DNA from: Terriglobia bacterium
GTDB lineage: Bacteria; Acidobacteriota; Terriglobia; JAIQFV01
Assembly: GCA_020072965.1 (NCBI GenBank)
Contig: JAIQFY010000012.1
Location: 1-64,000, forward strand
Length of the DNA: 64,000 nucleotides
Direction of reading: 5' to 3'
This document shows positions 1 to 64,000 of this stretch, one piece after another (position 1 is the first letter of the stretch; each line of letters opens with the position of its first letter). The translations under genes and the position numbers were made by a program. Under the pieces are notes generated by a model. It did not search any database. It was not told the DNA's origin and saw only the letters and a program-made list of their open reading frames with translations.

Positions 1-2
1 GT

Positions 3-374
3 CACAGTTTCAGACACGCCTATCTTACTACGGGGTTCCGAACCTATAAGTCGCCATCGCTCGAGGTGGGCGGGCCCGCCGATCATATCCATGCCTTGTG
101 TTCGCTTTCGAAGACCCTCTCGGTCGCCGAACTGATCGAGGACGTTAAGAAGGCCTCTTCGAAATGGATCAAGACGAAAGGCGGCCTCTATACCAAGTTT
201 CATTGGCAAAGCGGGGACGGGGCGTTTTCGGTGAGCCCCTCGCAGGTGGCGGTGGTCCGACGCTATATTCGAAACCAGGAGCAACATCATCGGCGGATCA
301 CGTTTCAGGAAAAGTTTCGACGAATCCTTAAGAAGCACGGGGTCAACTACGATGAACGGTATTTGTGGGACTGA
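3..374 (+). CDS. IS200/RAYT-type Y1 transposase, 5' end cut by window
   Basis: The frame is open from the first bases of the window, so the N-terminus lies outside it; the ~123 residues visible are the C-terminal part of a single-strand DNA transposase (Y1, HUH superfamily). The HUH pair is seen in GGPADHIHAL, and the catalytic tyrosine is most likely the Tyr of RRYIRNQEQHHRR, followed by the Gln/His residues usual in this family. The ending ERYLWD is typical of the widespread ~150-residue IS200-like/REP-associated group. These enzymes cut and join hairpin-bearing single-stranded DNA. Hairpins lie just downstream (436-523), as expected for the right end of such an element or for REP-like substrates. 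Whether it is a mobile IS or a domesticated RAYT cannot be told here. Family call is firm; activity is unknown. Confidence 0.85.
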   Translation, partial: HSFRHAYLTTGFRTYKSPSLEVGGPADHIHALCSLSKTLSVAELIEDVKKASSKWIKTKGGLYTKFHWQSGDGAFSVSPSQVAVVRRYIRNQEQHHRRITFQEKFRRILKKHGVNYDERYLWD

Positions 375-435
375 GGTGTTTTCGGCAATCACGTCCCTGG
401 TCCTCGAATGGTCCTCCCTCACGGGCAAATTTAGA

Positions 436-523
436 GAACCCGCCGAGGCGGGTTCGGGTGGCCGATGGGAGGGGTCGCCCCAGGGCGTTGCCCTGGGCTT
501 TTGAAGATTGCCCTTTCAGGGCA
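436..523. repeat. Three hairpins downstream of the transposase (IS right end or REP-like)
   Basis: Three short perfect inverted repeats follow the transposase: 436-444 with 447-455 (9 bp), 479-486 with 490-497 (8 bp, loop GTT) and 509-514 with 518-523 (6 bp, loop TTC). Closely spaced small-loop hairpins are what Y1 transposases recognise, either at IS ends or in REP elements. The assignment is inference from position. Confidence 0.55.
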
Positions 524-596
524 TGGGCGCGGAACCAGTCACCCTGGGTGTTGGGAATTTAATATATGCTGGCTCGGCGTTCTTAGAGCTTGCTCC

Positions 597-627
597 GCGA
601 ACCCGCCGCCCAGAGGGTTCGCTTTTT
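597..627 (+). terminator. Intrinsic terminator
   Basis: An 8-bp perfect stem (597-604 with 615-622) with a 10-nt loop is followed directly by five T (623-627). It is the first convincing terminator downstream of the transposase. Confidence 0.6.
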
Positions 628-1285
628 ACGCACACCCCTTCCGGAAGCACCTTCTATTTAAGCCTCACAGTTTTGAGTCACCACATCGTCTTGATTCTTA
701 ACTGGTTCGTCAGGCAGCCTGTATGGGAGGCCAGAATTGCCGCCGTGCAGACTGTTCTTCTTGCTTTAACCCGAATTCCGATTGCAAACAGGAGCAAATT
801 TGTCTAAAATTCAGGTGGATGTCTCGGGAGAGACGTGTTGTATGGACACATCGATTTAACCGAGATTGAGGATTAGCGCATCCCGGAAAGGCTTAATACA
901 GGAACTTGTTCGAGGCAGTTCGAGAAGGTCTCATTGGTCGGCTGGTTTCTTCATTGGAGCGGAGCGGGCTTTAGTTAATTGGCTGAAGAATTTACTTCCT
1001 GGTGGTGAGTGGCCAGGGCATGCTCTAATTCACAAATTCGCTGATAACCCATTTAAGGTCCAAATTGCTTTTCATTTAGTTTAAGGGTTATCGCAATAGA
1101 ACATCTTGATCCCCTCCTTCAGCAGACCATCGGCTTTGTCAGTCGGACATTTCATTCCATTACTTTAAGCCTACAAAACCGGGAAGACTCCTGAGTCGTT
1201 CGAGAGAGCCGGGTTGAACATTCAGGAGTTGGTGCGCCAAGGCGGCGAATGTGTCGAGAGACATGATTCGGTGGGAGGCAGGGAT
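628..1285. other. Gene-poor gap before the acyl-CoA synthetase
   Basis: No open frame here has a recognisable product, a good ribosome binding site or similarity to a known family; the short frames end abruptly. The stretch is more AT-rich than its neighbours. The final ~100 bases presumably hold the promoter of the gene starting at 1286, but no clear -35/-10 pair was seen. Confidence 0.4.
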
Positions 1286-3559
1286 ATGACCGTTAATTTG
1301 AACAAAATTTCACAAACACTTCGGGGCGCCCGGGACCGTGGCGAGCTCGCTCTCCTTGAAACCGAAGGCATGGCGGTGCTGGAAGCCATGGGCATTGCGG
1401 TCCCATTCCATCTATTTGTGAAAGACACCCTCGATGTGACGAAAGCCGATCTCTCCCTCTTTTCCGGAGACAAGATTGTTATCAAAGTGGTGTCTCCGCT
1501 TATCTTCCACAAAAGCGATGTAGGAGGAATAGCTGTCGTTCCCAATCAACTGGATGCCATTGTCCTCACGGTGGGATCGATGGAGAGGAAGTTCAGGGGG
1601 GAGGCGCTCGTGGGATTCACCCTGAACCAATATGTCCCCTACGACTCCTCCCTGGGTAACGAGCTCTTGTTGGGAGCTCGGTGGACGGACGATTATGGTC
1701 CTGTCGTCTCCTTCGGACCGGGCGGGATATACGCGGAATTTCTTGCAAGTCATTTCAAAACGGGAGCAGATGTCTCGATTCATTCGCCGGGGATAACGGG
1801 GCTGGATGGTCTTGCCCTGGTTCTACAGCAACCGGCTGTGACGCAATTGATCACTGGAGGTCTGAGGAACCAGCGGCCGCGTGTCAGCTTAGAGCAGCTT
1901 ACTGATGTGGTTCGAAAATTTGGCGAACTGTCGACGACCTTTATGCCCGAATTAATTTCCGAGTGTGAAATCAACCCTCTCGTCATCACACCCGGGGGCT
2001 TGACGGCACTGGATATCCTGATCAAGTTGGGGAGGGTTCCGAAACAGAAGGCGGTTGACCGTCCCATCCACAAAATCAAAAACCTGTTGCAGCCCCAATC
2101 CGCGGCGATCATTGGTGTTTCTGAGAGTCTCAACCCCGGCCATATCATCCTCAACAATCTGATTCGGGAAGGTTTTGCCAAAGAGCAAATTGCCGTAATC
2201 AAGCCCGGTGTTCAAACCATCGAAGGATGCCGGTGTTATCCAGACGTCGCCTCGATGTCTCATAACGTGGATGTGTTCATCGTGAGCGTCGATGCGTCGC
2301 GAGCGCCTGCGGTGATCACCGAGATCATCAAAGGAGAAAAGGCGGAAAGCATCATCCTGATTCCGGGCGGGCTGGAAGAAAAGCATGGAACCGAGGCGAT
2401 TGTTTCGTGCATGCATGAAGCCCTGAACGAAGCGCGGCGAAGTGAGTGGGGAGGACCGGTTATCAACGGGGGAAACTGCCTGGGCATTACCTCGCATCCG
2501 GGGCGTTACGACACGATGTTCATACCGGAATATAAGCTCCCCTTGCGGAAAGGAGCGATCTCACCCGTAGCGATCCTTTCGCAGAGCGGCGCTTTTGCAG
2601 TGGCCGAAGCCAGCAAGCTGATGGACATCAATCCCAAGTATTCCATCACGGTCGGCAATCAGATGGACTTGACGCTGGGCGATTACCTGACTTACCTCAA
2701 GGACGATACAGAAATTGAAATCTTTGCCGTTTATGTTGAAGGCTTTCGACCTTTGGACGGGTTACGGTTCCTCCAAGCCGCCGCGGAAATCACAGCGAGC
2801 GGAAGGACCATCATCTTCTATCGGGCAGGGCGAACCGCCGCGGGTGCGCATGCCGCGGCAAGCCATACGGCCTCCATCGCCGGAGACTATGCCGTCACAC
2901 GCCAGTTGGCGGAGTGCGCGGGGGTGGTTGTTGCCGAGACGATTGCAGACTTCGAGGACCTGACTCGGTTATTCACCTACTTTAGGCACAAGGAAGTGAA
3001 AGGATGGCGGCTGGGAGCCCTCTCTAATGCGGGATTCGAGTGTGTGGCGATAGCCGACAACTTGGGAAATTTCCGACTGGCCTCATTCGAGGCCGCCACA
3101 GGGGTCCGGCTCCAAAGGATATTCAAGGAGGCACGGATCGAGCAGGTGGTCGATCTTCACAATCCCATTGACCTGACTCCGATGACGGGAGACCTCGCTT
3201 ACGAGCAGGCCATCCGGGCCCTCATGGAGGATGTCCACGTAGACGCCGGGATTATTGGCTGTGTGCCTCTGACCTCGGCCCTCAACACCTTGCCATCGGC
3301 CCCCGGGCATCGCGACGATTTGCTTCGCGAGGATTCGATTGTCATGCGAATGGCCCGGCTCAATGAGGAGCTTTTCAAACCCTGGCTCGTAGTGATTGAC
3401 AGCGGCCCTCTCTACGATCCCATGGCACGGCTGCTGGAAGAACATGGGATTCCAACGTTTCGAACTGCCGACCGGGCGCTGGGCTTGTTTAACGTATTTT
3501 GCCGGGAAAGAATGAGGACCGCGACCAGGCTTCATGCGCCGGTCGCGCTGGTCCAATAG
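1286..3559 (+). CDS. ADP-forming acetate/acyl-CoA synthetase (fused alpha-beta)
   Basis: Predicted 757-residue acyl-CoA synthetase of the NDP-forming superfamily, converting acyl-CoA + ADP + Pi to acid + CoA + ATP or the reverse. The ATP-grasp (beta-type) part comes first (about residues 20-240), with the typical KVVSPLIFHKSDVGGI stretch. A CoA-binding Rossmann part follows (about 260-390, AAIIGVSES), then the succinyl-CoA-ligase-like part. The His of AASHTASIAG matches the phosphorylated histidine of the alpha subunit. The start was set at the ATG at 1286 because GGGAGG sits seven bases upstream; a TTG at 1214 would add 24 residues without a site. In many anaerobes and facultative organisms such enzymes give substrate-level ATP from acetate or branched acids; the substrate here cannot be told. 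Gene stands alone. Confidence 0.88.
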   Translation: MTVNLNKISQTLRGARDRGELALLETEGMAVLEAMGIAVPFHLFVKDTLDVTKADLSLFSGDKIVIKVVSPLIFHKSDVGGIAVVPNQLDAIVLTVGSMERKFRGEALVGFTLNQYVPYDSSLGNELLLGARWTDDYGPVVSFGPGGIYAEFLASHFKTGADVSIHSPGITGLDGLALVLQQPAVTQLITGGLRNQRPRVSLEQLTDVVRKFGELSTTFMPELISECEINPLVITPGGLTALDILIKLGRVPKQKAVDRPIHKIKNLLQPQSAAIIGVSESLNPGHIILNNLIREGFAKEQIAVIKPGVQTIEGCRCYPDVASMSHNVDVFIVSVDASRAPAVITEIIKGEKAESIILIPGGLEEKHGTEAIVSCMHEALNEARRSEWGGPVINGGNCLGITSHPGRYDTMFIPEYKLPLRKGAISPVAILSQSGAFAVAEASKLMDINPKYSITVGNQMDLTLGDYLTYLKDDTEIEIFAVYVEGFRPLDGLRFLQAAAEITASGRTIIFYRAGRTAAGAHAAASHTASIAGDYAVTRQLAECAGVVVAETIADFEDLTRLFTYFRHKEVKGWRLGALSNAGFECVAIADNLGNFRLASFEAATGVRLQRIFKEARIEQVVDLHNPIDLTPMTGDLAYEQAIRALMEDVHVDAGIIGCVPLTSALNTLPSAPGHRDDLLREDSIVMRMARLNEELFKPWLVVIDSGPLYDPMARLLEEHGIPTFRTADRALGLFNVFCRERMRTATRLHAPVALVQ

Positions 3560-3924
3560 CTCAATCCGTTTGCCCACATGCGTCGATTCATGGACTTTGA
3601 CCGCATGCGCTTCCAAGGATTCCGCGGGGTGAATATTGAAATTTGAGGTTTGAGAGCAACCCTTTGCGGTAGAATATGGGCCGCAAGCGTGAAGGTTGGT
3701 TTCCTCGATGCTTCAGGTTCCGCGGGGGAAGCTGCTAAGCACGCTCGGTAATGGGGAGGCGTTCCATCCCGGGGTAAATGTCCCCACGATTGTTCTGGCC
3801 CTCATACTGTTCCATGAGGAGTCGTTGACCCGATCTTTCCAACAAACCCGAAATACTTTTCCCATCGAAGGGGAGCCCCTCATGCGGGTTAATCATGGAG
3901 GCGCTCTATCAAGGAGGTTCGAGC
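3560..3924. other. Intergenic region upstream of the di-haem peroxidase
   Basis: No gene recognised. It should hold the peroxidase promoter. A possible -10 (TAGAAT near 3671) has no well-spaced -35, so no promoter is called. Confidence 0.3.
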
Positions 3925-5016
3925 ATGAAGAAAATCATCTTAATTGTGGTGGTTATTCTAATTTTCATTGCGTTCGCGGGCATATCAGGCAATAGTAGTG
4001 CGGGGCCGTTGCTCCTGGTCGCACAGCACAAATCCGCCAATTTTTCGAGCATCGAAATCAACCCCGAAGACCTGAAGCTGTTTCAACCCCTGCCTGAAGT
4101 GGCTGTCTCTGCGAAGAACCCTCTCAGCGAGGAGAAGATAACGCTGGGGCGAATGCTGTATTTTGACAAGCGTCTATCCCGGGGCAAGGATATCTCCTGC
4201 AACGACTGTCACCAACTGGATCAGTATGGAGTGGATAACGAGCCGCGTTCGAAGGGATTCAAAGGACAGTTAGGAGGCCGCAATTCCCCGACCGTGTACA
4301 ATGCCGCGGCGCACGTCGCCCAATTCTGGGATGGGCGCGCGCCTGACGTGGAGGAGCAAGCCAAAGGGCCGGTGTTGAATCCTGTGGAAATGGCGATGTC
4401 CGATGACAAGGCGGTTGTGGCGGTTTTCAAATCTATTCCGGGGTATGTGGCCGCCTTCAAGAAAGCCTTTCCGGAAGACAAGGATCCTGTGACGTATGAC
4501 AACATGGGAAAGGCCATCGGCGCCTTTGAACGGAAGCTGATGACCTCTTCCCGTTGGGACGATTTCCTCATGGGGGACAAGGGTGCCCTGACCAATTTGG
4601 AAAAGATCGGTTTCAACAAGTTCATCGAATCCGGTTGCCAGAAGTGCCACTCGGGTTCTCTCGTAGGCGCGGGCATTTATGCCAAGCTGGGCTCTGTGAA
4701 GGAGTGGCCCGACAAATCCGATCCGGGACGCTATCAGGTGACCCGGAACAACTCGGATAAAATGCGGTTTAAAGTGCCCTCGCTGCGCAATGTCGAGAAG
4801 ACCCGCCCTTACTATCACGATGGCTCCGTCGCGACCCTGGACAAAGCGGTCAGCCTGATGGCGGAGTTTCAGTTGGGCAAATCACTGAGCAATGATGATG
4901 TCAGGTTCATCAGCGCCTGGCTCAAAACGCTGACCGGGAGAATTCCAGTCGATTACGTGAAACCTCCCGAGTTGCCGCCGGACGAAACCCGGAGTTCTCC
5001 CTCAGGGGCCAATTGA
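3925..5016 (+). CDS. Di-haem cytochrome c peroxidase (CcpA/MauG family)
   Basis: Predicted 363-residue exported di-haem protein. An N-terminal hydrophobic segment after MKK (about residues 4-20) serves as signal peptide or anchor. Two c-type haem sites are visible: CNDCH at about 92-96 and CQKCH at about 238-242, the spacing of bacterial cytochrome c peroxidases. The family reduces periplasmic hydrogen peroxide with electrons from cytochrome c or a cupredoxin; MauG-like relatives instead oxidise protein residues. The context does not discriminate, but no mau genes are nearby, so peroxidase is the simpler reading. Start chosen at ATG 3925, with AAGGAGG at 3911-3917 upstream; the frame also opens ten residues earlier without a site. 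A terminator follows at 5043. Confidence 0.9.
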   Translation: MKKIILIVVVILIFIAFAGISGNSSAGPLLLVAQHKSANFSSIEINPEDLKLFQPLPEVAVSAKNPLSEEKITLGRMLYFDKRLSRGKDISCNDCHQLDQYGVDNEPRSKGFKGQLGGRNSPTVYNAAAHVAQFWDGRAPDVEEQAKGPVLNPVEMAMSDDKAVVAVFKSIPGYVAAFKKAFPEDKDPVTYDNMGKAIGAFERKLMTSSRWDDFLMGDKGALTNLEKIGFNKFIESGCQKCHSGSLVGAGIYAKLGSVKEWPDKSDPGRYQVTRNNSDKMRFKVPSLRNVEKTRPYYHDGSVATLDKAVSLMAEFQLGKSLSNDDVRFISAWLKTLTGRIPVDYVKPPELPPDETRSSPSGAN

Positions 5017-5042
5017 TCCCGGGTTCATGAGGTGCATAGCAC

Positions 5043-5077
5043 AAAATCCGCTCCGGTCCAGGGGCGGATTTTTGTTT
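5043..5077 (+). terminator. Intrinsic terminator after the di-haem peroxidase
   Basis: A 9-bp perfect stem (5043-5051 with 5064-5072) with a 12-nt loop; the distal arm ends in TTTT and runs into TGTTT. It isolates the peroxidase from the methyl-transfer genes downstream. Confidence 0.75.
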
Positions 5078-5152
5078 AGACTCGCTAGCGTGGGTTGAAA
5101 TCGATGGACCGTGATCCGGGGACCCCTTGAGTCCTTTAAGGAGCGCGCTCAA

Positions 5153-5800
5153 ATGCAGCTTGAAGAAATATCCAGGAGTCTGGTTCGCGGCGACCCGGGC
5201 GCGGTAGAGAAGTTGACCCGGCAGGCTCTGGACGAAGGATTTCCGCCCCGGGTCATCCTGGAAGAAGGTCTGATTGCCGGGATGAGTGTTGTCGGGATGA
5301 AGTTCAGGAACAATGAAATGTATTTTCCCGAAGTCCTCGTCTCAGCCCGCGCCATGAAAGCCGGAATGGCACCTTTGGAGCCCATTCTCAAAGCATGTGG
5401 AATTGAACCCATGGGAAGGTGTGTTTTGGGAACGGTGAAAGGAGACATCCACGACATTGGCAAGAACCTGGTGGGCATCATGTTCAAAGGGACCGGGTTT
5501 GAAGTCATCGACCTCGGGGTGAATGTTACGCTTGACAAGTTCATTGCGGCGATACGCACACATCGACCGGACATCCTGGGGATGTCCGCGCTGTTGACCA
5601 CCACGATGGTCCAAATGAAGGTCAACATGGAAGGCTTTCGTTCAGCTGGCCTTCTGGACGGTATGAAGGTCATGGTGGGAGGCGCCCCGGTTACCCTGAA
5701 ATTTGCGGAGGAGATTGGGGCTCATGCCTATGGGAAAGATGCGGCCGAGGCGGCCGGGAAGGCTGCCGAGCTGATGAAAGATTTGAAGACTGCCTTCTAG
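5153..5800 (+). CDS. Methyltransferase corrinoid-binding protein (MtbC/MtaC-like)
   Basis: Predicted 215-residue cytosolic corrinoid protein. The N-terminal helical cap (about residues 1-85) is followed by a B12-binding Rossmann domain with the base-off signature DIHDIG (Asp98, His100, Gly103); the His is the lower axial cobalt ligand. Further conserved pieces are GMSALLTTTM and VMVGGAPV. Such proteins shuttle a methyl group between a substrate-specific methyltransferase and an acceptor methyltransferase; the same fold forms the B12 module of MetH. The start was placed at ATG 5153, with AGGAG about ten bases upstream, rather than at GTG 5111. The next two genes encode a UroD-type and a homocysteine methyltransferase on the same strand, which suggests one pathway. 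The methyl donor is unknown: no MtaB/MttB/MtvB-type enzyme is in the window. Confidence 0.9.
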   Translation: MQLEEISRSLVRGDPGAVEKLTRQALDEGFPPRVILEEGLIAGMSVVGMKFRNNEMYFPEVLVSARAMKAGMAPLEPILKACGIEPMGRCVLGTVKGDIHDIGKNLVGIMFKGTGFEVIDLGVNVTLDKFIAAIRTHRPDILGMSALLTTTMVQMKVNMEGFRSAGLLDGMKVMVGGAPVTLKFAEEIGAHAYGKDAAEAAGKAAELMKDLKTAF

Positions 5801-5883
5801 GAATGTGACGCCGGGTATGTCGGAGGGGAGCGCTGCAACAGGCCTTCGGACCGCGGCTCTCATCTGCACGCAGGAGAACAGAC

Positions 5884-7062
5884 TTGAACAGCAAGGAGCG
5901 AGTGGCAGCAGCGATGCGTCATGAATTGCCGGACCGGGTTCCGGTGATGTGCCAGCTGGCATTGGGCCACTATTTCCTCAACTGTGGTCTCCCGGAAATT
6001 GAGATCTGGCATTCCACTGAGGCATTCGGGGAAGCGTTGATCACCTTGCAGCGGCGGTATCATTTCGACGGTATCCTGGTCAATCTGCCCGGGCGCGACC
6101 CCCAATGGAGCTCTTACATTCGCCATGTGGAAGAGTGCAACGGGGAAAAGAAAATTCACTGGACCAACGGCTGGACCACGGTGTGCCCCCGCGACGACAA
6201 CCCCCATGTTTATCGCGAAGATGGGACCCGGTACTCCGCCCCGTTTGAGTCGATCGAACCTGAGAAACTCTTCTACATCGAACCGCACGCGATGAACGGA
6301 ATCGCCTATCCCGCCTATTGGGGATTTCCGGATGAACCCGCCCGGGAGGAGGATTTATTTCCACCCTGGCAGTTTGACACGATCGAATACATTCTGCAGC
6401 GTACGGGGGAAGACGTTTCGATCCATAGCGAAGTGTTTTCCCCGTTCACGCAGTTCCTGGAATTATTGGATTACACCCGCGGCCTGATGGCTCTCCTGGA
6501 TGATCCGGGCAAGGTCAAGGCTTGCCTTGAAGCGCTCACTCGGGGCACTATCGCGCTGGGCCGCGGACAAGCCGCAAGGGGGGTGGATGCTGTCTTGATA
6601 TCGTCCGCTTTTGCAGGCGCTGGCTTCATCTCCCCCGATCATTACCGCGAATTTGTTCTGCCCTATGAAAAGAAGGTGATTGAGGGAATTCGTTCAGAGA
6701 TCGACGTACCGGTCTACACCCACATCTGTGGACAAATTGGGGATCGACTGGAACTCATCCAGGCGACCGGCACCCTGGGCATCGACACGCTGGATCCACC
6801 CCCGCTGGGCAATGTCGAGTTGGCGGACGCGAAGGAGCGGATCGGCAGACAACTCTTTATCAAGGGGAATTTAGATCCGGTCAACGTGATGCTGAATGGC
6901 ACACCTCAAGAAGTCTTGGAGGAGGCGAAACGCTGCCTCGAGGTGGCAGCACCGGGGGGTGGTTATATTCTGAGTTCGGCGTGCTCCATCGCCCCGCATT
7001 CTCCGCCGGGCAATGTCCTGAAACTGCATGAAGCCGTGAAGCAGTTCGGAACGTACGATTGA
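5884..7062 (+). CDS. Uroporphyrinogen-decarboxylase-fold methyltransferase (MtaA/MtbA-like)
   Basis: A 392-residue TIM-barrel protein of the UroD superfamily, more like corrinoid:thiol methyltransferases than haem-pathway HemE. A zinc site of the MtaA/MtbA kind is visible: His280 and Cys282 in YTHICGQIGD, and Cys367 in SSACSIAPHSPP. True HemE lacks this His-x-Cys...Cys set. The protein would move methyl groups between the corrinoid protein encoded 83 bases upstream and a thiol or other acceptor. The start is TTG 5884, supported by AGGAG at 5872-5876; no ATG precedes the conserved NSKERV start of the family. Substrate cannot be deduced; some members act as methyl-donor-specific demethylases. 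Family confidence is high, direction of transfer unknown. Confidence 0.88.
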   Translation: MNSKERVAAAMRHELPDRVPVMCQLALGHYFLNCGLPEIEIWHSTEAFGEALITLQRRYHFDGILVNLPGRDPQWSSYIRHVEECNGEKKIHWTNGWTTVCPRDDNPHVYREDGTRYSAPFESIEPEKLFYIEPHAMNGIAYPAYWGFPDEPAREEDLFPPWQFDTIEYILQRTGEDVSIHSEVFSPFTQFLELLDYTRGLMALLDDPGKVKACLEALTRGTIALGRGQAARGVDAVLISSAFAGAGFISPDHYREFVLPYEKKVIEGIRSEIDVPVYTHICGQIGDRLELIQATGTLGIDTLDPPPLGNVELADAKERIGRQLFIKGNLDPVNVMLNGTPQEVLEEAKRCLEVAAPGGGYILSSACSIAPHSPPGNVLKLHEAVKQFGTYD

Positions 7063-7146
7063 GAGAGGCCCCTCGGGGATGCACCCGCTGGCTTGGCAGA
7101 ACATGTCGTTCACCTAACCCATCGAGACGGAACCCAAGACAGGTAC

Positions 7147-7264
7147 TATTAGGAATCCAGGAAACCAGTAGATCTGCCATCGATGCCAGGCCCGTTACGT
7201 CGCGACAATCGTGCTCCTATTAGATGGAGGGTTTTTAACTTCCTCTCTTCCTGGCTTCCTAATA
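7147..7264. repeat. Long-range imperfect inverted repeat upstream of the homocysteine methyltransferase
   Basis: The 17-base segment 7147-7163 is repeated in inverted form at 7248-7264 with a single mismatch, 84 bases apart, and the right arm runs into a T-rich tract at 7270-7276. It lies inside the 250-base gap between the UroD-type gene and the next gene. It may form a leader stem or be a mobile-element trace. No cobalamin or SAM riboswitch signature was found. Confidence 0.45.
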
Positions 7265-7312
7265 ATAGGTTTTTTTGCCATCGTCGACACAAATTCTGTT
7301 GAAAAGCCGCAC

Positions 7313-8239
7313 ATGAAACCCGACATCCTGGAATCGCTCCAAACTCATGTTCTCCTCTCGGACGGCTCCATCGGTACGGAGCTGCAAAGGATGGGACTCG
7401 AAGCGGGCGCCAATGCGGAGTTATGGAACGTAGACCACCCTGACAGCATCAAGTCCCTCCACCGGGCTTATCTCGAAGCGGGCGCCCGCCTTCTCACCAC
7501 CAACAGTTTTCGTGGAAATCGTCTGGCATTATCTCAATATGGCCTGGAGGAGCGGGCCGACGAACTCAATCGAGCGGCAGCGGCCCTTGCCCGGGAGGCG
7601 GCCGCGGGCGAGGCTTGGGTCATGGGGAGCATCGGGCCGTTCGGAGGTTTTCTCGAACCGCTCGGAGAAACTCGCGCGGAGGAGGTCTTCGATGTGTTCA
7701 AAAAGCAGGCGCGGAGCCTGCTCGCGGGGGGAGCGGATCTCATTATCATTGAAACCATGACCTCCGCAGAAGAAGTGGACCTGGCCATTCGCGCGGCGCG
7801 GGAAGCCGGGGCTGCGGTTATTTTCGCGATGATGACGTTTGCGAAGGCCCGGGACGGCTTTCGAACCCTGATGGGGGTCTCCCCGCAACAGGCGGCCGAG
7901 GCGATGGACCATGCGGGCGCGGATGTGATTGGCTGTAACTGTGGGACGGAACTCGAAATGGAAGACCATGAACACATTGTGCGTGCCTTGCGGAATTTCA
8001 CCTCGAAGCCAATCATCGTGCAGCCTAATGCGGGCCAGCCCGAGTTAGTGGGGACTGAAATTGTTTATCGCCGGACGCCCGAAAGCATGGCGCGCAAGGT
8101 AGCGAATCTTGTTCGATCCGGCGCCAGTATCGTGGGAGGGTGCTGCGGGACCACTCCGGAACATATTCGATTGTTCAATGAAGAATTGAAGAAGTTGGGG
8201 GCCGCTACAGGTCCTGCCGATATGCGATTAGATCTTTGA
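7313..8239 (+). CDS. Homocysteine S-methyltransferase domain protein (MetH N-domain/BHMT-like)
   Basis: Predicted 308-residue stand-alone homocysteine-binding TIM barrel. It starts with the family signature LLSDGSIGTEL and carries the three zinc-cysteine ligands Cys210 (GCNCG) and Cys277/Cys278 (GGCCGT). The fold activates homocysteine thiolate for methylation; donors in the family include methylcobalamin-protein, betaine and S-methylmethionine. Following a corrinoid protein and a UroD-type methyltransferase, methylcobalamin is the likeliest donor, which would give methionine. Met at 7313 is the best start: it directly precedes the conserved N-terminus, although the ribosome binding site is weak; an upstream extension to 7211 has no family match. 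Compared with MetH it lacks folate, B12 and reactivation domains, so partners are required. Confidence 0.9.
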   Translation: MKPDILESLQTHVLLSDGSIGTELQRMGLEAGANAELWNVDHPDSIKSLHRAYLEAGARLLTTNSFRGNRLALSQYGLEERADELNRAAAALAREAAAGEAWVMGSIGPFGGFLEPLGETRAEEVFDVFKKQARSLLAGGADLIIIETMTSAEEVDLAIRAAREAGAAVIFAMMTFAKARDGFRTLMGVSPQQAAEAMDHAGADVIGCNCGTELEMEDHEHIVRALRNFTSKPIIVQPNAGQPELVGTEIVYRRTPESMARKVANLVRSGASIVGGCCGTTPEHIRLFNEELKKLGAATGPADMRLDL

Positions 8240-8542
8240 CCTTGCCACGGAGCCTGCCGATCCTCTTTCCCCGTTTTGTTCCGCCTGCTCTTTTCTAATT
8301 CAGGGGGATGGTGGGGTGCAATTTTCGTGTTCATGCTGCTAAGGCAGTCCGCAGAGATGTGGAACGGGGGCATTACGTTGGGATGGCTGTGGGCGAGGGG
8401 TTTCAGGCCCATCGGAGTTTCCACACATGGGAACTTCCGGGGGAATGCAGACAGAAAGATGGATCTCCCCCAGATCTGGATTCAAGAAGCGGGGAGGGTT
8501 CCCCGCGCCCTCAGAGGGAAAACAGCTCGAGGTTGCTCATGT
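8240..8542. other. Convergent gap between homocysteine methyltransferase and hydrolase
   Basis: No gene. It contains a 10-bp palindrome at 8470-8479 and a GC hairpin (8489-8494 with 8501-8506, 6-nt loop) without a T tract. These may help end transcription from both sides. Confidence 0.4.
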
Positions 8543-10327
8543 TTATTTCACCCTGAGCTTCTCCCGCAGCCAGTCGTTCAACACCTTCAGAACATCGTCG
8601 CCGATCGATGAGGTGGCGAGAGAAGTATACTCGTTAAATGACCCGGTTTTTGCGGGGAGGAACAAGTGATTGAGGCTCGGAAAGACGTGAACCGAGACAC
8701 TCTTGTTGCCTGCTTCGAGTGCCGCTTTTTCCAGGGCCGCGGCCTGATCGGCAGTGACCTGCCGGTCGAGGGCGCCCTGTAAAATCAAAACCGGCTGGCG
8801 CACTTTGCGGATTGTCGGCAAGGGATCATAAGTGAGGAAATTCTTGTACCAGGCATTCTTGACCGTGTCCGGTAGTTTCGAAACATCGCCGCCTTCGGCG
8901 ATCGTCCGGAGCATTGCTTGTTGCTCTGCCAGTCGCCTGGCCTTTTCCTCCTTGGTGAGGGTTGGGTCGCGATCCAGCAGGTCTGCGGATTGATCGATGA
9001 TAACCGCATCCCCGCGTTTGGCCGTGCCGGCCATGAGGACAATCGCCGCCAGGGCGGGATCGCTCGATGCCACGAGCGGTGCGATGATGCCCCCCTCACT
9101 GTGGCCCACGAGCGCGATTCGATTCGGATCAATGTCAGGACGGCTGCGGAGATAAACAACCTGGGACCGTGTGTCATCCGCGAAATCAAAGGTCGTCACA
9201 TTCCGAAGTGTCTCATGCCCAGAAGATTTCCCAATACCCCGGTCGTCCACACGCAGTACCGCGATTCCCTGGCTGGCCAGGGACTCGGCGATTTGCCGGA
9301 AGGGACGATACTTTTCGAGCCCCGGAATCGGAATGGGCTCGTCCCGTGTCTGCTGGCCCGAACCGGTGATGGTAATGACGGCAGGGAAGGGCGCCTTGCC
9401 CTTTTTGGGCAATAGAAGTGTTCCGGCAAGGGTGACGTCCTTCGACTTCACCATTACTTCTTCCGCCGTAAAAGCGGCGTCGGGCGAAGCGGAATAATCG
9501 GGCTCAACGGCCTTAGCTGCGGCGGCCATGGCGGTTCGCAGCGGGTCGACAAAGCCCAGGTACTCTTCGCGAACCGCCACAAAGTTCTGCATCGGGACAG
9601 ACATCACCGCGACCCTTCCTTTGGAATCGGTCCATAAGAGCGTGCTGATCACGCCGAACTGGAGATTGTACCGGTCAAAAGATTCCGGCTTTGCCTGGGC
9701 CATAATCCCCGTCGCCTGGACCTCATCACGGGCCAGCCGCTCCATCCTCATCTTCATGCTCGGAAAGACCGGAATCTCTTGAGGTCCCCCCTGGCGAGTG
9801 TCATAGCGTGCCGCGAGGAACGTGAGTAAATAAAGAATGTTCGGCGCGACGAACGAGGATCCCGGCGTGTAAGGCACTTCACGTTGGGAGCCGCTGAATG
9901 AGGCTTTGGCTGTCCCGTCTTTCAGAATAAGGACCTGATCGGTGGGATTACCGGCCATTGTTCCTTTTGCGGTGAATTTCGAAGGAATCGCCGATTTGTC
10001 CAGCTCCAGCGTCGATTCGAGATCAACGGTGGCGCCAGGCACCCTCAGATCCGTGTGTCCGCTGACGGAAAAACCCCCCTCCGGAGGACAGGTAACTTCG
10101 AACGATTCGCGCCCTACGGGTTGCCCGTTCATGGTGAAGAGATAAACCCCTTTGCCACACAGGGCAGAGGAGAGCAGCGGTGGGGCCGGTGGAAGCGCGG
10201 AGATTTCAGGTTTGGCCAACGTTTCTTTCTGAGAGGAAAGCTTGCTGGGGGCGGGTGTTTGTTGTGAAAAGATTATTTCGGGAATGAACAGGAGGATGAC
10301 GAGAAAACTGGAGATCCTTGATTTCAT
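8543..10327 (-). CDS. Secreted alpha/beta hydrolase (dienelactone hydrolase/S9-like)
   Basis: Predicted 594-residue exported hydrolase. The first ~22 residues form a signal peptide. Residues ~50-290 match no family I recognise and may be a beta-rich substrate or scaffold domain. The C-terminal ~300 residues are an alpha/beta hydrolase with nucleophile Ser410 in GHSEGG, a likely acid Asp521 in LQGALDRQV and His554 in SLNHLFLP. Bacterial proteins of this architecture are annotated as S9-family peptidases or esterases; the substrate is unknown. The start at 10327 was chosen because GAGGAG lies about five bases upstream; another ATG nine codons earlier lacks a site. It is transcribed divergently from the cupin gene. 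Confidence 0.85.
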   Translation of the reverse strand: MKSRISSFLVILLFIPEIIFSQQTPAPSKLSSQKETLAKPEISALPPAPPLLSSALCGKGVYLFTMNGQPVGRESFEVTCPPEGGFSVSGHTDLRVPGATVDLESTLELDKSAIPSKFTAKGTMAGNPTDQVLILKDGTAKASFSGSQREVPYTPGSSFVAPNILYLLTFLAARYDTRQGGPQEIPVFPSMKMRMERLARDEVQATGIMAQAKPESFDRYNLQFGVISTLLWTDSKGRVAVMSVPMQNFVAVREEYLGFVDPLRTAMAAAAKAVEPDYSASPDAAFTAEEVMVKSKDVTLAGTLLLPKKGKAPFPAVITITGSGQQTRDEPIPIPGLEKYRPFRQIAESLASQGIAVLRVDDRGIGKSSGHETLRNVTTFDFADDTRSQVVYLRSRPDIDPNRIALVGHSEGGIIAPLVASSDPALAAIVLMAGTAKRGDAVIIDQSADLLDRDPTLTKEEKARRLAEQQAMLRTIAEGGDVSKLPDTVKNAWYKNFLTYDPLPTIRKVRQPVLILQGALDRQVTADQAAALEKAALEAGNKSVSVHVFPSLNHLFLPAKTGSFNEYTSLATSSIGDDVLKVLNDWLREKLRVK

Positions 10328-10705
10328 CTGGCTCCTCACAATGGGATTGTTCACAATTGGAAGATTGTCCGTGCAGGCGCTATCTCCGGTGTGTGATGTC
10401 TTCTACCCCGGGGACGAGGGCCGATCCGTCGTATTTTATCATCGATGCCTTGTCCTTAAGTAAGCCAAACTCGTTGAAGGTCCACCAATCTCGTGACGGT
10501 CTCCTGCGGACGATGTCCCAATCCGCAGGCGGGGACCTCTCTGAATCTGATAGAATAGGTCGAATGGCTGAACCATTGTCGTGTCCCCGTTGAGATCTTT
10601 GTCATGAGATCTTGCGGATTTACAATCTCAAGAACTGTTTCTTGAAGTGAAGATTTGTGTGATTTCATGCTGAGAAATGGTCCATTTTCTTATTGAAAGG
10701 GAGCT
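10328..10705. other. Divergent promoter region, hydrolase and cupin
   Basis: No gene recognised. The stretch must hold promoters for the leftward hydrolase and rightward cupin. No clear sigma-70 pair or operator was identified by eye. Confidence 0.3.
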
Positions 10706-11032
10706 ATGGAAGACAACACCCTGCAGTCTACGCCGGTCAACTTAATGAATCTGGTGAATTATCAGCCGGGCTCCATCGTGAGCCGACAAATTGTAAAAAA
10801 GGATAAAGGGAATGTCACTCTGTTCGCGTTTGATCAGGGGCAAGCCTTGAGCGAGCACACGGCGCCCTTTGACGCCCTGGTGTACGTCCTCGAAGGAGAA
10901 TCGGAAGTCACAATCTCAGGAAAGCCTCATGTCCTGAAGCCAGGAGAAATAATCCTGATGCCGGCGGATCAGCCCCACGCGGTGAGGGCTTTGAAACAAT
11001 TCAAGATGGTGCTGACGATGATCCGGTCATAA
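10706..11032 (+). CDS. Small cupin-domain protein
   Basis: A 108-residue single-domain cupin. Motif 1 is represented by EHTAPFDALVYVLEGE (the first metal-ligand His in EHTAPF) and motif 2 by PGEIILMPADQPHAV (His near residue 92). Proteins of this size are small metal-binding beta barrels acting as isomerases, dioxygenases or sensors; function cannot be assigned. ATG 10706 has AAAGGGAG a few bases upstream. A PhzF-like gene follows 133 bases downstream on the same strand, but the two need not be linked. Confidence 0.85.
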   Translation: MEDNTLQSTPVNLMNLVNYQPGSIVSRQIVKKDKGNVTLFAFDQGQALSEHTAPFDALVYVLEGESEVTISGKPHVLKPGEIILMPADQPHAVRALKQFKMVLTMIRS

Positions 11033-11035
11033 AGG

Positions 11036-11055
11036 ACACGGACGAACACGGACGA
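11036..11055. repeat. Tandem 10-bp repeat after the cupin gene
   Basis: ACACGGACGA occurs twice in direct tandem (11036-11045, 11046-11055), with a third partial copy reading on to 11060. It begins four bases after the cupin stop codon. Confidence 0.6.
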
Positions 11056-11165
11056 CACGGAGAAGGTAGGGTGAAAAACTCGCATTCACCTTAAGCAAGG
11101 GCCCCACTGCAACAGCGGGAGACGGCGACCTACTCTTGTTTACTGCTAATGCAAGGAAGGAGCTT

Positions 11166-11960
11166 ATGGGGATTAGAGTTGTTCAAGTGGACGCATTCAC
11201 CGACAAACCGTTTGCAGGAAACCCTGCGGCCGTGTGTGTACTTTCTGAGCGGCGGGATGACCGCTGGTTGCAGGACGTAGCCAGGGAGATGAACCTCTCC
11301 GAGACCGCATTCTTATGGAGGCGGGAAGACGGGTTTGATCTACGATGGTTTACTCCGGCCGCGGAGGTGGATCTGTGCGGTCATGCCACCGTGGCGAGCG
11401 CCCATGTGTTGTGGGAAGATGGACATCTACCCAAGGGAGTACAGGCCCGCTTTCACACGCGCAGCGGGTTGTTAACCGCCGATTGCGCGGGTGAGTGGAT
11501 TGAGCTTGATTTTCCCGCCAAGGCGGAGGAACCGGCAGAGACTCCTGCTGGGCTTCAGGAAGCCCTAGGTGTGGTCCCCAAGTACCTGGGGAGAAACCAG
11601 TTTGACTATCTCGCGGAGGTTGAATCAGAGGCGGTACTGCGGGGCCTCAAGCCGAATTTTGCGCAACTCGGAACCCTTCCTGTCCGGGGAGTCATTGTGA
11701 CCAGCCGATCCGATTCCCCCCGGTTTGATTTTGTCTCCCGGTTTTTTGCTCCTGCGGTTGGCATCAATGAAGACCCGGTCACCGGATCAGCTCACACTTG
11801 TCTCGGGCCCTTCTGGTCGAATCGATTAAAGAAGAAGGAAATGCTGGCCTATCAAGCCTCTGCTCGCGGCGGGGTGATTCGAGTCCGCGTCGATGGCGAT
11901 CGCGTCCATCTGGGCGGGCAGGCAGTGACAGTTTTGCGAGGAGAGCTGGCTATATCCTAG
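11166..11960 (+). CDS. PhzF-family isomerase/epimerase-like protein
   Basis: Predicted 264-residue member of the PhzF/diaminopimelate-epimerase-like fold. The N-terminal motif VDAFTDKPFAGNPAAV, the catalytic Glu of NLSETAFLW (about residue 46), CGHATVASAH and the C-terminal DPVTGSAHTCL are all present. PhzF itself isomerises dihydro-hydroxyanthranilate in phenazine synthesis, but no other phz gene is nearby, so a general isomerase of unknown substrate is more likely. Start at ATG 11166 (AAGGAGC just upstream). The 3' end overlaps the convergent FMN-protein gene by four bases. Confidence 0.88.
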   Translation: MGIRVVQVDAFTDKPFAGNPAAVCVLSERRDDRWLQDVAREMNLSETAFLWRREDGFDLRWFTPAAEVDLCGHATVASAHVLWEDGHLPKGVQARFHTRSGLLTADCAGEWIELDFPAKAEEPAETPAGLQEALGVVPKYLGRNQFDYLAEVESEAVLRGLKPNFAQLGTLPVRGVIVTSRSDSPRFDFVSRFFAPAVGINEDPVTGSAHTCLGPFWSNRLKKKEMLAYQASARGGVIRVRVDGDRVHLGGQAVTVLRGELAIS

Positions 11961-13540
11961 GCTTTGAAAATCTCTTCGACCTGCTCCTTATCTACGTCCA
12001 TCACGTAGCGGATGCCGCTGATGGCTGCGGCTTCTGGAGTCAAGGCCGCAAGATCATCGCGCGTCATATATTCCGTAGAGAACTTGCGGCTTCCCGCCAT
12101 GAGTTGTCGCAGTCCCTGGGCCAATCGCTCGTAGTAGGTGTACAGCCCAAGGGCGCCGGTGGGCAAGGTCTCGAAGACCTCGTCGCCCAGTTCCTGGCGC
12201 AGGGCAGTGGCCGTAACGAAAATCTCGTCCCGCGTATCTCCAAAGCGCTCCACGTAAACCGGCAACTGGTTTTCTTCGATGGCCCGTCCAATGGTCTTAC
12301 CGACCATGGCGGCCGCAATGGGAGCGCGAGCCATCCCGACCAGCTTCACAAAGGGCGCGCCCAGTGCGAGTCCCTTGAAGATCTGATCTTCGAACGTGAA
12401 TCCTCCGGCGACGGCGAGTGCCGGAAGATGTCGCCCCTCGCCGGCCAGCCGTTTGGCGTACTGGTACAGCAGGGAGTGCAACTCCACGGGAGGTATACCC
12501 CATTCGTTCATCATTCGCCAGGGGCTCATCCCCGTCCCGCCGCCGGCGCCATCGACGGTGAGGAGGTCAATTTTGTACTTCGAAGCATATACGATGGCGC
12601 GAGCCAGATCGACAGGACGGTAAGCACCGGTCTTCAGGAAAACATACTTGGCGCCCGCTCGTCGGAGCTCTTCAACTCTTCGAGCAAAAGACTCCTCGGC
12701 GACCATGCCGACGCGGGAGTGGCGCTCAAATTCCTTGAAGGCGCCGCGTTCAAATGCCTTGATGACGGCGGAGTCGGTAGGGTTGGGGAGGACGATGTAC
12801 CCCCGGTCGAACAGGATCTGCGCCTTTTTCAGGTTATTGATTTTGACCTCGCCCCCGATATCCTTGGCCCCCTGTCCCCACTTCATCTCGACGCATTCCA
12901 CGCCCAGTTTTTCGATGGCGTACTCATGCACGCCCAGGCGGGTGTCCTCAATGTTGGACTGAACGATGATGGCGCCGTAACCGTTGCGCTGGTAATCCTT
13001 GTAGAGCCTCACACGGCGCTTCAGGTCGACCGTGTCGACGACTCTCCCGTCCTTGAACTGCGCTTCCGGGTCCATCCCGGCGACATTTTCACCTATCGTC
13101 AGCCCGGTCCCGGCCAGCGCCGAGCCGATGGCAAGCCCCTCCCAGTTATTCTTGGCAATATTGGTCGAGCCGATCCCGGGAATGATCCAAGGCATATGGA
13201 ATTTTATTTTCTTATCATGACCGATGGCCACTTCCAGATTCACCTTGGGAAAGATCGCCTTGTCGCTATCGGCCTCGATGCCGTGTGCACCGGCTGCCGT
13301 GCCCATGATGTTGAAGTGAGAGTAATCCACCGGGTAAGACTTCTCGCCGGCCGTGGTGATCACTCCAAACGGCTGTGGGTAACTCACCTCGTGGCCGCGA
13401 TAGGCCGACTTGCCGATTTCGCACATTCCGATGCAACCATCGACGCAGGTCACACACATTCCGGAAGTGGGAACAATCGAGCCCTCGGTCCGGTTTTTGG
13501 TCAAAGTCGCCGCTGAGGCATTGATTTTTGATAGTGACAT
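11957..13540 (-). CDS. FMN-binding glutamate-synthase-like protein (GltB domain, no glutaminase)
   Basis: Predicted 527-residue protein equivalent to the FMN/Fe-S synthase domain of glutamate synthase large subunit, without the N-terminal amidotransferase domain. A four-Cys stretch near the N-terminus (Cys29, 32, 36, 40; CVTCVDGCIGMC) could bind an iron-sulfur cluster. The FMN barrel shows KYKIDLLTVDGAGGGTGMSP and LAVAGGF. Such archaeal-type GltB proteins are proposed to make glutamate from 2-oxoglutarate and ammonia, or act as other FMN dehydrogenases. It is last in a tight leftward operon after HoxU-like (23 bases), NuoF-GltD and NuoE-like genes, so it probably receives or gives electrons through them. 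Start at 13540 (AAAGGAGAG about 12 bases upstream). The reaction is inferred, not shown. Confidence 0.85.
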   Translation of the reverse strand: MSLSKINASAATLTKNRTEGSIVPTSGMCVTCVDGCIGMCEIGKSAYRGHEVSYPQPFGVITTAGEKSYPVDYSHFNIMGTAAGAHGIEADSDKAIFPKVNLEVAIGHDKKIKFHMPWIIPGIGSTNIAKNNWEGLAIGSALAGTGLTIGENVAGMDPEAQFKDGRVVDTVDLKRRVRLYKDYQRNGYGAIIVQSNIEDTRLGVHEYAIEKLGVECVEMKWGQGAKDIGGEVKINNLKKAQILFDRGYIVLPNPTDSAVIKAFERGAFKEFERHSRVGMVAEESFARRVEELRRAGAKYVFLKTGAYRPVDLARAIVYASKYKIDLLTVDGAGGGTGMSPWRMMNEWGIPPVELHSLLYQYAKRLAGEGRHLPALAVAGGFTFEDQIFKGLALGAPFVKLVGMARAPIAAAMVGKTIGRAIEENQLPVYVERFGDTRDEIFVTATALRQELGDEVFETLPTGALGLYTYYERLAQGLRQLMAGSRKFSTEYMTRDDLAALTPEAAAISGIRYVMDVDKEQVEEIFKA

Positions 13541-13563
13541 AGTGCTACTCTCCTTTGGTCTTC

Positions 13564-14241
13564 TCAATCTTTTCTGATTTCGCATGCCACACAAGGCTTC
13601 ATGTAGCACATCATGTCGTCAAACTGTTCCTTCTCGAGACAGGGCGGGCTGAGGTTGGCACAGCCGCCACAGATGGCCTTTTCCGGCTCCGTGTAAGTGC
13701 ACCGGAGCTGGCAGGCGGGGCAGACATACATGCAGCCACCACAGAGGCGGCACACGTCCGATTGGACATCGAACGGGGTTCCGATGCTTCGATGCTCCCC
13801 CCGTCCACGGAAACCGATGGCTTTTGCCATCATCTGTTCCTCACACATGCGAACACACAGCCCGCACAGGATGCAGGTTTCATACTCCTGTTTGAACCTT
13901 TGCTGGCGGACTTCGTAAGCGGAGGCCAGGTCCTGAATCGTCTTTGACTGCGGGCAGGAGGCCAGGAGGAGTTCCAGGATCATTTTGCGCGCTTTCATGA
14001 CCCGCGAGGAGGCGGTGCGAATCTTGAGCCCGTCCTCGGCCGGATAAGTGCACGAGGACACGAGTCTTGCTCTTGCGCCCTCTCCAATCTCAACCACGCA
14101 AAGGCGGCATGCACCGTATGGCGTCAGTCCGTCCATGTGGCATAAAGTCGGGATGGGGAAACCGAGAAACCGGGCCGCTTCGAGGAGCGTCGTGCCTTTC
14201 TCGACGGATAGCTTCAGTCCATTGATGGTCAGCTCAATCAT
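13564..14241 (-). CDS. HoxU/NuoG-like multi-cluster iron-sulfur protein
   Basis: A 225-residue electron-transfer protein. The N-terminal plant-type [2Fe-2S] domain uses Cys34, 45, 48 and 64. The His/Cys cluster region seen in NuoG/HoxU is reduced (only one Cys near 96). Then come a ferredoxin-type Cys set at 123, 126, 129 and 133, another at 164, 167, 170 and 174, and further Cys pairs near the C-terminus. It resembles the iron-sulfur wire linking the NuoF flavin to a catalytic module in HydABC, Hox and formate dehydrogenases, but no hydrogenase H-cluster or molybdopterin domain follows. Its ATG overlaps the NuoF-GltD stop by four bases (ATGA), indicating translational coupling. A cytosolic location is expected, since it has no signal peptide. 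Confidence 0.87.
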   Translation of the reverse strand: MIELTINGLKLSVEKGTTLLEAARFLGFPIPTLCHMDGLTPYGACRLCVVEIGEGARARLVSSCTYPAEDGLKIRTASSRVMKARKMILELLLASCPQSKTIQDLASAYEVRQQRFKQEYETCILCGLCVRMCEEQMMAKAIGFRGRGEHRSIGTPFDVQSDVCRLCGGCMYVCPACQLRCTYTEPEKAICGGCANLSPPCLEKEQFDDMMCYMKPCVACEIRKD

Positions 14242-17200
14242 ACGGTTTTCACTCCTGCCGTGGCCAACTCCGGCTCACTCGCCCGGGGCTCGGTGAACTC
14301 CAGATCACACCGAAGGCACCGTTTGGCCTCGCTCTGGGCGTCTTCATCCAGCAGAGGCAACTCCACTTCGGAGAAGCTTCGCTTGCGGAGTTCGATGGGA
14401 AGGGTGTGGGGCTCGGCGCGACGGAGTCCGCCCGCTTCTTCCTCCGAGATTCCGCAAGGCGCCACGTAAACTTGAGGTACCCGCACTGGCTCAGTGGGCT
14501 TCATTTCTTCGCCGCGGAGATAGCGGCCGATCATCACGGCAGCCTTTTTTCCCGCGGCAATCGCATCGACGACCGTATTCGGTCCGGTCACCACATCGCC
14601 GCCGGCGAACACGCCCCCCCGGGATGTTGCCAGAGTGTCCGGATCGGTCCGCAAGGTCCCTCGCTCGTTGATCTCGATACCCATCGAGGTAATGTAATCG
14701 ATGTCGGGCTCATCCCCGATCGTGATCACCAACGTATCCAGTGAGCGAAGGAACTCCGTGCCGCGAATTGGAACGGGATGACGGCGGCCACTGGCATCCC
14801 TTGCCCCCAGCTCATTCCGAACACATTGGATGCCGGTCAAACGGCCATCCCTGGACTCGATCTTGACCGGCGTGACCAGGGTTTCCAGTTGAATCCCCTC
14901 CTCGATCGCCAGGTCAACTTCTTCCTTCAAGGCGGGCATATCATGCCGCAAGCGACGATAGAAGAGCGTGACGCTCTCGACCCCTTCCTGTCGTAAGGCC
15001 ACGCGGGCCGCATCGACTGCAGAGTTGCCACCTCCAATGATCCCCGCGTGTCCCTTGGCCAGTTTCTTCCCCTGCAGGTTAAACTCCTTGAGGAAATGAA
15101 TGGCGGGATAGACCCCTTCGAGATCCTCACCTTCGATATTCAGCCGCCGGCTCTTATGGGCGCCCAAGGCCAGAAAGACCGCTTTGTACCCTTGCTTAAA
15201 CAAGGTATCGACCGTGAAATCACGACCCAGGGCAGTGTTGCACTTGAGAGTGATGTTTTCATCGAGCAGAGATTCTATTTCTCGCTGCAGCACATCGCGG
15301 CGCAGACGGTAAGCCGGAATCCCGCTCGTCAGCATTCCGCCCGGTTCCTGATCCGCCTCAAACACGGTCACCCTGTATCCGTCGAGGGAAAGGTAGTGGG
15401 CGGCAGTCAGTCCCGCCGGACCGGAACCCACTATTGCCACCCGAGGATTGTCCGGGGAGGTCGGGACGCGCGGCTGGGCCTTGAAAACCGAAGGATCAAC
15501 ATGGTCCGTGATGAACCGTTTGAGCGCGCGGATGGCCACCGGTCGACTCCCGCTGGTGCCGAGCCGACATCTCGACTCGCACTTGTGATCGCACACCCTC
15601 GCACACACGGATGGAAATGGATTGGTTTCTCGAATGACACGATAGGCTTCCTGGTATTCCCCGCGGGCCAGATGGGCCACGTATCGCCACGCCTCCGTAC
15701 CCAGCGGACAGGCCGATTGGCACGGTGCGCCGACCAGATCCTTGCAGACAAAAGCACTGCATCGTTTCTCCCGAATATGGTGTTCGTACTCCTGCCGGAA
15801 ATACCGCAGGGTGCTCAAGACCGGATTGGCGGCGGTCTGTCCCAGGCCGCACATGGTGGTGTCTTTCACCACGAGCGCCAATTCTTCCAGGAGCTCGAGC
15901 TCGGAAGCCGTTCCTTTCCCCTGGGTGATATCGTCGAGGATCTCCCACATCCGTTGCGTGCCCTTTCGGCAGGTAAAACACTTGCCACAGGACTCGTCCT
16001 TGAGAAAATTCATGAAGTATCTGGCAACATCCACCATGCAGGTGTTCTCATCCATGACGATCATCCCGCCGGATCCCATGATCGACCCCGCCTGGGCCAG
16101 GCTCTGGTAATCGATCGGGAGGTCGAACATTTTTGCGGGAATGCAACCACCGGACGGTCCGCCGGTTTGAACGGCCTTGATCCTGGCCGGACCCGCGGGA
16201 CCCCCTCCAATGGTATTGACGATCTCATTGATGGTGATGCCCATCGGGACTTCCACCAGGCCGGTATTTCGAACCTTTCCAACGAGGCTGAAGATTTTCG
16301 TCCCGGTGTTCTGGAGGGTTCCAATCTTCGCGAACTCGCCCGCACCCTGGGTGAAAATGGCGGGGATATTTGCCCAAGTCTCAACATTGTTGATGGCGGT
16401 CGGTTTGCCGTCGATTCCCTTTTGCACCGGATAGGGAGGGCGCTGGCGAGGCTCTCCCATCTTTCCCTCGACGGATCGGATGAGAGCGGTCTCTTCGCCG
16501 CAGACGAAAGCGCCTGCCCCTTTGACCATCTGGATGTCAAACGAGAATCCAGTGCCCAGAATATTGCTGCCCAGCAGCCCGAGTTCGTTCGCTTGCCGGA
16601 GGGCGATGACGAGGTGTTTGACGGCGAGCGGGTATTCGTTGCGGACGTAAATGACGCCCGAGGTGACTCCGGTGCCGTAGGCGCCAATCAGCATCCCTTC
16701 GATGATACTGTGGGGATTGCCTTCCAGGACGCTGCGGTCCATGTAGGCGCCGGGATCGCCCTCGTCGCCATTGCACACAAGGAATTTTCCACGGCCGTTC
16801 CGCTGGTCCGCCAGCATCTGCCATTTCTGGCCGGTGAGAAAGCCGGCGCCCCCGCGGCCGCGAAGGCCGGACGCCTTGACTTGCTCGATGACCCAGGGTG
16901 GGTCTTGTCTTGCCAGCACATCCATCAGCGCGGAATAGCCGCCGCTTTCGATGTAATCATAAATGCGAATCGGATCAACCTTCTCGTTCCCTCGAAGGAT
17001 GGTCCGCGTCTGCCTGGCAAAAAATGGAATGTCATCCTGCTTTTCAATGATCGCGCCGGTTTCGGGGTCCACATAGAGCAGGTCCCGAAGCACCTGTCCT
17101 GCAGCAACAGCCTCGACGATTCGGCTCATCTCCTTCACGCCGACGTGGGGATAAAAGGTGCCATAGGGCTGTACGACGACGAGAGGTTCCATCTGACAGA

Positions 17201-17411
17201 ACCCCTGGCAGCCTGTGATGCGCAAACGGATCTTATCTGTCAGTCTTCGGGACAGTAGTTCCCGCTTGGAGACGCGAATCAAATCATTCGCGCCGCTGGC
17301 CTGCCCGCATGTGCCCGCTGAAATCACGATGGTGGGAATGGCGGGGTTGACATCGGACAGAATACGACGCTGCAGCGCCTTGAAATTATCAATCGATTTT
17401 AATCTCTCCAT
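14238..17411 (-). CDS. NuoF-GltD fusion flavoprotein (NADH/FMN plus FAD-NAD(P)H oxidoreductase)
   Basis: Predicted 1057-residue fusion. Order: thioredoxin-like [2Fe-2S] domain (about 25-110, Cys near 35, 68 and 72); NuoF FMN/NADH domain (GLRGRGGAGFLTGQKW near 183-197, AGAFVCGEETAL near 300-310); SLBB region; 4Fe-4S site (CGKCFTCRKG near 475-483 plus a Cys near 521); then a GltD/NfnB-like half with N-terminal Fe-S domain (Cys near 551-615), FAD motif GSGPAGL (~662) and NAD(P) motif GGGNSAVDAA (~793). NuoF and GltD modules are usually separate; joining them puts two pyridine-nucleotide sites and two flavins on one chain. Start at ATG 17411 with AGGAAA upstream; a GTG 12 codons earlier is weaker. 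It is central to the operon, 63 bases after the NuoE-like gene. Confidence 0.9.
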   Translation of the reverse strand: MERLKSIDNFKALQRRILSDVNPAIPTIVISAGTCGQASGANDLIRVSKRELLSRRLTDKIRLRITGCQGFCQMEPLVVVQPYGTFYPHVGVKEMSRIVEAVAAGQVLRDLLYVDPETGAIIEKQDDIPFFARQTRTILRGNEKVDPIRIYDYIESGGYSALMDVLARQDPPWVIEQVKASGLRGRGGAGFLTGQKWQMLADQRNGRGKFLVCNGDEGDPGAYMDRSVLEGNPHSIIEGMLIGAYGTGVTSGVIYVRNEYPLAVKHLVIALRQANELGLLGSNILGTGFSFDIQMVKGAGAFVCGEETALIRSVEGKMGEPRQRPPYPVQKGIDGKPTAINNVETWANIPAIFTQGAGEFAKIGTLQNTGTKIFSLVGKVRNTGLVEVPMGITINEIVNTIGGGPAGPARIKAVQTGGPSGGCIPAKMFDLPIDYQSLAQAGSIMGSGGMIVMDENTCMVDVARYFMNFLKDESCGKCFTCRKGTQRMWEILDDITQGKGTASELELLEELALVVKDTTMCGLGQTAANPVLSTLRYFRQEYEHHIREKRCSAFVCKDLVGAPCQSACPLGTEAWRYVAHLARGEYQEAYRVIRETNPFPSVCARVCDHKCESRCRLGTSGSRPVAIRALKRFITDHVDPSVFKAQPRVPTSPDNPRVAIVGSGPAGLTAAHYLSLDGYRVTVFEADQEPGGMLTSGIPAYRLRRDVLQREIESLLDENITLKCNTALGRDFTVDTLFKQGYKAVFLALGAHKSRRLNIEGEDLEGVYPAIHFLKEFNLQGKKLAKGHAGIIGGGNSAVDAARVALRQEGVESVTLFYRRLRHDMPALKEEVDLAIEEGIQLETLVTPVKIESRDGRLTGIQCVRNELGARDASGRRHPVPIRGTEFLRSLDTLVITIGDEPDIDYITSMGIEINERGTLRTDPDTLATSRGGVFAGGDVVTGPNTVVDAIAAGKKAAVMIGRYLRGEEMKPTEPVRVPQVYVAPCGISEEEAGGLRRAEPHTLPIELRKRSFSEVELPLLDEDAQSEAKRCLRCDLEFTEPRASEPELATAGVKTV

Positions 17412-17474
17412 GAACGTTTCCTGTTGACCTGCCGTCTCGCCTTGCACGCCCTCATGCCCGGATTCTCATAGGCT

Positions 17475-18350
17475 TCAAAATGGGAGGCTGCCGCCCATAT
17501 CGAGAATATGTCCCTTGCAACCACGCCGCGAGCAGATCTGGACAACGCCGCCGCCGCGAACGATCATTGGGACCATGGGAGCCTGGCACTCGGGGCAACT
17601 CGAAGCTCCAATCAACTCCGTGTGACAATGGGGACAGAAAAAATTCAATACGGCGTCCGGCGGAATCTTGAATTCCGATTCGACAGTGTAACTTCCATAC
17701 AAACAGGACAAGCGCAGCCAACCATGCTCATCTCCGAAAGAGACCGTCACGCGGATTGAAGAATAGCCATCCACGGGATGATCCGAGTCCATCAAGCTGT
17801 GGTTGCAGCGGGGACAGCCCACCTCGACGGCGAAGATCCGCTGGTCGCGGAAGATCTCCACCTTGTCAAGGCCGGCCTTGGCCTTTTCCACAATCTCTTT
17901 GACTTTGACGGGGCTCACATTGGAGAAATAGTGTCCGTCCACCACGACAATAGGCCCCAGGGCACAGGCCCCCAGGCAGTTGACGGTTTCCAGCGTGAAC
18001 TCGCGATCCGCGGTGGTTTCCCCCACCGCAACCCCGAGCTCCCGTTTGAACTTTTCTCCAACCGCGGCGCCACCTCGAACGTGGCACGCCGTCCCGAGGC
18101 ATACCGACGTCAGATGTTTTCCACGCGGCTTCAGGCTGAAGGAACGATAGAACGTGGCAACCCCGTAGATATCCACGAGAGAGCGGCCGGTCTGTTCCGC
18201 GACGGTCTTCAACGCTTCGGCAGGGAGATAACCATACCGGGATTGAATCTCCTGGAGTATAGAGATCAGCCCGCCCCGGTCACCCGCATGTTTCTCGATG
18301 ATGCCGGAGACGCTTATTCCAATGACGCCTGAAATGGTCTCTGTGGTCAT
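17475..18350 (-). CDS. NuoE-like [2Fe-2S] protein with C-terminal zinc-ribbon extension
   Basis: A 291-residue protein. Residues ~10-165 are a thioredoxin-fold NuoE/HoxE domain with cluster ligands Cys84, Cys89 (CLGTAC) and Cys125, Cys129 (CLGAC). The remaining ~125 residues are unusual for NuoE and carry CxxC pairs at 179/182, 239/242 and 252/255 plus Cys273 and 278, suggesting one or two zinc ribbons or further Fe-S sites. NuoE partners NuoF in complex I and in soluble NAD-linked hydrogenases and bifurcating enzymes. It is transcribed leftward, 57 bases after the Cys-rich gene and 63 before the NuoF-GltD gene, so all are likely one transcript. The role of the extension is unknown. Confidence 0.88.
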   Translation of the reverse strand: MTTETISGVIGISVSGIIEKHAGDRGGLISILQEIQSRYGYLPAEALKTVAEQTGRSLVDIYGVATFYRSFSLKPRGKHLTSVCLGTACHVRGGAAVGEKFKRELGVAVGETTADREFTLETVNCLGACALGPIVVVDGHYFSNVSPVKVKEIVEKAKAGLDKVEIFRDQRIFAVEVGCPRCNHSLMDSDHPVDGYSSIRVTVSFGDEHGWLRLSCLYGSYTVESEFKIPPDAVLNFFCPHCHTELIGASSCPECQAPMVPMIVRGGGVVQICSRRGCKGHILDMGGSLPF

Positions 18351-18407
18351 AGCTGCCTTAGTCCGGAGGTGTTCCGCGTCCGGCTCCGAAAGGATGTACC
18401 GTCCTGC

Positions 18408-18779
18408 TTATCGGTACTCCACACAGTGCCAAACCCCTCCTTCGGGCTTTGGAAATGTGCAGCCTGTCAGTTTGTCACAACTGGCGCAGAGCCCGGGAAA
18501 CTTGCTGGGGTCGGCCGTTCCCGTCACAACACGATTCGCCCGGAAACGATCTGTCTTGGAAAGGTCAACTGGGACCTTCGCCTGAATGGGTGGAAACGGC
18601 GCGTACTCCCCGCATTCGACGGGAGGGTGGTCGAGGTCCCTTGGAAAGGTACAATTGGGCCCTTCGACACACGAAGCGCACAAACCGCCGTATACTTCGA
18701 TGACCGCTTCCTGGGCCGCAGTTTTGCCCAAAGAGTGGTGCTCTACTTCCGGGATGACTTTTCTCAGCGTGGATGACAT
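18408..18779 (-). CDS. Small Cys-rich protein with duplicated motif
   Basis: A 123-residue soluble protein of unknown function, first gene of the leftward redox operon. It holds two copies of one motif: GLCASCVEGPNCTFP ending in VECGEY (about residues 32-58) and GLCASCDKLTGCTFP ending in WHCVEY (about 95-122). Each copy has four Cys spaced like a metal or Fe-S site. The duplication and conserved aromatic positions point to two small metal-binding units on one chain. Its place ahead of the NuoE-like gene suggests an accessory or electron-transfer role in the complex. I do not recognise a named family. Confidence 0.7.
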   Translation of the reverse strand: MSSTLRKVIPEVEHHSLGKTAAQEAVIEVYGGLCASCVEGPNCTFPRDLDHPPVECGEYAPFPPIQAKVPVDLSKTDRFRANRVVTGTADPSKFPGLCASCDKLTGCTFPKPEGGVWHCVEYR

Positions 18780-19250
18780 TTTTACCTACCTGCCTCCCCT
18801 TGTGGTTAATCTTCTTAGAAATCTGGAGGCATCCATCAGCCATCTTGACCGCAGGGGAGGGGTCTGGTTGTCGGCTGATGCATGCCCCCTCATGAACAGG
18901 TCCTCTTCAGACCATGACTTGCTCTGGGTGTGACACCTAATCGCACCCAATAAGACTTATCGCAACTGTTTGACCAAACTCTCGGTGATGAGCGATGGAG
19001 GAGAAAGTTGCAAGGATGGAGTGAAAGAGGTGACTTAACTCCGTGTAGGGAATGTGGTTGCCAGGAGAGGCCTTATCCCTCCATTTCACCCCTCAAGAAG
19101 AGCGTCTCAGAATCTTGACGTTGAGATGCGGGGAGTTTTCGACCACCGGAGAGAATCTCTCCAGCAGAGAGGCCAGCGCGAGCATTTAACGTGAGGGTGC
19201 GACTCAGTGCTGTTCTGGGGGGTAATGAATGACTCGAGGTAGGCGGGTGT
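18780..19250. other. Leader/promoter region of the redox operon
   Basis: No gene recognised. It separates the response-regulator gene from the redox operon on the same strand and should hold the operon promoter. A perfect 6-bp inverted repeat occurs at 19148-19153/19157-19162 (loop AAT), without a T tract. The leftward strand was scanned for a -24/-12 sigma-54 promoter because of the neighbouring NtrC-type regulator; nothing convincing was found. Confidence 0.35.
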
Positions 19251-20603
19251 TCAGTCAATGGGGGACGGGAAGTCTTTGAGTTTCTCCCGGAGAGTTTTAC
19301 GATCGATTCCGAGGATTACGGCGGCGCGGGTTTTGTTGCCTCCGACGCTTTCCAGCACATTGTGAATATACTCCGTCTCGACCTCGGCCAGGGTTCGATC
19401 CAGCCCGCTGCCTCGCAGTGCCGAGAACCGCATGAGTGAGGGCAGATCGGGCACCTCGATCAATTCGCCTTCGGTCATCACCACGAGTCGCTGGACCACA
19501 TTCTCCAGTTCGCGCACGTTCCCCGGCCAGTGGTAGTTGCGGAGCACCTCCAGGGCATTTTCAGAAAAATGGGGTACGGGTTTGCCGAGCTCCTTTGCAA
19601 ATTTTGCCGTGAAATGGTTGGTCAGAAGGAGAATGTCGTCCCCGCGCTCGCGCAAGGGGGGAATATCAATGGAAATAATATTGAGTCGAAAATACAAATC
19701 CTGCCGAAAGGCCTCTTTCTTCACCAGGGCCTGCAGATCCTTATTGGTCGCCGCGAGAATTCTGACATCCACTTTTCGAGTTCGGCTCGAACCCACCATG
19801 CAGACTTCTTTGTCCTGGAGGACTCGCAGCAGTTTCACCTGCATGCCCAGGCTGGTTTCGCTGACCTCGTCGAGAAAGATCGTGCCTCCGTCGGCGGTCT
19901 GAAAAAAGCCGGCACGGGTCTCGGTGGCGCCAGTGAAGGCCCCTTTGAGATGACCGAAGAGCTCGCTTTCGAGCAGTTCTTCCGGAATCCCGCCGCAGTT
20001 GACCGGGACGAATGAGGCCGACGCGCGCGGACTGTTATAGTGAATGGCGCGCGCAACGAGTTCCTTACCTGAACCGCTTTCCCCGGTAATCAGCACGGTG
20101 GCCAGCGTAGTGGTTGCCTTGCTGATGGCGACCGAGACTTTCTTCATGGCTTCGGACTCGCCGATCATCCCGAGCTGTGTTGGCAGAGGAGGGGGAAGCT
20201 GATCGGATCCCGACCTCCGCATGTGCAGCTTATCGAGGGCCCGGGAGACGGCGGAAAACAGCTCGTCGTCAGTAAAGGGTTTGACCAGATAGTCTTCGGC
20301 CCCTGACCGGACCGCTTCGACCGCCCCTCCGATCGAGGGATATCCGGTGATCATCATGACTTCGGTGTCTTTGAAGTTCTCCCGCACGTGCCGGATCAAA
20401 TCCAGGCCGCTGATCTTAGGCATTTTGAGGTCGGTGATGACCAGGTCAACGGCAGTGGCATCCAGAATGTGAATTGCCTCCGTCACTCCGGGAGCGGTGA
20501 AAACCCGATATCCCTTGGAGGCGAGGTTTCGCTGGAGAACCTCCAGGGTTTCCGGCGCATCATCGACCACCAGAATCTGTTCCTTATCACTCGAAGATGC
20601 CAT
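19251..20603 (-). CDS. NtrC-family sigma-54-dependent response regulator
   Basis: Predicted 450-residue regulator: receiver domain (about 8-120, phospho-acceptor Asp58 in TDLKMP), AAA+ domain (about 140-370, Walker A GESGSGKE and the sigma-54-contact loop GAFTGA), and a Fis-type helix-turn-helix at the C-terminus (GGNKTRAAVILGIDRKTLRE). It should activate -24/-12 promoters when phosphorylated by the kinase encoded upstream, whose 3' end it overlaps by 17 bases. Start at 20603 (MASSSDKEQILVV) fits the receiver fold; an upstream extension is non-homologous. The target is unknown; the redox operon lies immediately downstream in the same direction. Confidence 0.93.
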   Translation of the reverse strand: MASSSDKEQILVVDDAPETLEVLQRNLASKGYRVFTAPGVTEAIHILDATAVDLVITDLKMPKISGLDLIRHVRENFKDTEVMMITGYPSIGGAVEAVRSGAEDYLVKPFTDDELFSAVSRALDKLHMRRSGSDQLPPPLPTQLGMIGESEAMKKVSVAISKATTTLATVLITGESGSGKELVARAIHYNSPRASASFVPVNCGGIPEELLESELFGHLKGAFTGATETRAGFFQTADGGTIFLDEVSETSLGMQVKLLRVLQDKEVCMVGSSRTRKVDVRILAATNKDLQALVKKEAFRQDLYFRLNIISIDIPPLRERGDDILLLTNHFTAKFAKELGKPVPHFSENALEVLRNYHWPGNVRELENVVQRLVVMTEGELIEVPDLPSLMRFSALRGSGLDRTLAEVETEYIHNVLESVGGNKTRAAVILGIDRKTLREKLKDFPSPID

Positions 20604-22419
20604 TGTACTCAACCCCTTTTTCGTGCAACCCAAAGGAGACCGGCAGGAGAATCTCAAACCGCGAGCCGTGACCCACTTCGCTTTCCACCTTGATCGACCC
20701 GCCATGAGCGGTCACAATCCCATGCACCACCGGCAAGCCCAGGCCGGTCCCTTCCCCGATTTCCTTGGTGGTGAAGAAGGGAATGAAAATCTGTTGCAGG
20801 ACTTCCTTGCTCATTCCCGTTCCGGTGTCTTCCACGATGAGAGAGACGTGGCTGTTCGAGGCCATCGTCTTGATGGTCAGCCGGCCGCCCTCCGGCATGG
20901 CTTGCAGCGCATTGACCACCAGATTGACCAGCACTTGGTGGAGTTGAGAGGGATCGGCGGTCACCTTGGGTAGATCGGGATGCAGATCACGCACGAGCTC
21001 GATCCCCGCTTTGATGCATCGAGCCTCAAGAAAGTAGAGGCCATCTTCAACCATCTGATTCAAGTCGACTTTGTCGGTCCGGGGAGGCAGCTGCCGTGAA
21101 AACAGCATGAGTTTCCTGACCACCTCGCGGGCGTGGAGCGTTGCTGCGACGATTTTTTCAAGATCCTGACCCGTCTGCGGAGGCAACTCCGCAGATTTTA
21201 TGGCCAGTTGGGCAAATCCCAGAATACTGCCAAGGGGTTCATTCAACTCGTGGGCAACCCCCGCAGACAGCTGGCCGATCGTGGCCAACCGGTCGGCATG
21301 ACGGAGCTGTTCCTGCAGCTTGATTTTTTCCTCGTCCGCGCGGAGACGCTCGATGAGAAGAACCACCTCCTTGGCCACGGTGTCGATCAAGCTTCGCTCT
21401 TCCTCGAGGAAAGGCCCTTCGTCGATTTCCGGCCTCTGTTCCGAGTAGGTCACCTCGACAATCCCCCGAGGGTTTCCGTTGGCGATAATCTCAGCCTTCT
21501 GCTGATGACATCCTTCCTGGAAACTGATTGAAGCGTAGGTCCGGCCATCGAGAATGATCCGGGCCGAGGCAATCTCCGGATACAACCAGGCGGGAGGAAG
21601 CAGGGCCACAATGCCATAAAGGACATCCTCCTGAGAAACCCCCTGACGCCCCACCCACTGAGAAATGCCGTACAGGCACGTCAACTCTTTAACTCGTTCC
21701 CGAAGTTTCACCTGAGTGATCCGGTGGACGAGCGCGACTCCCAATATTTGCGCGATCCCTTCGTATAGCTCGACTTGATCTCTTGAGAAGAAGTTCGGAC
21801 GAGCGCTTTTCATCTCGATCAAACCGATCTTCTTTTGATCATCCATGATTGGAATCATGGTCAGGGATCGAAGACCTCCCGGGGCGGGCGAGAGCCGCCG
21901 CGAGATCTCCTTCTGTGCCGGCGAGCGATCCTTTGAGAGGTTTTGCACATCGCCAGTCCAGAGGCTTCCCTTTTCTGTGAGGGCCGGAAGGACGGATGGA
22001 CGGCCACGCCCCATGAGCGCCGAGCGCCACGCCTTCAGCGGGGGATCCTGTTTGCGGTCACCGTCCCGGAGGTTTCCGATCACCTGCCGGTCCGGAATAA
22101 CTTCGTATTGAAACGGGGGCTTGCGACGTCGTTGCAATTCAGTTCGGTAGCAATTGTCGTGCTCTTCCAGTTGAATCGCGACAGAGTCACACTTGGAAGA
22201 AGTCAATAGGATCCCTGAGACCTCCCGCAGAAAATCGATTCGCAGGAGACCGCGTGTTGCCAGCTGAAGAATTCGACTCGACATGTCCCGGAAATCGTGG
22301 ATACGATGGGGGACAGGAGCCTGTGAGTGTGTTTGTCGTGATTTGATGTTTCCTGGCGGCATTGCAGTCGGTGGGAGAAGGCCTTCCCCTCGGTTCGCAT
22401 ACTTGTTGACGGCGACCAT
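20587..22419 (-). CDS. GAF-domain sensor histidine kinase
   Basis: A 610-residue kinase without membrane segments, so probably a cytosolic sensor. Two GAF-like regions (about 50-230 and 245-360) precede a HisKA domain with phospho-acceptor His390 in SAGVAHELNEPLGS and a HATPase domain (N box LVNLVVNALQAMPEGG, G boxes EDTGTGM and GEGTGLGLPVVHG). It pairs with the NtrC-type regulator by direct overlap. GAF domains bind small ligands, haem or Fe-S cofactors; the signal cannot be read from sequence. The start at 22419 is the most upstream ATG and the first ~45 residues are not conserved, so the true start could be internal. Confidence 0.9.
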   Translation of the reverse strand: MVAVNKYANRGEGLLPPTAMPPGNIKSRQTHSQAPVPHRIHDFRDMSSRILQLATRGLLRIDFLREVSGILLTSSKCDSVAIQLEEHDNCYRTELQRRRKPPFQYEVIPDRQVIGNLRDGDRKQDPPLKAWRSALMGRGRPSVLPALTEKGSLWTGDVQNLSKDRSPAQKEISRRLSPAPGGLRSLTMIPIMDDQKKIGLIEMKSARPNFFSRDQVELYEGIAQILGVALVHRITQVKLRERVKELTCLYGISQWVGRQGVSQEDVLYGIVALLPPAWLYPEIASARIILDGRTYASISFQEGCHQQKAEIIANGNPRGIVEVTYSEQRPEIDEGPFLEEERSLIDTVAKEVVLLIERLRADEEKIKLQEQLRHADRLATIGQLSAGVAHELNEPLGSILGFAQLAIKSAELPPQTGQDLEKIVAATLHAREVVRKLMLFSRQLPPRTDKVDLNQMVEDGLYFLEARCIKAGIELVRDLHPDLPKVTADPSQLHQVLVNLVVNALQAMPEGGRLTIKTMASNSHVSLIVEDTGTGMSKEVLQQIFIPFFTTKEIGEGTGLGLPVVHGIVTAHGGSIKVESEVGHGSRFEILLPVSFGLHEKGVEYNGIFE

Positions 22420-22537
22420 CGTCTCCGTGGATCACCAGTGTATCACGGTTGGGGAAGTGACGGATATGGTGTGTCGCCCTTCCTGACCCGTTGGCCGGTC
22501 GGACGGCGACCTCGCGCTGGATCTGCCAGCCATCGAA

Positions 22538-22939
22538 TCACGCCATGATTTTCCGGATCCCGTCTCGCAGCAGGGGCACATTGAAATTGATCAGGAAACC
22601 CTGCCTTTTTCTGCTCAGTCTGAGGGTGGTGAGGAGTTGGGCTTCATGGAGTGGGGTGATTGCTTCCGCCGCTTTGATTTTAACTACCAGTTGATCATCC
22701 ACAAGCATATCGAGCCTCAAGCCTCCCTCCAGCCGAATTCCATCATAGACAATCGGAATGACAACTTGATTCTGTACGTTGGCTCCGCGTCTTTTCAGCT
22801 CGTATGAGAGGCAAACCTCATAGACTGATTTGACCAAGCCGGGCCCAAGAATTCTGTGAACGTTGAATGCGGCATCAAGCGTGAGGGTCGCGGCACATTC
22901 GGTTTCGAGCGACAGGGATTCGAACCTAGACATGGGCAT
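22538..22939 (-). CDS. GxxExxY-type protein
   Basis: A 133-residue protein of the GxxExxY family, common in environmental bacteria and of unknown function, with a fold related to PD-(D/E)XK nucleases. The name motif appears as GPGLVKSVYEVCLSYEL, with Lys where Glu is usual. The IKAAEAITPLHEAQLLTTLRL segment is a clear family match, although the usual E-x-K of the core reads VVKIKA here. The substitutions could mean loss of nuclease-like activity. It lies upstream of the kinase gene on the same strand but 118 bases away, and may be independent. Confidence 0.8.
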   Translation of the reverse strand: MPMSRFESLSLETECAATLTLDAAFNVHRILGPGLVKSVYEVCLSYELKRRGANVQNQVVIPIVYDGIRLEGGLRLDMLVDDQLVVKIKAAEAITPLHEAQLLTTLRLSRKRQGFLINFNVPLLRDGIRKIMA

Positions 22940-23161
22940 GCCTTCGTGAGGGGGTGGTTGAAGAAAGGGGGGCGAAGTTAAGGGGGGGACGAATACCTTC
23001 CAGCGCCAACATTATCGACTTCTTTGAATCGCGTCAAGGTTTAATACGCCAATCCATAAATATGGTGACGCATTTGCAGTGCGCATGCTTGCTTGCACTT
23101 TAGCTCCGCCTAGCTTGCTGCGCGGTGCGAATGCGCGCAAAGCAAGATTCACGTTAGGAAA

Positions 23162-23179
23162 GCGGCAGCGAACTGCCGC
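23162..23179 (-). terminator. Hairpin after the aminoacyl-PG operon
   Basis: On the leftward strand a 7-bp GC stem (23162-23168 with 23173-23179) closes a TTCG tetraloop, followed by TTTCC. It lies about 40 bases after the flippase stop codon. The short T tract makes this a weak terminator call. Confidence 0.4.
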
Positions 23180-23216
23180 ACTCCAAACTGCGGGTTCTGG
23201 ATTTTGGAATTCAGAC

Positions 23217-24266
23217 TTAGTTCATGCCGAGCCGCAACCGGGCGATCTCTTTCCGAATGGCCAGCAGGGTCGTTCCGCTTTGACTCAAGGCGACGAATCC
23301 AAGGATCCAGAGCGGAAAGGTCAACAGGACAAATACAACGACGGAGAAACCGGTGGCAAGCGTCTTGTCCACGCCAAACAAAGTCAAACCCACCACCGTG
23401 AAGAACTGGTAGGTGCCCACGTTGGCGGGGGCATTGGGCAAGGCCGTCCCCAGATGCACAATCAAAAAGACGGCGGCGCCCACCCACAACGAGAGCGGCA
23501 ATCCGTACGCCCACATGACCAACCAGAATGACATCGCCTGAATCCCCAGCATGAACAGGGAAACCATCGCGGCCAGGTAAAACGGGCGCGACAGGCCGAT
23601 CGCCTTCAAGCCGCGGGCAAGGCCGGTCACCACCGAGCCCGCTCGACGCCACAATCCCGGGCCCTCCGACTTTTCATCGCGCGGTTTGAGGTCGGCCCTT
23701 TGGCTGCGCAGGACGATTAACACGAACAAAACGGTCGCTATTAAAACGATGACGCCCAAGGCATCGCCGGCCTCAAGGAGATTCCTTGGCAAGGGAATGA
23801 GGATGGCAGTGAGCCCGATGGCCAGAGCCATCCAGACACCGTCCAGCCAGCGCTCCACCATCATGGAAGGAACAACCGCCGTCAGCGGGACACGAATCCA
23901 GCGGGATACCAGGTAGGCGCGAACTAACTCGCCAAAACGCATCGGCAGTACTTCATTGGTAAAGAGTCCCACATAGATTGCCTGTGTCGAGCGAAGGACG
24001 GATGGGCGCCCCACCGGGACGAGTAATAGGGTCCACCGCCAACCTTGAGCGACATAGTTCAGAACATCAAGGAGGATGGCTAAGGCGACAAACCCCCAGC
24101 GGATGGTCTTTATGTTCTGGAAGAGGCCTTCTACGCGAATATCATGAAAGACCCAGACCAGGCAGGCCAGGGCGATGGCGTATCCAGCCGTCGGCTGAAT
24201 CCACCGCCGGACCCCTCCCGGCCGATGGAGAGATGCATCCTTCACTGCGTCGCTGACAGGATCCAT
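23217..24266 (-). CDS. MprF flippase-like integral membrane protein (LPG synthase TM family)
   Basis: A 349-residue polytopic protein of the UPF0104/LPG-synthase transmembrane family, matching the N-terminal flippase half of MprF. About eight hydrophobic segments are visible, with the conserved pieces GLFTNEVLPMRFGELVRAYL and LPNAPANVGTYQ. In MprF this half moves lysyl-phosphatidylglycerol to the outer leaflet. Its start overlaps the preceding hydrolase gene by 25 bases, which is itself coupled to the synthase gene, so the three form one operon. Stand-alone members also occur with glycolipid genes, but context favours aminoacyl-lipid translocation. Inner membrane. Confidence 0.85.
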   Translation of the reverse strand: MDPVSDAVKDASLHRPGGVRRWIQPTAGYAIALACLVWVFHDIRVEGLFQNIKTIRWGFVALAILLDVLNYVAQGWRWTLLLVPVGRPSVLRSTQAIYVGLFTNEVLPMRFGELVRAYLVSRWIRVPLTAVVPSMMVERWLDGVWMALAIGLTAILIPLPRNLLEAGDALGVIVLIATVLFVLIVLRSQRADLKPRDEKSEGPGLWRRAGSVVTGLARGLKAIGLSRPFYLAAMVSLFMLGIQAMSFWLVMWAYGLPLSLWVGAAVFLIVHLGTALPNAPANVGTYQFFTVVGLTLFGVDKTLATGFSVVVFVLLTFPLWILGFVALSQSGTTLLAIRKEIARLRLGMN

Positions 24267-25030
24267 TCAATGCCTCTTCGAAGAGCGCCAAGGAACGCCG
24301 TTGTGTTTCCATCAAAGCGGTGATCGTTGGCTTCAATCAGTTCAAACCGCTTGGGCTCCTTTGCGGCTGAAAACAGGTCCCGGGCCGTTGACACAGGCAC
24401 GTATTCATCGTGGCTCGATTGGATCATCCATAAAGGGAGGGGAGTCACCTGCGGGAGATATTCGGCGCTTCGAAACCGGGGTTCCTGGGGGATTTCTTTG
24501 GTCACATAAGTCAGGTAATCCGCTAACCGCCATCCCAGAATATTGACAGGGCCCAGGCCGATGGTGACCAGCCCATCAAAGGTCTTCCTGTTCTCTGGAC
24601 CGGCCGCTCCAAGCAGGCATAATCCTGCCCCTTCCGACCACCCCACCAGGGTCAAACGATCTTTCTTGTCCTTCACAATCAGTTCTGCAATCAACCTGAA
24701 ATCACTCATTACGTCCGTTACTGTCAGGCCGGTCTTCCCGCTGAAGCCTTCGAGATACCGTTTTGTATCGAGCGCATAGACATCATATCCCCAGGAGGCC
24801 ATCGTCTCCGCGATCGTGATGGCGAAGCCTCGCCAACCTCCATCTCCTGGAACAAATAGAATCTTTAGGTGAGGAGTAGTTGTGGAAGGGCTCCCAGCAA
24901 TAATGTAGACGTCTTGTTTTTGACCACGAATGATCCATGTGTGTTGGACTGGCTTTGGTTTCCCCGCAAAACAAGTTGCCTCCGCCGCAAGGAGAAAGAG
25001 AAAAGTGGAGGCGATGAATCGTCTAGCCAT
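24242..25030 (-). CDS. VirJ/AcvB-family exported serine hydrolase (likely aminoacyl-PG hydrolase)
   Basis: Predicted 262-residue exported protein with a signal peptide (about residues 1-22). It matches the VirJ/AcvB alpha/beta hydrolase domain: VPGDGGWRG near 60, nucleophile Ser132 in GWSEGAG, Asp208 in SSHDEYVP and His237 in NDHRFDGN form a full triad. Agrobacterium AcvB hydrolyses lysyl-phosphatidylglycerol in the periplasm and is encoded beside lpiA (mprF); the same arrangement is seen here between synthase and flippase genes, which supports that function. The start at 25030 overlaps the synthase stop by eight bases and has AGGAG upstream. The protein has one domain, unlike the longer AcvB. 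Confidence 0.85.
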   Translation of the reverse strand: MARRFIASTFLFLLAAEATCFAGKPKPVQHTWIIRGQKQDVYIIAGSPSTTTPHLKILFVPGDGGWRGFAITIAETMASWGYDVYALDTKRYLEGFSGKTGLTVTDVMSDFRLIAELIVKDKKDRLTLVGWSEGAGLCLLGAAGPENRKTFDGLVTIGLGPVNILGWRLADYLTYVTKEIPQEPRFRSAEYLPQVTPLPLWMIQSSHDEYVPVSTARDLFSAAKEPKRFELIEANDHRFDGNTTAFLGALRRGIEWILSATQ

Positions 25031-26678
25031 ACAGGATCTCCTCTTCCTCAAAGGCACTGACCTTGCTTAAGGCGATGGCCAGGCGAGGCAGGTCAAGCGG
25101 GTTTCGATAGATGGAATACCGGGGCTCCCAGGAAGTAGCAAATTTGGCCTTGTACTGGCGCAGGCCGCGGTAGCTGAAGAGAAAGTTCAAATATTGGAAG
25201 AAGAAATGGACGGCTCTTTCTTCCGGCGAAGCCGCCTCCTTTTCCGCGAAACCCGACATCGGAGCCATGCCCATATCAAATTGCTCAAACCCCCGGGCCC
25301 GTTCCTGGGCAAACAAGCTCAAAAAGAGATAGTCCATGATTCCGTTGGGAGCGTCGGTCCGGTACCGCATGAGATCGGTGGTGGATTCTCCTTTGCGGAA
25401 AGAAGGGATGATGTTCACAAAGGCCAGAACCTGTTCATCTTTTCCGGCAGCGACAAACAAAGGGGTCCTACGGATGTAATCGGGGTCAAACCGGCCCAGC
25501 GTAAACCCGCGCTCTCGACGGCCGGGGATCTGCAACCATTGATCGGAGACTTTCCTGGCTTGAGCGAGTACCTCATCGGGAAGGGGAGCGTTGTACAAAC
25601 GGGTGTGGATTCCGGCTTTCTCCAGGCGGTTGATGCTATGTCGGAATTTCTTCATGGACTTCCCTTCCAGGCTGAATTGCTTCAGATCCACAATGGCGTC
25701 ATCTCCAATCTTGAGCTTCTTGAATCCAAAGTGTTGATAGACGGACAAAAAATCGGGCAGGGTTTGATGAAATCCAATCCCCCAATCGTTTTCCCTGCAC
25801 ATCTCGGCAAACTCGTGGATGGCTGGTCCAATTTCTTCATCCGGGCCCACCGGGTCCCCCAGCACAATGGCGAAATTCCCTGCGACGCGGTAAGCCAGGA
25901 AACAGTTCTGCGACGGGGTGAGAAAAATCGATTTATCGGGCCAGACCTTGAAATAGTCCAGGGACGAGCGGCCATGCTTTTCGAGCAGATGAACTGCGTG
26001 GGAATGCTCGTGAGGAATCATTGCGTATTGATAGATTACGGGTCGAAACAGGGAAAAGCCTGCATAGCTGAAGGCGGTGATGCTCATGAGGTAGAGCGAG
26101 TCCACAAACCAGTGTGCATACCTCGTGTGGGGGGTGATGGCCGGATCACCGGCCAATGAAAAGAACAACAGGGTTCGATGGATGGATTCCCAGAAGTTGA
26201 AATTAATACCGAAATGTCTTGGATCGAGGGCCCAGAATCCGGCCACGCCATACGCCAAGGCCACCAGGGCCGCGATCCCGAACCGAAGAAACCCCGAGCG
26301 GAAATCGGGGATACTGCTCTTGACGGTGAAGCTCTTGCGGTTCAAAAGCAGCACGATCACGAGAACCAGTGAAAGAAGGGCATGCTCGTAGTCGCGTCCT
26401 TTCAGAAGGTGGACAATAACCGAAAGGCAGCCCAGAGCCAGCACCCCTTGAAAAGCCCGCTTCTTCCGCTTGTAAATGTTGAGGGAGGAGACGACTAGTG
26501 CAAATCCGATGAACAAAGCCAAAAATCGGCGAAGGCGGAGGAATTCCAATGGAACGACGAGTCCCCAAAGCTCGCGGTGATGTGGCAAAGCGGGATCCAT
26601 CACCGAGAGAATGTTAAACAGCCCGCTCCCTAACGTCACCAGGACAACGATCCAAATCCACGGAGTTCGCTTCTTCAT
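25023..26678 (-). CDS. Phosphatidylglycerol lysyl/alanyl-transferase (MprF synthase part)
   Basis: A 551-residue membrane protein. The N-terminal ~210 residues hold about six hydrophobic segments; the C-terminal ~330 residues are the DUF2156/MprF catalytic domain with tandem GNAT folds (GDPVGPDEEIGPAIHEF, FKKLKIGDDAIVDL, DLMRYRTDAPNGIMDYL). The enzyme transfers an amino acid from tRNA to phosphatidylglycerol on the inner leaflet, lowering surface negative charge and raising resistance to cationic peptides and acid. Full MprF has a further eight-helix flippase half; here that half appears as a separate gene (23217-24266). First gene of a coupled three-gene operon. Confidence 0.88.
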   Translation of the reverse strand: MKKRTPWIWIVVLVTLGSGLFNILSVMDPALPHHRELWGLVVPLEFLRLRRFLALFIGFALVVSSLNIYKRKKRAFQGVLALGCLSVIVHLLKGRDYEHALLSLVLVIVLLLNRKSFTVKSSIPDFRSGFLRFGIAALVALAYGVAGFWALDPRHFGINFNFWESIHRTLLFFSLAGDPAITPHTRYAHWFVDSLYLMSITAFSYAGFSLFRPVIYQYAMIPHEHSHAVHLLEKHGRSSLDYFKVWPDKSIFLTPSQNCFLAYRVAGNFAIVLGDPVGPDEEIGPAIHEFAEMCRENDWGIGFHQTLPDFLSVYQHFGFKKLKIGDDAIVDLKQFSLEGKSMKKFRHSINRLEKAGIHTRLYNAPLPDEVLAQARKVSDQWLQIPGRRERGFTLGRFDPDYIRRTPLFVAAGKDEQVLAFVNIIPSFRKGESTTDLMRYRTDAPNGIMDYLFLSLFAQERARGFEQFDMGMAPMSGFAEKEAASPEERAVHFFFQYLNFLFSYRGLRQYKAKFATSWEPRYSIYRNPLDLPRLAIALSKVSAFEEEEILYG

Positions 26679-27075
26679 AGGTCATCGGGACAGAGGAGCG
26701 CACGAAGACCATCAATCCTGACTTCTACCAAAATGTCTTCTGATGCGCCGGGTATATGGCCCGTTCATTGAGATGCCCTGTCAGGCTCAGAAGGGTGCCG
26801 CCATGCCCGGCAGCCAGGGCGAAAACTTGAGTGCCTCCTCTTTCGTTTCGGCGGTGGCCCTACCGAGTTCCTGCGAAAAGGCTATAACAAAAAGGGCTTC
26901 AAGGGTAGGGGCTTTTTTGGTTGGTAGATTGGCGAGGGAGATTTAATTCAGCAATGAGGGGATCAGTTCCGGGGTTCAGCCCAACTACACTGAATGAAGC
27001 CCGGATTCCCAGTTTGAAAGAAGATTCGGATTGGATGAAGGCTTTTGCCTGCCTGTGCCGAAGGCGCTGTGAAAC
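26679..27075. other. Intergenic region upstream of the aminoacyl-PG operon
   Basis: No gene recognised. The part next to 26678 should carry the promoter of the leftward aminoacyl-PG operon. The rest grades into the palindromic repeat at 27080. Confidence 0.35.
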
Positions 27076-27079
27076 AAAG

Positions 27080-27234
27080 CCCAGCGTTGGCTTGTTTTCC
27101 AGGCCTACGCTGGGTGGACGTCGCCCATCCCTCCACAACCCCATCGGGGTTGGGAGATATTGTTGGCCTTGGGACCCAACGTAGGCCGGAAGGGCAGGCC
27201 AAGGTTGGGCATTGAGAGGGAGCGCCGTCGGCGC
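27080..27234. repeat. Cluster of palindromes, REP/MITE-like
   Basis: Three perfect inverted repeats in 155 bases: 27080-27087 with 27107-27114 (8 bp), 27136-27142 with 27146-27152 (7 bp, loop ATC), and 27222-27226 with 27230-27234 (5 bp, loop GTC). The flanking sequence, rich in GGCC, CCAA and TTGG, is unlike coding DNA. Such clusters are common for REP elements mobilised by IS200-type enzymes; one is encoded at the left edge of the window. Confidence 0.5.
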
Positions 27235-27266
27235 AACCGTTTCCACCTGAGTCACCCCGCCAGATC

Positions 27267-27773
27267 CTATGCGAGCTTTCTTCCGCAGAAGGCACAGTTC
27301 ACCCATCCCGTTTCCACATGGCGTTGGCATTCAGGACATCTTGTCTTCAACTCATGGCGGCAAGCGGGGCAGAAGAGAAAGTCCGCCTGGATCACGCCGC
27401 CGCAATTTGGGCACAGTTGCGGGATGGGGCGTCGCACCACGTAGTAAACAATGAATCCGATGGCGTAAGGAACAAAGATCACCAGCAGGGTCCACATCAA
27501 CCGACTCATGTGTCTGCGCCCGGCGTCGGCATTGACGTAAAAGGTGAGGAGGATCCACACGGAGATGATGATCCCCATGAACACCCCAATTACCGACAGC
27601 AGCACGCCTTCTGTCCCCGCCTGTTCATGAGGTGGCAGGGTATGGATCATCGCAGGAAGGCCCAGACCAAACCACAGCAGAAGGGCGACGGCCAGAATCA
27701 CCCACGCCGCCTTGTTGATGATTCTTAACTCTGCCTTCAGTGAGGTGTGCGTATTGTTTATGGTTGTGTTCAT
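27267..27773 (-). CDS. Membrane protein with two C-terminal zinc ribbons
   Basis: Predicted 168-residue protein: three hydrophobic segments (about 22-42, 55-80, 90-115), then two zinc-ribbon pairs CPNC...CPAC and CPEC...CAFC at the C-terminus, placed in the cytosol or periplasm depending on topology. It overlaps the anti-sigma gene by four bases (ATGA), so it belongs to the sigma/anti-sigma operon and may help sense or transmit the signal. No named family is recognised. The upstream part of the frame, before 27773, is not homologous and was left out. Confidence 0.75.
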   Translation of the reverse strand: MNTTINNTHTSLKAELRIINKAAWVILAVALLLWFGLGLPAMIHTLPPHEQAGTEGVLLSVIGVFMGIIISVWILLTFYVNADAGRRHMSRLMWTLLVIFVPYAIGFIVYYVVRRPIPQLCPNCGGVIQADFLFCPACRHELKTRCPECQRHVETGWVNCAFCGRKLA

Positions 27774-28249
27774 AATGATCTCTCCTGCCGGTTGAGTTTG
27801 TAGAGGTGCAGCAGGGGGACGAGCCCAAAACCAATAGTCCAACAAAGAGTCCCCCACAGGATCAAACTCGTTAATTCCGTAACTAGAGGTGGCCAGCCAA
27901 ATTGTTTTTCCAGCGCATGGTTCATCGGGATGAGCAGCGCCAGGGAAAAGAGAAACATCACCCAGCCATAGATGGCCAATGTTGCCATGACCCAATGGTG
28001 TTCCCGCCGCTCGATGACCTCCTGGCGTCGCACCCGTGCCAAAGCGGTGAAGCGAGTCAACTGCGCGTTTGTCAATTCAGGATGAGGGAGACGCTTCACA
28101 GTCTTTGCCAAAGTGAACAGGTGCTCCAGTTGTCGAGCACACTCGGCACACTTCGCCATGTGCGCTCGTGCCCTGGTTTGCTCGGCGTCGGGAAGCGAAC
28201 CCGCGATCAGCGCCGCAATATTCCTTTGTGTTGACGCATGCTCATTCAT
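27770..28249 (-). CDS. Zinc-finger anti-sigma factor (membrane-bound)
   Basis: A 159-residue anti-sigma factor of the zf-HC2/ZAS type. The N-terminal zinc-binding motif is HMAKCAECARQL (about 30-41), which clamps the sigma factor; two hydrophobic segments (about 86-108 and 125-148) anchor it in the inner membrane. The gene overlaps the sigma gene by eight bases and the next gene by four, the normal operon arrangement for sigma and its antagonist. Release of sigma on a stress signal is expected; the signal is unknown. Confidence 0.85.
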   Translation of the reverse strand: MNEHASTQRNIAALIAGSLPDAEQTRARAHMAKCAECARQLEHLFTLAKTVKRLPHPELTNAQLTRFTALARVRRQEVIERREHHWVMATLAIYGWVMFLFSLALLIPMNHALEKQFGWPPLVTELTSLILWGTLCWTIGFGLVPLLHLYKLNRQERSL

Positions 28250-28841
28250 GAGATCTGCCCTCCCACTGGATCAGGCGTCGCCGCAGGAGTTCCAATCCCC
28301 GCCGCACGCGGGTCTTTACTGTTGAAAGCGGGACGCAAAGGACCTGTGAAATTTCCTCAAGGGGCATTTCTTCCTGGAAACGCAGGCTCAGCGCTTCGCG
28401 ATAATGAGGCGGAAGAGTAGGAAAGATCGTCTCGACGTGCGCCTGCAACTCGTCTTCTTCAATTCGATCAAGGGCTGATATTTCGTCGTCGGCCAACTGG
28501 TCCATGGGGTCGGGCGCATTGTTGTCCTCAGGCACCCACCCCGGCGGTACGCGACCCTCTCGGGTCACTCGGCGCCAGGTGTCGATAGCGCAGTTTTTTG
28601 CGATCGCAAAAAGCCAGGCCTTGAATGAATGCCCGGGATCATAACGGTCGATGTGCTCCATCGTCTTCAGCCACGTTTCCTGGAGGATGTCCTCCGCCCT
28701 CGGGGGATCCCCGGTCAGATGAACCAGGTAGCGGTAGAGCGAAGGGGAGTATCGGTTCACCAGAATGCCGATCGACTCGCGATTTCCTCCGCGGACCCAA
28801 AGTGCAATCTCCTGGTCAGTCGCTGAGGAAGGTATAGGCAT
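28242..28841 (-). CDS. ECF-type RNA polymerase sigma factor
   Basis: Predicted 199-residue sigma-70 family factor with only regions 2 and 4. Region 2 includes YRYLVHLTGDPPRAEDILQE and FKAWLFAIAKNCAIDTWRR; region 4 has LPPHYREALSLRFQEEMPLE and LCVPLSTVKTRVRRGLELL. It directs polymerase to a small regulon under control of the anti-sigma encoded directly downstream. The start at 28841 gives the usual length; ATG codons at 28910 and 28907 would add about 23 residues, and none has a strong ribosome binding site, so the N-terminus is uncertain. Confidence 0.9.
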   Translation of the reverse strand: MPIPSSATDQEIALWVRGGNRESIGILVNRYSPSLYRYLVHLTGDPPRAEDILQETWLKTMEHIDRYDPGHSFKAWLFAIAKNCAIDTWRRVTREGRVPPGWVPEDNNAPDPMDQLADDEISALDRIEEDELQAHVETIFPTLPPHYREALSLRFQEEMPLEEISQVLCVPLSTVKTRVRRGLELLRRRLIQWEGRSHE

Positions 28842-29077
28842 CGAAATTCGGGATTGTTGCCGCGGCCAATAGAAGAGCGGTTGTGCCAGGATATAAGGTG
28901 CGCTCATCATACCCCTGTTACGGGCACCTCAAACCGGAAGTCGCAAAATATTTTTGCCCAACATCGGTGGGGGCGCCGGGGGGGGGGTAAATGGTCAGGA
29001 ATCTGTGGATGGAATTGTTCAGTCGAACCAGAGGACAGCCAGCGGAGGCAGAATCAACTTTCGAAAGGGGGGCCGCG

Positions 29078-29488
29078 TCATCGAACGTTCTCCCCGGGCC
29101 TCAACCACCATGCCTGGGGATGATGCGTAAATCCGATGTGCGGATAGTATGCTTCGGCGGCAGGCGCAGCGAGCAGGACCAGGGTCGTGGCGTGACCCGC
29201 TTCCTGTTGTGTTCTCACAATCAGCTCCTTGCCGATGCCCTGTTTCTGGTGTGACTGCCGGACGGCCAGATCGGACAAGTAGGTCACATAACTATAATCC
29301 GAGAGCGATCGGGAAATGCCGACCATGAGATTTTGATCCCACGCCGTAATGACAAGATTGGCGGTCTTCAGCATCCGGAGCATGCGATCTTTGTCGTTAA
29401 CGGGCCGGCGTTCACCCAGCGTGGAAGCTCGATACAGGTCAATCACTTCGTCGATATCCAGGTCATTTCCAATTTTGTATTCGATCAT
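29078..29488 (-). CDS. GNAT-family N-acetyltransferase
   Basis: A 136-residue GNAT enzyme. Acetyl-CoA binding motif A is seen as LAVRQSHQKQGIGKELI (Q/RxxGxG/A pattern) and the C-terminal strand as AYYPHIGFTHHP. It acetylates an amine of an unidentified small molecule or protein. It lies 18 bases from the phosphoesterase gene on the same strand, so they may be co-transcribed. Confidence 0.88.
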   Translation of the reverse strand: MIEYKIGNDLDIDEVIDLYRASTLGERRPVNDKDRMLRMLKTANLVITAWDQNLMVGISRSLSDYSYVTYLSDLAVRQSHQKQGIGKELIVRTQQEAGHATTLVLLAAPAAEAYYPHIGFTHHPQAWWLRPGENVR

Positions 29489-29506
29489 GGTTCACGGTCC
29501 TTATAG

Positions 29507-30286
29507 CTATCCCCGGATGACCACGCGTTCAATGGAGCGGGCGCGGCCCATCAATTCATCCACCTCGATCAACACCGCGCTCAACCGCGGATCTCCTGTC
29601 GCCGATTCGAACCGGCGAGGCATTTGATCAAAGAACTTTTGAATGATCTGGTTCTTGTCGACGCCAATGACGGAGTCATACGGGCCGGTCATTCCAATGT
29701 CGCACAAAAAGGCGGTCCCACGGGGAAGGATGTGCTCGTCGGCGGTCGGGACGTGGGTATGGGTTCCAACGACGGCCGAGACCCTGCCGTCAAGATACCA
29801 TCCCATGGCCTGTTTTTCAGAGGTGGCCTCGCCGTGCATATCGACCACCCGAACCTTCACGTCATCCGGGATCTTCTCAAGGGTGTTCTGGGCGGTTTGG
29901 AAGGGGCAGTCACTGGGTGGCATGAAGATGCGGCCCTGGAGATTAATGACCGCATAGGGAATGCCTTTTGATGTTTTACCGATAAAAAGGCCCGAGCCGG
30001 GGGATTGGGGCGGATAATTTGCAGGGCGCAACAAGCGTGCGGTTCGTGCGATGTATTCAATGATTTCCTTCTTGTCATAAATGTGGTTTCCGGAGGTCAG
30101 GACATCGACACCCCAGGTGAAGAAATCCTCCGCGATGAGGGGGGTCAGCCCGAAACCCGCGGCCGCATTTTCCACATTGGCAATGATGAGATCGATTTTG
30201 CGTTCGCGCCGCAGCAGATCCACATGGTCGCGGACCATATCACGACCCGGCCGACCTACCACATCGCCGATGACTAATAGATTCAT
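29507..30286 (-). CDS. YmdB-type metallophosphoesterase (TIGR00282 family)
   Basis: Predicted 259-residue phosphodiesterase. The dinuclear metal site residues lie in MNLLVIGDVVGRPGRD, IANVENAAAGFGLT, TSGNHIYD and VGTHTHVPTADE. Bacillus YmdB cleaves cyclic 2',3' or 3',5' nucleotides and affects RNA turnover with RNase Y. The rny gene that often precedes it is absent here; instead a candidate 6S RNA and zapA lie upstream. The start at 30286 matches the family N-terminus; the longer frame upstream is not homologous. Confidence 0.88.
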   Translation of the reverse strand: MNLLVIGDVVGRPGRDMVRDHVDLLRRERKIDLIIANVENAAAGFGLTPLIAEDFFTWGVDVLTSGNHIYDKKEIIEYIARTARLLRPANYPPQSPGSGLFIGKTSKGIPYAVINLQGRIFMPPSDCPFQTAQNTLEKIPDDVKVRVVDMHGEATSEKQAMGWYLDGRVSAVVGTHTHVPTADEHILPRGTAFLCDIGMTGPYDSVIGVDKNQIIQKFFDQMPRRFESATGDPRLSAVLIEVDELMGRARSIERVVIRG

Positions 30287-30489
30287 TCGATCGACCTTTC
30301 GGAAGGCATCATAGAAAAACGCTGGTTCAAAACGACAATCCGTGAGTTTACGCAAATCCCGTAGAAAAGCAAACGGAGAAGAACGGGTGCAAGAAAGAAA
30401 TAGCCACAAGAATGTGCAAGAAACGCCGGGCGATCAGGGCATCCCGGCCATGTTGTGTTCTTGGGCCGCTTGGTGGCTGAAGGTGGGAA

Positions 30490-30690
30490 GAACCTTAGGA
30501 GTAATCCACGTGGGCCGTTGGGGCCGTCTATTTGAACCCTGACTTCATAGGTGGGTGCCCTACTCAGCGCATTAGGCAGTCTCGCTTGGCGGGACTGAGC
30601 ACACAGCGATGAGACGCGGACTCCCGTTCAAATAGTTAGGCTCAAAATTTAACAGACCACCTGACGCACCCTGCAGACTACTCCTAACCT
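30490..30690 (-). ncRNA. ssrS: Candidate 6S RNA (SsrS)
   Basis: Between zapA and the ymdB-like gene, on the same strand, lies a ~200-base non-coding stretch with nested long-range pairing. An outer 9-bp stem joins 30679-30687 and 30495-30503. An inner 10-bp stem joins 30626-30635 and 30528-30537. An apical 8-bp hairpin (one G-U) joins 30589-30596 and 30578-30585. Length, rod-like nesting with an open middle, and position just downstream of zapA all match 6S RNA, which binds the housekeeping RNA polymerase by mimicking an open promoter. No sequence model was run, so the call rests on structure and context. Confidence 0.55.
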
Positions 30691-30710
30691 GTAGAAACGC
30701 TATCCTGATT

Positions 30711-31010
30711 TTACTGCGAATCGTGTATCACGGAATCGAGTAATTTGATACAAGCCTCGGTTTTTTCAGTGAGCATGGCTGAAAGCTCCAAATTCTCCTG
30801 TTTCAGCCGCTCTACCTCGTCCGCCATGGTGAGCGCGGCGAGCACCGCCACCTTCAAGGAATCGATTGTACGCGTGGCGTCCGCAATCTCGCGCATCTTC
30901 TCGTCGAGGGACTCAGCCAACCGCTTTACATATCCCGGATCGGGCCCACCGCGCAGGTAGTAGGTCTGATCGTAAATTTCTACCGGGATACTGTCGTCGG
31001 GATTATTCAT
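30711..31010 (-). CDS. zapA: Cell division protein ZapA
   Basis: A 99-residue ZapA: a small N-terminal globular part (VEIYDQTYYLRGGPDPGYV) and a long C-terminal helix for tetramer coiled coils (ADEVERLKQENLELSAMLTEK). ZapA binds FtsZ in the cytosol and bundles its filaments at the division site. It overlaps the upstream coiled-coil gene by four bases (ATGA) and belongs to the pheT-linked operon, the common position in acidobacteria and deltaproteobacteria. The candidate 6S RNA begins about 20 bases downstream. Confidence 0.92.
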   Translation of the reverse strand: MNNPDDSIPVEIYDQTYYLRGGPDPGYVKRLAESLDEKMREIADATRTIDSLKVAVLAALTMADEVERLKQENLELSAMLTEKTEACIKLLDSVIHDSQ

Positions 31011-31237
31011 TCACCGCTCACGCGATTGATGGCGCTGAGGATCTGTTCGACCTTATTCTTAACCACTTCCCGTTCCTTTTTCAAGCTCTTAATTTCCTGT
31101 TCCAGCGCCCGCAGTCCGGAACGGAGGCGTTCCAATTCTCCCAGTTGATCGGCGTGCTTCTGGTGAGCGGATCTCAGCCTTTCGCCCGCCTGTTGAATCT
31201 TGCGCTCAAGCTCTGCAAATTGGTCCTTCGGGTTCAC
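31007..31237 (-). CDS. Small coiled-coil protein between pheT and zapA (ZapB-like?)
   Basis: A 76-residue protein, almost entirely one predicted coiled coil (heptads from FAELERKIQQAGERL through VVKNKVEQILSAI), rich in Glu, Lys, Arg and Leu. Both ends overlap neighbours by four bases (pheT stop and zapA start), so the three are translationally coupled. ZapB of E. coli is a similar short coiled coil that binds ZapA; a like role here is inference from size and position, not from sequence match. Confidence 0.75.
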   Translation of the reverse strand: MNPKDQFAELERKIQQAGERLRSAHQKHADQLGELERLRSGLRALEQEIKSLKKEREVVKNKVEQILSAINRVSGE

Positions 31238-33291
31238 GTTTCTTTCCTTATTCTCGCCCCGAGTTCCGTTTCGAGCGCATGCATCACCTTCTCAATCTGA
31301 GGCGCGACTTCCTGCTCAACGAGCGTCCGATCGGGCGATTGAAAAACGAAGCGGAGAGACAGGCTGTAATTTCCCTTTCCCAGGGAGGAATCCTGATAGG
31401 TGTCAATGGGTCTGATTTCTATTGAATTTTCCACCTCGACCGCGGAGATGGTTTTCAAGACTTGTTCAAAAGACACATCGCCGGACAGAACGAATGAAAG
31501 ATCCCGTTCCACCGCCGGGAAGGGGGACAAGGGACGGAAATCGATCCGGCGCAGGCCCCTGGCCAACAGCCGTTCCAAATCAATTTCAGCGGCAAAAACG
31601 TTCTGTCTGATTTTATAGCGCTCCAGGAGCGCAGCGTCCAACAACCCAAAGGTCGCGACATGATTCCCGTCGACGAAGACATCACTGGACTGCTCCTGGC
31701 GGTAGGTGTGAAACGGGTTCTCGGGTTTGCGAAACTTCCTATCTGGCGTTTCAAACAGGGCCAGGGCCTGCTCGACATCCCCCTTGAAATGCTGGAATCT
31801 GTAAGGTTCGGGCTGAGGCTCATGCAGGACCTTGGGGCGATAGTCCCCCGCGGCCCCGAGCACAAGAACAGTCCGTTCGACCACTTTCCTCTTTTCCGAA
31901 CGAAAGTAAATCTTCCCGACCTCGTACACGCGGACGTCGCGCTGGCCCCGGTTCAGATTCCGGCGCACCATCTCCAGCAGTGACGGAAGGGCGGTGGGCC
32001 GCAAGGCGCCCGCGACTTCGGAAAGCGGGTTCGCCAGTTCAACCGGAATGCGACGTGTAAATCTGGCGGCTTCTTCCACGTCAAGAAATGGGAAGGCAAT
32101 GATTTCAAAATAACCCAAGGCTGCCAAATGCTCCTTCAAGCGCGAGATGGGAGCGGCGGCGGGTAAGTTCTGGCCAAGGGTCGAGGTCCGGAGCAATCGG
32201 GGCGGAAACTTGTTATATCCGTAATGGCGGGCGACCTCTTCGATGAGATCAATTTCGCGGGTGACGTCGTTCCGCCAGGTGGGTGTGTGCCACGTTTTCC
32301 CTTCGGATTGTGTCACGACGGGCTTGAAGCACAGTGAGCTCAGAATTCGATCCACTTGCTCCGAGTCGACGTCAATGCCGAGATGACGTCTCAACTCGGC
32401 CTTTCGCAAGACGAGTTCTGGAGGAGTCACCGCAGTAGGATGACAGTCGATGAATCCTCTTTGGATGGATCCTCCCGATACCTCCTGGATCAGTTGGGCG
32501 CAGCGATTCATGGCCGTGACGACATTTTCGATGTCGGTCCCGCGTTCAAAGCGGTGAGACGCCTCGGTGTGCATCCCAAAAGTCCGCGCGGTCTTGCGGA
32601 TCGAGGTCGGCAGGAACCAGGCGCTCTCAATCAACACGTTATGGGTTAGTGTTGAAATTTCGCTTTCTGCCCCGCCCATCACGCCGGCCAGCGCGACGGG
32701 CCTCGCGGCATCCGCAATCACGAGGTTTTCGGTGGACAGGGTTCGATCCACCCCGTCGAGGGTTGTCAGATGCTCGCCGGTTTTCGCTCTCCGCACGATG
32801 ATCTTCCGTCCGGTGAGGCGGTCCAGATCAAATGCGTGCAGCGGATGGCCCAGCTCGAAAAGCACGTAATTGGTGATATCAGCGATGTTGTTGACGGAGC
32901 GTTGGCCTACGGCCTCCAATTGGCGAACCAACCACGAGGGGGAAGGAGCCACCGTGACTCCCTTCACAACTCGGGCGCAATATCGGTAGCAAAGGTCGGG
33001 ATCGGAGATTTCAACCGTGGCGGACTCGTTCACCGGAGGGTTGGTTTCCTGAAAAGCGATCTGGGGGGCCTTCAGAGGGAGCTGGTAAATTGTAGCCGCC
33101 TCTCGCGCGACTCCCCAGTGACTCAAGCAGTCCCCTCGATTGGCGGTAAGTTCCAGCTCGATGAGAAAGTCGTCGTCATGCGCCTCGATCGATTCCACAG
33201 GAAGGCCCGCCATCGAGAGGTCGTCGGCGAGCTTCCGGGCTTCGACTGGAACATCGACGAATTGTCTGAGCCATTGATAAGAAATTTTCAT
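31234..33291 (-). CDS. pheT: Phenylalanyl-tRNA synthetase beta subunit, lacking the OB tRNA-binding domain
   Basis: A 685-residue PheT. The B1 domain start (MKISYQWLRQFVDVP...MAGLPVESIE) is followed at once by ELTANRGDCLSHWGVAREA, so the ~110-residue Trbp111-like OB domain normally inserted there is missing. B3/B4 editing region, B5 (PTWRNDVTREIDLIEEVARHYGY), catalytic-like core and the C-terminal anticodon-binding (FDX-ACB) domain, with FPAVERDLSFV, are present. Usual length is about 790-800. The subunit pairs with PheS to charge tRNA-Phe and remove mischarged Tyr. Coupled by a four-base overlap to the coiled-coil gene. Confidence 0.95.
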   Translation of the reverse strand: MKISYQWLRQFVDVPVEARKLADDLSMAGLPVESIEAHDDDFLIELELTANRGDCLSHWGVAREAATIYQLPLKAPQIAFQETNPPVNESATVEISDPDLCYRYCARVVKGVTVAPSPSWLVRQLEAVGQRSVNNIADITNYVLFELGHPLHAFDLDRLTGRKIIVRRAKTGEHLTTLDGVDRTLSTENLVIADAARPVALAGVMGGAESEISTLTHNVLIESAWFLPTSIRKTARTFGMHTEASHRFERGTDIENVVTAMNRCAQLIQEVSGGSIQRGFIDCHPTAVTPPELVLRKAELRRHLGIDVDSEQVDRILSSLCFKPVVTQSEGKTWHTPTWRNDVTREIDLIEEVARHYGYNKFPPRLLRTSTLGQNLPAAAPISRLKEHLAALGYFEIIAFPFLDVEEAARFTRRIPVELANPLSEVAGALRPTALPSLLEMVRRNLNRGQRDVRVYEVGKIYFRSEKRKVVERTVLVLGAAGDYRPKVLHEPQPEPYRFQHFKGDVEQALALFETPDRKFRKPENPFHTYRQEQSSDVFVDGNHVATFGLLDAALLERYKIRQNVFAAEIDLERLLARGLRRIDFRPLSPFPAVERDLSFVLSGDVSFEQVLKTISAVEVENSIEIRPIDTYQDSSLGKGNYSLSLRFVFQSPDRTLVEQEVAPQIEKVMHALETELGARIRKET

Positions 33292-33417
33292 GTTAGATCA
33301 GTCCGCGGATGGCCCAGATTCCACGGAAGGCAGAAGAAACTCCGAAGACGAGTATGTTCTGTGGAAGTGCGCCTAGATCTGAGACTCCTCTGTGCGATCT
33401 GCGCCATCTGCGGATGC

Positions 33418-34587
33418 TTATTTGAACTGCTCCAGGAACCGGATGTCATTGTTGAAAAAGTAATCGAGGCTGGGCATGTTGTACTTCAGCATCGTGTAGC
33501 GATCCAGTCCCAGTCCAAACGCGAAACCCGAATATTCTTCCGGATCGTACCCGACATATTGGAAGACGGCCGGATGGATCATTCCCGCGCCCATGACTTC
33601 CACCCAACCGCTCTGTTTGCACACCCGGCAGGGAATTCCCTGGCCGACACGGCCCGTCCCGCCGCAGATGCCGCACGAAATATCCACTTCCGCGCTGGGC
33701 TCCGTAAACGGGAAATAGCTCGGCCGGAAACGCACCCGTTTTTCGGGGCCGAAAAAGGCCTTCAAAAAATACTCCAGGGTGCCTTTGAATTCGCAGAATG
33801 AGATGTCCACATCGACGGCGAAGCCTTCGATCTGGTGGAACATCGGGGTGTGCGTGGCGTCCGGATTATCGCGGCGGTAGACCTTGCCGGGAACAATGGC
33901 CCGAACGGGCGGCTTCATGCGTTCCATGGTGTGGATCTGGACGGGTGAGGTGTGCGTCCGCAGGAGCAACTCATCCCGCCCGGCCCCGCCATCTCTTATG
34001 AAAAATGTATCCTGCTCACTGCGGGCAGGATGGTTCTCGGGCGTGTTGAGCGCCTCGAAATTGTAATAAGCGGTCTCGATCTCCGGTCCCTCCTCCACGG
34101 TATATCCCATGGAGATGAAAATCTCCTCGATCTCCTCGCGCACCAGGGTGAGGGGATGCTTGGCGCCAAATTGATGCGACAATCCGGGGAGGGTGATGTC
34201 CGGGACCGAACGGAGCTCGGTTTGAACCTCGCCCTTCCACTGATCTAGATTTCCCTCGACTCTTACCTCAATTTTGCCTTTAGTCTCCGCCATTAACTCA
34301 TTGAGGCGCTTTTCTGCTTCGATTCTCAGCCCGTTAAGAAGCTTTCCAACAACAGGTTTTAACTGACTTGAGGCCGCTTTCAGCCAGTTGTCGCTGAGCA
34401 AGGACAGTCGGCCATTCTTTCGCCCCAACCAGTCGATTCTGAACCCTTCGACTTTCGCCGACGAACGGGCAGCCGCGGAGTCTTCTTGAAGCCGTTGGTT
34501 CAACTCTTCAAACAGAGACTGACACTGCTCGGCCGATGTCACGCCGATTTCCGAAAGCGGTTTTCGAAGCTTTTCATCCAGCGTCAT
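33418..34587 (-). CDS. pheS: Phenylalanyl-tRNA synthetase alpha subunit
   Basis: Predicted 389-residue PheS: N-terminal coiled coil for tRNA contact, then the class II catalytic core (motif 1 around VEEGPEIETAYYNFEALN, motif 2 RTHTSPVQIHTM, motif 3 GFAFGLGLDRYTML). Between core strands it carries a CGICGGTGR...CRVCKQSGW insert, probably a zinc knuckle, known from PheS of several phyla. Start set at ATG 34587; the frame continues upstream but without similarity. A REP-like hairpin (34688-34724) lies ~100 bases upstream. Confidence 0.95.
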   Translation of the reverse strand: MTLDEKLRKPLSEIGVTSAEQCQSLFEELNQRLQEDSAAARSSAKVEGFRIDWLGRKNGRLSLLSDNWLKAASSQLKPVVGKLLNGLRIEAEKRLNELMAETKGKIEVRVEGNLDQWKGEVQTELRSVPDITLPGLSHQFGAKHPLTLVREEIEEIFISMGYTVEEGPEIETAYYNFEALNTPENHPARSEQDTFFIRDGGAGRDELLLRTHTSPVQIHTMERMKPPVRAIVPGKVYRRDNPDATHTPMFHQIEGFAVDVDISFCEFKGTLEYFLKAFFGPEKRVRFRPSYFPFTEPSAEVDISCGICGGTGRVGQGIPCRVCKQSGWVEVMGAGMIHPAVFQYVGYDPEEYSGFAFGLGLDRYTMLKYNMPSLDYFFNNDIRFLEQFK

Positions 34588-34687
34588 AAACCAGTCGCTT
34601 CGGGTTGAGGGGTTTGACTTGTAACCCGGAGAAACCCAACGAATACAAACGTCATTGAAAATGTTAAAAAATCGTGTGTGATTCAAC

Positions 34688-34724
34688 GTAGGGGCGCATA
34701 GTCCGCCTCGGCGGACGCCCCTAC
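34688..34724. repeat. REP-like hairpin upstream of pheS
   Basis: Arms 34688-34696 and 34716-34724 pair over 9 bp; after a 5-nt one-sided bulge (34697-34701) a further 6 bp pair (34702-34707 with 34710-34715). The outer GTAGGGGCG/CGCCCCTAC arms resemble dispersed palindromes seen in many bacterial chromosomes. On the leftward strand the nearest T run is about 15 bases past the stem, so a terminator is doubtful. Confidence 0.55.
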
Positions 34725-34781
34725 TGCGAAGATTCCACAATTATCCCATGTAACTCTAACTCCAACGTTCGCATTAGTCCG

Positions 34782-34812
34782 CCTCTCATGGGAAAAATCC
34801 CGCGCTGAGAGG
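34782..34812 (-). other. Inverted repeat just after rplT
   Basis: A 7-bp inverted repeat (34782-34788 with 34806-34812) encloses an alternative 4-bp hairpin (34790-34793 with 34798-34801). It begins about 10 bases after the rplT stop, and could partly terminate or stabilise the transcript; there is no T tract. Confidence 0.35.
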
Positions 34813-34823
34813 TGAATTTCAAT

Positions 34824-35195
34824 TTAGGCGGACGCCGAACCGGAAATCGCCTGCTTGGCCGTTTCGGCGAGATTGGCAAAAGCTGCGGCGTCATTCAGGG
34901 CCAGGTCGGCGAGGATCTTGCGGTCGAGCGCGACTCCGGCCTTCTTCAATCCGGCAACAAACCGGCTGTAGGAAAGGCCGTTCTCGCGCGACGCGGCTCC
35001 GATGCGGATGATCCACAATTGACGGAAGTCCCGCTTGCGCACACGGCGGTCACGGTAGGAATACTTCAGGGCTTTTTGAACGGATTCTTTGGCGGAGCGG
35101 TAAAGTTTGCTCTTGGTAAGGACGTATCCGGAAGCCAGCTTAAGAATCTTCTTGCGCTTTCGGGCGCGCTTGGGACCTCGTTTAACTCGGGGCAC
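34824..35195 (-). CDS. rplT: Ribosomal protein L20
   Basis: Predicted 123-residue L20. Typical highly basic N-terminus [20 protein letters not shown], then [21 protein letters not shown] and the 23S-binding [20 protein letters not shown]. The start is GTG at 35195, placed by the conserved N-terminus and by AAGGAG ~7 bases upstream. L20 nucleates early 50S assembly and in other bacteria represses the infC-rpmI-rplT operon by binding its leader. Confidence 0.97.
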
Positions 35196-35375
35196 GGTTT
35201 TCTCCTTTCGGTGTGGAATCGGCTTGCAGGCACCGTGTGTTCCATTCGACGAAGCGATGGAAGCCACCTGCTCGCACGAAATGAAATGAATCAAAGATCA
35301 GATCAGAATGGATGAAACGGGCCGTTCCCGGTCGATGGCATTTTTGACAGGCACGCTGGAAGGGCAGATCTCAGT

Positions 35376-35579
35376 CTAACCGTAAATTAGCATGCGCTTG
35401 ACCGATTTTTCGTCCGCCTTGCTGACCAGGGTGTCCTTGTCGAGTTTGCGTTTCACTTTCGTGGTTTTTGAGGCCAGGAGGTGACGTGCGTAGGCATGGC
35501 CCCTCTTGACCTTTCCAGTCGCGGTCAACTTGAATCGCTTGGCAGCCCCGCGATGGCTCTTCAACTTGAATTTCGGCAT
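35376..35579 (-). CDS. rpmI: Ribosomal protein L35
   Basis: A 67-residue L35 with the family start [20 protein letters not shown] and the basic [14 protein letters not shown] segment. It follows infC by 143 bases and precedes rplT by 180, the usual infC-rpmI-rplT order. The start at 35579 is fixed by the conserved N-terminus. Confidence 0.97.
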
Positions 35580-35722
35580 GAATACTCCCTTAGAAATTGA
35601 AAATCGGGCCGCCCGGCTTCCCGGCAGGAACACCGGAGTCATCCCGCGATTCGAGCAACGATCTGGGCCCCCCCGCCTCGAAGCGCATCCAATCCGCCGC
35701 GGGTTCGATGCTGTGGCGCGGC

Positions 35723-36238
35723 TTAATTCTTCTTCGGTGCCAGAACCATGAACAGGTTGGGCCCTTCGAATTTGGGGAAGAACTCCACGATCCCCACCTC
35801 GCCGACATCGGTGACGAGTCGATCCAGCAGCCTCCGACCGATCTCCTTGTGGGCCATCTCGCGCCCCCGGAACCGCACACTCGCCTTGACCTTGTCCCCA
35901 TCCTTCAGAAAATCCAGGATGTGGTTCTTCTTGAACTCATAATCGTGTTCATCGGTCTGAGGCCGGAATTTGACTTCTTTGAGCTGGATTTGCTTTTGGT
36001 GTTTCTTCGCCTCGTGCGCTTTCTTGCTGAGCTGGTAGATGTACTTGCCGTAGTCCATGATCTTGCAGACGGGCGGCTGGGCTTGCGGCGAAATTTCAAC
36101 CAGGTCGAGCGAGCGTTCGCGCGCAATCTTGAGCGCCTCAAATGGCGGCATGATTCCGAGTTGGCTCCCCTGGTCATCAATCACCCGAATCTGCGGGACA
36201 CGAATGCGCTCATTCGTGCGAATCGACTTGTCGTAAAT
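35723..36238 (-). CDS. infC: Translation initiation factor IF-3, ATT start codon
   Basis: Predicted 171-residue IF-3: N-domain ([20 protein letters not shown]), linker ([18 protein letters not shown]) and C-domain ([17 protein letters not shown]). It binds 30S subunits and rejects wrong starts. The only start that fits family length and the ribosome binding site is ATT at 36236-36238: AAGGAGG (36245-36251) lies six bases before it, and no ATG, GTG or TTG fits the site. E. coli infC likewise uses AUU, which lets IF-3 repress its own translation. A good sigma-70 -35 box lies ~170 bases upstream. Confidence 0.93.
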
Positions 36239-36384
36239 AAAACTCCTCCTTGCCGTCTCCTCCCCGGAGGGAAACGAGCGGCGTGATGGTTTAATGTCTA
36301 AGGTTGCAAGTGTAAGCGGAAGCGGCCACACACCCTCGAGAGATGGATCTCTGCCCGGAAAGAGCAGCCCTCTCAAGCGACGCA

Positions 36385-36413
36385 ATTTTCACCTGTTCCC
36401 ATTCGATTGTCAA
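36385..36413 (-). promoter_or_regulatory. Possible sigma-70 promoter for infC-rpmI-rplT
   Basis: On the leftward strand a perfect -35 (TTGACA, 36413-36408) is separated by 17 bases from GAAAAT (36390-36385). It sits between the thrS stop and infC, and would let infC be expressed apart from thrS. Read by eye; no start site data. Confidence 0.4.
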
Positions 36414-36428
36414 ATCAAAAGGGGGAAG

Positions 36429-38369
36429 TTAGGGAGAAGGTGCTTTGCTCGTGATGATCTGCTCCAGCGTGGCCAGAAATTCATCGATGGACTTGGGTCC
36501 GAGATCTCCTTGAGTCCGATTGCGGACCCCTACAGTTCCGGAGGATTGTTCGCGGTCTCCGACCACGAGCATGAAAGGGACTTTTTGCAGCTGCGCCTCC
36601 CGGATCTTGAAGTTAACCTTTTCGTTCCGGTCATCCACCTCGGCGCGAATCTTCGCAGACTGAAGTCTTCCCAGCACCTCCTTGGCGTATCCCAGGTGGC
36701 GTTCACTGATGGGCAGCAGGCGCACCTGTACAGGCGCCAGCCAGGTGGGGAACGCTCCCGCGTAATGCTCTATGAGCACGCCAAAGAACCGTTCCACCGA
36801 TCCCCACAGCGCCCGGTGGACCATTACCGGTTGGTGGCGGCTGCCGTCATCGCCGACATATCCCAGATCAAACCGCCGGGGAAGATTGAAATCGAATTGG
36901 ACCGTCGAAAGCTGCCAGGGTCTGCCAATCGCGTCGACGAGCTTCATGTCGATCTTGGGGCCATAAAACACCGCCTCGCCCGGCATGTACTTAAAAGGAA
37001 CGTTCATCCGTTTCAGCGAGTTGCGAAGCGCCCCTTCAGCACGATCCCACTCCTCAACCGTCCCTGCGTAATGCTCCGGATGGGCCGGATCACGCGCCGA
37101 CAGTTCAACCTCGAATCTCTCGAATCCGAAGGTGTGAAGGACGGCAAAGGCAAAGTCCACACAAGCCTCGATTTCTTTTTCGAGTTGGTCCATGGTACAG
37201 AAGATGTGAGCGTCGTCCTGGGTGAACCCTCGGACGCGCAACAGGCCATGCAACACACCGGATCGCTCGTACCGATAAACCGTTCCGAGTTCGGCGAGGC
37301 GGAGCGGAAGATCGCGGTAACTGCGCAGGCGCGACTTGTAAATCAGGATGTGCCCGGGGCAATTCATGGGTTTGAGCTGGTATTCGGCCTTTTCGACTTC
37401 CATCGCGCCAAACATGTTCTCGCGATAGAAGTTGGTATGACCGCTGCGGTTCCAAAGATCCAGACGCATGACATGCGGAGTGAAGACCAGGTGGTAGCCG
37501 CGCTGCAAATGTTCTTCACGCGACCAGTCTTCCATGAGTTTCCGCACCAAGCCCCCCTTGGGGTGCCAAAAAATGAGCCCGGGTCCTGCCTCCTCTTCTA
37601 TACTGAAAAGGTCGAGTTCAGTGCCTAACCGGCGATGGTCGCGTCGCTTGGCCTCCTCCAGCTTTTTCAGATGTTCGTCCAAATCTTTCTGGCTGAACCA
37701 CGACGTGCCGTAAATACGCTGCATTTGTTCCTTGTGTTCATCGCCCTTCCAGTAGGCGCCCGCCAGGGACAACAACTTGAACGCCTTGATCTTCTTCGAG
37801 GACGGCACATGAGGCCCCAGGCAGAAATCAATGAAATGATCGCCCAGGGTATAACACGAAAAAACCTGGTCGGCCTTCTCGTCGATCAACTCACATTTCA
37901 TTCCTTCGCCCATCTCGCGGAACATCTTGAGCCCTTCTTCTTTAGGAAACTCCTTCCGGCCGTAAGGCAGATCCCGGTCGGCCAGCTCTTTCATTTTCTT
38001 CTCGATCTTTTCGAGATCCTCGGGTGTGAAAGGCTCGTCACGCTGGAAATCATAGAAGAATCCGTTATCAATGGCGGGGCCGATGCCCAGTTTGGTTCCG
38101 GGGAACAGTTCCAGGACAGCGGCCGCGAGGAGATGGGCCGTACTATGACGGTACACCTCCATGGCATCGGGATCTTTGGAGCGGGGCGTCAAAATCTCAA
38201 CACGCTCGTTGCCATTGAGCTTGTAGGAAAGGTCACGCAAGACGCCGTCCACCTTGGCCACCAAAGCCTCTTCGAAAAGACGGGGACTCACTGTCCGCGC
38301 CACATCGCCGGCCATGGCTCCGTCGGGCAACTGGATCTGACTGCTATCGGGCAGAGTAATTTGAATCAT
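36429..38369 (-). CDS. thrS: Threonyl-tRNA synthetase
   Basis: A 646-residue ThrS: TGS domain (about 1-60), N2 editing domain (about 65-225, His75/His79 in HSTAH and the later DFCLGPHVP), class II core with zinc-binding MNCPGH and motif 3 GSVERFFGVLIEH, and C-terminal anticodon domain (FPTWLAPVQVRLLPI, VGDREQSSGTVGVRNR). It charges tRNA-Thr and removes mischarged Ser. ATG 38369 begins the TGS domain. It heads the leftward translation block; a T-box leader was looked for in the 450 bases upstream and not found. Confidence 0.97.
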   Translation of the reverse strand: MIQITLPDSSQIQLPDGAMAGDVARTVSPRLFEEALVAKVDGVLRDLSYKLNGNERVEILTPRSKDPDAMEVYRHSTAHLLAAAVLELFPGTKLGIGPAIDNGFFYDFQRDEPFTPEDLEKIEKKMKELADRDLPYGRKEFPKEEGLKMFREMGEGMKCELIDEKADQVFSCYTLGDHFIDFCLGPHVPSSKKIKAFKLLSLAGAYWKGDEHKEQMQRIYGTSWFSQKDLDEHLKKLEEAKRRDHRRLGTELDLFSIEEEAGPGLIFWHPKGGLVRKLMEDWSREEHLQRGYHLVFTPHVMRLDLWNRSGHTNFYRENMFGAMEVEKAEYQLKPMNCPGHILIYKSRLRSYRDLPLRLAELGTVYRYERSGVLHGLLRVRGFTQDDAHIFCTMDQLEKEIEACVDFAFAVLHTFGFERFEVELSARDPAHPEHYAGTVEEWDRAEGALRNSLKRMNVPFKYMPGEAVFYGPKIDMKLVDAIGRPWQLSTVQFDFNLPRRFDLGYVGDDGSRHQPVMVHRALWGSVERFFGVLIEHYAGAFPTWLAPVQVRLLPISERHLGYAKEVLGRLQSAKIRAEVDDRNEKVNFKIREAQLQKVPFMLVVGDREQSSGTVGVRNRTQGDLGPKSIDEFLATLEQIITSKAPSP

Positions 38370-38822
38370 GAAATCTCACTGTTCAAATCTGTGCGGAACG
38401 ACTCTCACACTCCCATGGGACGAGCGCTCATAATTGCGGAATGCAGATTTCGGAATCGGGAAGAAAGCTGGCAGCCACGATTCAATCGTTTATGTTTCCG
38501 TCCGAATCCCTCAAAGTCCGGGTTAATTTCACGGGCGGAAGAAAGAATTTCGGACATCCCTGATCAGGCGCAACAAACAACTCTCGGCGTAATCTCCGCA
38601 TCTTCACCAGGAGATGGACAAAAACCGCTCAAAAGAGAGCAGTTAAAATAGCAGAATTTCATAAGAGGGTCAACGGAGGGAAGATCTGTGTGTCGAGTGT
38701 TCCGGGTTCAACGGGGAGGGGTCGCCCGGGAATGCAATGCGTCGGCCCGCCTCCCTGTAGTATAGTGGCGCTCCCGAGAGTGGGATCAACACGGCGGTTT
38801 CAGGCCGGCTGGGTCGGTTGAA
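38370..38822. other. Divergent region between thrS and vanZ-like gene
   Basis: No gene recognised. It must hold promoters for thrS (leftward) and the VanZ-family gene (rightward). No T-box element, riboswitch or strong promoter was recognised. Confidence 0.3.
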
Positions 38823-39281
38823 ATGAAATTCAAGCACTATCTAAAATTCTGGGTTCCGGTCATCGTCGTCATGGCCATCATCTTTCTGATGTCCACCGGG
38901 ATATTCTCTTCGGAAAACACGGCCCTGGTTTTCGGACCGTTGCTCCGGTTCCTCATACCGGATATTTCACCTCAAACAGTGGATCTGATTCACGCATTCA
39001 TACGCAAGTGTGGACATCTAATAGAGTATTTCATCCTCGGTGTCTTGCTTTTTCGCGCTTTCCGCGGTGGATCCCAGGACCCGAGAGGGTGGCATTGGGC
39101 CTTGTGCTCGGTGCTTGTGGGTGTTCTTTACGCCGCATCCGACGAGGTGCACCAGTCCTTTGTCGCGACACGGACGGCCTCTCCCATCGATGTTGCGATC
39201 GATTCCGGGGGTGCCGTTCTGGCTCAAATCGTGTGCCTCCTGGCATACCTTCGGAGCCTGAAGCAGGCGGTTTCCAGTTGA
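38823..39281 (+). CDS. VanZ-family membrane protein
   Basis: A 152-residue protein with about four hydrophobic segments and the VanZ signature: RKCGHLIEYFILGVLLFRAF, then LYAASDEVHQSFVATRTASP and DVAIDSGGAVLA. VanZ raises teicoplanin tolerance in enterococci, but chromosomal homologues in Gram-negatives have unknown roles in the envelope. No van genes are nearby. Separated from ffh by about 340 bases and not clearly in an operon. Confidence 0.85.
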   Translation: MKFKHYLKFWVPVIVVMAIIFLMSTGIFSSENTALVFGPLLRFLIPDISPQTVDLIHAFIRKCGHLIEYFILGVLLFRAFRGGSQDPRGWHWALCSVLVGVLYAASDEVHQSFVATRTASPIDVAIDSGGAVLAQIVCLLAYLRSLKQAVSS

Positions 39282-39617
39282 GCCCGGACACAGGGGCTGA
39301 TGGCAGCGTGGAACCCGCCGGGGTCATTTTGGGGGCTGCCGTTCGGGATTGATCCAGATATCCAGGCAACAGGTCAACGGATGCTTCAGATCAGTGCTGG
39401 CTCATCATTCCAACCCCTTTCTCTCGCTCCTTCAAGCAGTCAGAGCGAAATGCCAGGAGCCTTATTGGACAGTTCCGATTGAGAATGACAAGTTGCGGCG
39501 GTTGGCGGGGGTGTGGCGGCGTTGTATACTGAAACGTTGTCAGGGCCGGTACCCGGACTGAAGTCGGCAGGCACCGGTTTATTTGTCCGGCATGGCCGAG
39601 AGAGGATTGAGAAATTC
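39282..39617. other. Gap upstream of ffh
   Basis: No gene recognised. It was scanned for the SRP RNA conserved tetraloop region because ffh follows; nothing matching was found. A GC-rich stem-like segment lies near 39545-39580. Confidence 0.3.
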
Positions 39618-40964
39618 ATGTTTGATATTCTGACCGAAAAGCTTCAGCGGACCTTCAAGACCCTGAAAGGGGAAGCGAAGCTGACGGAAAACAATGTCGA
39701 TTTTGCCATGCGTGAGATTCGCCTGGCCTTGCTTGAGGCAGATGTAAACTTCAAGGTCGTCAAAGACTTCATAGACCGGGTTCGAGCCAAGTGTCTGGGA
39801 ACGGAGGTGATGACGGCGCTGTCTCCGGCGCAGCAGGTCATTTCATTTGTCCGTGATGAACTGATCGCGACGCTAGGGGACGCCGAAGCCCGACTCATTT
39901 TCTCAAAGAACCCGCCATCCGTCTTTCTGGTAGTCGGTCTTCAAGGATCCGGGAAGACCACCTCCGTCGGCAAGATCGCCAGGTGGATGATGAAGAACGG
40001 CCACCGGCCGCTCCTTCTATCGGTCGACGTCTACCGTCCGGCGGCACGGGAACAACTCAGCGTCATCGCGCACGATGTGGACGCCAAAATTTTTCCGGGT
40101 GAAGGGATGGACCAGCCTTTGGCGCTGGCGAAAGCCGCCCTGCGGGAAGCAAGCCTCTCGGGTTATGACGTACTGTTGATCGACACCGCAGGGCGTCTTC
40201 ACATTGACGACGAGTTGATGCAGGAGCTGTCCACTCTGAAGCAGCAGCTCAAGCCCAGCGAAATCCTGTTCGTTGCGGACGCCATGACCGGTCAGGATGC
40301 GGTAAAGAGCGCCCACGAGTTTCATGAGCGCCTGGGTATCAGCGGAGTGATTCTAACGAAACTCGACGGCGATGCACGCGGGGGGGCGGCGCTTTCGATC
40401 CGGGCTGTGACAGGGCAGCCGATCAAGTTCGTCGGCGTGGGGGAAAAGCCCGACGCCCTGGAATTGTTTTATCCTGACCGCATGGTCTCGCGTTTGTTGG
40501 GGATGGGCGATGTACTTTCCCTGATCGAGAAGGCCCAGGAAACCTTTGATTTAAAGCAGGCTCAAAAGCTGGAAGAGAAGCTCCGCAAAGATGAATTCAG
40601 TCTCGAGGATTTTCGCGACCAGTTACGCCAGATGCGAAAGCTCGGGCCGTTGGATAAAATTCTCGGCATGCTTCCTCAGATCGGAGCCATGAAAGACCTG
40701 CAAAAAGCCAACATTGATGAGAAGCAATTAATTCATACCGAAGCCATCATCAATTCGATGACGCCCCGGGAGCGTCGAAATCATCAAATCATAAACGGCC
40801 AGCGGAGGAAACGGATCGCGCGTGGGAGCGGGACTACTGTGAACCAGGTGAATCAGTTGCTCAAGCAGTATGCGCAGATGCGGAAGATGATGAAATCCAT
40901 GGCCGGGAGCCTGGCGGGAGGACGTATGCCCCGACACCTGGAACGATTCCTTCCCCGTCAGTGA
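39618..40964 (+). CDS. ffh: Signal recognition particle GTPase Ffh
   Basis: Predicted 448-residue Ffh: N domain (LLEADVNFKVVKDF), G domain with P-loop GLQGSGKTTS, DTAGR and TKLDGDARGG, and a Met-rich M domain for signal peptides and SRP RNA ending in QMRKMMKSMAGSLAG. It recognises nascent membrane proteins and docks with FtsY. The start at ATG 39618 (MFDILTEKLQ) fits the family; a purine-rich GAGAGAGGA lies about 11 bases upstream. Followed by rpsP after 195 bases, a common gene pair. Confidence 0.96.
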   Translation: MFDILTEKLQRTFKTLKGEAKLTENNVDFAMREIRLALLEADVNFKVVKDFIDRVRAKCLGTEVMTALSPAQQVISFVRDELIATLGDAEARLIFSKNPPSVFLVVGLQGSGKTTSVGKIARWMMKNGHRPLLLSVDVYRPAAREQLSVIAHDVDAKIFPGEGMDQPLALAKAALREASLSGYDVLLIDTAGRLHIDDELMQELSTLKQQLKPSEILFVADAMTGQDAVKSAHEFHERLGISGVILTKLDGDARGGAALSIRAVTGQPIKFVGVGEKPDALELFYPDRMVSRLLGMGDVLSLIEKAQETFDLKQAQKLEEKLRKDEFSLEDFRDQLRQMRKLGPLDKILGMLPQIGAMKDLQKANIDEKQLIHTEAIINSMTPRERRNHQIINGQRRKRIARGSGTTVNQVNQLLKQYAQMRKMMKSMAGSLAGGRMPRHLERFLPRQ

Positions 40965-41159
40965 CTCCTTTTCGATTCCAACCCCGCAATGGCGTGCTTG
41001 AAGATGAGTTGAAATGACGCCTGATTTCCAGCCAAGGTGGGAGAATCCTCAAAGAAGTTGCGGGAACAGCTTGTTTCCGATAGAATCAAGCTTCATCATT
41101 GTCACCGTAATTCGGTGATGTTTCACCGTGCGTTTACACCAAAGGTGGAGGGTAGGAAT

Positions 41160-41399
41160 TTGTTGACCATTCGGTTGAGTCGAGTCGGCGCTAAGAAACG
41201 CCCTCACTATCGCATTGTCGTGATCGAAAAAGACGCGGCACGCGATGGGAGATATCTGGAAGTTCTAGGAACCTATTACCCGCTGGCCAACCCGGCGGAG
41301 ATCAAATTAAATCGTGAACGTTACGACCATTGGCTGCGTCGGGGCGCGCAACCATCGGATACTGTGAAAAGCTTTCTCAAGCGTCAGGCCGCGGCCTGA
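41160..41399 (+). CDS. rpsP: Ribosomal protein S16
   Basis: Predicted 79-residue S16. The conserved N-terminus LTIRLSRVGAKKRPHYRIVV is preceded in frame by two TTG codons; the first, at 41160, is taken as start because GGAGGG lies seven bases upstream. S16 helps early 30S assembly. It begins the rpsP-KH-rimM-trmD-rplS gene order. Confidence 0.95.
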   Translation: MLTIRLSRVGAKKRPHYRIVVIEKDAARDGRYLEVLGTYYPLANPAEIKLNRERYDHWLRRGAQPSDTVKSFLKRQAAA

Positions 41400-41559
41400 C
41401 AGCAACGGCTGCGGAGGCGATTGAGATTTCTCGTTGATGAGAGTCATGATGCAGAACTTGAACCTATGAACGCCTACTCTGGTTGTCCCTTCAGGTTGAC
41501 ATTCTCCGTCTCCGAGAGACTCGGAGCAGGTTCGTGTGAGGCGGCAAGGAGAAGAAGGT

Positions 41560-41790
41560 ATGAAGGAGCTCATCGAGCAAATCGCCAAGGCCCTAGTGGA
41601 TAATCCCGATCAAGTGTTTGTTCGCCCCATCGAAGGAGAGCAGACGACGGTCCTGGAATTGAAAGTCGCTCCCAGTGATCTTGGGAAAGTGATTGGAAAA
41701 CAGGGACGTACTGCCCGTTCTATTCGGACGATTTTGGGCGCTGCGGGAATGAAGTTGAAGAAACGCTTTACCCTGGAGATTCTTGAATAG
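41560..41790 (+). CDS. khpA: KH-domain RNA-binding protein (KhpA)
   Basis: A 76-residue single KH domain with the [18 protein letters not shown] signature (GxxG loop). KhpA proteins bind RNA, often with KhpB, and affect cell size and sRNA function in Gram-positives; it is nearly always between rpsP and rimM. Start at 41560, with AAGGAGAAG upstream. The rimM start codon overlaps its end by eight bases. Confidence 0.93.
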
Positions 41791-42340
41791 CGAGGTCAAG
41801 CCGCACCTGCGACCGATGGAAGAAAAAGAGATCACTGTGGCCCTGGTACGAAAGACTCAGGGCCGTCGGGGTGAGGTTGCGGCAGAAATTTTGACAGACT
41901 TTCCTGAGCGCTTCAGCCGGATGAGGCGCGTCCGATTGGCAAAGACCGGAGAAGCAGGAAGTTGGAAAGAAGTTGAGAAAGTCTGGTTCCATAAGCAGGC
42001 GGTGATTCTGAAATTCACCGGGATTGAAACGATCGCAGAGGCCGAACCCCTGGTGGGATCAGAGGTGCGAGTTCCTCAGAGCGAGGCGCTGCCGCTTCCA
42101 GTGAATCACCATTATATCTTTGAATTGGTCGGGTGCCGGGTGCTGGAGGACCAGAGCAGCAGGGAAATCGGTCGAGTGAAGGAGTTTATGGAAGCAGGTG
42201 GAAACAACCTGCTTGCGGTTGAAACGGACCATGGCGATGTGCTGGTCCCTTTCGCCGAGGAAATCTGTTGCTCCGTCGACACCGAACGACGTGAGATTCG
42301 GGTGCGATTGCCCGAGGGGTTGTTCGAGTTGAATCGCTGA
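41783..42340 (+). CDS. rimM: Ribosome maturation factor RimM
   Basis: A 185-residue RimM: N-terminal beta barrel ([20 protein letters not shown], with the usual GxxGE) and C-terminal PRC barrel ([23 protein letters not shown]). It helps 30S assembly near S19. The TTG at 41783 overlaps the KH stop and has GGAG a few bases upstream; ATG 41816 is an alternative without a site. A strong terminator follows before trmD. Confidence 0.93.
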
Positions 42341-42402
42341 ACCGTCTTGCACAATCAGCAGCGCGTTGGGCACCGCGCCCTGACAAAGAGAGAAAGAGAA
42401 CT

Positions 42403-42431
42403 CCGCGAGGTGTTCCTTGCGGTTTTTTTTT
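42403..42431 (+). terminator. Intrinsic terminator/attenuator between rimM and trmD
   Basis: An 8-bp stem (42403-42410 with 42415-42422, one G-T pair) with a TGTT loop is followed by nine T (42423-42431). This meets the criteria for a strong intrinsic terminator. It ends 12 bases before the trmD start codon, within a gene set usually co-transcribed. Confidence 0.8.
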
Positions 42432-42443
42432 GCACCGAAGATC

Positions 42444-43214
42444 ATGGTCCGATTTGAGATCATTACAATTTTCCCCGGGTTCTTTGAGGGACCGTTCTCG
42501 CATGGGATCCTGCGGCGCGCTTGCGAGGCCGATCTCGCGAACATCGAAGTGGTTGATCTGCGGACTTTCACGGAGGACAAGCATCGCACGGTGGACGACC
42601 GTCCGTTTGGTGGAGGGGACGGGATGGTTCTGAAGGCCGAGCCCATTTTTAGAGCGGTCGAGCGTCTGGATACCCGCCGGGAGGAAGCTGATCCTCTTTC
42701 GCGGGCAGTCATCCTTTTATCCCCCCAGGGGAAGCGATTTGCCCAGGCTGACGCGTTCCGGTTGGCGTCCTTAAGTCGCATCGTTCTGATCTGCGGCCGC
42801 TATGAAGGCGTGGACGAACGCGTCGCAGAACACCTGGCCACGGAAGAGCTTTCCATTGGTGATTATATTCTGACCGGGGGAGAATTGGCCGCAGCGGTTG
42901 TGGTGGATGCAGTGATACGTCTGATCCCGGGGGCCCTTGGCAATGAAATGTCCGCTCAACTCGATTCCTTTTCGATTCCGGCAAACGCTCAAGCGGTCGA
43001 GGCCGATTCGAGCACCGGAGCCGGGCCTTTGAGTTGGCCCCAGTACACCCGGCCTGAGAGCTTTCGGGGTTGGAGGGTTCCCGAGATTCTTCTTTCGGGA
43101 AATCATCAGGAGATCGAAAAGTGGCGCCGGCGGCAGGCAATCGAGAAGACAGCCCGGATTCGTCCGGATTTGATGGAATTGAGGTCGTCAGGGCCGGCAG
43201 TCAAGACCATGTGA
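42444..43214 (+). CDS. trmD: tRNA (guanine37-N1)-methyltransferase TrmD
   Basis: Predicted 256-residue TrmD, SPOUT family with trefoil knot ([27 protein letters not shown]) and the C-terminal segment [17 protein letters not shown]. It methylates G37 to prevent frameshifting. The start is ATG 42444; the T9 tract of a terminator ends 12 bases upstream, leaving little room for a ribosome binding site, which may make expression conditional. Confidence 0.96.
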
Positions 43215-43299
43215 TTGCCCGACGGTCCCGGACTGGAAGAATTCCCCCGTCACGGGGCGAACAAGAGAAGCAGAGAAAGCTTTCTAAGGAGAAACGGTC

Positions 43300-43683
43300 A
43301 TGGGGACTCAACCGCTTTTGGATAAAATAAAAAAAGAGCAGATGCGCACTGATCATCCCGCCTTCAAGCCGGGCGACACGGTCCGCGTGCATGTAAAGAT
43401 CAAGGAAGGTGACAAGGAGCGCATCCAGGTGTTTGAGGGGACGGTCATTGCTGAAAACCGCCGGTTGAACCAGTCCACGTTCACCGTCCGAAAAATGTCC
43501 TTTGGCACTGGCGTGGAGCGCATCTTTCCACTGCACTCGCCGGTGATCGACAAGATTGAAGTCCTCAAGAGCACTCAGGTGCGCCGGGCCAAACTTTATT
43601 ATTTGCGCCGGCTGCGTGGTAAAGCAGCGCGATTGAAAGAAGAGCGGTACACCGAACCCGAATCGGTTGTGGCTGCGAATTAG
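43300..43683 (+). CDS. rplS: Ribosomal protein L19
   Basis: A 127-residue L19 ([66 protein letters not shown]). It sits at the 30S-50S interface. ATG 43300 follows an AAGGAG (43289-43294). Last of the rpsP-to-rplS set, 85 bases after trmD. Confidence 0.97.
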
Positions 43684-43808
43684 AATTCACTTTGACCTGC
43701 GGTTATCCGGGTTGCGCCCTGATTGATTAAGAAATTGGTTGAGATTTGTGTTGTGGCCACATCCCATTTGTGACCCGATCAGCGGGGGGAGTCAAACGAG
43801 GAACATGT

Positions 43809-43822
43809 CCCCCAAGAGGGGG
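43809..43822. other. GC hairpin after rplS
   Basis: Five C and five G (43809-43813, 43818-43822) enclose an AAGA loop. No T tract follows, so it is only a possible transcript-end signal in the 299-base gap between rplS and rnhB. Confidence 0.35.
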
Positions 43823-43982
43823 TCAAATCCGTCGATCCATTCGGTTTTTTTAACGCGAGAGCTGGGTTGGCGCCGATTGACCTGATTCTCCACCCAGAGT
43901 TTCCAGATCCTCGTTATCTATCCCGCTGAAGAGTCCTTCTTCCCATCCAAAGTACCCCGCGAATGAGCGTCGGGAGCAAAGC

Positions 43983-44639
43983 GTGCACCTTAGAAAGCAC
44001 AGTCGCTGCTCCACTTGCACCAGCCGCTATGAAGAAGAGATCTATCGCAAGGGATACTCTCGCGTCGCTGGCCTCGACGAAGTGGGGCGGGGAGCCTTGT
44101 GCGGGCCGGTGCTGGCGGCCGCTGTGATTCTGGATCCAGCGCACATTCCCGGAGGAATCGACGATTCCAAGAAGCTTTCACCCGATCGACGGGAGGCCCT
44201 TTGCAGGGAAATCGTGGGCACCGCCCTGAGTTGGGGGGTCGGACAGGTGGGCCCTGAAGCCATCGACCAGGAAGACATCCTCAAGGCCACACGCCGGGCG
44301 ATGGCTCTGGCAGTCTCGAGACTCTCCCCAAGCGCCGATTTTCTGCTGATTGATGCGATCAGGTTGCACTCTGTCGACCTGCCGCAGAAGTCGATTATCA
44401 AGGGTGACACTCTGTCCGTTTCCATCGCGGCAGCCTCAATTGTTGCCAAGGTAACCCGTGACAACATCATGATGGAGTTCGACCGTCTTTACCCACAGTA
44501 CTACTTCCGACAGAATAAAGGCTACGGAACGCGTGAACACTTGGAATCATTGCGTCGGTTTGGCCCTTCACCGATCCATCGCAAGACTTTTCGGCCGGTC
44601 TTTCAAATGGACATTCCGTTCACCCATGCCGAGGATTGA
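43983..44639 (+). CDS. rnhB: Ribonuclease HII
   Basis: A 218-residue RNase HII. Catalytic acidic residues lie in AGLDEVGRGALCGPV (D, E) and FLLIDAI (D), with GIDDSKKLSP and AAASIVAKVTRD typical of the family. It removes ribonucleotides from DNA. It starts at GTG 43983 with a weak binding site; the true start could be a little downstream. Confidence 0.95.
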   Translation: MHLRKHSRCSTCTSRYEEEIYRKGYSRVAGLDEVGRGALCGPVLAAAVILDPAHIPGGIDDSKKLSPDRREALCREIVGTALSWGVGQVGPEAIDQEDILKATRRAMALAVSRLSPSADFLLIDAIRLHSVDLPQKSIIKGDTLSVSIAAASIVAKVTRDNIMMEFDRLYPQYYFRQNKGYGTREHLESLRRFGPSPIHRKTFRPVFQMDIPFTHAED

Positions 44640-44771
44640 TTTCCCCGATCCGGGCCAGCACCGTGGGACTGCACAAAGAAATTGCGACCCCGTCCCCTTT
44701 CAGCTATAGTCTTGTGAACTGGGTTTGTTGACCGTGGGTCACGACGTCTGAAGTCTCAGGGCCGGAAAGGG

Positions 44772-47531
44772 TTGAATCGAATTCCGGCGCCAGGTAAGGG
44801 AGCCCGAACTGCCTTGAATAAAGCCAAAATACTTAAGAATGCAGAAAAACACGTGATGCAAGGCAGGCTTCACTCGGCGATTTCAGAGTATAAGAAGATC
44901 GCCGAAGCCGACCCCAACGACCTGCCAATCCTCAACACGATCGGTGATCTCTACGTCCGTCTCGGCAAAACAGATGAAGGCCTTAAGTTTTTCAACCAAC
45001 TGGCGAACGCCTATCTCGAAAGCGGCTTTAAGGTAAAAGCGATCGCAATTTACAAGAAGATCACCAAGCTCGATCCGGGGGGTATTGAACCTAGAAGACA
45101 TCTGGCCGAGCTTTACGCCTTGCAAGGACTGATGAGCGATGCCAGGGCCCAATACCTCCAACTGGTGGATGCTTATCTGGCTGAATCGCGGTCGGATTTG
45201 GCTGCCGACGCCCTCCATAAACTCCTGAGTGGCGATCCGAACAACATGGCTATCCTCACGCGGTTGGTCGCGGTGGAAATACGCCGGGGGAATAAAGACA
45301 GCGCTCTCAATCTGCTCCTGGCAGCAGCCGAACGATTGCGCAAGAGCGGACAACTGGGTGAGGCAAAGGAAATGCTTTCGCGGGCGGATGAAATCGATCC
45401 CGAAAGCCCTAGCTTGAAGACGGTTCAGGCGAAAGTCAAGTTTGCCGAAGGGCAGCAGGACGAAGCGATTGCGATGCTCTCGAAGATGGACCCAGAGCGA
45501 ACTTCGACGGAAGTCCAGATATCCCTGTGGGAATGCTTGTTGGAAGCTGACCATCTGGAGGAAGCCGGCGATGTGGCGCAGCATCTCTTCGAGATCGATT
45601 CGATACACTATCCACTGCTTTTTACCCTGAGCGATCGCTACCTCACCGCTTCCAATTTCGAACGAGTAATACAGATTCTCGACCCTCTGATTGAGTCTCC
45701 CATGATTGACACCTTCGGGGCCCGGATCTCAGAGATTCTTCAGAAGATCCTCTCCGAACAACCGGATTACTTTCCCGCTATTGAAAGGACGGTAAAGGTC
45801 AATCGAAAACTAGGCCAATCCCATCTGCTATCGCTCTCGCTGGAGCACCTGGCGAGCTACCACCTCAAGCAGGAAAATCTTGCTGCTGCCATGACGGCTT
45901 ACCAGGAGTTGCTGGATATCGATCCCACCAATACGATTGTCCGGCAGGGTATTACACGGCTTCAAAGGCGGATGGGTTCCGATGGCGGAGCAGAATCCGC
46001 CCCAGCGGCAGAGGAGGCCGCCGAAGGGACTCCCCAGGAGTTCCTCGGAGAGCAGCGTGAGATCAGCGATGAGCCGGAAACCGAGGAGTTCACTCTCTCG
46101 GAACCCTCCCAAACGACTCCGGAGGAAGAGTCCCCCCAGGAGCCAGCTAGTGAGCCCGTTTCCGTCGAAGAATTCTCTGTAGAACCTGTTCCTCCTCTGA
46201 AGCCTCCGGCAGCGATTACGATTACATCCGAAGAGACAAACGAGTTTTTGAACGGCTTGCTATTGGAAGGGGAGTTGTTGATGGGGTACGGCCTCTTGAA
46301 GCGGGCCGGGCAGCTGTTTGAGGAATTGCTGCGAGTCTCTCCCGATCACCCTGTCGCATTGAGACAATTGGTCGACATTTATTCCTCATTGGGCCAATTC
46401 AATCAAGCCGCCGCCTGTTGTACGAAGCTCTCGGAGGCGGCGATCAAATCTGGACAGCGTGAGGAGGCCCGTCTATGGGCCGAAAAGGCGGCTGAGTTCA
46501 CCCCGGCCCCTGTGTCTAAAGCGGTGGAAGAGGAACCTGCTCCTCCGGTTGTGCCTGAGGCCGTGAAGAGCGAAGAGGTTCCGTCGCGCGCCGAAGAGGA
46601 GAAGGTGTACGACCTATCGAGCGAACTGGAGGAGATGATCGCGCCCGCCGCGAAACCGGAAGAGCCGAAGGTCGAACCCGTCGTGGAGGCCCCCTCTGCT
46701 GGGATCACCAAGGGAGATGAAGCACTCCGGGAGACGATTGAGGAGATTGATTTTTATATTGAGCAGGGATTCTGGAACGAGGCCCGCGCCCTAATCGAGA
46801 AAGGCCTGAAGAGCAATCCGGAATCCCAGTTGCTCCTCGCCCGACTGGAACGTTGTGACAGTGCGCCGGAAGAGGCGACCGAAGAGATAGAACCGACGCC
46901 GGAACGGTTGCAGGAAGGGCCGGAGGCAGTACCCCCGGCTCCACCCCTCCCGCCTGCGGTCGTCTCGGAGACTCCGCTGGAGCCCCTGGTAGAAAAGGAG
47001 CCTGCAGCTGAAGTACCCCCGGTTATTGATTCGATCACTCAAGCGCCAGCCCCTGCTGAGGCTTCCTCATCCCAGGGACTGGGAGACATTTTTGCGGAAT
47101 TTAACATTGTTGAAAGCCCCATCGATGCCAGTGGAGATTTCAACACTCATTACAATCTCGGGATTGCTTTTCGCGAAATGGGTCTGTTGGAGGAGGCGAT
47201 CGCAGAAGTCCAGAAGGCCATCTCCATTCTGAATCCCCGCGAACAGAAACAGGATTATCTCAGTGTGTGCAGCCTGCTGGGCCTATGCCTGGTCGAAAGC
47301 AAGAATTATCCGGAGGCAATTGAATGGATGGTGCGCGGCCTGTTGGCTCTGGGAGATGCAGAGAAAAACGATGAGTACCTCAGCCTCGAGTATGACCTGG
47401 CAAACGCCTACCAGTTGGCGGGGAATACTGAGCGCGCCAGGGAGATTTTTCAGAAGATCCAAAGCGAGAACCCAAGGTTCCGCGACATCGAGAAGCGGCT
47501 GCACAGCCTGGACTCTCGAATCAAGCTCTAA
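44772..47531 (+). CDS. Large TPR-repeat protein
   Basis: A 919-residue protein of unknown function. N-terminal TPR-like helices (about 15-405; HSAISEYKKIAEADPND, AIYKKITKLDPG and more) give way to low-complexity Glu/Pro/Ala-rich linkers separating short helical units (about 490-590, 650-700). A C-terminal TPR block (about 775-915) includes FNTHYNLGIAFREMGLLEEA. No signal peptide, so cytosolic. It is a likely scaffold. The start is uncertain: TTG 44772 lies only one base from a GGAAAGG site, while TTG 44814 lies about 11 bases after GGGAG. Placed between rnhB and a small membrane-protein gene. Confidence 0.75.
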   Translation: MNRIPAPGKGARTALNKAKILKNAEKHVMQGRLHSAISEYKKIAEADPNDLPILNTIGDLYVRLGKTDEGLKFFNQLANAYLESGFKVKAIAIYKKITKLDPGGIEPRRHLAELYALQGLMSDARAQYLQLVDAYLAESRSDLAADALHKLLSGDPNNMAILTRLVAVEIRRGNKDSALNLLLAAAERLRKSGQLGEAKEMLSRADEIDPESPSLKTVQAKVKFAEGQQDEAIAMLSKMDPERTSTEVQISLWECLLEADHLEEAGDVAQHLFEIDSIHYPLLFTLSDRYLTASNFERVIQILDPLIESPMIDTFGARISEILQKILSEQPDYFPAIERTVKVNRKLGQSHLLSLSLEHLASYHLKQENLAAAMTAYQELLDIDPTNTIVRQGITRLQRRMGSDGGAESAPAAEEAAEGTPQEFLGEQREISDEPETEEFTLSEPSQTTPEEESPQEPASEPVSVEEFSVEPVPPLKPPAAITITSEETNEFLNGLLLEGELLMGYGLLKRAGQLFEELLRVSPDHPVALRQLVDIYSSLGQFNQAAACCTKLSEAAIKSGQREEARLWAEKAAEFTPAPVSKAVEEEPAPPVVPEAVKSEEVPSRAEEEKVYDLSSELEEMIAPAAKPEEPKVEPVVEAPSAGITKGDEALRETIEEIDFYIEQGFWNEARALIEKGLKSNPESQLLLARLERCDSAPEEATEEIEPTPERLQEGPEAVPPAPPLPPAVVSETPLEPLVEKEPAAEVPPVIDSITQAPAPAEASSSQGLGDIFAEFNIVESPIDASGDFNTHYNLGIAFREMGLLEEAIAEVQKAISILNPREQKQDYLSVCSLLGLCLVESKNYPEAIEWMVRGLLALGDAEKNDEYLSLEYDLANAYQLAGNTERAREIFQKIQSENPRFRDIEKRLHSLDSRIKL

Positions 47532-47558
47532 CAACTCAGACGGCGGTTCTCGGATCCC

Positions 47559-47807
47559 ATGCGTAAGAGGTTTCCCAGCGTTCTGTTGAGCGTTTTTTTT
47601 GCAGAAATGGGATTGCTATTGATTGTTTTTCCTTGGATCGAGATCTGGGAAAGAAATTTCTTTACGCGACTGTCACCGACCCTGACGTCGGTGCTGCTGA
47701 ATTATTTTTTCCGTGGTGCCGTCTCGGGGTTGGGAATCATCAACCTTTGGTTCAGCCTTTCTGAAATCCTCAGCATTGGAAAATCCATTTCTGAAATTGA
47801 GAAATAA
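47559..47807 (+). CDS. Small two-helix membrane protein
   Basis: An 82-residue protein with two hydrophobic segments (about 6-27 and 48-68) and no recognised family. It starts 27 bases after the TPR gene and overlaps the likely thiE start, suggesting an operon. Function unknown. Confidence 0.6.
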   Translation: MRKRFPSVLLSVFFAEMGLLLIVFPWIEIWERNFFTRLSPTLTSVLLNYFFRGAVSGLGIINLWFSLSEILSIGKSISEIEK

Positions 47808-48483
47808 GCCTCCTCAGCGCACTCTCCCTAGCCGATTTGGTTCCCCTTTTCATCCAATCCTTTGTTATGTCACAGATCGATCTTCTCTGGGTGAGAGACG
47901 GCTCCTAAGGCGGGTTCGCGAGGCATTAGAGGCGGGGGTCGATTGGGTGCAGTTGCGCGAGAAGGAGACCCCAACCACTGAATTAATCCAAATTGCCGAA
48001 AAGGTGGTTCAGTTACCCCGCGAAAGTCATCAGAGGGTGATTCTAAACGACCGACTGGACATTGCCCTCGCGTGCGGCTTCGACGGGATCCACCTGGGTG
48101 GAACCTCGTTTCCGGTGGGGGTGGTTCGGAGGCGAGCCCCTGCTGGCTTTATCGTGGGCGCGTCTGTCCATCAGTTGGAAGAAGCCGTAGCCGCGGAACG
48201 CGCGGGGGCCAATTACGTTATATTTGGGCCGGTTTTTCCCACGCCATCAAAGTTGAAGTACGGGCCCGCGCAAGGCATTCAAAGACTCCATGCCGTCGCT
48301 TCTTCACTCTCAATCCCGGTTTTGGCAATCGGGGGAATCTCCTTGGCGAATTGTCAGGAATGTTTGAAGGCTGGGGCGGCCGGCATCGCAGCGATTTCGC
48401 TCTTCCAGACCTCTCGGTCTGTAAGGGGAGTGCTCTCACAACTGCGAGTCGCAGAGGCTGGGTTCAACGCTCTCCCGTCGTAG
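47797..48483 (+). CDS. thiE: Thiamine-phosphate synthase
   Basis: Predicted ThiE of about 228 residues, joining HMP-pyrophosphate and thiazole phosphate. Family motifs are seen: LCYVTDR, VQLREK, NDRLDIALACGFDGIHLG, FGPVFPTPSKL, IPVLAIGGI. No ATG lies near the conserved N-terminus; a TTG at 47797 overlapping the small membrane gene is the best start, without a clear binding site. Other thi genes are not in the window. Confidence 0.88.
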   Translation: MRNKPPQRTLPSRFGSPFHPILCYVTDRSSLGERRLLRRVREALEAGVDWVQLREKETPTTELIQIAEKVVQLPRESHQRVILNDRLDIALACGFDGIHLGGTSFPVGVVRRRAPAGFIVGASVHQLEEAVAAERAGANYVIFGPVFPTPSKLKYGPAQGIQRLHAVASSLSIPVLAIGGISLANCQECLKAGAAGIAAISLFQTSRSVRGVLSQLRVAEAGFNALPS

Positions 48484-48886
48484 TAATCTGTCAGTTAATC
48501 CCCTCTTAGTCTGGCCAGCGAATCTTAGACCCCAAAGGTCTGCTTGAAGAAAAACATGGAAGAATCTCCAGGCCCGTCTGAGATCTCAAAGAGGGGTGGC
48601 TATCCTTGTCGGGCCATAAGCGCCGGCGTCGGCCCTCTCTGCTTGACCTTGTCGGCTTCGTCGCAACAGGGCCGACACTCCGAGCTCTGGCTGGTGCGTT
48701 TTGGCATGAATAGCCAATTTGGCAAGCGCGGTTATGATCAATGGAGGCGAAATGTGAACAACATATCCCCCAGCCCGCGCTTGGCATACTGACCACCGGC
48801 GAGTATGATGAAAGATTCTGACCACCGGATTTCGGTTCTTGAGCGTCATCCCAACACAGGGATCTAGAACTGCGGAGGATTGAGGA
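48484..48886. other. Gap with degenerate direct repeats before the Crp/Fnr gene
   Basis: No gene recognised. CTGACCACCGG occurs twice (48789-48799 and 48818-48828, 29-base period). Repeated GGTGGTCAG-type blocks occur at ends of some IS21-like elements, so this may be a decayed IS end; evidence is thin. The last 60 bases hold the upstream region of the regulator. Confidence 0.35.
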
Positions 48887-49564
48887 ATGGCCCACCAACG
48901 GTGTCTGACACTTTCCGGCTTTGTCCAAGATCACCTTCAAACATTGCAGAATCTTACGGCCGAAAGGGTGTTTACGAGGAACGAAGTCATCTATTTCATG
49001 GGTGATGCTGCGGACGAAATTTATTTAATCAACAGCGGAAGGGTCAAAATTACCCGCGTTTCTCTTTCCGGGAAGGAAAAAATCATCGATATCTATGAGA
49101 CCGGGGACTTCTTTGGAGAGCTCTGCCTTTGTGAAAACAGCAAAAGGACAGATCAAGCCGTTGCGCTCGATGGCGTGAAGGTGCTTTCATTCAAGATCAG
49201 CAAAATTCTGGAGGTGACCTCAAAGGATCCCGGAGCAGCTTTGGAACTCCTGATGCTGTTTTGTCAGAGACTTTCTGAAGCGCAGGCCCAGATAGAAACC
49301 CTGGCATTCGATAACATCCCTCGCCGTCTGGCGAAGGAACTTTTGAAGATGAGCCGGGAGAGCGGTGAAAAAGTCGCCAATGGAATTTGCGTGCGACAAT
49401 ATCTCACGCACGAGGAGCTATCCCAACTGGTCGGGACCTCGAGAGAAATCATCACGATGGTCATGAATCAATTTCGTCGCCAGGGCCTTGTCGTCTACAC
49501 CCGAAAAAGTCTCGTGGTCAATCCCGCGAAGACTGAACGTTACCTGGAACAACAAACGCTTTGA
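48887..49564 (+). CDS. Crp/Fnr-family transcription regulator
   Basis: A 225-residue regulator: N-terminal cyclic-nucleotide-binding-like barrel (about 20-125, SGRVKITRVSLSGKEKIID, GDFFGELCL), dimer helix, and a winged helix-turn-helix (YLTHEELSQLVGTSREIITM). Three Cys (6, and two in ELCLCEN) could ligate a cofactor, but the four-Cys FNR pattern is not clear. ATG 48887 is preceded by GGAGG about nine bases upstream. Its target may include the palindromic site at 49703. Confidence 0.9.
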   Translation: MAHQRCLTLSGFVQDHLQTLQNLTAERVFTRNEVIYFMGDAADEIYLINSGRVKITRVSLSGKEKIIDIYETGDFFGELCLCENSKRTDQAVALDGVKVLSFKISKILEVTSKDPGAALELLMLFCQRLSEAQAQIETLAFDNIPRRLAKELLKMSRESGEKVANGICVRQYLTHEELSQLVGTSREIITMVMNQFRRQGLVVYTRKSLVVNPAKTERYLEQQTL

Positions 49565-49702
49565 GATTTGAACCAGCTCACTCTCTGAAGTCTGATCTGC
49601 CTGCGCGGGGTTGACTAACGTTTTGAACCAAGTTTCCTGGCTATTCCAGCCAGCATTTCCCCCGAAATCCGCTGATTAAAGAGTCTAGAGAGGCTTGCTT
49701 TT

Positions 49703-49725
49703 GGTATAAAAATACCGGGTATAAT
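49703..49725 (+). promoter_or_regulatory. Palindromic site ahead of a TATAAT box
   Basis: A perfect 5-bp palindrome GGTAT/ATACC with an AAAA centre (49703-49716) directly precedes TATAAT at 49720-49725. No -35 at proper distance is clear. It could be an operator; no gene follows on the + strand, so the product might be a short RNA. Confidence 0.35.
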
Positions 49726-49910
49726 CGAATATCCTTGTTGAAAAGTGAATGTAGCCTGCGTTCTTTAGTATGGATCGCTCTGAGGAAACCTCAAAATCAT
49801 AAGAATTATATAAAGGTCCTTCACTTTCATTGGTTTACAAAATTGAACAAAAAAAGTGCAAACTGCTCTAAACTCAAGTAATTTCCAAGTTTGCGGGGAT
49901 GAGAATCTAC

Positions 49911-49944
49911 TTTTCCACAAAGATTTCCACATAGTTGTGGAAAA
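49911..49944. promoter_or_regulatory. Cluster of DnaA-box-like 9-mers
   Basis: TTTTCCACA (49911-49919), ATTTCCACA (49923-49931) and inverted TTTTCCACA (49936-49944) lie within 34 bases; the outer pair forms a 10-bp inverted repeat. Each differs from TTATCCACA by one or two bases, and TTTTCCACA is the box reported for cyanobacteria. May bind DnaA. Confidence 0.45.
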
Positions 49945-50083
49945 TAAGAATGAACTTCGTGTTCAAAATGCGCCCCTTAGGAAAGCGATAACACTTGAAG
50001 GAACAAATCCTCCCTCCCAAGACCTTTCAGTTTCCTCTGGAGAGAATGCAGCCCCTGGTCCAGAGCCTATTCCTTCATCCAGT

Positions 50084-51433
50084 TCAGCGGAGAAAATCTT
50101 CGACCGCGTCGAGGATCTTGAACGCCTCAGCCCCCGAGACTCCGGCTTGAGGGAGGAAGCGATCGCTGGAGTCGAGTTGCATCAGATGCAACATTACCAT
50201 ACGAGCAATGGCGTCGCGATGTGGGTTTGTGCGAGGGACGTCAGAGATTCTTGTTTGTGAGGTGTCCACACTGGGACGCCGGTTGGTGAGCGCGATGAGG
50301 TGGTCGATGGCTGTGGCGATTTCATAGCGGCGGATAATGGTCGTCGGGCGAAAGCGATGGTTGGGGGAAGCCGGGATGAGATCGAGTCCTGCCACAAGAG
50401 GCAAGTACTTCTTCCCCCAGTGCGAGCCCAGGTCAGTCAGGATAACAGGAGAGCCGGTGAGAAACTCTTTGAGGAAGGGGAAGCGGATGGCCATCAAGGC
50501 GCCAAAATCCCCGCGATTGATTTGGGGGCGCTGGCGAATATCACGAAGGGCCTCCTCCTCCGGATTCAACTGGGCGAGGATCTTGTCCAGCATGGACTTG
50601 ATCTCTTCATCCTGTGAATCCTGATCTGCTAGTTCCTTGAGAAGGCTTTCTGCCTTTTCGCGCTGGTTAGTGCGGACATAAACGTCGGCCAGTTTCTTTC
50701 TTGCCTCAATATCCGTGGGATCCAGCCTGATTGCCTTGAGATAGCTTTTTTCAGCTTCCGCCCACTTGCCTTCATAGATATAGATATCTCCCAGTTCACG
50801 GGACAGGGTTTCCAGTTCGGGAGCAACGGTCATCGCTTGCAAATAGGCGGATTCCGCATCCTGCCATTTGGCCTTAGCCCGCGCGGAATGAGCTTCCGCA
50901 ATCCACTGGTCGGTCACCAGAAGACGCAACTCCTCGAGGGCAGAGCGAGCTTGGGCGTCGTCCGGCCGCAGTTCCACCAAGGTGGCAGTAAAACGGTAAG
51001 CTTTGTCGTAGTCCTTTTGAGCTGTGAAATAGCGCGCTAGAGTCTGAACTGCGGGAAGGTACTTGGGATCAGCGCGCAATGCGGCCTCGAGTCTGGCAAC
51101 GGCCGATGCAGGCTGTTGCTGAGTGAAATCAATGTAACTCAGCGCAGTCATCAGGGAGGAGGAATCTGAATGCTTCTTGAGGAGGGAGGCCCACTCCTTT
51201 TGAGCTTTTTTCGTATTGCCGCCTGTAAAACTGTTCCAGGCGTCTTCGAACCGCTTCGTTTCCTTAGCTGAAAGATGCTCTACGGCAGACGGTTGGGGGT
51301 AGAACCACGAAGATTTGATCCCGGGCGCCTCCGGGGAGGTCTGCGACATAAGCCAGGATCCCCCTGGGGAGCCTATGCCCGCCAGAAGCAAGGCCGCCAC
51401 CCAGAGCGGCATCTTTACCCGGAAGCGAACCAT
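50084..51433 (-). CDS. Exported TPR protein with SLH-like C-terminus
   Basis: Predicted 449-residue exported protein: signal peptide (about 1-30), TPR units (about 55-270; WQDAESAYLQAMTVAPE, WAEAEKSYLKAIRLDPT), then a region resembling S-layer homology repeats (FPFLKEFLTGSPVILTDLGS, IIRRYEIATAIDHLI, RISDVPRTNPHRDAIARMV). SLH modules bind pyruvylated cell-wall polymers in Gram-positives and envelope components in some diderms. Start at 51433; a Met six residues earlier is possible. Function unknown. Next to hflX on the same strand (overlap region 51433-51441 clear). Confidence 0.75.
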   Translation of the reverse strand: MVRFRVKMPLWVAALLLAGIGSPGGSWLMSQTSPEAPGIKSSWFYPQPSAVEHLSAKETKRFEDAWNSFTGGNTKKAQKEWASLLKKHSDSSSLMTALSYIDFTQQQPASAVARLEAALRADPKYLPAVQTLARYFTAQKDYDKAYRFTATLVELRPDDAQARSALEELRLLVTDQWIAEAHSARAKAKWQDAESAYLQAMTVAPELETLSRELGDIYIYEGKWAEAEKSYLKAIRLDPTDIEARKKLADVYVRTNQREKAESLLKELADQDSQDEEIKSMLDKILAQLNPEEEALRDIRQRPQINRGDFGALMAIRFPFLKEFLTGSPVILTDLGSHWGKKYLPLVAGLDLIPASPNHRFRPTTIIRRYEIATAIDHLIALTNRRPSVDTSQTRISDVPRTNPHRDAIARMVMLHLMQLDSSDRFLPQAGVSGAEAFKILDAVEDFLR

Positions 51434-51440
51434 CCCCCTA

Positions 51441-52727
51441 TTATTGCACAAATGAGTTCAACTGACGTGCGACAGATTGTGGTAATTGCGCGTGGACCCG
51501 GATGAAGTCTGCTGTGATTTCTTTTTCGAGGAGGCGTCCCTTTTGCTGGATCAAGCTCAAAACCCTTGCTTCGGCATGCGGAAGAACGAAATGGCAATCC
51601 ACGACTGGATCACGCAGGAGCAGGGCATCGATTCGGTGCACGAGCTCTTTGAGTCCTTCCCCCGTAAGGGCAGAAACGAAAACCCCTTTCGTAGAATCCG
51701 AACGACCCGACCGGGCTTCCAGGAGATCGATCTTGTTGTACACCTGTAAGATTGGAATATGTTTCACCTGAAGGTCTTCGAGCACGCTGTTGACCGCAAC
51801 TTCGTGATCTTTGAACTGGGGGTCGGCCCGATCCACCACATGCAGGATCAAATCGGCCTCCACGACTTCCTCAAGCGTTGCCCGGAAGGCAGTCACCAAC
51901 GTATGGGGAAGTTTTCTTATAAAGCCGACGGTATCCGAAAGTAGGGCCATCCGCTTGGAGGGAAGCAATATCCTACGAAGGGTGGGATCGAGAGTGGAGA
52001 AGAGTTGTTTTGACACCTTGACCTCAGACGCAGTCAGGGCATTGAAAAGGGTCGACTTTCCTGCATTGGTGTAACCTACCAGGGAAAGGGTTGCGATCAA
52101 GGTGTCGCGACGATGCTGTCGATGCAGTTCCCGCTGGGAACGGACGCGTTCCATTTCCGTCCGGATCCTGGCGATACGCCGGACGATGCGTCGACGGTCC
52201 ATTTCCAACCGGGTTTCGCCGGGACCCCGAGTCCCGATCCCTCCACCCAGCCGGGAGAGTTCAACGCCATGGCCGGTCAGGCGTGGTCGCAAGTAGTCGA
52301 GTTGCGCCAATTCAACCTGTAATTTTCCTTCGCGCGTTCTAGCACGTTGTGCAAAGATCGCAAGGATCAGCTGGGTTCGATCGATGACCCGGCATTCCGT
52401 CAGGTTCTCCAGATTGCGTTGTTGTGTCGGAGTCAGCTCGTCATCGAAGATGAGGAGTGTGATATGTCCCGATTGGATTTGCTCCCGAAGCTGATGGACC
52501 TTTCCCCGCCCAATAAAAAAAGCCGGATCAAGGTTGGGCCGCGATTGAATGATGCGGCCCGCCACCTCGGCTCCGGCCGTGAAAGCCAGTTCTTGAAGTT
52601 CGTCGAGGGAGTCGTCGCTCTCACGCGGGGTGCCCGGTGTACGCCCTCGTGAGGTTGTCTGCGAACAAACAGAAACCAGTAAAGTTCTGTCTTTCACTAA
52701 TCTTGAAGAACCAGCCCTTGATCCCAC
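51441..52727 (-). CDS. hflX: GTPase HflX
   Basis: A 428-residue HflX: N-terminal domain (FIGRGKVHQLREQI, TPTQQRNLENLTECRVIDRT), GGGIGTRGPGETRLE linker and G domain (G1 GYTNAGKSTLF, DTVGFIRKLPH, NKIDLL). HflX splits stalled or heat-damaged ribosomes. GTG 52727 lies directly after the hfq stop, and the order miaA-hfq-hflX is that of proteobacteria. Confidence 0.95.
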   Translation of the reverse strand: MGSRAGSSRLVKDRTLLVSVCSQTTSRGRTPGTPRESDDSLDELQELAFTAGAEVAGRIIQSRPNLDPAFFIGRGKVHQLREQIQSGHITLLIFDDELTPTQQRNLENLTECRVIDRTQLILAIFAQRARTREGKLQVELAQLDYLRPRLTGHGVELSRLGGGIGTRGPGETRLEMDRRRIVRRIARIRTEMERVRSQRELHRQHRRDTLIATLSLVGYTNAGKSTLFNALTASEVKVSKQLFSTLDPTLRRILLPSKRMALLSDTVGFIRKLPHTLVTAFRATLEEVVEADLILHVVDRADPQFKDHEVAVNSVLEDLQVKHIPILQVYNKIDLLEARSGRSDSTKGVFVSALTGEGLKELVHRIDALLLRDPVVDCHFVLPHAEARVLSLIQQKGRLLEKEITADFIRVHAQLPQSVARQLNSFVQ

Positions 52728-52994
52728 CTAACTCACATTGGCAGTCGTCGGTGCCGTGACGGGCGGGGACGATTGACTGGACATCGAGCGAGCCACGACG
52801 ACAGTTGAAATGGCGTGCTTGAAAATCAATTGGTCCTGATTACTGGCTTCGAGGATGACCGAATACTTATCAAAACTCTTGATACGACCTGTCAGTTTCA
52901 CCCCGCTCAATAAATAGATCGTAACCGTCTGCTTTTCCTTCCGGGCGTTGTTCAAAAAAGCATCTTGGATGTTCTGCGCCACCTTGTTGTCCAC
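52728..52994 (-). CDS. hfq: RNA chaperone Hfq
   Basis: Predicted 88-residue Hfq with Sm1 ([20 protein letters not shown]) and Sm2 ([11 protein letters not shown], the conserved YKHA-type patch as FKHA). It pairs sRNAs with mRNAs. Start is GTG 52994 by the conserved N-terminus and GAGGAGG about six bases upstream; it lies 10 bases after miaA. The tail rich in Ser, Pro and Thr is short. Together with the candidate 6S RNA this indicates active RNA-based control. Confidence 0.95.
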
Positions 52995-53004
52995 AGTATC
53001 CTCC

Positions 53005-53970
53005 TCAGCATGGCCCTCGCGAGCCTGCAATGGACCTCAAAAAATTCAAAACCCGCTCTTGGACGGTTCGATCATCTCCGAACCCGTCAAACCAAGTCAA
53101 TCCACCCTCCTTGTTGAACCAAGTCATCTGGCGCTTTGCATAATGACGCGTTGCCTTCTGTGCCTCAATCACCGCTGTGGGAGTATCCAGTTGTCCGAGG
53201 AATAGCCTGCCTGCCTGCTTGTATCCTAGAGATTGAAAGGGCTTGGCCGAGAGAGCAACGCCCTGACTCAGAATTGCCTTAGCCTCCTCCAGCAGACCCT
53301 GGTTGAACATTCCAGTGACCCGATTGTTGATGCGAGTATATAACTCTTTTCGCGGGGGATTCAAGCCGATTTTGATAGCGGAGAATCCTTTCAGCGCCTG
53401 CCGGGGTTGACGGAAGTATTCCGACTGCGCTTTCTTCGTGGTCAGGAAGATTTCGAGGGCGCGGATCAGGCGATGGCTGTCCTGGGGGGCAATTCGCGAA
53501 GCCGAGAGCGGATCCCAACGCTTCAGAAGACGGTGCAGATGGGGGACTCCTCTTTGTTGCGCCCGAGCCCTCAATCGTTCGCGAAGGCGCTCATCCCGTT
53601 GAGGTCCCTCGAATAACCCATCGAGCAAGGCGCGCAGGTACAGTCCCGTGCCACCGACCAGAATGGGAAGACGCTGGCGCCTCCGAACATCTTCGAGGAT
53701 GGTTCGCGCACGACGTGCAAATTCTCCCGCTGTAAAGGGCTCGTGGGGCTCGAGCAGATCAATCAAATGATGAGGAATGCGCTCGCGGTCCTGGAGCGAG
53801 GGCTTTGCACTGCCAATGTCAAAGTACTTGAACACCTGGATGGAATCATAATTGATGATCTCTCCCCCGAGTTCAGCGGCGAGGGTCAAAGCGAGTGCGG
53901 ATTTTCCGCTGGCGGTGGGTCCGGCCAAAGCGACCAGCGGGTAGGGAGGCACTTCAAAAGGGTGCGTCAT
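53005..53970 (-). CDS. miaA: tRNA dimethylallyltransferase MiaA
   Basis: Predicted 321-residue MiaA: P-loop [40 protein letters not shown] and the C-terminal YAKRQMTWF. It adds the isopentenyl group to A37 of tRNAs reading U-starting codons. The ATG at 53970 overlaps the stop of the exported-protein gene (ATGA). Order miaA-hfq-hflX is conserved. Confidence 0.95.
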
Positions 53971-54797
53971 CGGGCGGGAGTGTTGCTCTTCTCGGGGGCC
54001 CAGGCGACCACCAGCCATGCCGAGTCGAATCGCTTGACACCGACTTTGACTTTGCTGGAGATCAATCGAGGATCGCCGGTCACCATTTCATACAATTCCA
54101 CGTCAAACTCGACCTTGTCCCGGCCGGTATTGGCGATGCGTCGGATGGCATACGCCACGTGATGGGGGTTCGAGAGGCCGATGAAGATCTGTCGCAATTC
54201 GTCCGGAGATTGGAACTGTTGCCCGAGACCTATGCTAGTGTGCTGCATCGCCGTGTCGCCGTCGCGGTCGGCCCACGCCCTCATCACGATCTTCAACACC
54301 CGGATGGAGTCCCGATATTCCTTGGGCGCTTCGAACCCCTCCACGATGGCTTTTGCCGTCGGGCGCTCCGCCCCAAATTTGATTCTGTCGGCAAACCAGC
54401 CGCGCGGAGTCTGGATAAAGGTATCCCGCTCATCGATTTCGCCAATCAGATGGTCGTTGAGATTCTTCCAGATCCCGACCACCTCCACGTCAAAACTCTT
54501 GTCGCCATCCCTGGCTTCGATCTTGCCTGGATCATAGCTGAAGCTGAGCAAAACGCTGGATTCGCGCCGGACCTTGACCTTCTTGTCCCCGCCGTAGTAC
54601 TCCTTCAACCGGTCGGTCATATAAGTGTATTCAATAACATTGTTCGCCGCGATCCGGGTCCAGAGAAATTCGTTGAGGGCTTTGATTCGAGGGTCCTCCG
54701 CGGCGGAGACCGTGATCGAGGTGGAGACAATCAATCCCAGGCCGCCGAGGATCATTTTCCAACGAGGTCGAAACAGTTCAGTCATCCATGTGTGCAT
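53967..54797 (-). CDS. Exported protein of unknown function
   Basis: A 276-residue protein with an N-terminal hydrophobic segment (about 13-33) that may be a signal peptide or anchor. The rest is mixed alpha/beta with repeated LFEL-type strands (SSVLLSFSYDPGKIEAR, DVEVVGIWKNLNDHLIGEID). No family recognised, though it resembles GWxTD-type proteins in general layout. It overlaps miaA by four bases and sits ~20 bases after the 39-residue gene, in the SpoIID operon. Confidence 0.65.
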   Translation of the reverse strand: MHTWMTELFRPRWKMILGGLGLIVSTSITVSAAEDPRIKALNEFLWTRIAANNVIEYTYMTDRLKEYYGGDKKVKVRRESSVLLSFSYDPGKIEARDGDKSFDVEVVGIWKNLNDHLIGEIDERDTFIQTPRGWFADRIKFGAERPTAKAIVEGFEAPKEYRDSIRVLKIVMRAWADRDGDTAMQHTSIGLGQQFQSPDELRQIFIGLSNPHHVAYAIRRIANTGRDKVEFDVELYEMVTGDPRLISSKVKVGVKRFDSAWLVVAWAPEKSNTPAR

Positions 54798-54816
54798 TGA
54801 ACCGAAACCCCTGTAT

Positions 54817-54936
54817 TCAATAAGGACCTGTTGAACGGTGCCAAAGCTCCAGGGACCAGATTTTGTACAACAGGTACAGCATCATGACGATTGCGAGAAG
54901 GAGGAGTCCCCGAAACTGTACTCTCTCAATTTTCAC
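54817..54936 (-). CDS. 39-residue single-helix membrane protein
   Basis: A small gene between spoIID-like and the exported-protein genes. GTG at 54936 overlaps the upstream stop by 11 bases, with AAGGA about eight bases upstream. The product begins MKIERVQFRG, continues with a hydrophobic segment LLLLAIVMMLYLLYKIW (about 11-27) and ends WHRSTGPY. The basic N-terminus and single helix fit an inner-membrane microprotein. No homologue known; the support is start signal, coupling and composition. Confidence 0.5.
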   Translation of the reverse strand: MKIERVQFRGLLLLAIVMMLYLLYKIWSLELWHRSTGPY

Positions 54937-56689
54937 GGATGTTTTCCTTGACCACATCCACGTTGTAGTAATAGGTCTTCAGTATGGATTCGAAGTTCTG
55001 TCCTTCCCGCGCCAGCCCGTAGGCCCCGGTTTGACACAACCCGACCCCATGTCCCCACCCGCGACCAATGAATACAAAGGCCTCAATTCTCCCTCGACGG
55101 TCGCGCTCCCGGTCCAGGATGAACAAGCTGTCTTTCAGTCCCAGGGCGGACTTTACCTCTAACCCTTTTAGGGTGAAGTTCTGCTTTCGGCCTTTGACCT
55201 TTAATTCAATCACCCGGCTTGAAATCCCGTATTCCACCGGTTCCAGGTCGACAAGCTCATCGAGGGGCAACGTCTTGCGCAGGGTCTTTTCAAGATCCGC
55301 GCGGGTGACATGAACCGTCCACTTCAAATGGTAGCCCGACACTTCCTTTAGCCGCGGGTCCACCTCAGCGGCGTTTTCGGGGGGACAGGAGGCGCTCCGC
55401 AAATAGGGCACGTCCATGGTTCGAAAAATGTTCTTCGCATCTTCCGTGTGACCCCCGCAGGTGGACGTGTAGAGCGAGTCAATCAACTCGCCCTGGTATT
55501 CTATCACGATCCCCCGGGTGGCCTCGACCGCCTCGGTGCTGAGAGGCCTTTCCGAATCCGCCCCGCGATACACTTGACAGGCGATCGTGGCACAAAGTTG
55601 ATACCCTTCGCGGCGGAACCTCTCCCCATTCTTCAGGGCGTAGGTTCGTGCTGCGACGGCCTGGGCTTTGAGCGCTTCAATGGCATCGAACTTCGAAGGC
55701 GGCATTTCATTTGGAACCACACCTTTCAAATAATCATCCAGGTCAAGAACATTAACGACATTCAATTTGCCGCGAGCATTTTCGACGAGTTCGATTGTCC
55801 CGCGATAAGAGAGGTTGTCAAACCGCAGAAGGTCCTGAGGGTCTTGAGCCGATATCCTCACCAGAACCACCGGTGCGACTCGGGGATCAGGAAGCGAAAT
55901 GCGGGCCATTCCGCTGTTTCTTTCGTTCTGAATTTCCAGGGTTCCCGGAGCGATGGCGAGTGGCGCAGGTTGATTTCCTGAAGGGGGAGCGACCGCCGGG
56001 ACGCGAATGCCCTCTTCGCTGACGATCCAGCCATCGGCGTATCCAGCTTCCTGCAATCGCTCTCCCAGTTCTCCTGCGTCTAGTCGCGAGGTGCACTCTC
56101 CCACTCGGACCCGGTAGGTCCCTGTGGAATCGTTATAGGTGATTGTGACGGGAACCTCAAATCGCGATTCGAGTTCCCGCTTCAAGGAGTCGGCCCGGCC
56201 ACTCTCCCGAAAGGAGGCTACCTGAATTCGAAATATGGGCCCTTTCCGGGTCGAGCCGGCAGCAGCAGCTTGGGCCGCTGAGTTGCCTTCAACTTGTGCG
56301 GTCAACAGTGAGAGGGTGACCCGCCCTTCTGCCACATTCGATGGCTCGTTCGCTTGCAAGAGGTTTTCGAGCAAGAGTCTCCCTTTGGCCGTGATCTGAA
56401 CTGTGCGGAAATCGTTGGCCAGGCCGATCCGGATCCATCGCGGAATGTCTCTGGAGGTCGGGGTGGCCGCGGGCGTCTGAGGGGCCGTTGCCTTCCGTTC
56501 CGCTCCAGTTGGACCTGGGTGCGGCGCCTTCGATTCTGTCGGAGCGGGAGGAGGAGGCAGTGGAGTGCCACCTGCAGAGGCGGAGGGTGGATGCGGAACA
56601 GGAGGAGCGGCCGGACGCGACTTACATGAATTGGCGAAGACTGCCACGGGAAGGAGCGCGAAAATGAGGACACGACGCAATTGATCCAT
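54926..56689 (-). CDS. SpoIID/LytB-domain protein with SPOR domain
   Basis: A 587-residue exported protein. Signal peptide (about 1-20; a Cys at 22 could be a lipoprotein site but the lipobox is imperfect), Pro-rich linker to about 80, a SPOR-like peptidoglycan-binding part (about 150-225, FRIQVASFRESGRADSLKREL), then a SpoIID domain (about 315-580: LDDYLKGVVPNEMPPS, AAVARTYAL-like AVAARTYALKNGE, TSTCGGHTEDA, GRGWGHGVGLCQTGAYGLA). SpoIID enzymes are lytic transglycosylases acting on denuded glycan strands; diderm homologues act at division or in amidase control. Head of a leftward operon. Confidence 0.88.
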   Translation of the reverse strand: MDQLRRVLIFALLPVAVFANSCKSRPAAPPVPHPPSASAGGTPLPPPPAPTESKAPHPGPTGAERKATAPQTPAATPTSRDIPRWIRIGLANDFRTVQITAKGRLLLENLLQANEPSNVAEGRVTLSLLTAQVEGNSAAQAAAAGSTRKGPIFRIQVASFRESGRADSLKRELESRFEVPVTITYNDSTGTYRVRVGECTSRLDAGELGERLQEAGYADGWIVSEEGIRVPAVAPPSGNQPAPLAIAPGTLEIQNERNSGMARISLPDPRVAPVVLVRISAQDPQDLLRFDNLSYRGTIELVENARGKLNVVNVLDLDDYLKGVVPNEMPPSKFDAIEALKAQAVAARTYALKNGERFRREGYQLCATIACQVYRGADSERPLSTEAVEATRGIVIEYQGELIDSLYTSTCGGHTEDAKNIFRTMDVPYLRSASCPPENAAEVDPRLKEVSGYHLKWTVHVTRADLEKTLRKTLPLDELVDLEPVEYGISSRVIELKVKGRKQNFTLKGLEVKSALGLKDSLFILDRERDRRGRIEAFVFIGRGWGHGVGLCQTGAYGLAREGQNFESILKTYYYNVDVVKENIREN

Positions 56690-56775
56690 TCAGCCGCCCG
56701 GTCCATCCAGATTCACAGTCGTCTTCTCCATGGTTGCCGCTCGCTTGAAGCCTCCGATTGAAGATTCTTCTTGCC

Positions 56776-57756
56776 CTACGTTCGCGGAGACAGATTATAC
56801 AGATAGGTGTATTGAAGTGTAATGTGGTCGCCCGGAAAATAATTGGGAAGCGCAGGGAACGGGGTCGACAGATTCAGTGATCCCATGGCTGCATTATCAT
56901 AAGGCGCCGTTCCCGACCGCGCCACGATGTTCATGTTGAGGATCCTGCCGTTCTTTTGGATGTCAAAAACAATGGTAACGCGCCCTTTTCGCCCGGTGTA
57001 AATCAACTCCGGAATCAGGGAGTACCAGTTTGCCCGGACGATGTAATAGATGCGGCGCAGATAAGGATCGAGATCGACCCCGTAGGTGTCGGAAAGAATG
57101 AGAGGCTCATCGATGCTCAAATCCGAGCGCTGGCTACTTTGCGGCCCCTTAAGCCCCGAGCCTGAGCCCATCCCCCCCGCTCCCCGGTTCTTACCGGCTT
57201 CGCGCATGGCATCTTCCAGGCTCTTCCCTGCGGACTCACTCGGAAACTTCAAATCACTCCTTCCTTTCTTGTCCACGGAGCTTAAATCCTCCAATACAGG
57301 CCCTTGGGGGACATTCAATTTCGCCTGGTCCTGGGGTGCGGATTGAACCCCTCCTTTTTGTAGCTGCCCGGGAGGGGGCTCCGCTGGGTTCTGCTGCTGG
57401 GCGATGTCCGGCTTGGGCAACGGTTCCTGCTTGATGACTGCAGGAGCCTCAAAGCCTCCACCGGGTTTGGGGGTTGTGGGCGGAGGTGCGGAAATATGAC
57501 CGCGCACCGGGGGTGGCGGGAGCATCGGCTTCGCTTCTTCAAATGCCGGAGGGGCGACAAGCTCGGTGAGTTCCTGCTGTTTTTCCTGAACCGGCGGCTC
57601 TGACTTCAAAAGAGACAGAAATTTGGGGTTCACGATGACGACGATGACAAATACGAGGTGGAGGACAATGGAAACGAGAACAGACTCCCGCCGCCGCGCC
57701 GAGTCGCGCTCCTTTTCGAGCAGGATAATCAGATGGAGCTCTTCCGTTTTTGGCAT
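56776..57756 (-). CDS. TonB-family energy transducer
   Basis: A 326-residue TonB-like protein: cytosolic start, one transmembrane helix (about 25-45), Pro-rich periplasmic linker (about 50-150) and a C-terminal TonB domain (about 230-320; YLRRIYYIVRANWYSLIPEL, GRVTIVFDIQKNGRILNMNI, PYDNAAMGSLNLSTPFPALP). It carries proton-motive energy to outer-membrane receptors; no exbBD is visible here. Sits upstream of the SpoIID gene, 86 bases apart. Confidence 0.85.
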   Translation of the reverse strand: MPKTEELHLIILLEKERDSARRRESVLVSIVLHLVFVIVVIVNPKFLSLLKSEPPVQEKQQELTELVAPPAFEEAKPMLPPPPVRGHISAPPPTTPKPGGGFEAPAVIKQEPLPKPDIAQQQNPAEPPPGQLQKGGVQSAPQDQAKLNVPQGPVLEDLSSVDKKGRSDLKFPSESAGKSLEDAMREAGKNRGAGGMGSGSGLKGPQSSQRSDLSIDEPLILSDTYGVDLDPYLRRIYYIVRANWYSLIPELIYTGRKGRVTIVFDIQKNGRILNMNIVARSGTAPYDNAAMGSLNLSTPFPALPNYFPGDHITLQYTYLYNLSPRT

Positions 57757-58218
57757 GCTCAGTCTTCAGGGAACCCAATTTCAATGCTTATTTTACCATT
57801 AACCGGATTTATTAAGTTGGGCAGGAGGAGAAACCTTCCGGGGTTGCATCGCTCCATTGTCCTGATAGGCCTAGCCGAACTGCCCGGTTCAGCGGTGTGC
57901 TCGGGAGGATGGCCGCAAACCCTGTGGGAAGCCGTACGGGGATTTGATTGTAAAGCACGCAGTCCTGAAGGGTACTTTCGAATGATGGCCATTTTCGCCT
58001 ATTGAACCGATGATTTCACAGTTACCTGATCGGTTTATCCCTGACAGGTCGGTTTTGCCGTGCCTCCTGCACCTTGGATGTTTTATTCAAAGTTCACCCT
58101 CCTTTCCGCGACTTCAACCCAGTCGCACCTTTCTTTGGATGCAAGGTAGGACGTAGAAGTTTCGCAAGAGGTTACGGCGGGGATTCAATGGAAGGGCTGT
58201 TTGAGCCTCAGGTCCTCT
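57757..58218. other. Gap between the tonB-like and Gfo/Idh genes
   Basis: No gene recognised in 462 bases. It includes the upstream region of the tonB-like gene and the end of the Gfo/Idh transcript. No terminator, tRNA or other RNA gene was recognised. Confidence 0.35.
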
Positions 58219-59187
58219 TCACGTTGATTTCAAAGCGATTCTGGAGTGCTCGTTGATTTTTTGGGCAATGTCCGACGCTACTTTTAACGCTCTGCGTCCC
58301 TCCTCGCCGGTCACCACTGGAACGGATCGGTCCCGCACGGTTTGTACAAAAGACTCCAACTCCAGCTTCAAAGGCTCCTCGGGGGGGCCCGTCACGCTGC
58401 GTCCGTCAATCTTCGCCTCCCCATCTTCGCTGCGGGCAAGATGCAGGACCAACATCTCCTGGCGGGTGTAGTCAATGGAAACATAATCGTTCGGTTGAAA
58501 AAAACGTAACTTACGGACCTTCTCCGTGGACACCCGGGAAGCCGTGAGGTTGGCCACACAGCCGTTTGTAAATTCGAGACGCACGTTGGCAATATCCACG
58601 CGGGGCGTGAGGATGGGAAGTCCGACAGCCCGTATGTCAGCCACCTCAGCCCCCACGAACGAAAGCACGATATCGAGATCGTGGATCATCAGGTCGAGCA
58701 CCACATCGACATCCAGGCTACGCGGGGTAAACAGGCTCAGCCGGTGGACTTCGAAAAACTTGGGCCCCTTGAGAATCTTTCTGGCTGCGGTGACTGCCGG
58801 GTTAAAACGTTCCACGTGTCCCACCTGCAAAACGCGCTGGTGAATCCGTGCGGCCTCGATCAACCCATCGGCTTGCTCCATGGTGTCCGCGATGGGCTTT
58901 TCCACTAAAACGTCGATCCCCTCCTGCAGAAGTCGAATTCCGATGGGGCCGTGATCAACGGTTGGAACGGCCAGGCTGACAGCATCCACCCGGCCAAACA
59001 ACTTTTCATAGTCGTCAAAGGCGTGCGTGTGATTTGTGGAAGCAATTTCCTCGGCTCGCGCCAGGTTGGTGTCCGCCACCCCGACCAACTCCACGTCGGA
59101 CATCCGCGAGTAAATCCGGACGTGGTGCCGACCCAGGCTCCCGACGCCGATCACCGCAACACGGAGCTTCTTTGAGTTTGGACTCAT
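58219..59187 (-). CDS. Gfo/Idh/MocA-family oxidoreductase
   Basis: A 322-residue NAD(P)-dependent sugar oxidoreductase. Rossmann motif GVGSLGRHHVRIY at the N-terminus, the EKP catalytic Lys (VLVEKPIAD near 96) and LMIHDLDIVLSF in the C-terminal domain. Its place beside lpxI and lpxA suggests a lipid A sugar. GnnA, a family member, oxidises UDP-GlcNAc at C3 for the 3-amino lipid A sugar, but its partner aminotransferase GnnB is not in the window. Function is inferred from neighbours only. Confidence 0.85.
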   Translation of the reverse strand: MSPNSKKLRVAVIGVGSLGRHHVRIYSRMSDVELVGVADTNLARAEEIASTNHTHAFDDYEKLFGRVDAVSLAVPTVDHGPIGIRLLQEGIDVLVEKPIADTMEQADGLIEAARIHQRVLQVGHVERFNPAVTAARKILKGPKFFEVHRLSLFTPRSLDVDVVLDLMIHDLDIVLSFVGAEVADIRAVGLPILTPRVDIANVRLEFTNGCVANLTASRVSTEKVRKLRFFQPNDYVSIDYTRQEMLVLHLARSEDGEAKIDGRSVTGPPEEPLKLELESFVQTVRDRSVPVVTGEEGRRALKVASDIAQKINEHSRIALKST

Positions 59188-59339
59188 GAGTTTCGCCTCT
59201 GGGAAAGCCTTGAATGCGGGAAATGGTTCACGGGTGTCAGGTATCAGGTGCCAAGTCTCAGGTAACGGAAGCCAGATGCCAGGAGCAAGAAGCCGGAGGC
59301 AACAAGGCCGAAAAAGGATTCGAATTCCCGAGCTTGAGG

Positions 59340-59387
59340 TTTGAACTTGGAACTTTGAACTGGGTTTTTAAACTTTGAACTTGGAAC
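59340..59387. repeat. 14-mer direct repeats in the lpxI-Gfo/Idh gap
   Basis: TTTGAACTTGGAAC occurs exactly at 59340-59353 and 59374-59387, with a further TTTGAAC at 59354. A second loose repeat family (CAGGT/CCAGG) fills 59235-59290. Origin unknown; replication slippage is one option. Confidence 0.6.
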
Positions 59388-59401
59388 CTCGAACTCCGAC
59401 C

Positions 59402-60211
59402 TCAAGGCGAGAACGCCTCGATGGTGATGTCTTTCTCATTCGCCAGGGCCAGCAGTTCGTCGCGGTCGATCAGCAAGGTTTTTCCCGCGTCGAGTGCCAG
59501 GGCTGAGGCGTTGGATCCCGCCATGAGCTCAATCGTGGTTTTTCCCACAACAGGCACATCGAACCGCATGTCCTGGTTCGGCTTGCTGACTTTGACCACT
59601 GTCATCCGCCCCCCCCGACTCAGTTCCCGCGCACGCTGGATGACGGCGTCGGTTCCTTCCATGGCTTCAATTGCGATGCACGCGCAGTCTCTGACCACCA
59701 CACACTGCCCGAGATCCATTCCGGCAATCGCCTTGGCGATCCCGCGACCATACTCGATGTCGGCCCGTTCTTCGGAATTGGGCTTGCGCCGGGTGAGAAT
59801 ACCCCGCTGCGGAATCAAATCCTTTAGAAAAAACGTGGAATCGATGAGGTCGATTCCTTCTTCGGAAAGGACCCTGGCCACACCTCCGATCAAGGCGTCG
59901 GTGTTCTTGTGTTTAAGACTGGTCAGAAGCTTCAATAATCGCCAGTCCGGCTTGATGGAGCTGAAGATGATCTTATGTTTCACCTGGCCAGCCATTATGG
60001 CCTTGCTGACACCTTCCTTTTTAAACCAGTGGATCAATCCGGAGAGATCGGCGATGGAAAGCCAGTGGATGGTCTTTGCCTCGCCCTGCAATTCGGGGAA
60101 GGCCTCTTCCTTGATCGCGGCCACCACAAGTTCATGTCCCTGGCGCCGCGCGGCCCGCAGAACGAGAAAAGGAAACTGTCCGTTGCCTGCAATTAATCCG
60201 TATCTTTCCAT
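59402..60211 (-). CDS. lpxI: UDP-2,3-diacylglucosamine pyrophosphatase LpxI
   Basis: A 269-residue LpxI, which hydrolyses UDP-diacyl-GlcN to lipid X in place of LpxH. The N-terminal YGLIAGNGQFPFLVLRAA and C-terminal GRMTVVKVSKPNQDMRFDVP and GKTTIELM fit the family. LpxI is typical of alphaproteobacteria, acidobacteria and other diderms. Lies 42 bases after lpxA in the lipid A operon. Confidence 0.93.
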   Translation of the reverse strand: MERYGLIAGNGQFPFLVLRAARRQGHELVVAAIKEEAFPELQGEAKTIHWLSIADLSGLIHWFKKEGVSKAIMAGQVKHKIIFSSIKPDWRLLKLLTSLKHKNTDALIGGVARVLSEEGIDLIDSTFFLKDLIPQRGILTRRKPNSEERADIEYGRGIAKAIAGMDLGQCVVVRDCACIAIEAMEGTDAVIQRARELSRGGRMTVVKVSKPNQDMRFDVPVVGKTTIELMAGSNASALALDAGKTLLIDRDELLALANEKDITIEAFSP

Positions 60212-60253
60212 AGCGTCGCCGACTCGTAGGGCAAGCAGGTCCCTTATCTCAAT

Positions 60254-61039
60254 TTACTTAATTACTCCGCGTTCAGAGGATTCGACGAAGTCGATCAGGA
60301 TTTTGACCTCCTCCGACAGGTTTTTTTCAATCTTCAATTTTTTGAGAGCCTGGGACGTATTCAATTTTTCAGCCAGAAGGAGGTGAAAGGCGTGATGCAG
60401 CCGGCTGATTGCTTCTGCCGTCAATCCTCTTCGTTTGAGTCCCAGCGAGTTTACCCCATAGGCATGGGTCCCCCGTTCGCTCACAGTTTTGGAATAGGGA
60501 AGGACATCTCGGGTGATGACGGAGTATCCCCCGACAAAGCCGTGAGGGCCGATCCGGCAGAATTGGTGGACGCCGCTGAACGCCCCTATCGTGGCATAGT
60601 CACCGATCGTGACGTGACCGGCCAGAGTCGCCGCATTTCCAAGGATGATGTGGTTCCCGAGGTGGCAATCGTGGGCGACATGAACATAGGCCATGAAATA
60701 ATTGTGGTCTTCGATCGAGGTGATCCCGCCACCATGTTCAGTTCCGCGATGCACCGTAACAAATTCCCGGAAGACATTATGGTTTCCGATTTTCAAGGAG
60801 GTGGGTCCCCCGCTGTACTTCAGGTCCTGGGGGGGATGACCGATGGAGGCGAAGGGAAAAAATCGGCAATGAGACCCAATCTCCGTGGGGCCTTCCATCG
60901 AGACGTGAGCTCCGATCTCGGTGAAATCGCCAATGGAAACGTTTTCGCCGATGGTTGAATAAGGACCGACAGCGACTCCCTTCCCCAGCTTTGCCTTGCG
61001 ATGGATGACGGCTGTCGGATGGATTAAACGCGTCTTCAA
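60254..61039 (-). CDS. lpxA: UDP-N-acetylglucosamine acyltransferase LpxA
   Basis: A 261-residue LpxA: left-handed beta helix of hexapeptide repeats (about 1-190), catalytic His123 in VAHDC, and C-terminal helices. The Gly matching E. coli Gly173 (GFVGGYS) is kept, which would permit a longer acyl chain; this is inference. First step of lipid A synthesis. The order bamA-ompH-fabZ-lpxA-lpxI lacks lpxD. Confidence 0.95.
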   Translation of the reverse strand: MKTRLIHPTAVIHRKAKLGKGVAVGPYSTIGENVSIGDFTEIGAHVSMEGPTEIGSHCRFFPFASIGHPPQDLKYSGGPTSLKIGNHNVFREFVTVHRGTEHGGGITSIEDHNYFMAYVHVAHDCHLGNHIILGNAATLAGHVTIGDYATIGAFSGVHQFCRIGPHGFVGGYSVITRDVLPYSKTVSERGTHAYGVNSLGLKRRGLTAEAISRLHHAFHLLLAEKLNTSQALKKLKIEKNLSEEVKILIDFVESSERGVIK

Positions 61040-61106
61040 GTGAGAGGGTTAAACTCCTTGTGATGGATATTCGCCCGCATGAGGCTTCTTGATGTCAGGC
61101 ATCCTT

Positions 61107-61562
61107 TCAGGGCCGATCTTGCGCCTCCTCTCGATCCACGACGGCATAGGTGACCTGCGTTTCGGCGGCCAGTTTGCCATCCACGGAGGCCTCGCCCCGC
61201 ATCTTTCCAAACTTGGAGCGCATGGATTCAACTGTCACCTCGATGCGCAATTGGTCGCCCGGCAGAACGGGGCGGCGAAATTTTGCCGACTCAATGGCGA
61301 CGAAGTAAACCAGCTTATGGTTCCGGTCCGGCATGTCCTTCAGCACCAGAACTGCGCCGACCTGGGCGATGGCCTCCAGAATCAGAACCCCCGGCATGAC
61401 GGGGGCCTGGGGGAAATGGCCCGCAAAAAACGGTTCGTTGATTGTTACGTTTTTCAGTCCGACCACGCGCTCCCCCGGGACGAGCTCTTCGATCCGGTCA
61501 ACCAACAGGAACGGATATCGATGAGGAATGATCTTCATGATTTCGTTGATGTCCAGCCTCAT
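61107..61562 (-). CDS. fabZ: (3R)-hydroxyacyl-ACP dehydratase FabZ
   Basis: A 151-residue hot-dog-fold dehydratase. Catalytic His and Glu are in GHFPQAPVMPGVLILEA. It removes water from 3-hydroxyacyl-ACP, competing with LpxA and LpxD for the same pool, hence the conserved fabZ-lpxA pairing. The start MRLDINEIMKIIPHRYPF is typical. Gap of 67 bases to lpxA. Confidence 0.95.
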   Translation of the reverse strand: MRLDINEIMKIIPHRYPFLLVDRIEELVPGERVVGLKNVTINEPFFAGHFPQAPVMPGVLILEAIAQVGAVLVLKDMPDRNHKLVYFVAIESAKFRRPVLPGDQLRIEVTVESMRSKFGKMRGEASVDGKLAAETQVTYAVVDREEAQDRP

Positions 61563-61869
61563 GAAACTCCTTTGCGGCGTCGCGACGTTGATCAGTCGCC
61601 CAAAGTCTACCGTTCTTGATTCGCCAAATCAACCGGTGATCTGGAGGAGACCTGCCGCCATGCCAAGGGCCAAGCCGTGCCCTGCTCCTGCGACGCCGAC
61701 CCCGCTGGCAGAGGGGCCGATGCATGGCCCCCACCGGTCTGATCAGAATCTGCTTCAAACAGAATCGATCCCGGGCGAATAAACCCTCGCCCAGGATCGT
61801 GCTTTGCCCAGGGAAAAAGGAGGGAGAAGAGTACCTGACGCCCCTCGAAGGGGGAAGCCTTGAGCCCCT
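61563..61869. other. Gap between ompH and fabZ where lpxD is usually found
   Basis: No gene recognised in about 300 bases; short open frames are non-homologous. In many diderms lpxD lies here between ompH and fabZ. Its absence, with intact neighbours, suggests relocation rather than local damage. Confidence 0.4.
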
Positions 61870-62460
61870 CTAGTTCTTAGGCGGAGGTGGAGTCGGTGTA
61901 GGCTTTGCCGCGGGTGCGGCAGGCTTGGTACTCCCCGCATCAAAACGACGAATGATCTCGGTCGTGATGTTCGACGTGGGCGTGTACCAGAGGACTCCGC
62001 TTTGAGGAGAAGACACATCGAGCACTGCAGTATAGCCCTGCTCACTCGCGAACTGCTCGATGACCTTCAGCATCTTGCGTCCGATTCGGCTGACAATTTC
62101 CTGGGAGAGGCCCTGAAATTCGTCCTGGGCATCCTGTTGCTGACGCTGCAGGTCCTTGCCTTTCTGGTCGATCTGCCGTGCCAACTGCGCTTTGGCGTCG
62201 TCGTTGAGGGTGGTGGCCTGATCCTGGAGCTGCTTCTGCATCGATTCAATATCCTTCTGCAGCTTCTCGAGCTCAGCCCTTTTGGCGGTGGCCTTTGCGT
62301 TGAGGACGGAGGACTCTTTCTTCCCCTCTTCACTGTTTGCGATGGCCTGTTGGATATCAATAATGGCGATCCTTGAAGGAGCCTGCGCGGGGGACAGGTG
62401 AGGGCTCAGGCTACAGACTATAACCAACACGGTGACACGGATTAGGTTTTTACTTGTCAA
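61870..62460 (-). CDS. OmpH/Skp-family periplasmic chaperone
   Basis: Predicted 196-residue Skp-like chaperone: signal peptide (about 1-26), then RIAIIDIQQAIANSEEGKK and a long coiled coil (about 45-130), and a C-terminal YTAVLDVSSPQSGVLWYTP region with a short Pro-rich tail. It holds unfolded outer-membrane proteins for BamA, encoded 93 bases upstream. TTG 62460 was chosen, with GAGGAG about nine bases upstream; no ATG fits. Confidence 0.88.
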   Translation of the reverse strand: MTSKNLIRVTVLVIVCSLSPHLSPAQAPSRIAIIDIQQAIANSEEGKKESSVLNAKATAKRAELEKLQKDIESMQKQLQDQATTLNDDAKAQLARQIDQKGKDLQRQQQDAQDEFQGLSQEIVSRIGRKMLKVIEQFASEQGYTAVLDVSSPQSGVLWYTPTSNITTEIIRRFDAGSTKPAAPAAKPTPTPPPPKN

Positions 62461-62553
62461 TTCAGTATCTCCTCTCGAAGGATGATAGTCGGATCGGGGC
62501 CCTTTTGTCAAAGACCCTCCACATGTCCTTCGATGCGATCAGCTTCCGGGATG

Positions 62554-64000
62554 TCAGAAGGTTCGACCAATTGAGAATCGAAAGGCGTGTGATGGTTCCT
62601 TGATTGAAATGGGTGATAAGAACGGCGAAGTCAGGACCTGGGTTTTGAAATAATTGGGATCGTTGAAGAGTGCGGATATGTTACTCACCCGGCTGCGCGT
62701 GAATGGGTCGGTCGGAATAAACCCGGCCGGCGTATAGACAGTGCTCAATCGAGTCGGGTTGTAGGCATAATAGAGCCGGAACGGCGCGTTCACCACGGGT
62801 AGCACCACCTGCAACTCCAGACCCACTGAGGAGCGAACCTTGAAGTTGGTTCCGGGGAGCAGGGGAACACTGGTATCTCCCAAGACGTCGGGGGTCGACA
62901 GCGTCAATTGTGAATGTTTGAGGACGAACGAGGAGCCGATATCCGCAAAGGCCGCAACCGTGACGGGACCAAAGATGGGGACTCGATACTCGACGTTGCC
63001 GACCAGCTGCGTGTCGCCGCCAGGCTGGATCAGCCGCTGCGTCTGGAAGGACTGGACATTGAACTGTTGCCGGCCGTCCGGACTAAAAATGGGATTGCCC
63101 GCCGCATCCTTCAAGGGTTCTGAGAATGACACCTGTTGTGGAAAAAGGGCGATGGGAGAAACCGCCCGGATGTCGAATCCACGAATGGAATCTTCCCCCC
63201 CGGTATAAAACCTATCATACGGTGGAGCCACGAGCGGGGTCACGATAGTCTGTCCCGGATTGGAAGGATCGGGGATTGTCGTCGTACCAAATCCCGACAC
63301 GAAGGAGCCGAGAAAGTGAACTCCCACGACGTGCCGGCCTTTGTTTACGGCGTGAAAATACTTCAAATCGACGACCGGCCGATAGGTATTGACATTGCCT
63401 CCCAGGAAGGAGCCCTCAAAGTCCATCGCCATAAAAATGCTCTTGCCGGAATGCGGGGTGAATGGATGGTCCACGGTGGAGAAAGAGTAGGAGGTGGTGA
63501 TCTTGTGGGAGCGAATATCGGACAACGCGCTGGGCCCGCCCAGGGTGCTGAACGTCAGCAGATTGAAAAACTGTTGGGCTGCCCTGTTCAAGTCCGTGAT
63601 GGACGAGTTCTCCAGACTGAAGGTCAGGCCCACGCGGGTGAACGGCCGGGTGGGATAGCTCCCAAACAAAGTGAACCCTGACGAGTTCTGGGTGTATTGC
63701 TGCAGGTTACTCGTATCGCCCAGCAGGGCCGTGGAGGAGAGCCCCAGGGCGAGCGCGGTTTGAGTGGCCTGGTCAAACTGGTAACTGCGCTTATAGACCG
63801 TAAATCCGGTGGTCAGCGGGCGATCCCGGAAATAGGGCTCCGTGAACCCGAACAAAAGGTTCTTCTGTCGCGTTCCGCCTTCCAGCTGGACCGTGAGTGT
63901 TTCACCCAATCCGAGGAAGTTGTTGGTCTGGTAGGTCAGGCCGATAAACGTGCCCGACACGCCGCTCGCCCCGCCATTGAAGCTGATGGACTGCTTTCCC
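62554..64000 (-). CDS. bamA: Outer-membrane assembly factor BamA, C-terminal part (runs off window)
   Basis: The frame is open to the right edge; about 480 residues visible, comprising the C-terminal Omp85 beta barrel (bacterial surface antigen domain). Barrel strands end in an aromatic residue (RFSIGRTF at the C-terminus, the usual BAM signal), and the YDRFYTGGEDSIRGFD segment (loop 6 VRGF-type RGF) is visible. POTRA domains must lie upstream of 64000. BamA inserts beta-barrel proteins. It precedes ompH in the usual order. Confidence 0.93.
   Translation of the reverse strand, partial: GKQSISFNGGASGVSGTFIGLTYQTNNFLGLGETLTVQLEGGTRQKNLLFGFTEPYFRDRPLTTGFTVYKRSYQFDQATQTALALGLSSTALLGDTSNLQQYTQNSSGFTLFGSYPTRPFTRVGLTFSLENSSITDLNRAAQQFFNLLTFSTLGGPSALSDIRSHKITTSYSFSTVDHPFTPHSGKSIFMAMDFEGSFLGGNVNTYRPVVDLKYFHAVNKGRHVVGVHFLGSFVSGFGTTTIPDPSNPGQTIVTPLVAPPYDRFYTGGEDSIRGFDIRAVSPIALFPQQVSFSEPLKDAAGNPIFSPDGRQQFNVQSFQTQRLIQPGGDTQLVGNVEYRVPIFGPVTVAAFADIGSSFVLKHSQLTLSTPDVLGDTSVPLLPGTNFKVRSSVGLELQVVLPVVNAPFRLYYAYNPTRLSTVYTPAGFIPTDPFTRSRVSNISALFNDPNYFKTQVLTSPFLSPISIKEPSHAFRFSIGRTF

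Follow-up and report, generated by a model that had tools for sequence, protein, structure and literature searches.

The systems closest to the locus described here are those in which phosphatidylglycerol (PG) is aminoacylated and the aminoacyl group can be removed again. In Agrobacterium, AcvB is encoded with the MprF-type synthase LpiA, binds LpiA and lowers the level of lysyl-PG (Lys-PG) (PMC13197417), and VirJ carries out the same chemistry as AcvB (PMC13135905). The LpiA-AcvB/AtvA operon of Agrobacterium and Rhizobium shares with our locus an MprF-type synthase gene beside a gene for a periplasmic aminoacyl-PG hydrolase, and the proposed logic of making and removing a lipid, but LpiA has its own flippase and AcvB carries an extra N-terminal domain as well as residues D340 and D370, both of which are absent here. 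PA0919 of Pseudomonas aeruginosa is a single-domain periplasmic hydrolase. The PA0920-PA0919 alanyl-PG (Ala-PG) system likewise combines a synthase with a hydrolase and has a non-acidic residue at the position of AcvB D370, which is Thr or Ser in that system (PMC13197417) and hydrophobic in ours. It differs in that PA0920 is a full-length fused MprF and in that PA0919 keeps D340 (PMC13197417), which is lost in our operon.

Other relatives resemble the locus in its transporter or its layout. The bifunctional MprF proteins of S. aureus and R. tropici have the same synthase half with adjoining membrane helices and the same flippase fold; they are single polypeptides, whereas the locus encodes two proteins, and its flippase belongs to another PF03706 subfamily that lacks MprF residues D234, E280 and R304. 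In the gpgSDF (P. aeruginosa) and hexSDF (C. difficile) clusters, genes for a headgroup modifier and a second modifying enzyme are followed by one for a separate COG0392/PF03706 flippase (PMC12713373, PMC10128005). Their headgroups are, however, sugar-based, and the middle gene encodes a deacetylase that helps to make the lipid, whereas the middle gene here is predicted to encode a periplasmic, headgroup-removing hydrolase. The DedA-synthase fusions already known (PMC11980842) also combine an MprF-type synthase with a different lipid transporter and indicate that such transporters are exchangeable, but there the transporter is a fused DedA and here it is a separate PF03706 protein. The operon recombines known enzyme types: it follows LpiA-AcvB and PA0920-PA0919 in its make-and-remove logic, and gpgSDF and hexSDF in its layout. 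A literature search that covered mainly open-access journal papers found no prior report of the synthase-hydrolase-flippase order and nothing relevant on aminoacyl-PG in Acidobacteria.

The locus was found in the window, by which we mean the whole stretch of 64,000 nucleotides that was analysed. The locus comprises three minus-strand genes in the transcriptional order synthase, hydrolase and flippase, and each overlaps the next, so that the three overlapping genes reported in an initial annotation of this DNA are borne out at both junctions. The genes and their junctions are as follows:

25023..26678, minus strand: aminoacyl-PG synthase of 551 aa, with helices corresponding to MprF TM9-14 and a cytoplasmic double-GNAT domain (PF09924, NF033480, phmmer matches to 4v36 and 6lvf)
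25023..25030, minus strand: synthase/hydrolase junction ATGGCTAG, in which the hydrolase start contains the synthase stop (spacing -3 or near zero in most relatives)
24242..25030, minus strand: secreted AcvB/VirJ-like alpha/beta hydrolase of 262 aa, counted from ATG 25030 (PF06057, Hydrolase_4, AcvB profile match, triad, modelled fold)
24242..24266, minus strand: 25-base overlap of the hydrolase end with the flippase start (spacing -24 or -3 in nearly all relatives)
23217..24266, minus strand: stand-alone PF03706 (PplT/YbhN-type) flippase-like protein of 349 aa (PF03706, TIGR00374, modelled fold)

The hydrolase reading frame opens at GTG 25057. ATG 25030 is nevertheless the likely start, since it fits both coupling to the synthase stop and an N-terminal signal-like segment, and relatives mostly start at overlapping or adjacent positions. 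Because the genes overlap, we infer that one transcript covers all three. The genome is about 5.9 Mb in size with a completeness estimate of 100%, and a profile search of it returned one PF09924 protein and one PF06057 protein, both from this locus, and three PF03706 proteins.

A gene for an NtrC-type regulator is located downstream of the operon. Searches for sigma-54 sites in the window gave 20 matches where 27.6 were expected, none of them useful, and a search for sigma-70 sites gave one where 2.0 were expected, so that no promoter could be named. The neighbouring two-component genes were considered as part of the module and rejected: they are closely conserved only in a same-genus genome, while of three other relatives two have none and the third gave weak generic matches only.

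The first gene product was readily assigned. It matched PF09924 with 272.9 bits (E 3.8e-81) and the NF033480 MprF profile with 449 bits, against a cut-off of 600 bits; since the latter match spans positions 324-838 of 841, the protein corresponds to the C-terminal part of MprF alone. With phmmer it matched 4v36 (E 4e-59) and 6lvf (E 3e-55), and its residue 18 aligned to MprF residue 355, which indicates that the membrane helices adjoining the catalytic part are present and the first flippase subdomain is not. A simple scan revealed five strong hydrophobic segments. The protein is thus the MprF-type "synthase half" that had been proposed for it. In S. aureus, Lys-PG is still produced by an MprF that lacks the first eight helices, and MprF of that organism is functional when its parts are expressed as two proteins (PMC2774229).

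The operon is one of soil Acidobacteriota, and its synthase-hydrolase-flippase order is present in 19 acidobacterial genomes (that of the window, genomes found earlier and one more; these surveys are samples), with identity down to about 35-50% and the stop/start overlaps kept. The initial annotation had proposed a survey of this gene order in other phyla; when one genome per species was scanned, the full order recurred in Acidobacteria and pieces of it were found elsewhere. A survey of 250 genomes of the class yielded 14 strong synthase genes (E below 1e-70) in 13 genomes. All 14 adjoin a hydrolase of this type, ten with a flippase beside the hydrolase (in one of these the hydrolase is a remnant) and four in a hydrolase-synthase order, and none of the 14 is long enough for a flippase-fused MprF. 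Weaker PF09924 proteins, which form one family, come without this hydrolase type, and the one that was checked is a DedA fusion. Together, the order conserved in 19 genomes and the adjacency of all 14 strong synthases to the hydrolase support a functional link between the three genes; their order did not arise by chance.

The transporter is the variable element of these loci. Three genomes have the hydrolase and synthase and gave no match to a flippase of this (A3) type, so that the flippase is not strictly required, and at one locus a decayed hydrolase separates the synthase and flippase, which are kept. In other parts of the phylum, a hydrolase of this type was found beside a fused full-length MprF at six loci, beside a DedA-fused synthase at two (at one of them in divergent orientation), and at two further loci with no synthase within the 9 kb examined. 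In the synthase tree, the synthases of window-type operons form one clade (SH-aLRT 98), and so do those of the hydrolase-synthase type and, separately, those of the fused type. Since the hydrolase adjoins a synthase whether the transporter is a PF03706 protein, a fused MprF or DedA, we read the hydrolase and synthase as a stable pair in Acidobacteriota, with a transporter that varies.

We consider it probable that the three genes form a translationally coupled operon for making, moving and removing aminoacyl-PG, and that the lipid is a neutral one such as Ala-PG rather than Lys-PG. Judged by its family and complete domain, the synthase would use aminoacyl-tRNA to add an amino acid to inner-leaflet PG. 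The PplT/PF03706 protein, with its fold and its place in the operon, would replace the N-terminal subdomain of MprF and bring the lipid to the outer leaflet, or equilibrate it between the two leaflets, its selectivity probably arising from nearness to the synthase and not from recognition of the headgroup. Because the membrane part of the synthase corresponds to the second MprF subdomain, the flippase may bind to it and rebuild an MprF-like whole. The secreted hydrolase, to judge from its active site and its linkage, would cut the aminoacyl ester at the periplasmic face and regenerate PG, and the charge of the outer leaflet would then depend on how synthesis, translocation and hydrolysis balance each other. 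We infer the enzymatic activities, the attached amino acid, the transport direction and any feedback, and likewise the "self-limiting" circuit of the initial annotation.

The flippase matched PF03706 over positions 3-302 of 302 (132.6 bits, E 2.7e-38, cut-off 33.4) and TIGR00374 with 77 bits; it gave no match to the NF033480 MprF model, and a sequence search of the PDB with the flippase profile gave none either. Its model (pLDDT 81) matched six MprF structures with Z 17.7-19.3 and rmsd 3.9-4.3 over ~300 residues, the next match having Z 5.6. In MprF, residues D234, E280 and R304 (YRxxY) line the cavity and gate (PMC8131360). Fused acidobacterial MprFs have D or E at 234 and 280 and keep R304, whereas in the split flippases, according to a remote between-group alignment, E280 is replaced by an invariant Gln, R304 by Ser or Ala, and D234 is absent. 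The Gln at the Glu position and the Ser/Ala at the Arg position are common to most stand-alone members too, and in a tree the split and stand-alone flippases group together, apart from the fused MprF halves (SH-aLRT 100, with long branches involved). With no match to the MprF model, different cavity residues and this placement in the tree, the simplest reading looks to be that a stand-alone flippase was recruited, not cut off from MprF. The term "split MprF" used at first therefore holds for the synthase and is not strictly correct for the flippase, which belongs to a stand-alone PF03706 subfamily. The make-flip-remove reading itself fits the published LpiA-AcvB binding (PMC13197417) and the two-protein MprF (PMC2774229), with the amendment that the evidence does not support the flippase as MprF's own half.

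Members of this subfamily are also found in synthase-less genomes, where their neighbours are mixed (a lipid A acyltransferase, a CDP-alcohol phosphatidyltransferase and others identified by eye) and point to no clear common substrate. Such members, the absence of D234, E280 and R304, and the hydrolase-synthase loci without a nearby flippase would all be expected if the flippase moved bulk phospholipid, as has been suggested for YbhN, and if the aminoacyl-PG unit consisted of the synthase and hydrolase, with access to the outer leaflet gained otherwise. We regard this as rather unlikely, as it sits poorly with the overlap and the position behind the hydrolase that are kept in 19 genomes. Moreover, P. 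aeruginosa MprF (PaMprF) is a promiscuous scramblase of many lipids for which selectivity through proximity to the synthase has been proposed, and a Glu-to-Gln change at its gate gave no transport stimulation (PMC11980842). As PaMprF is promiscuous and tolerates the change of its gate Glu, the missing gate residues are compatible with a flippase role for the operon protein.

What can be said of the lipid, in the make-move-remove operon that we favour, comes from the hydrolase, whose key codons are:

24842..24844, minus strand: Asp63 in GDGGW, equivalent to AcvB D271 by residue alignment
24635..24637, minus strand: Ser132, the predicted nucleophile (GWSEG), equivalent to AcvB S336 by residue alignment
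24407..24409, minus strand: Asp208, predicted catalytic, invariant in 23 rows
24320..24322, minus strand: His237, predicted catalytic, equivalent to AcvB H433 by residue alignment

Residues 5-16, near the N terminus, make up a hydrophobic segment. The protein matched PF06057 with 32.1 bits (cut-off 22 bits), in a match that covers 75 positions only, and Hydrolase_4 with 34.7 bits; in a profile search of the PDB the best solved structure was AcvB 9xhm (E 5e-12, about 49 bits). Its model (pLDDT 88) has an ordinary alpha/beta-hydrolase fold, and a fold search listed general alpha/beta hydrolases and esterases; AcvB was not listed (structure library to April 2026), a result that is neutral on AcvB kinship. 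We aligned 23 hydrolases, 19 from synthase-hydrolase-flippase operons and four from loci without the flippase, using as reference the AcvB residues S336, H433, D271, D340 and D370 tested elsewhere (PMC13197417). Ser132, Asp208 and His237 are invariant in all 23, including the equivalents of AcvB Ser336 and His433, and the position of D271, which lies at the alpha-amino group, is Asp in 22. At the position of D340, a residue kept across the AcvB homologues compared previously (PMC13197417), all 23 carry Gly, Asn or Ala. The periplasmic hydrolase with a complete Ser-Asp-His triad that had been annotated is thus supported by its signal-like segment and invariant triad; an AcvB/VirJ-like identity is supported, with a kinship weaker than had been stated (~49 bits) and with D340 and D370 missing. 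On sequence, the protein is AcvB-like and only distantly related to AcvB.

The position of D370 differs between architectures. In a remote alignment it corresponds to Ile164 and is I, V, L or F in all 19 hydrolases of this operon type, which form one clade and hence one evolutionary contrast, not 19, and it is Glu in all four from flippase-less loci. Hydrolases beside a fused MprF or a DedA-fused synthase have Glu in five of six cases and Ala in the sixth. In earlier work D370 was tied to Lys-PG, with Thr or Ser instead in Ala-PG producers (PMC13197417). Since two of the three AcvB acidic residues for Lys-PG are lost, and position 370 is hydrophobic, there is a hint that the lipid of the operon is a neutral aminoacyl-PG such as Ala-PG, which on this basis would be at least as likely as Lys-PG.

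The distant similarity to AcvB, the loss of D340 and D370 and the general esterases among the solved-structure fold matches could also mean that the substrate of the hydrolase is something else, such as a different periplasmic aminoacyl or acyl ester, and that the linkage of the hydrolase to the synthase reflects shared stress regulation. This seems improbable to us, since that linkage is near-perfect in several genome architectures and AcvB D271, Ser and His are retained. A true splitting of an ancestral MprF gene, with insertion of the hydrolase gene between the halves, to which the start of the synthase at an MprF domain boundary, the MprF fold of the flippase and the complementary products might point, is highly improbable, as a profile of the split flippases found none of eight fused acidobacterial MprFs, the cavity residues differ and the tree, long branches included, sets the flippases against the fused halves.

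A wider picture is also possible, which we put forward tentatively: a phylum-wide turnover of aminoacyl-PG with a fixed hydrolase-synthase core and an exchangeable transporter (fused MprF half, PplT, fused DedA or none), in which this operon shifted from Lys-PG to a neutral lipid along with its new flippase. With MprF, a single protein carries out synthesis and translocation and another the hydrolysis, so that these steps are hard to vary individually; here all three functions would be on separate proteins, and each could be removed alone. A separate flippase makes it directly testable whether translocation is selective by headgroup or by proximity, and the AcvB-370 position is a candidate residue for selectivity between Lys and Ala. 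The constancy of the hydrolase-synthase pair across changing transporters suggests that, in these lineages, removal of the lipid is no less basic than its synthesis.

The gene order synthase-hydrolase-flippase-hydrolase was observed at four loci from other genomes (L041, L043, L080 and L081), where an extra hydrolase of the window type lies immediately 3' of the flippase gene. At a further locus, L103, a hydrolase remnant (5628-5952) that has lost both the catalytic Ser and the catalytic His is flanked by an intact synthase and an intact flippase gene, and the same genome carries a second, intact locus with the order hydrolase-synthase.

Locus L029 has a tandem pair of synthase genes followed by hydrolase and flippase genes, and a separate AcvB-like protein is encoded there as well. 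Residue comparison placed Asn in the window-type hydrolase of L029 at the position of AcvB D271 (Asp63 in the window hydrolase). At L084, L086 and L099, an N-terminal DedA (VTT) domain replaces the MprF flippase in MprF-type synthases.

Variant synthase loci and associated genes
L029:2291-4147 and 4151-5908, tandem synthase genes
L029:8793-10184, separate two-domain AcvB-like protein (PF06057, 220 bits)
L084:4641-6845, DedA (VTT)-fused MprF-type synthase, adjoined by a window-type hydrolase
L086:4652-6910, DedA (VTT)-fused MprF-type synthase, adjoined by a window-type hydrolase
L099:1941-4058, DedA (VTT)-fused MprF-type synthase

Downstream of the window operon and on the same strand lie further genes, which are closely conserved only within the genus.

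Genes downstream of the window operon
19251-22939, same strand as the operon, histidine kinase, sigma-54 response regulator and PDDEXK_3 protein

The contig of L045 is titled Bordetella parapertussis. Its synthase and flippase coincide in the trees with their counterparts in the acidobacterial genome G006; the contig looks like a mislabelled metagenome bin.

Near relatives of the window flippase were also observed among unrelated neighbour genes, with no synthase operon around them (L075, L076, L082 and others). Those of L075 and L082 come from genomes without a synthase. The genome of L076 carries the operon, and the flippase relative at L076 is an additional copy there.
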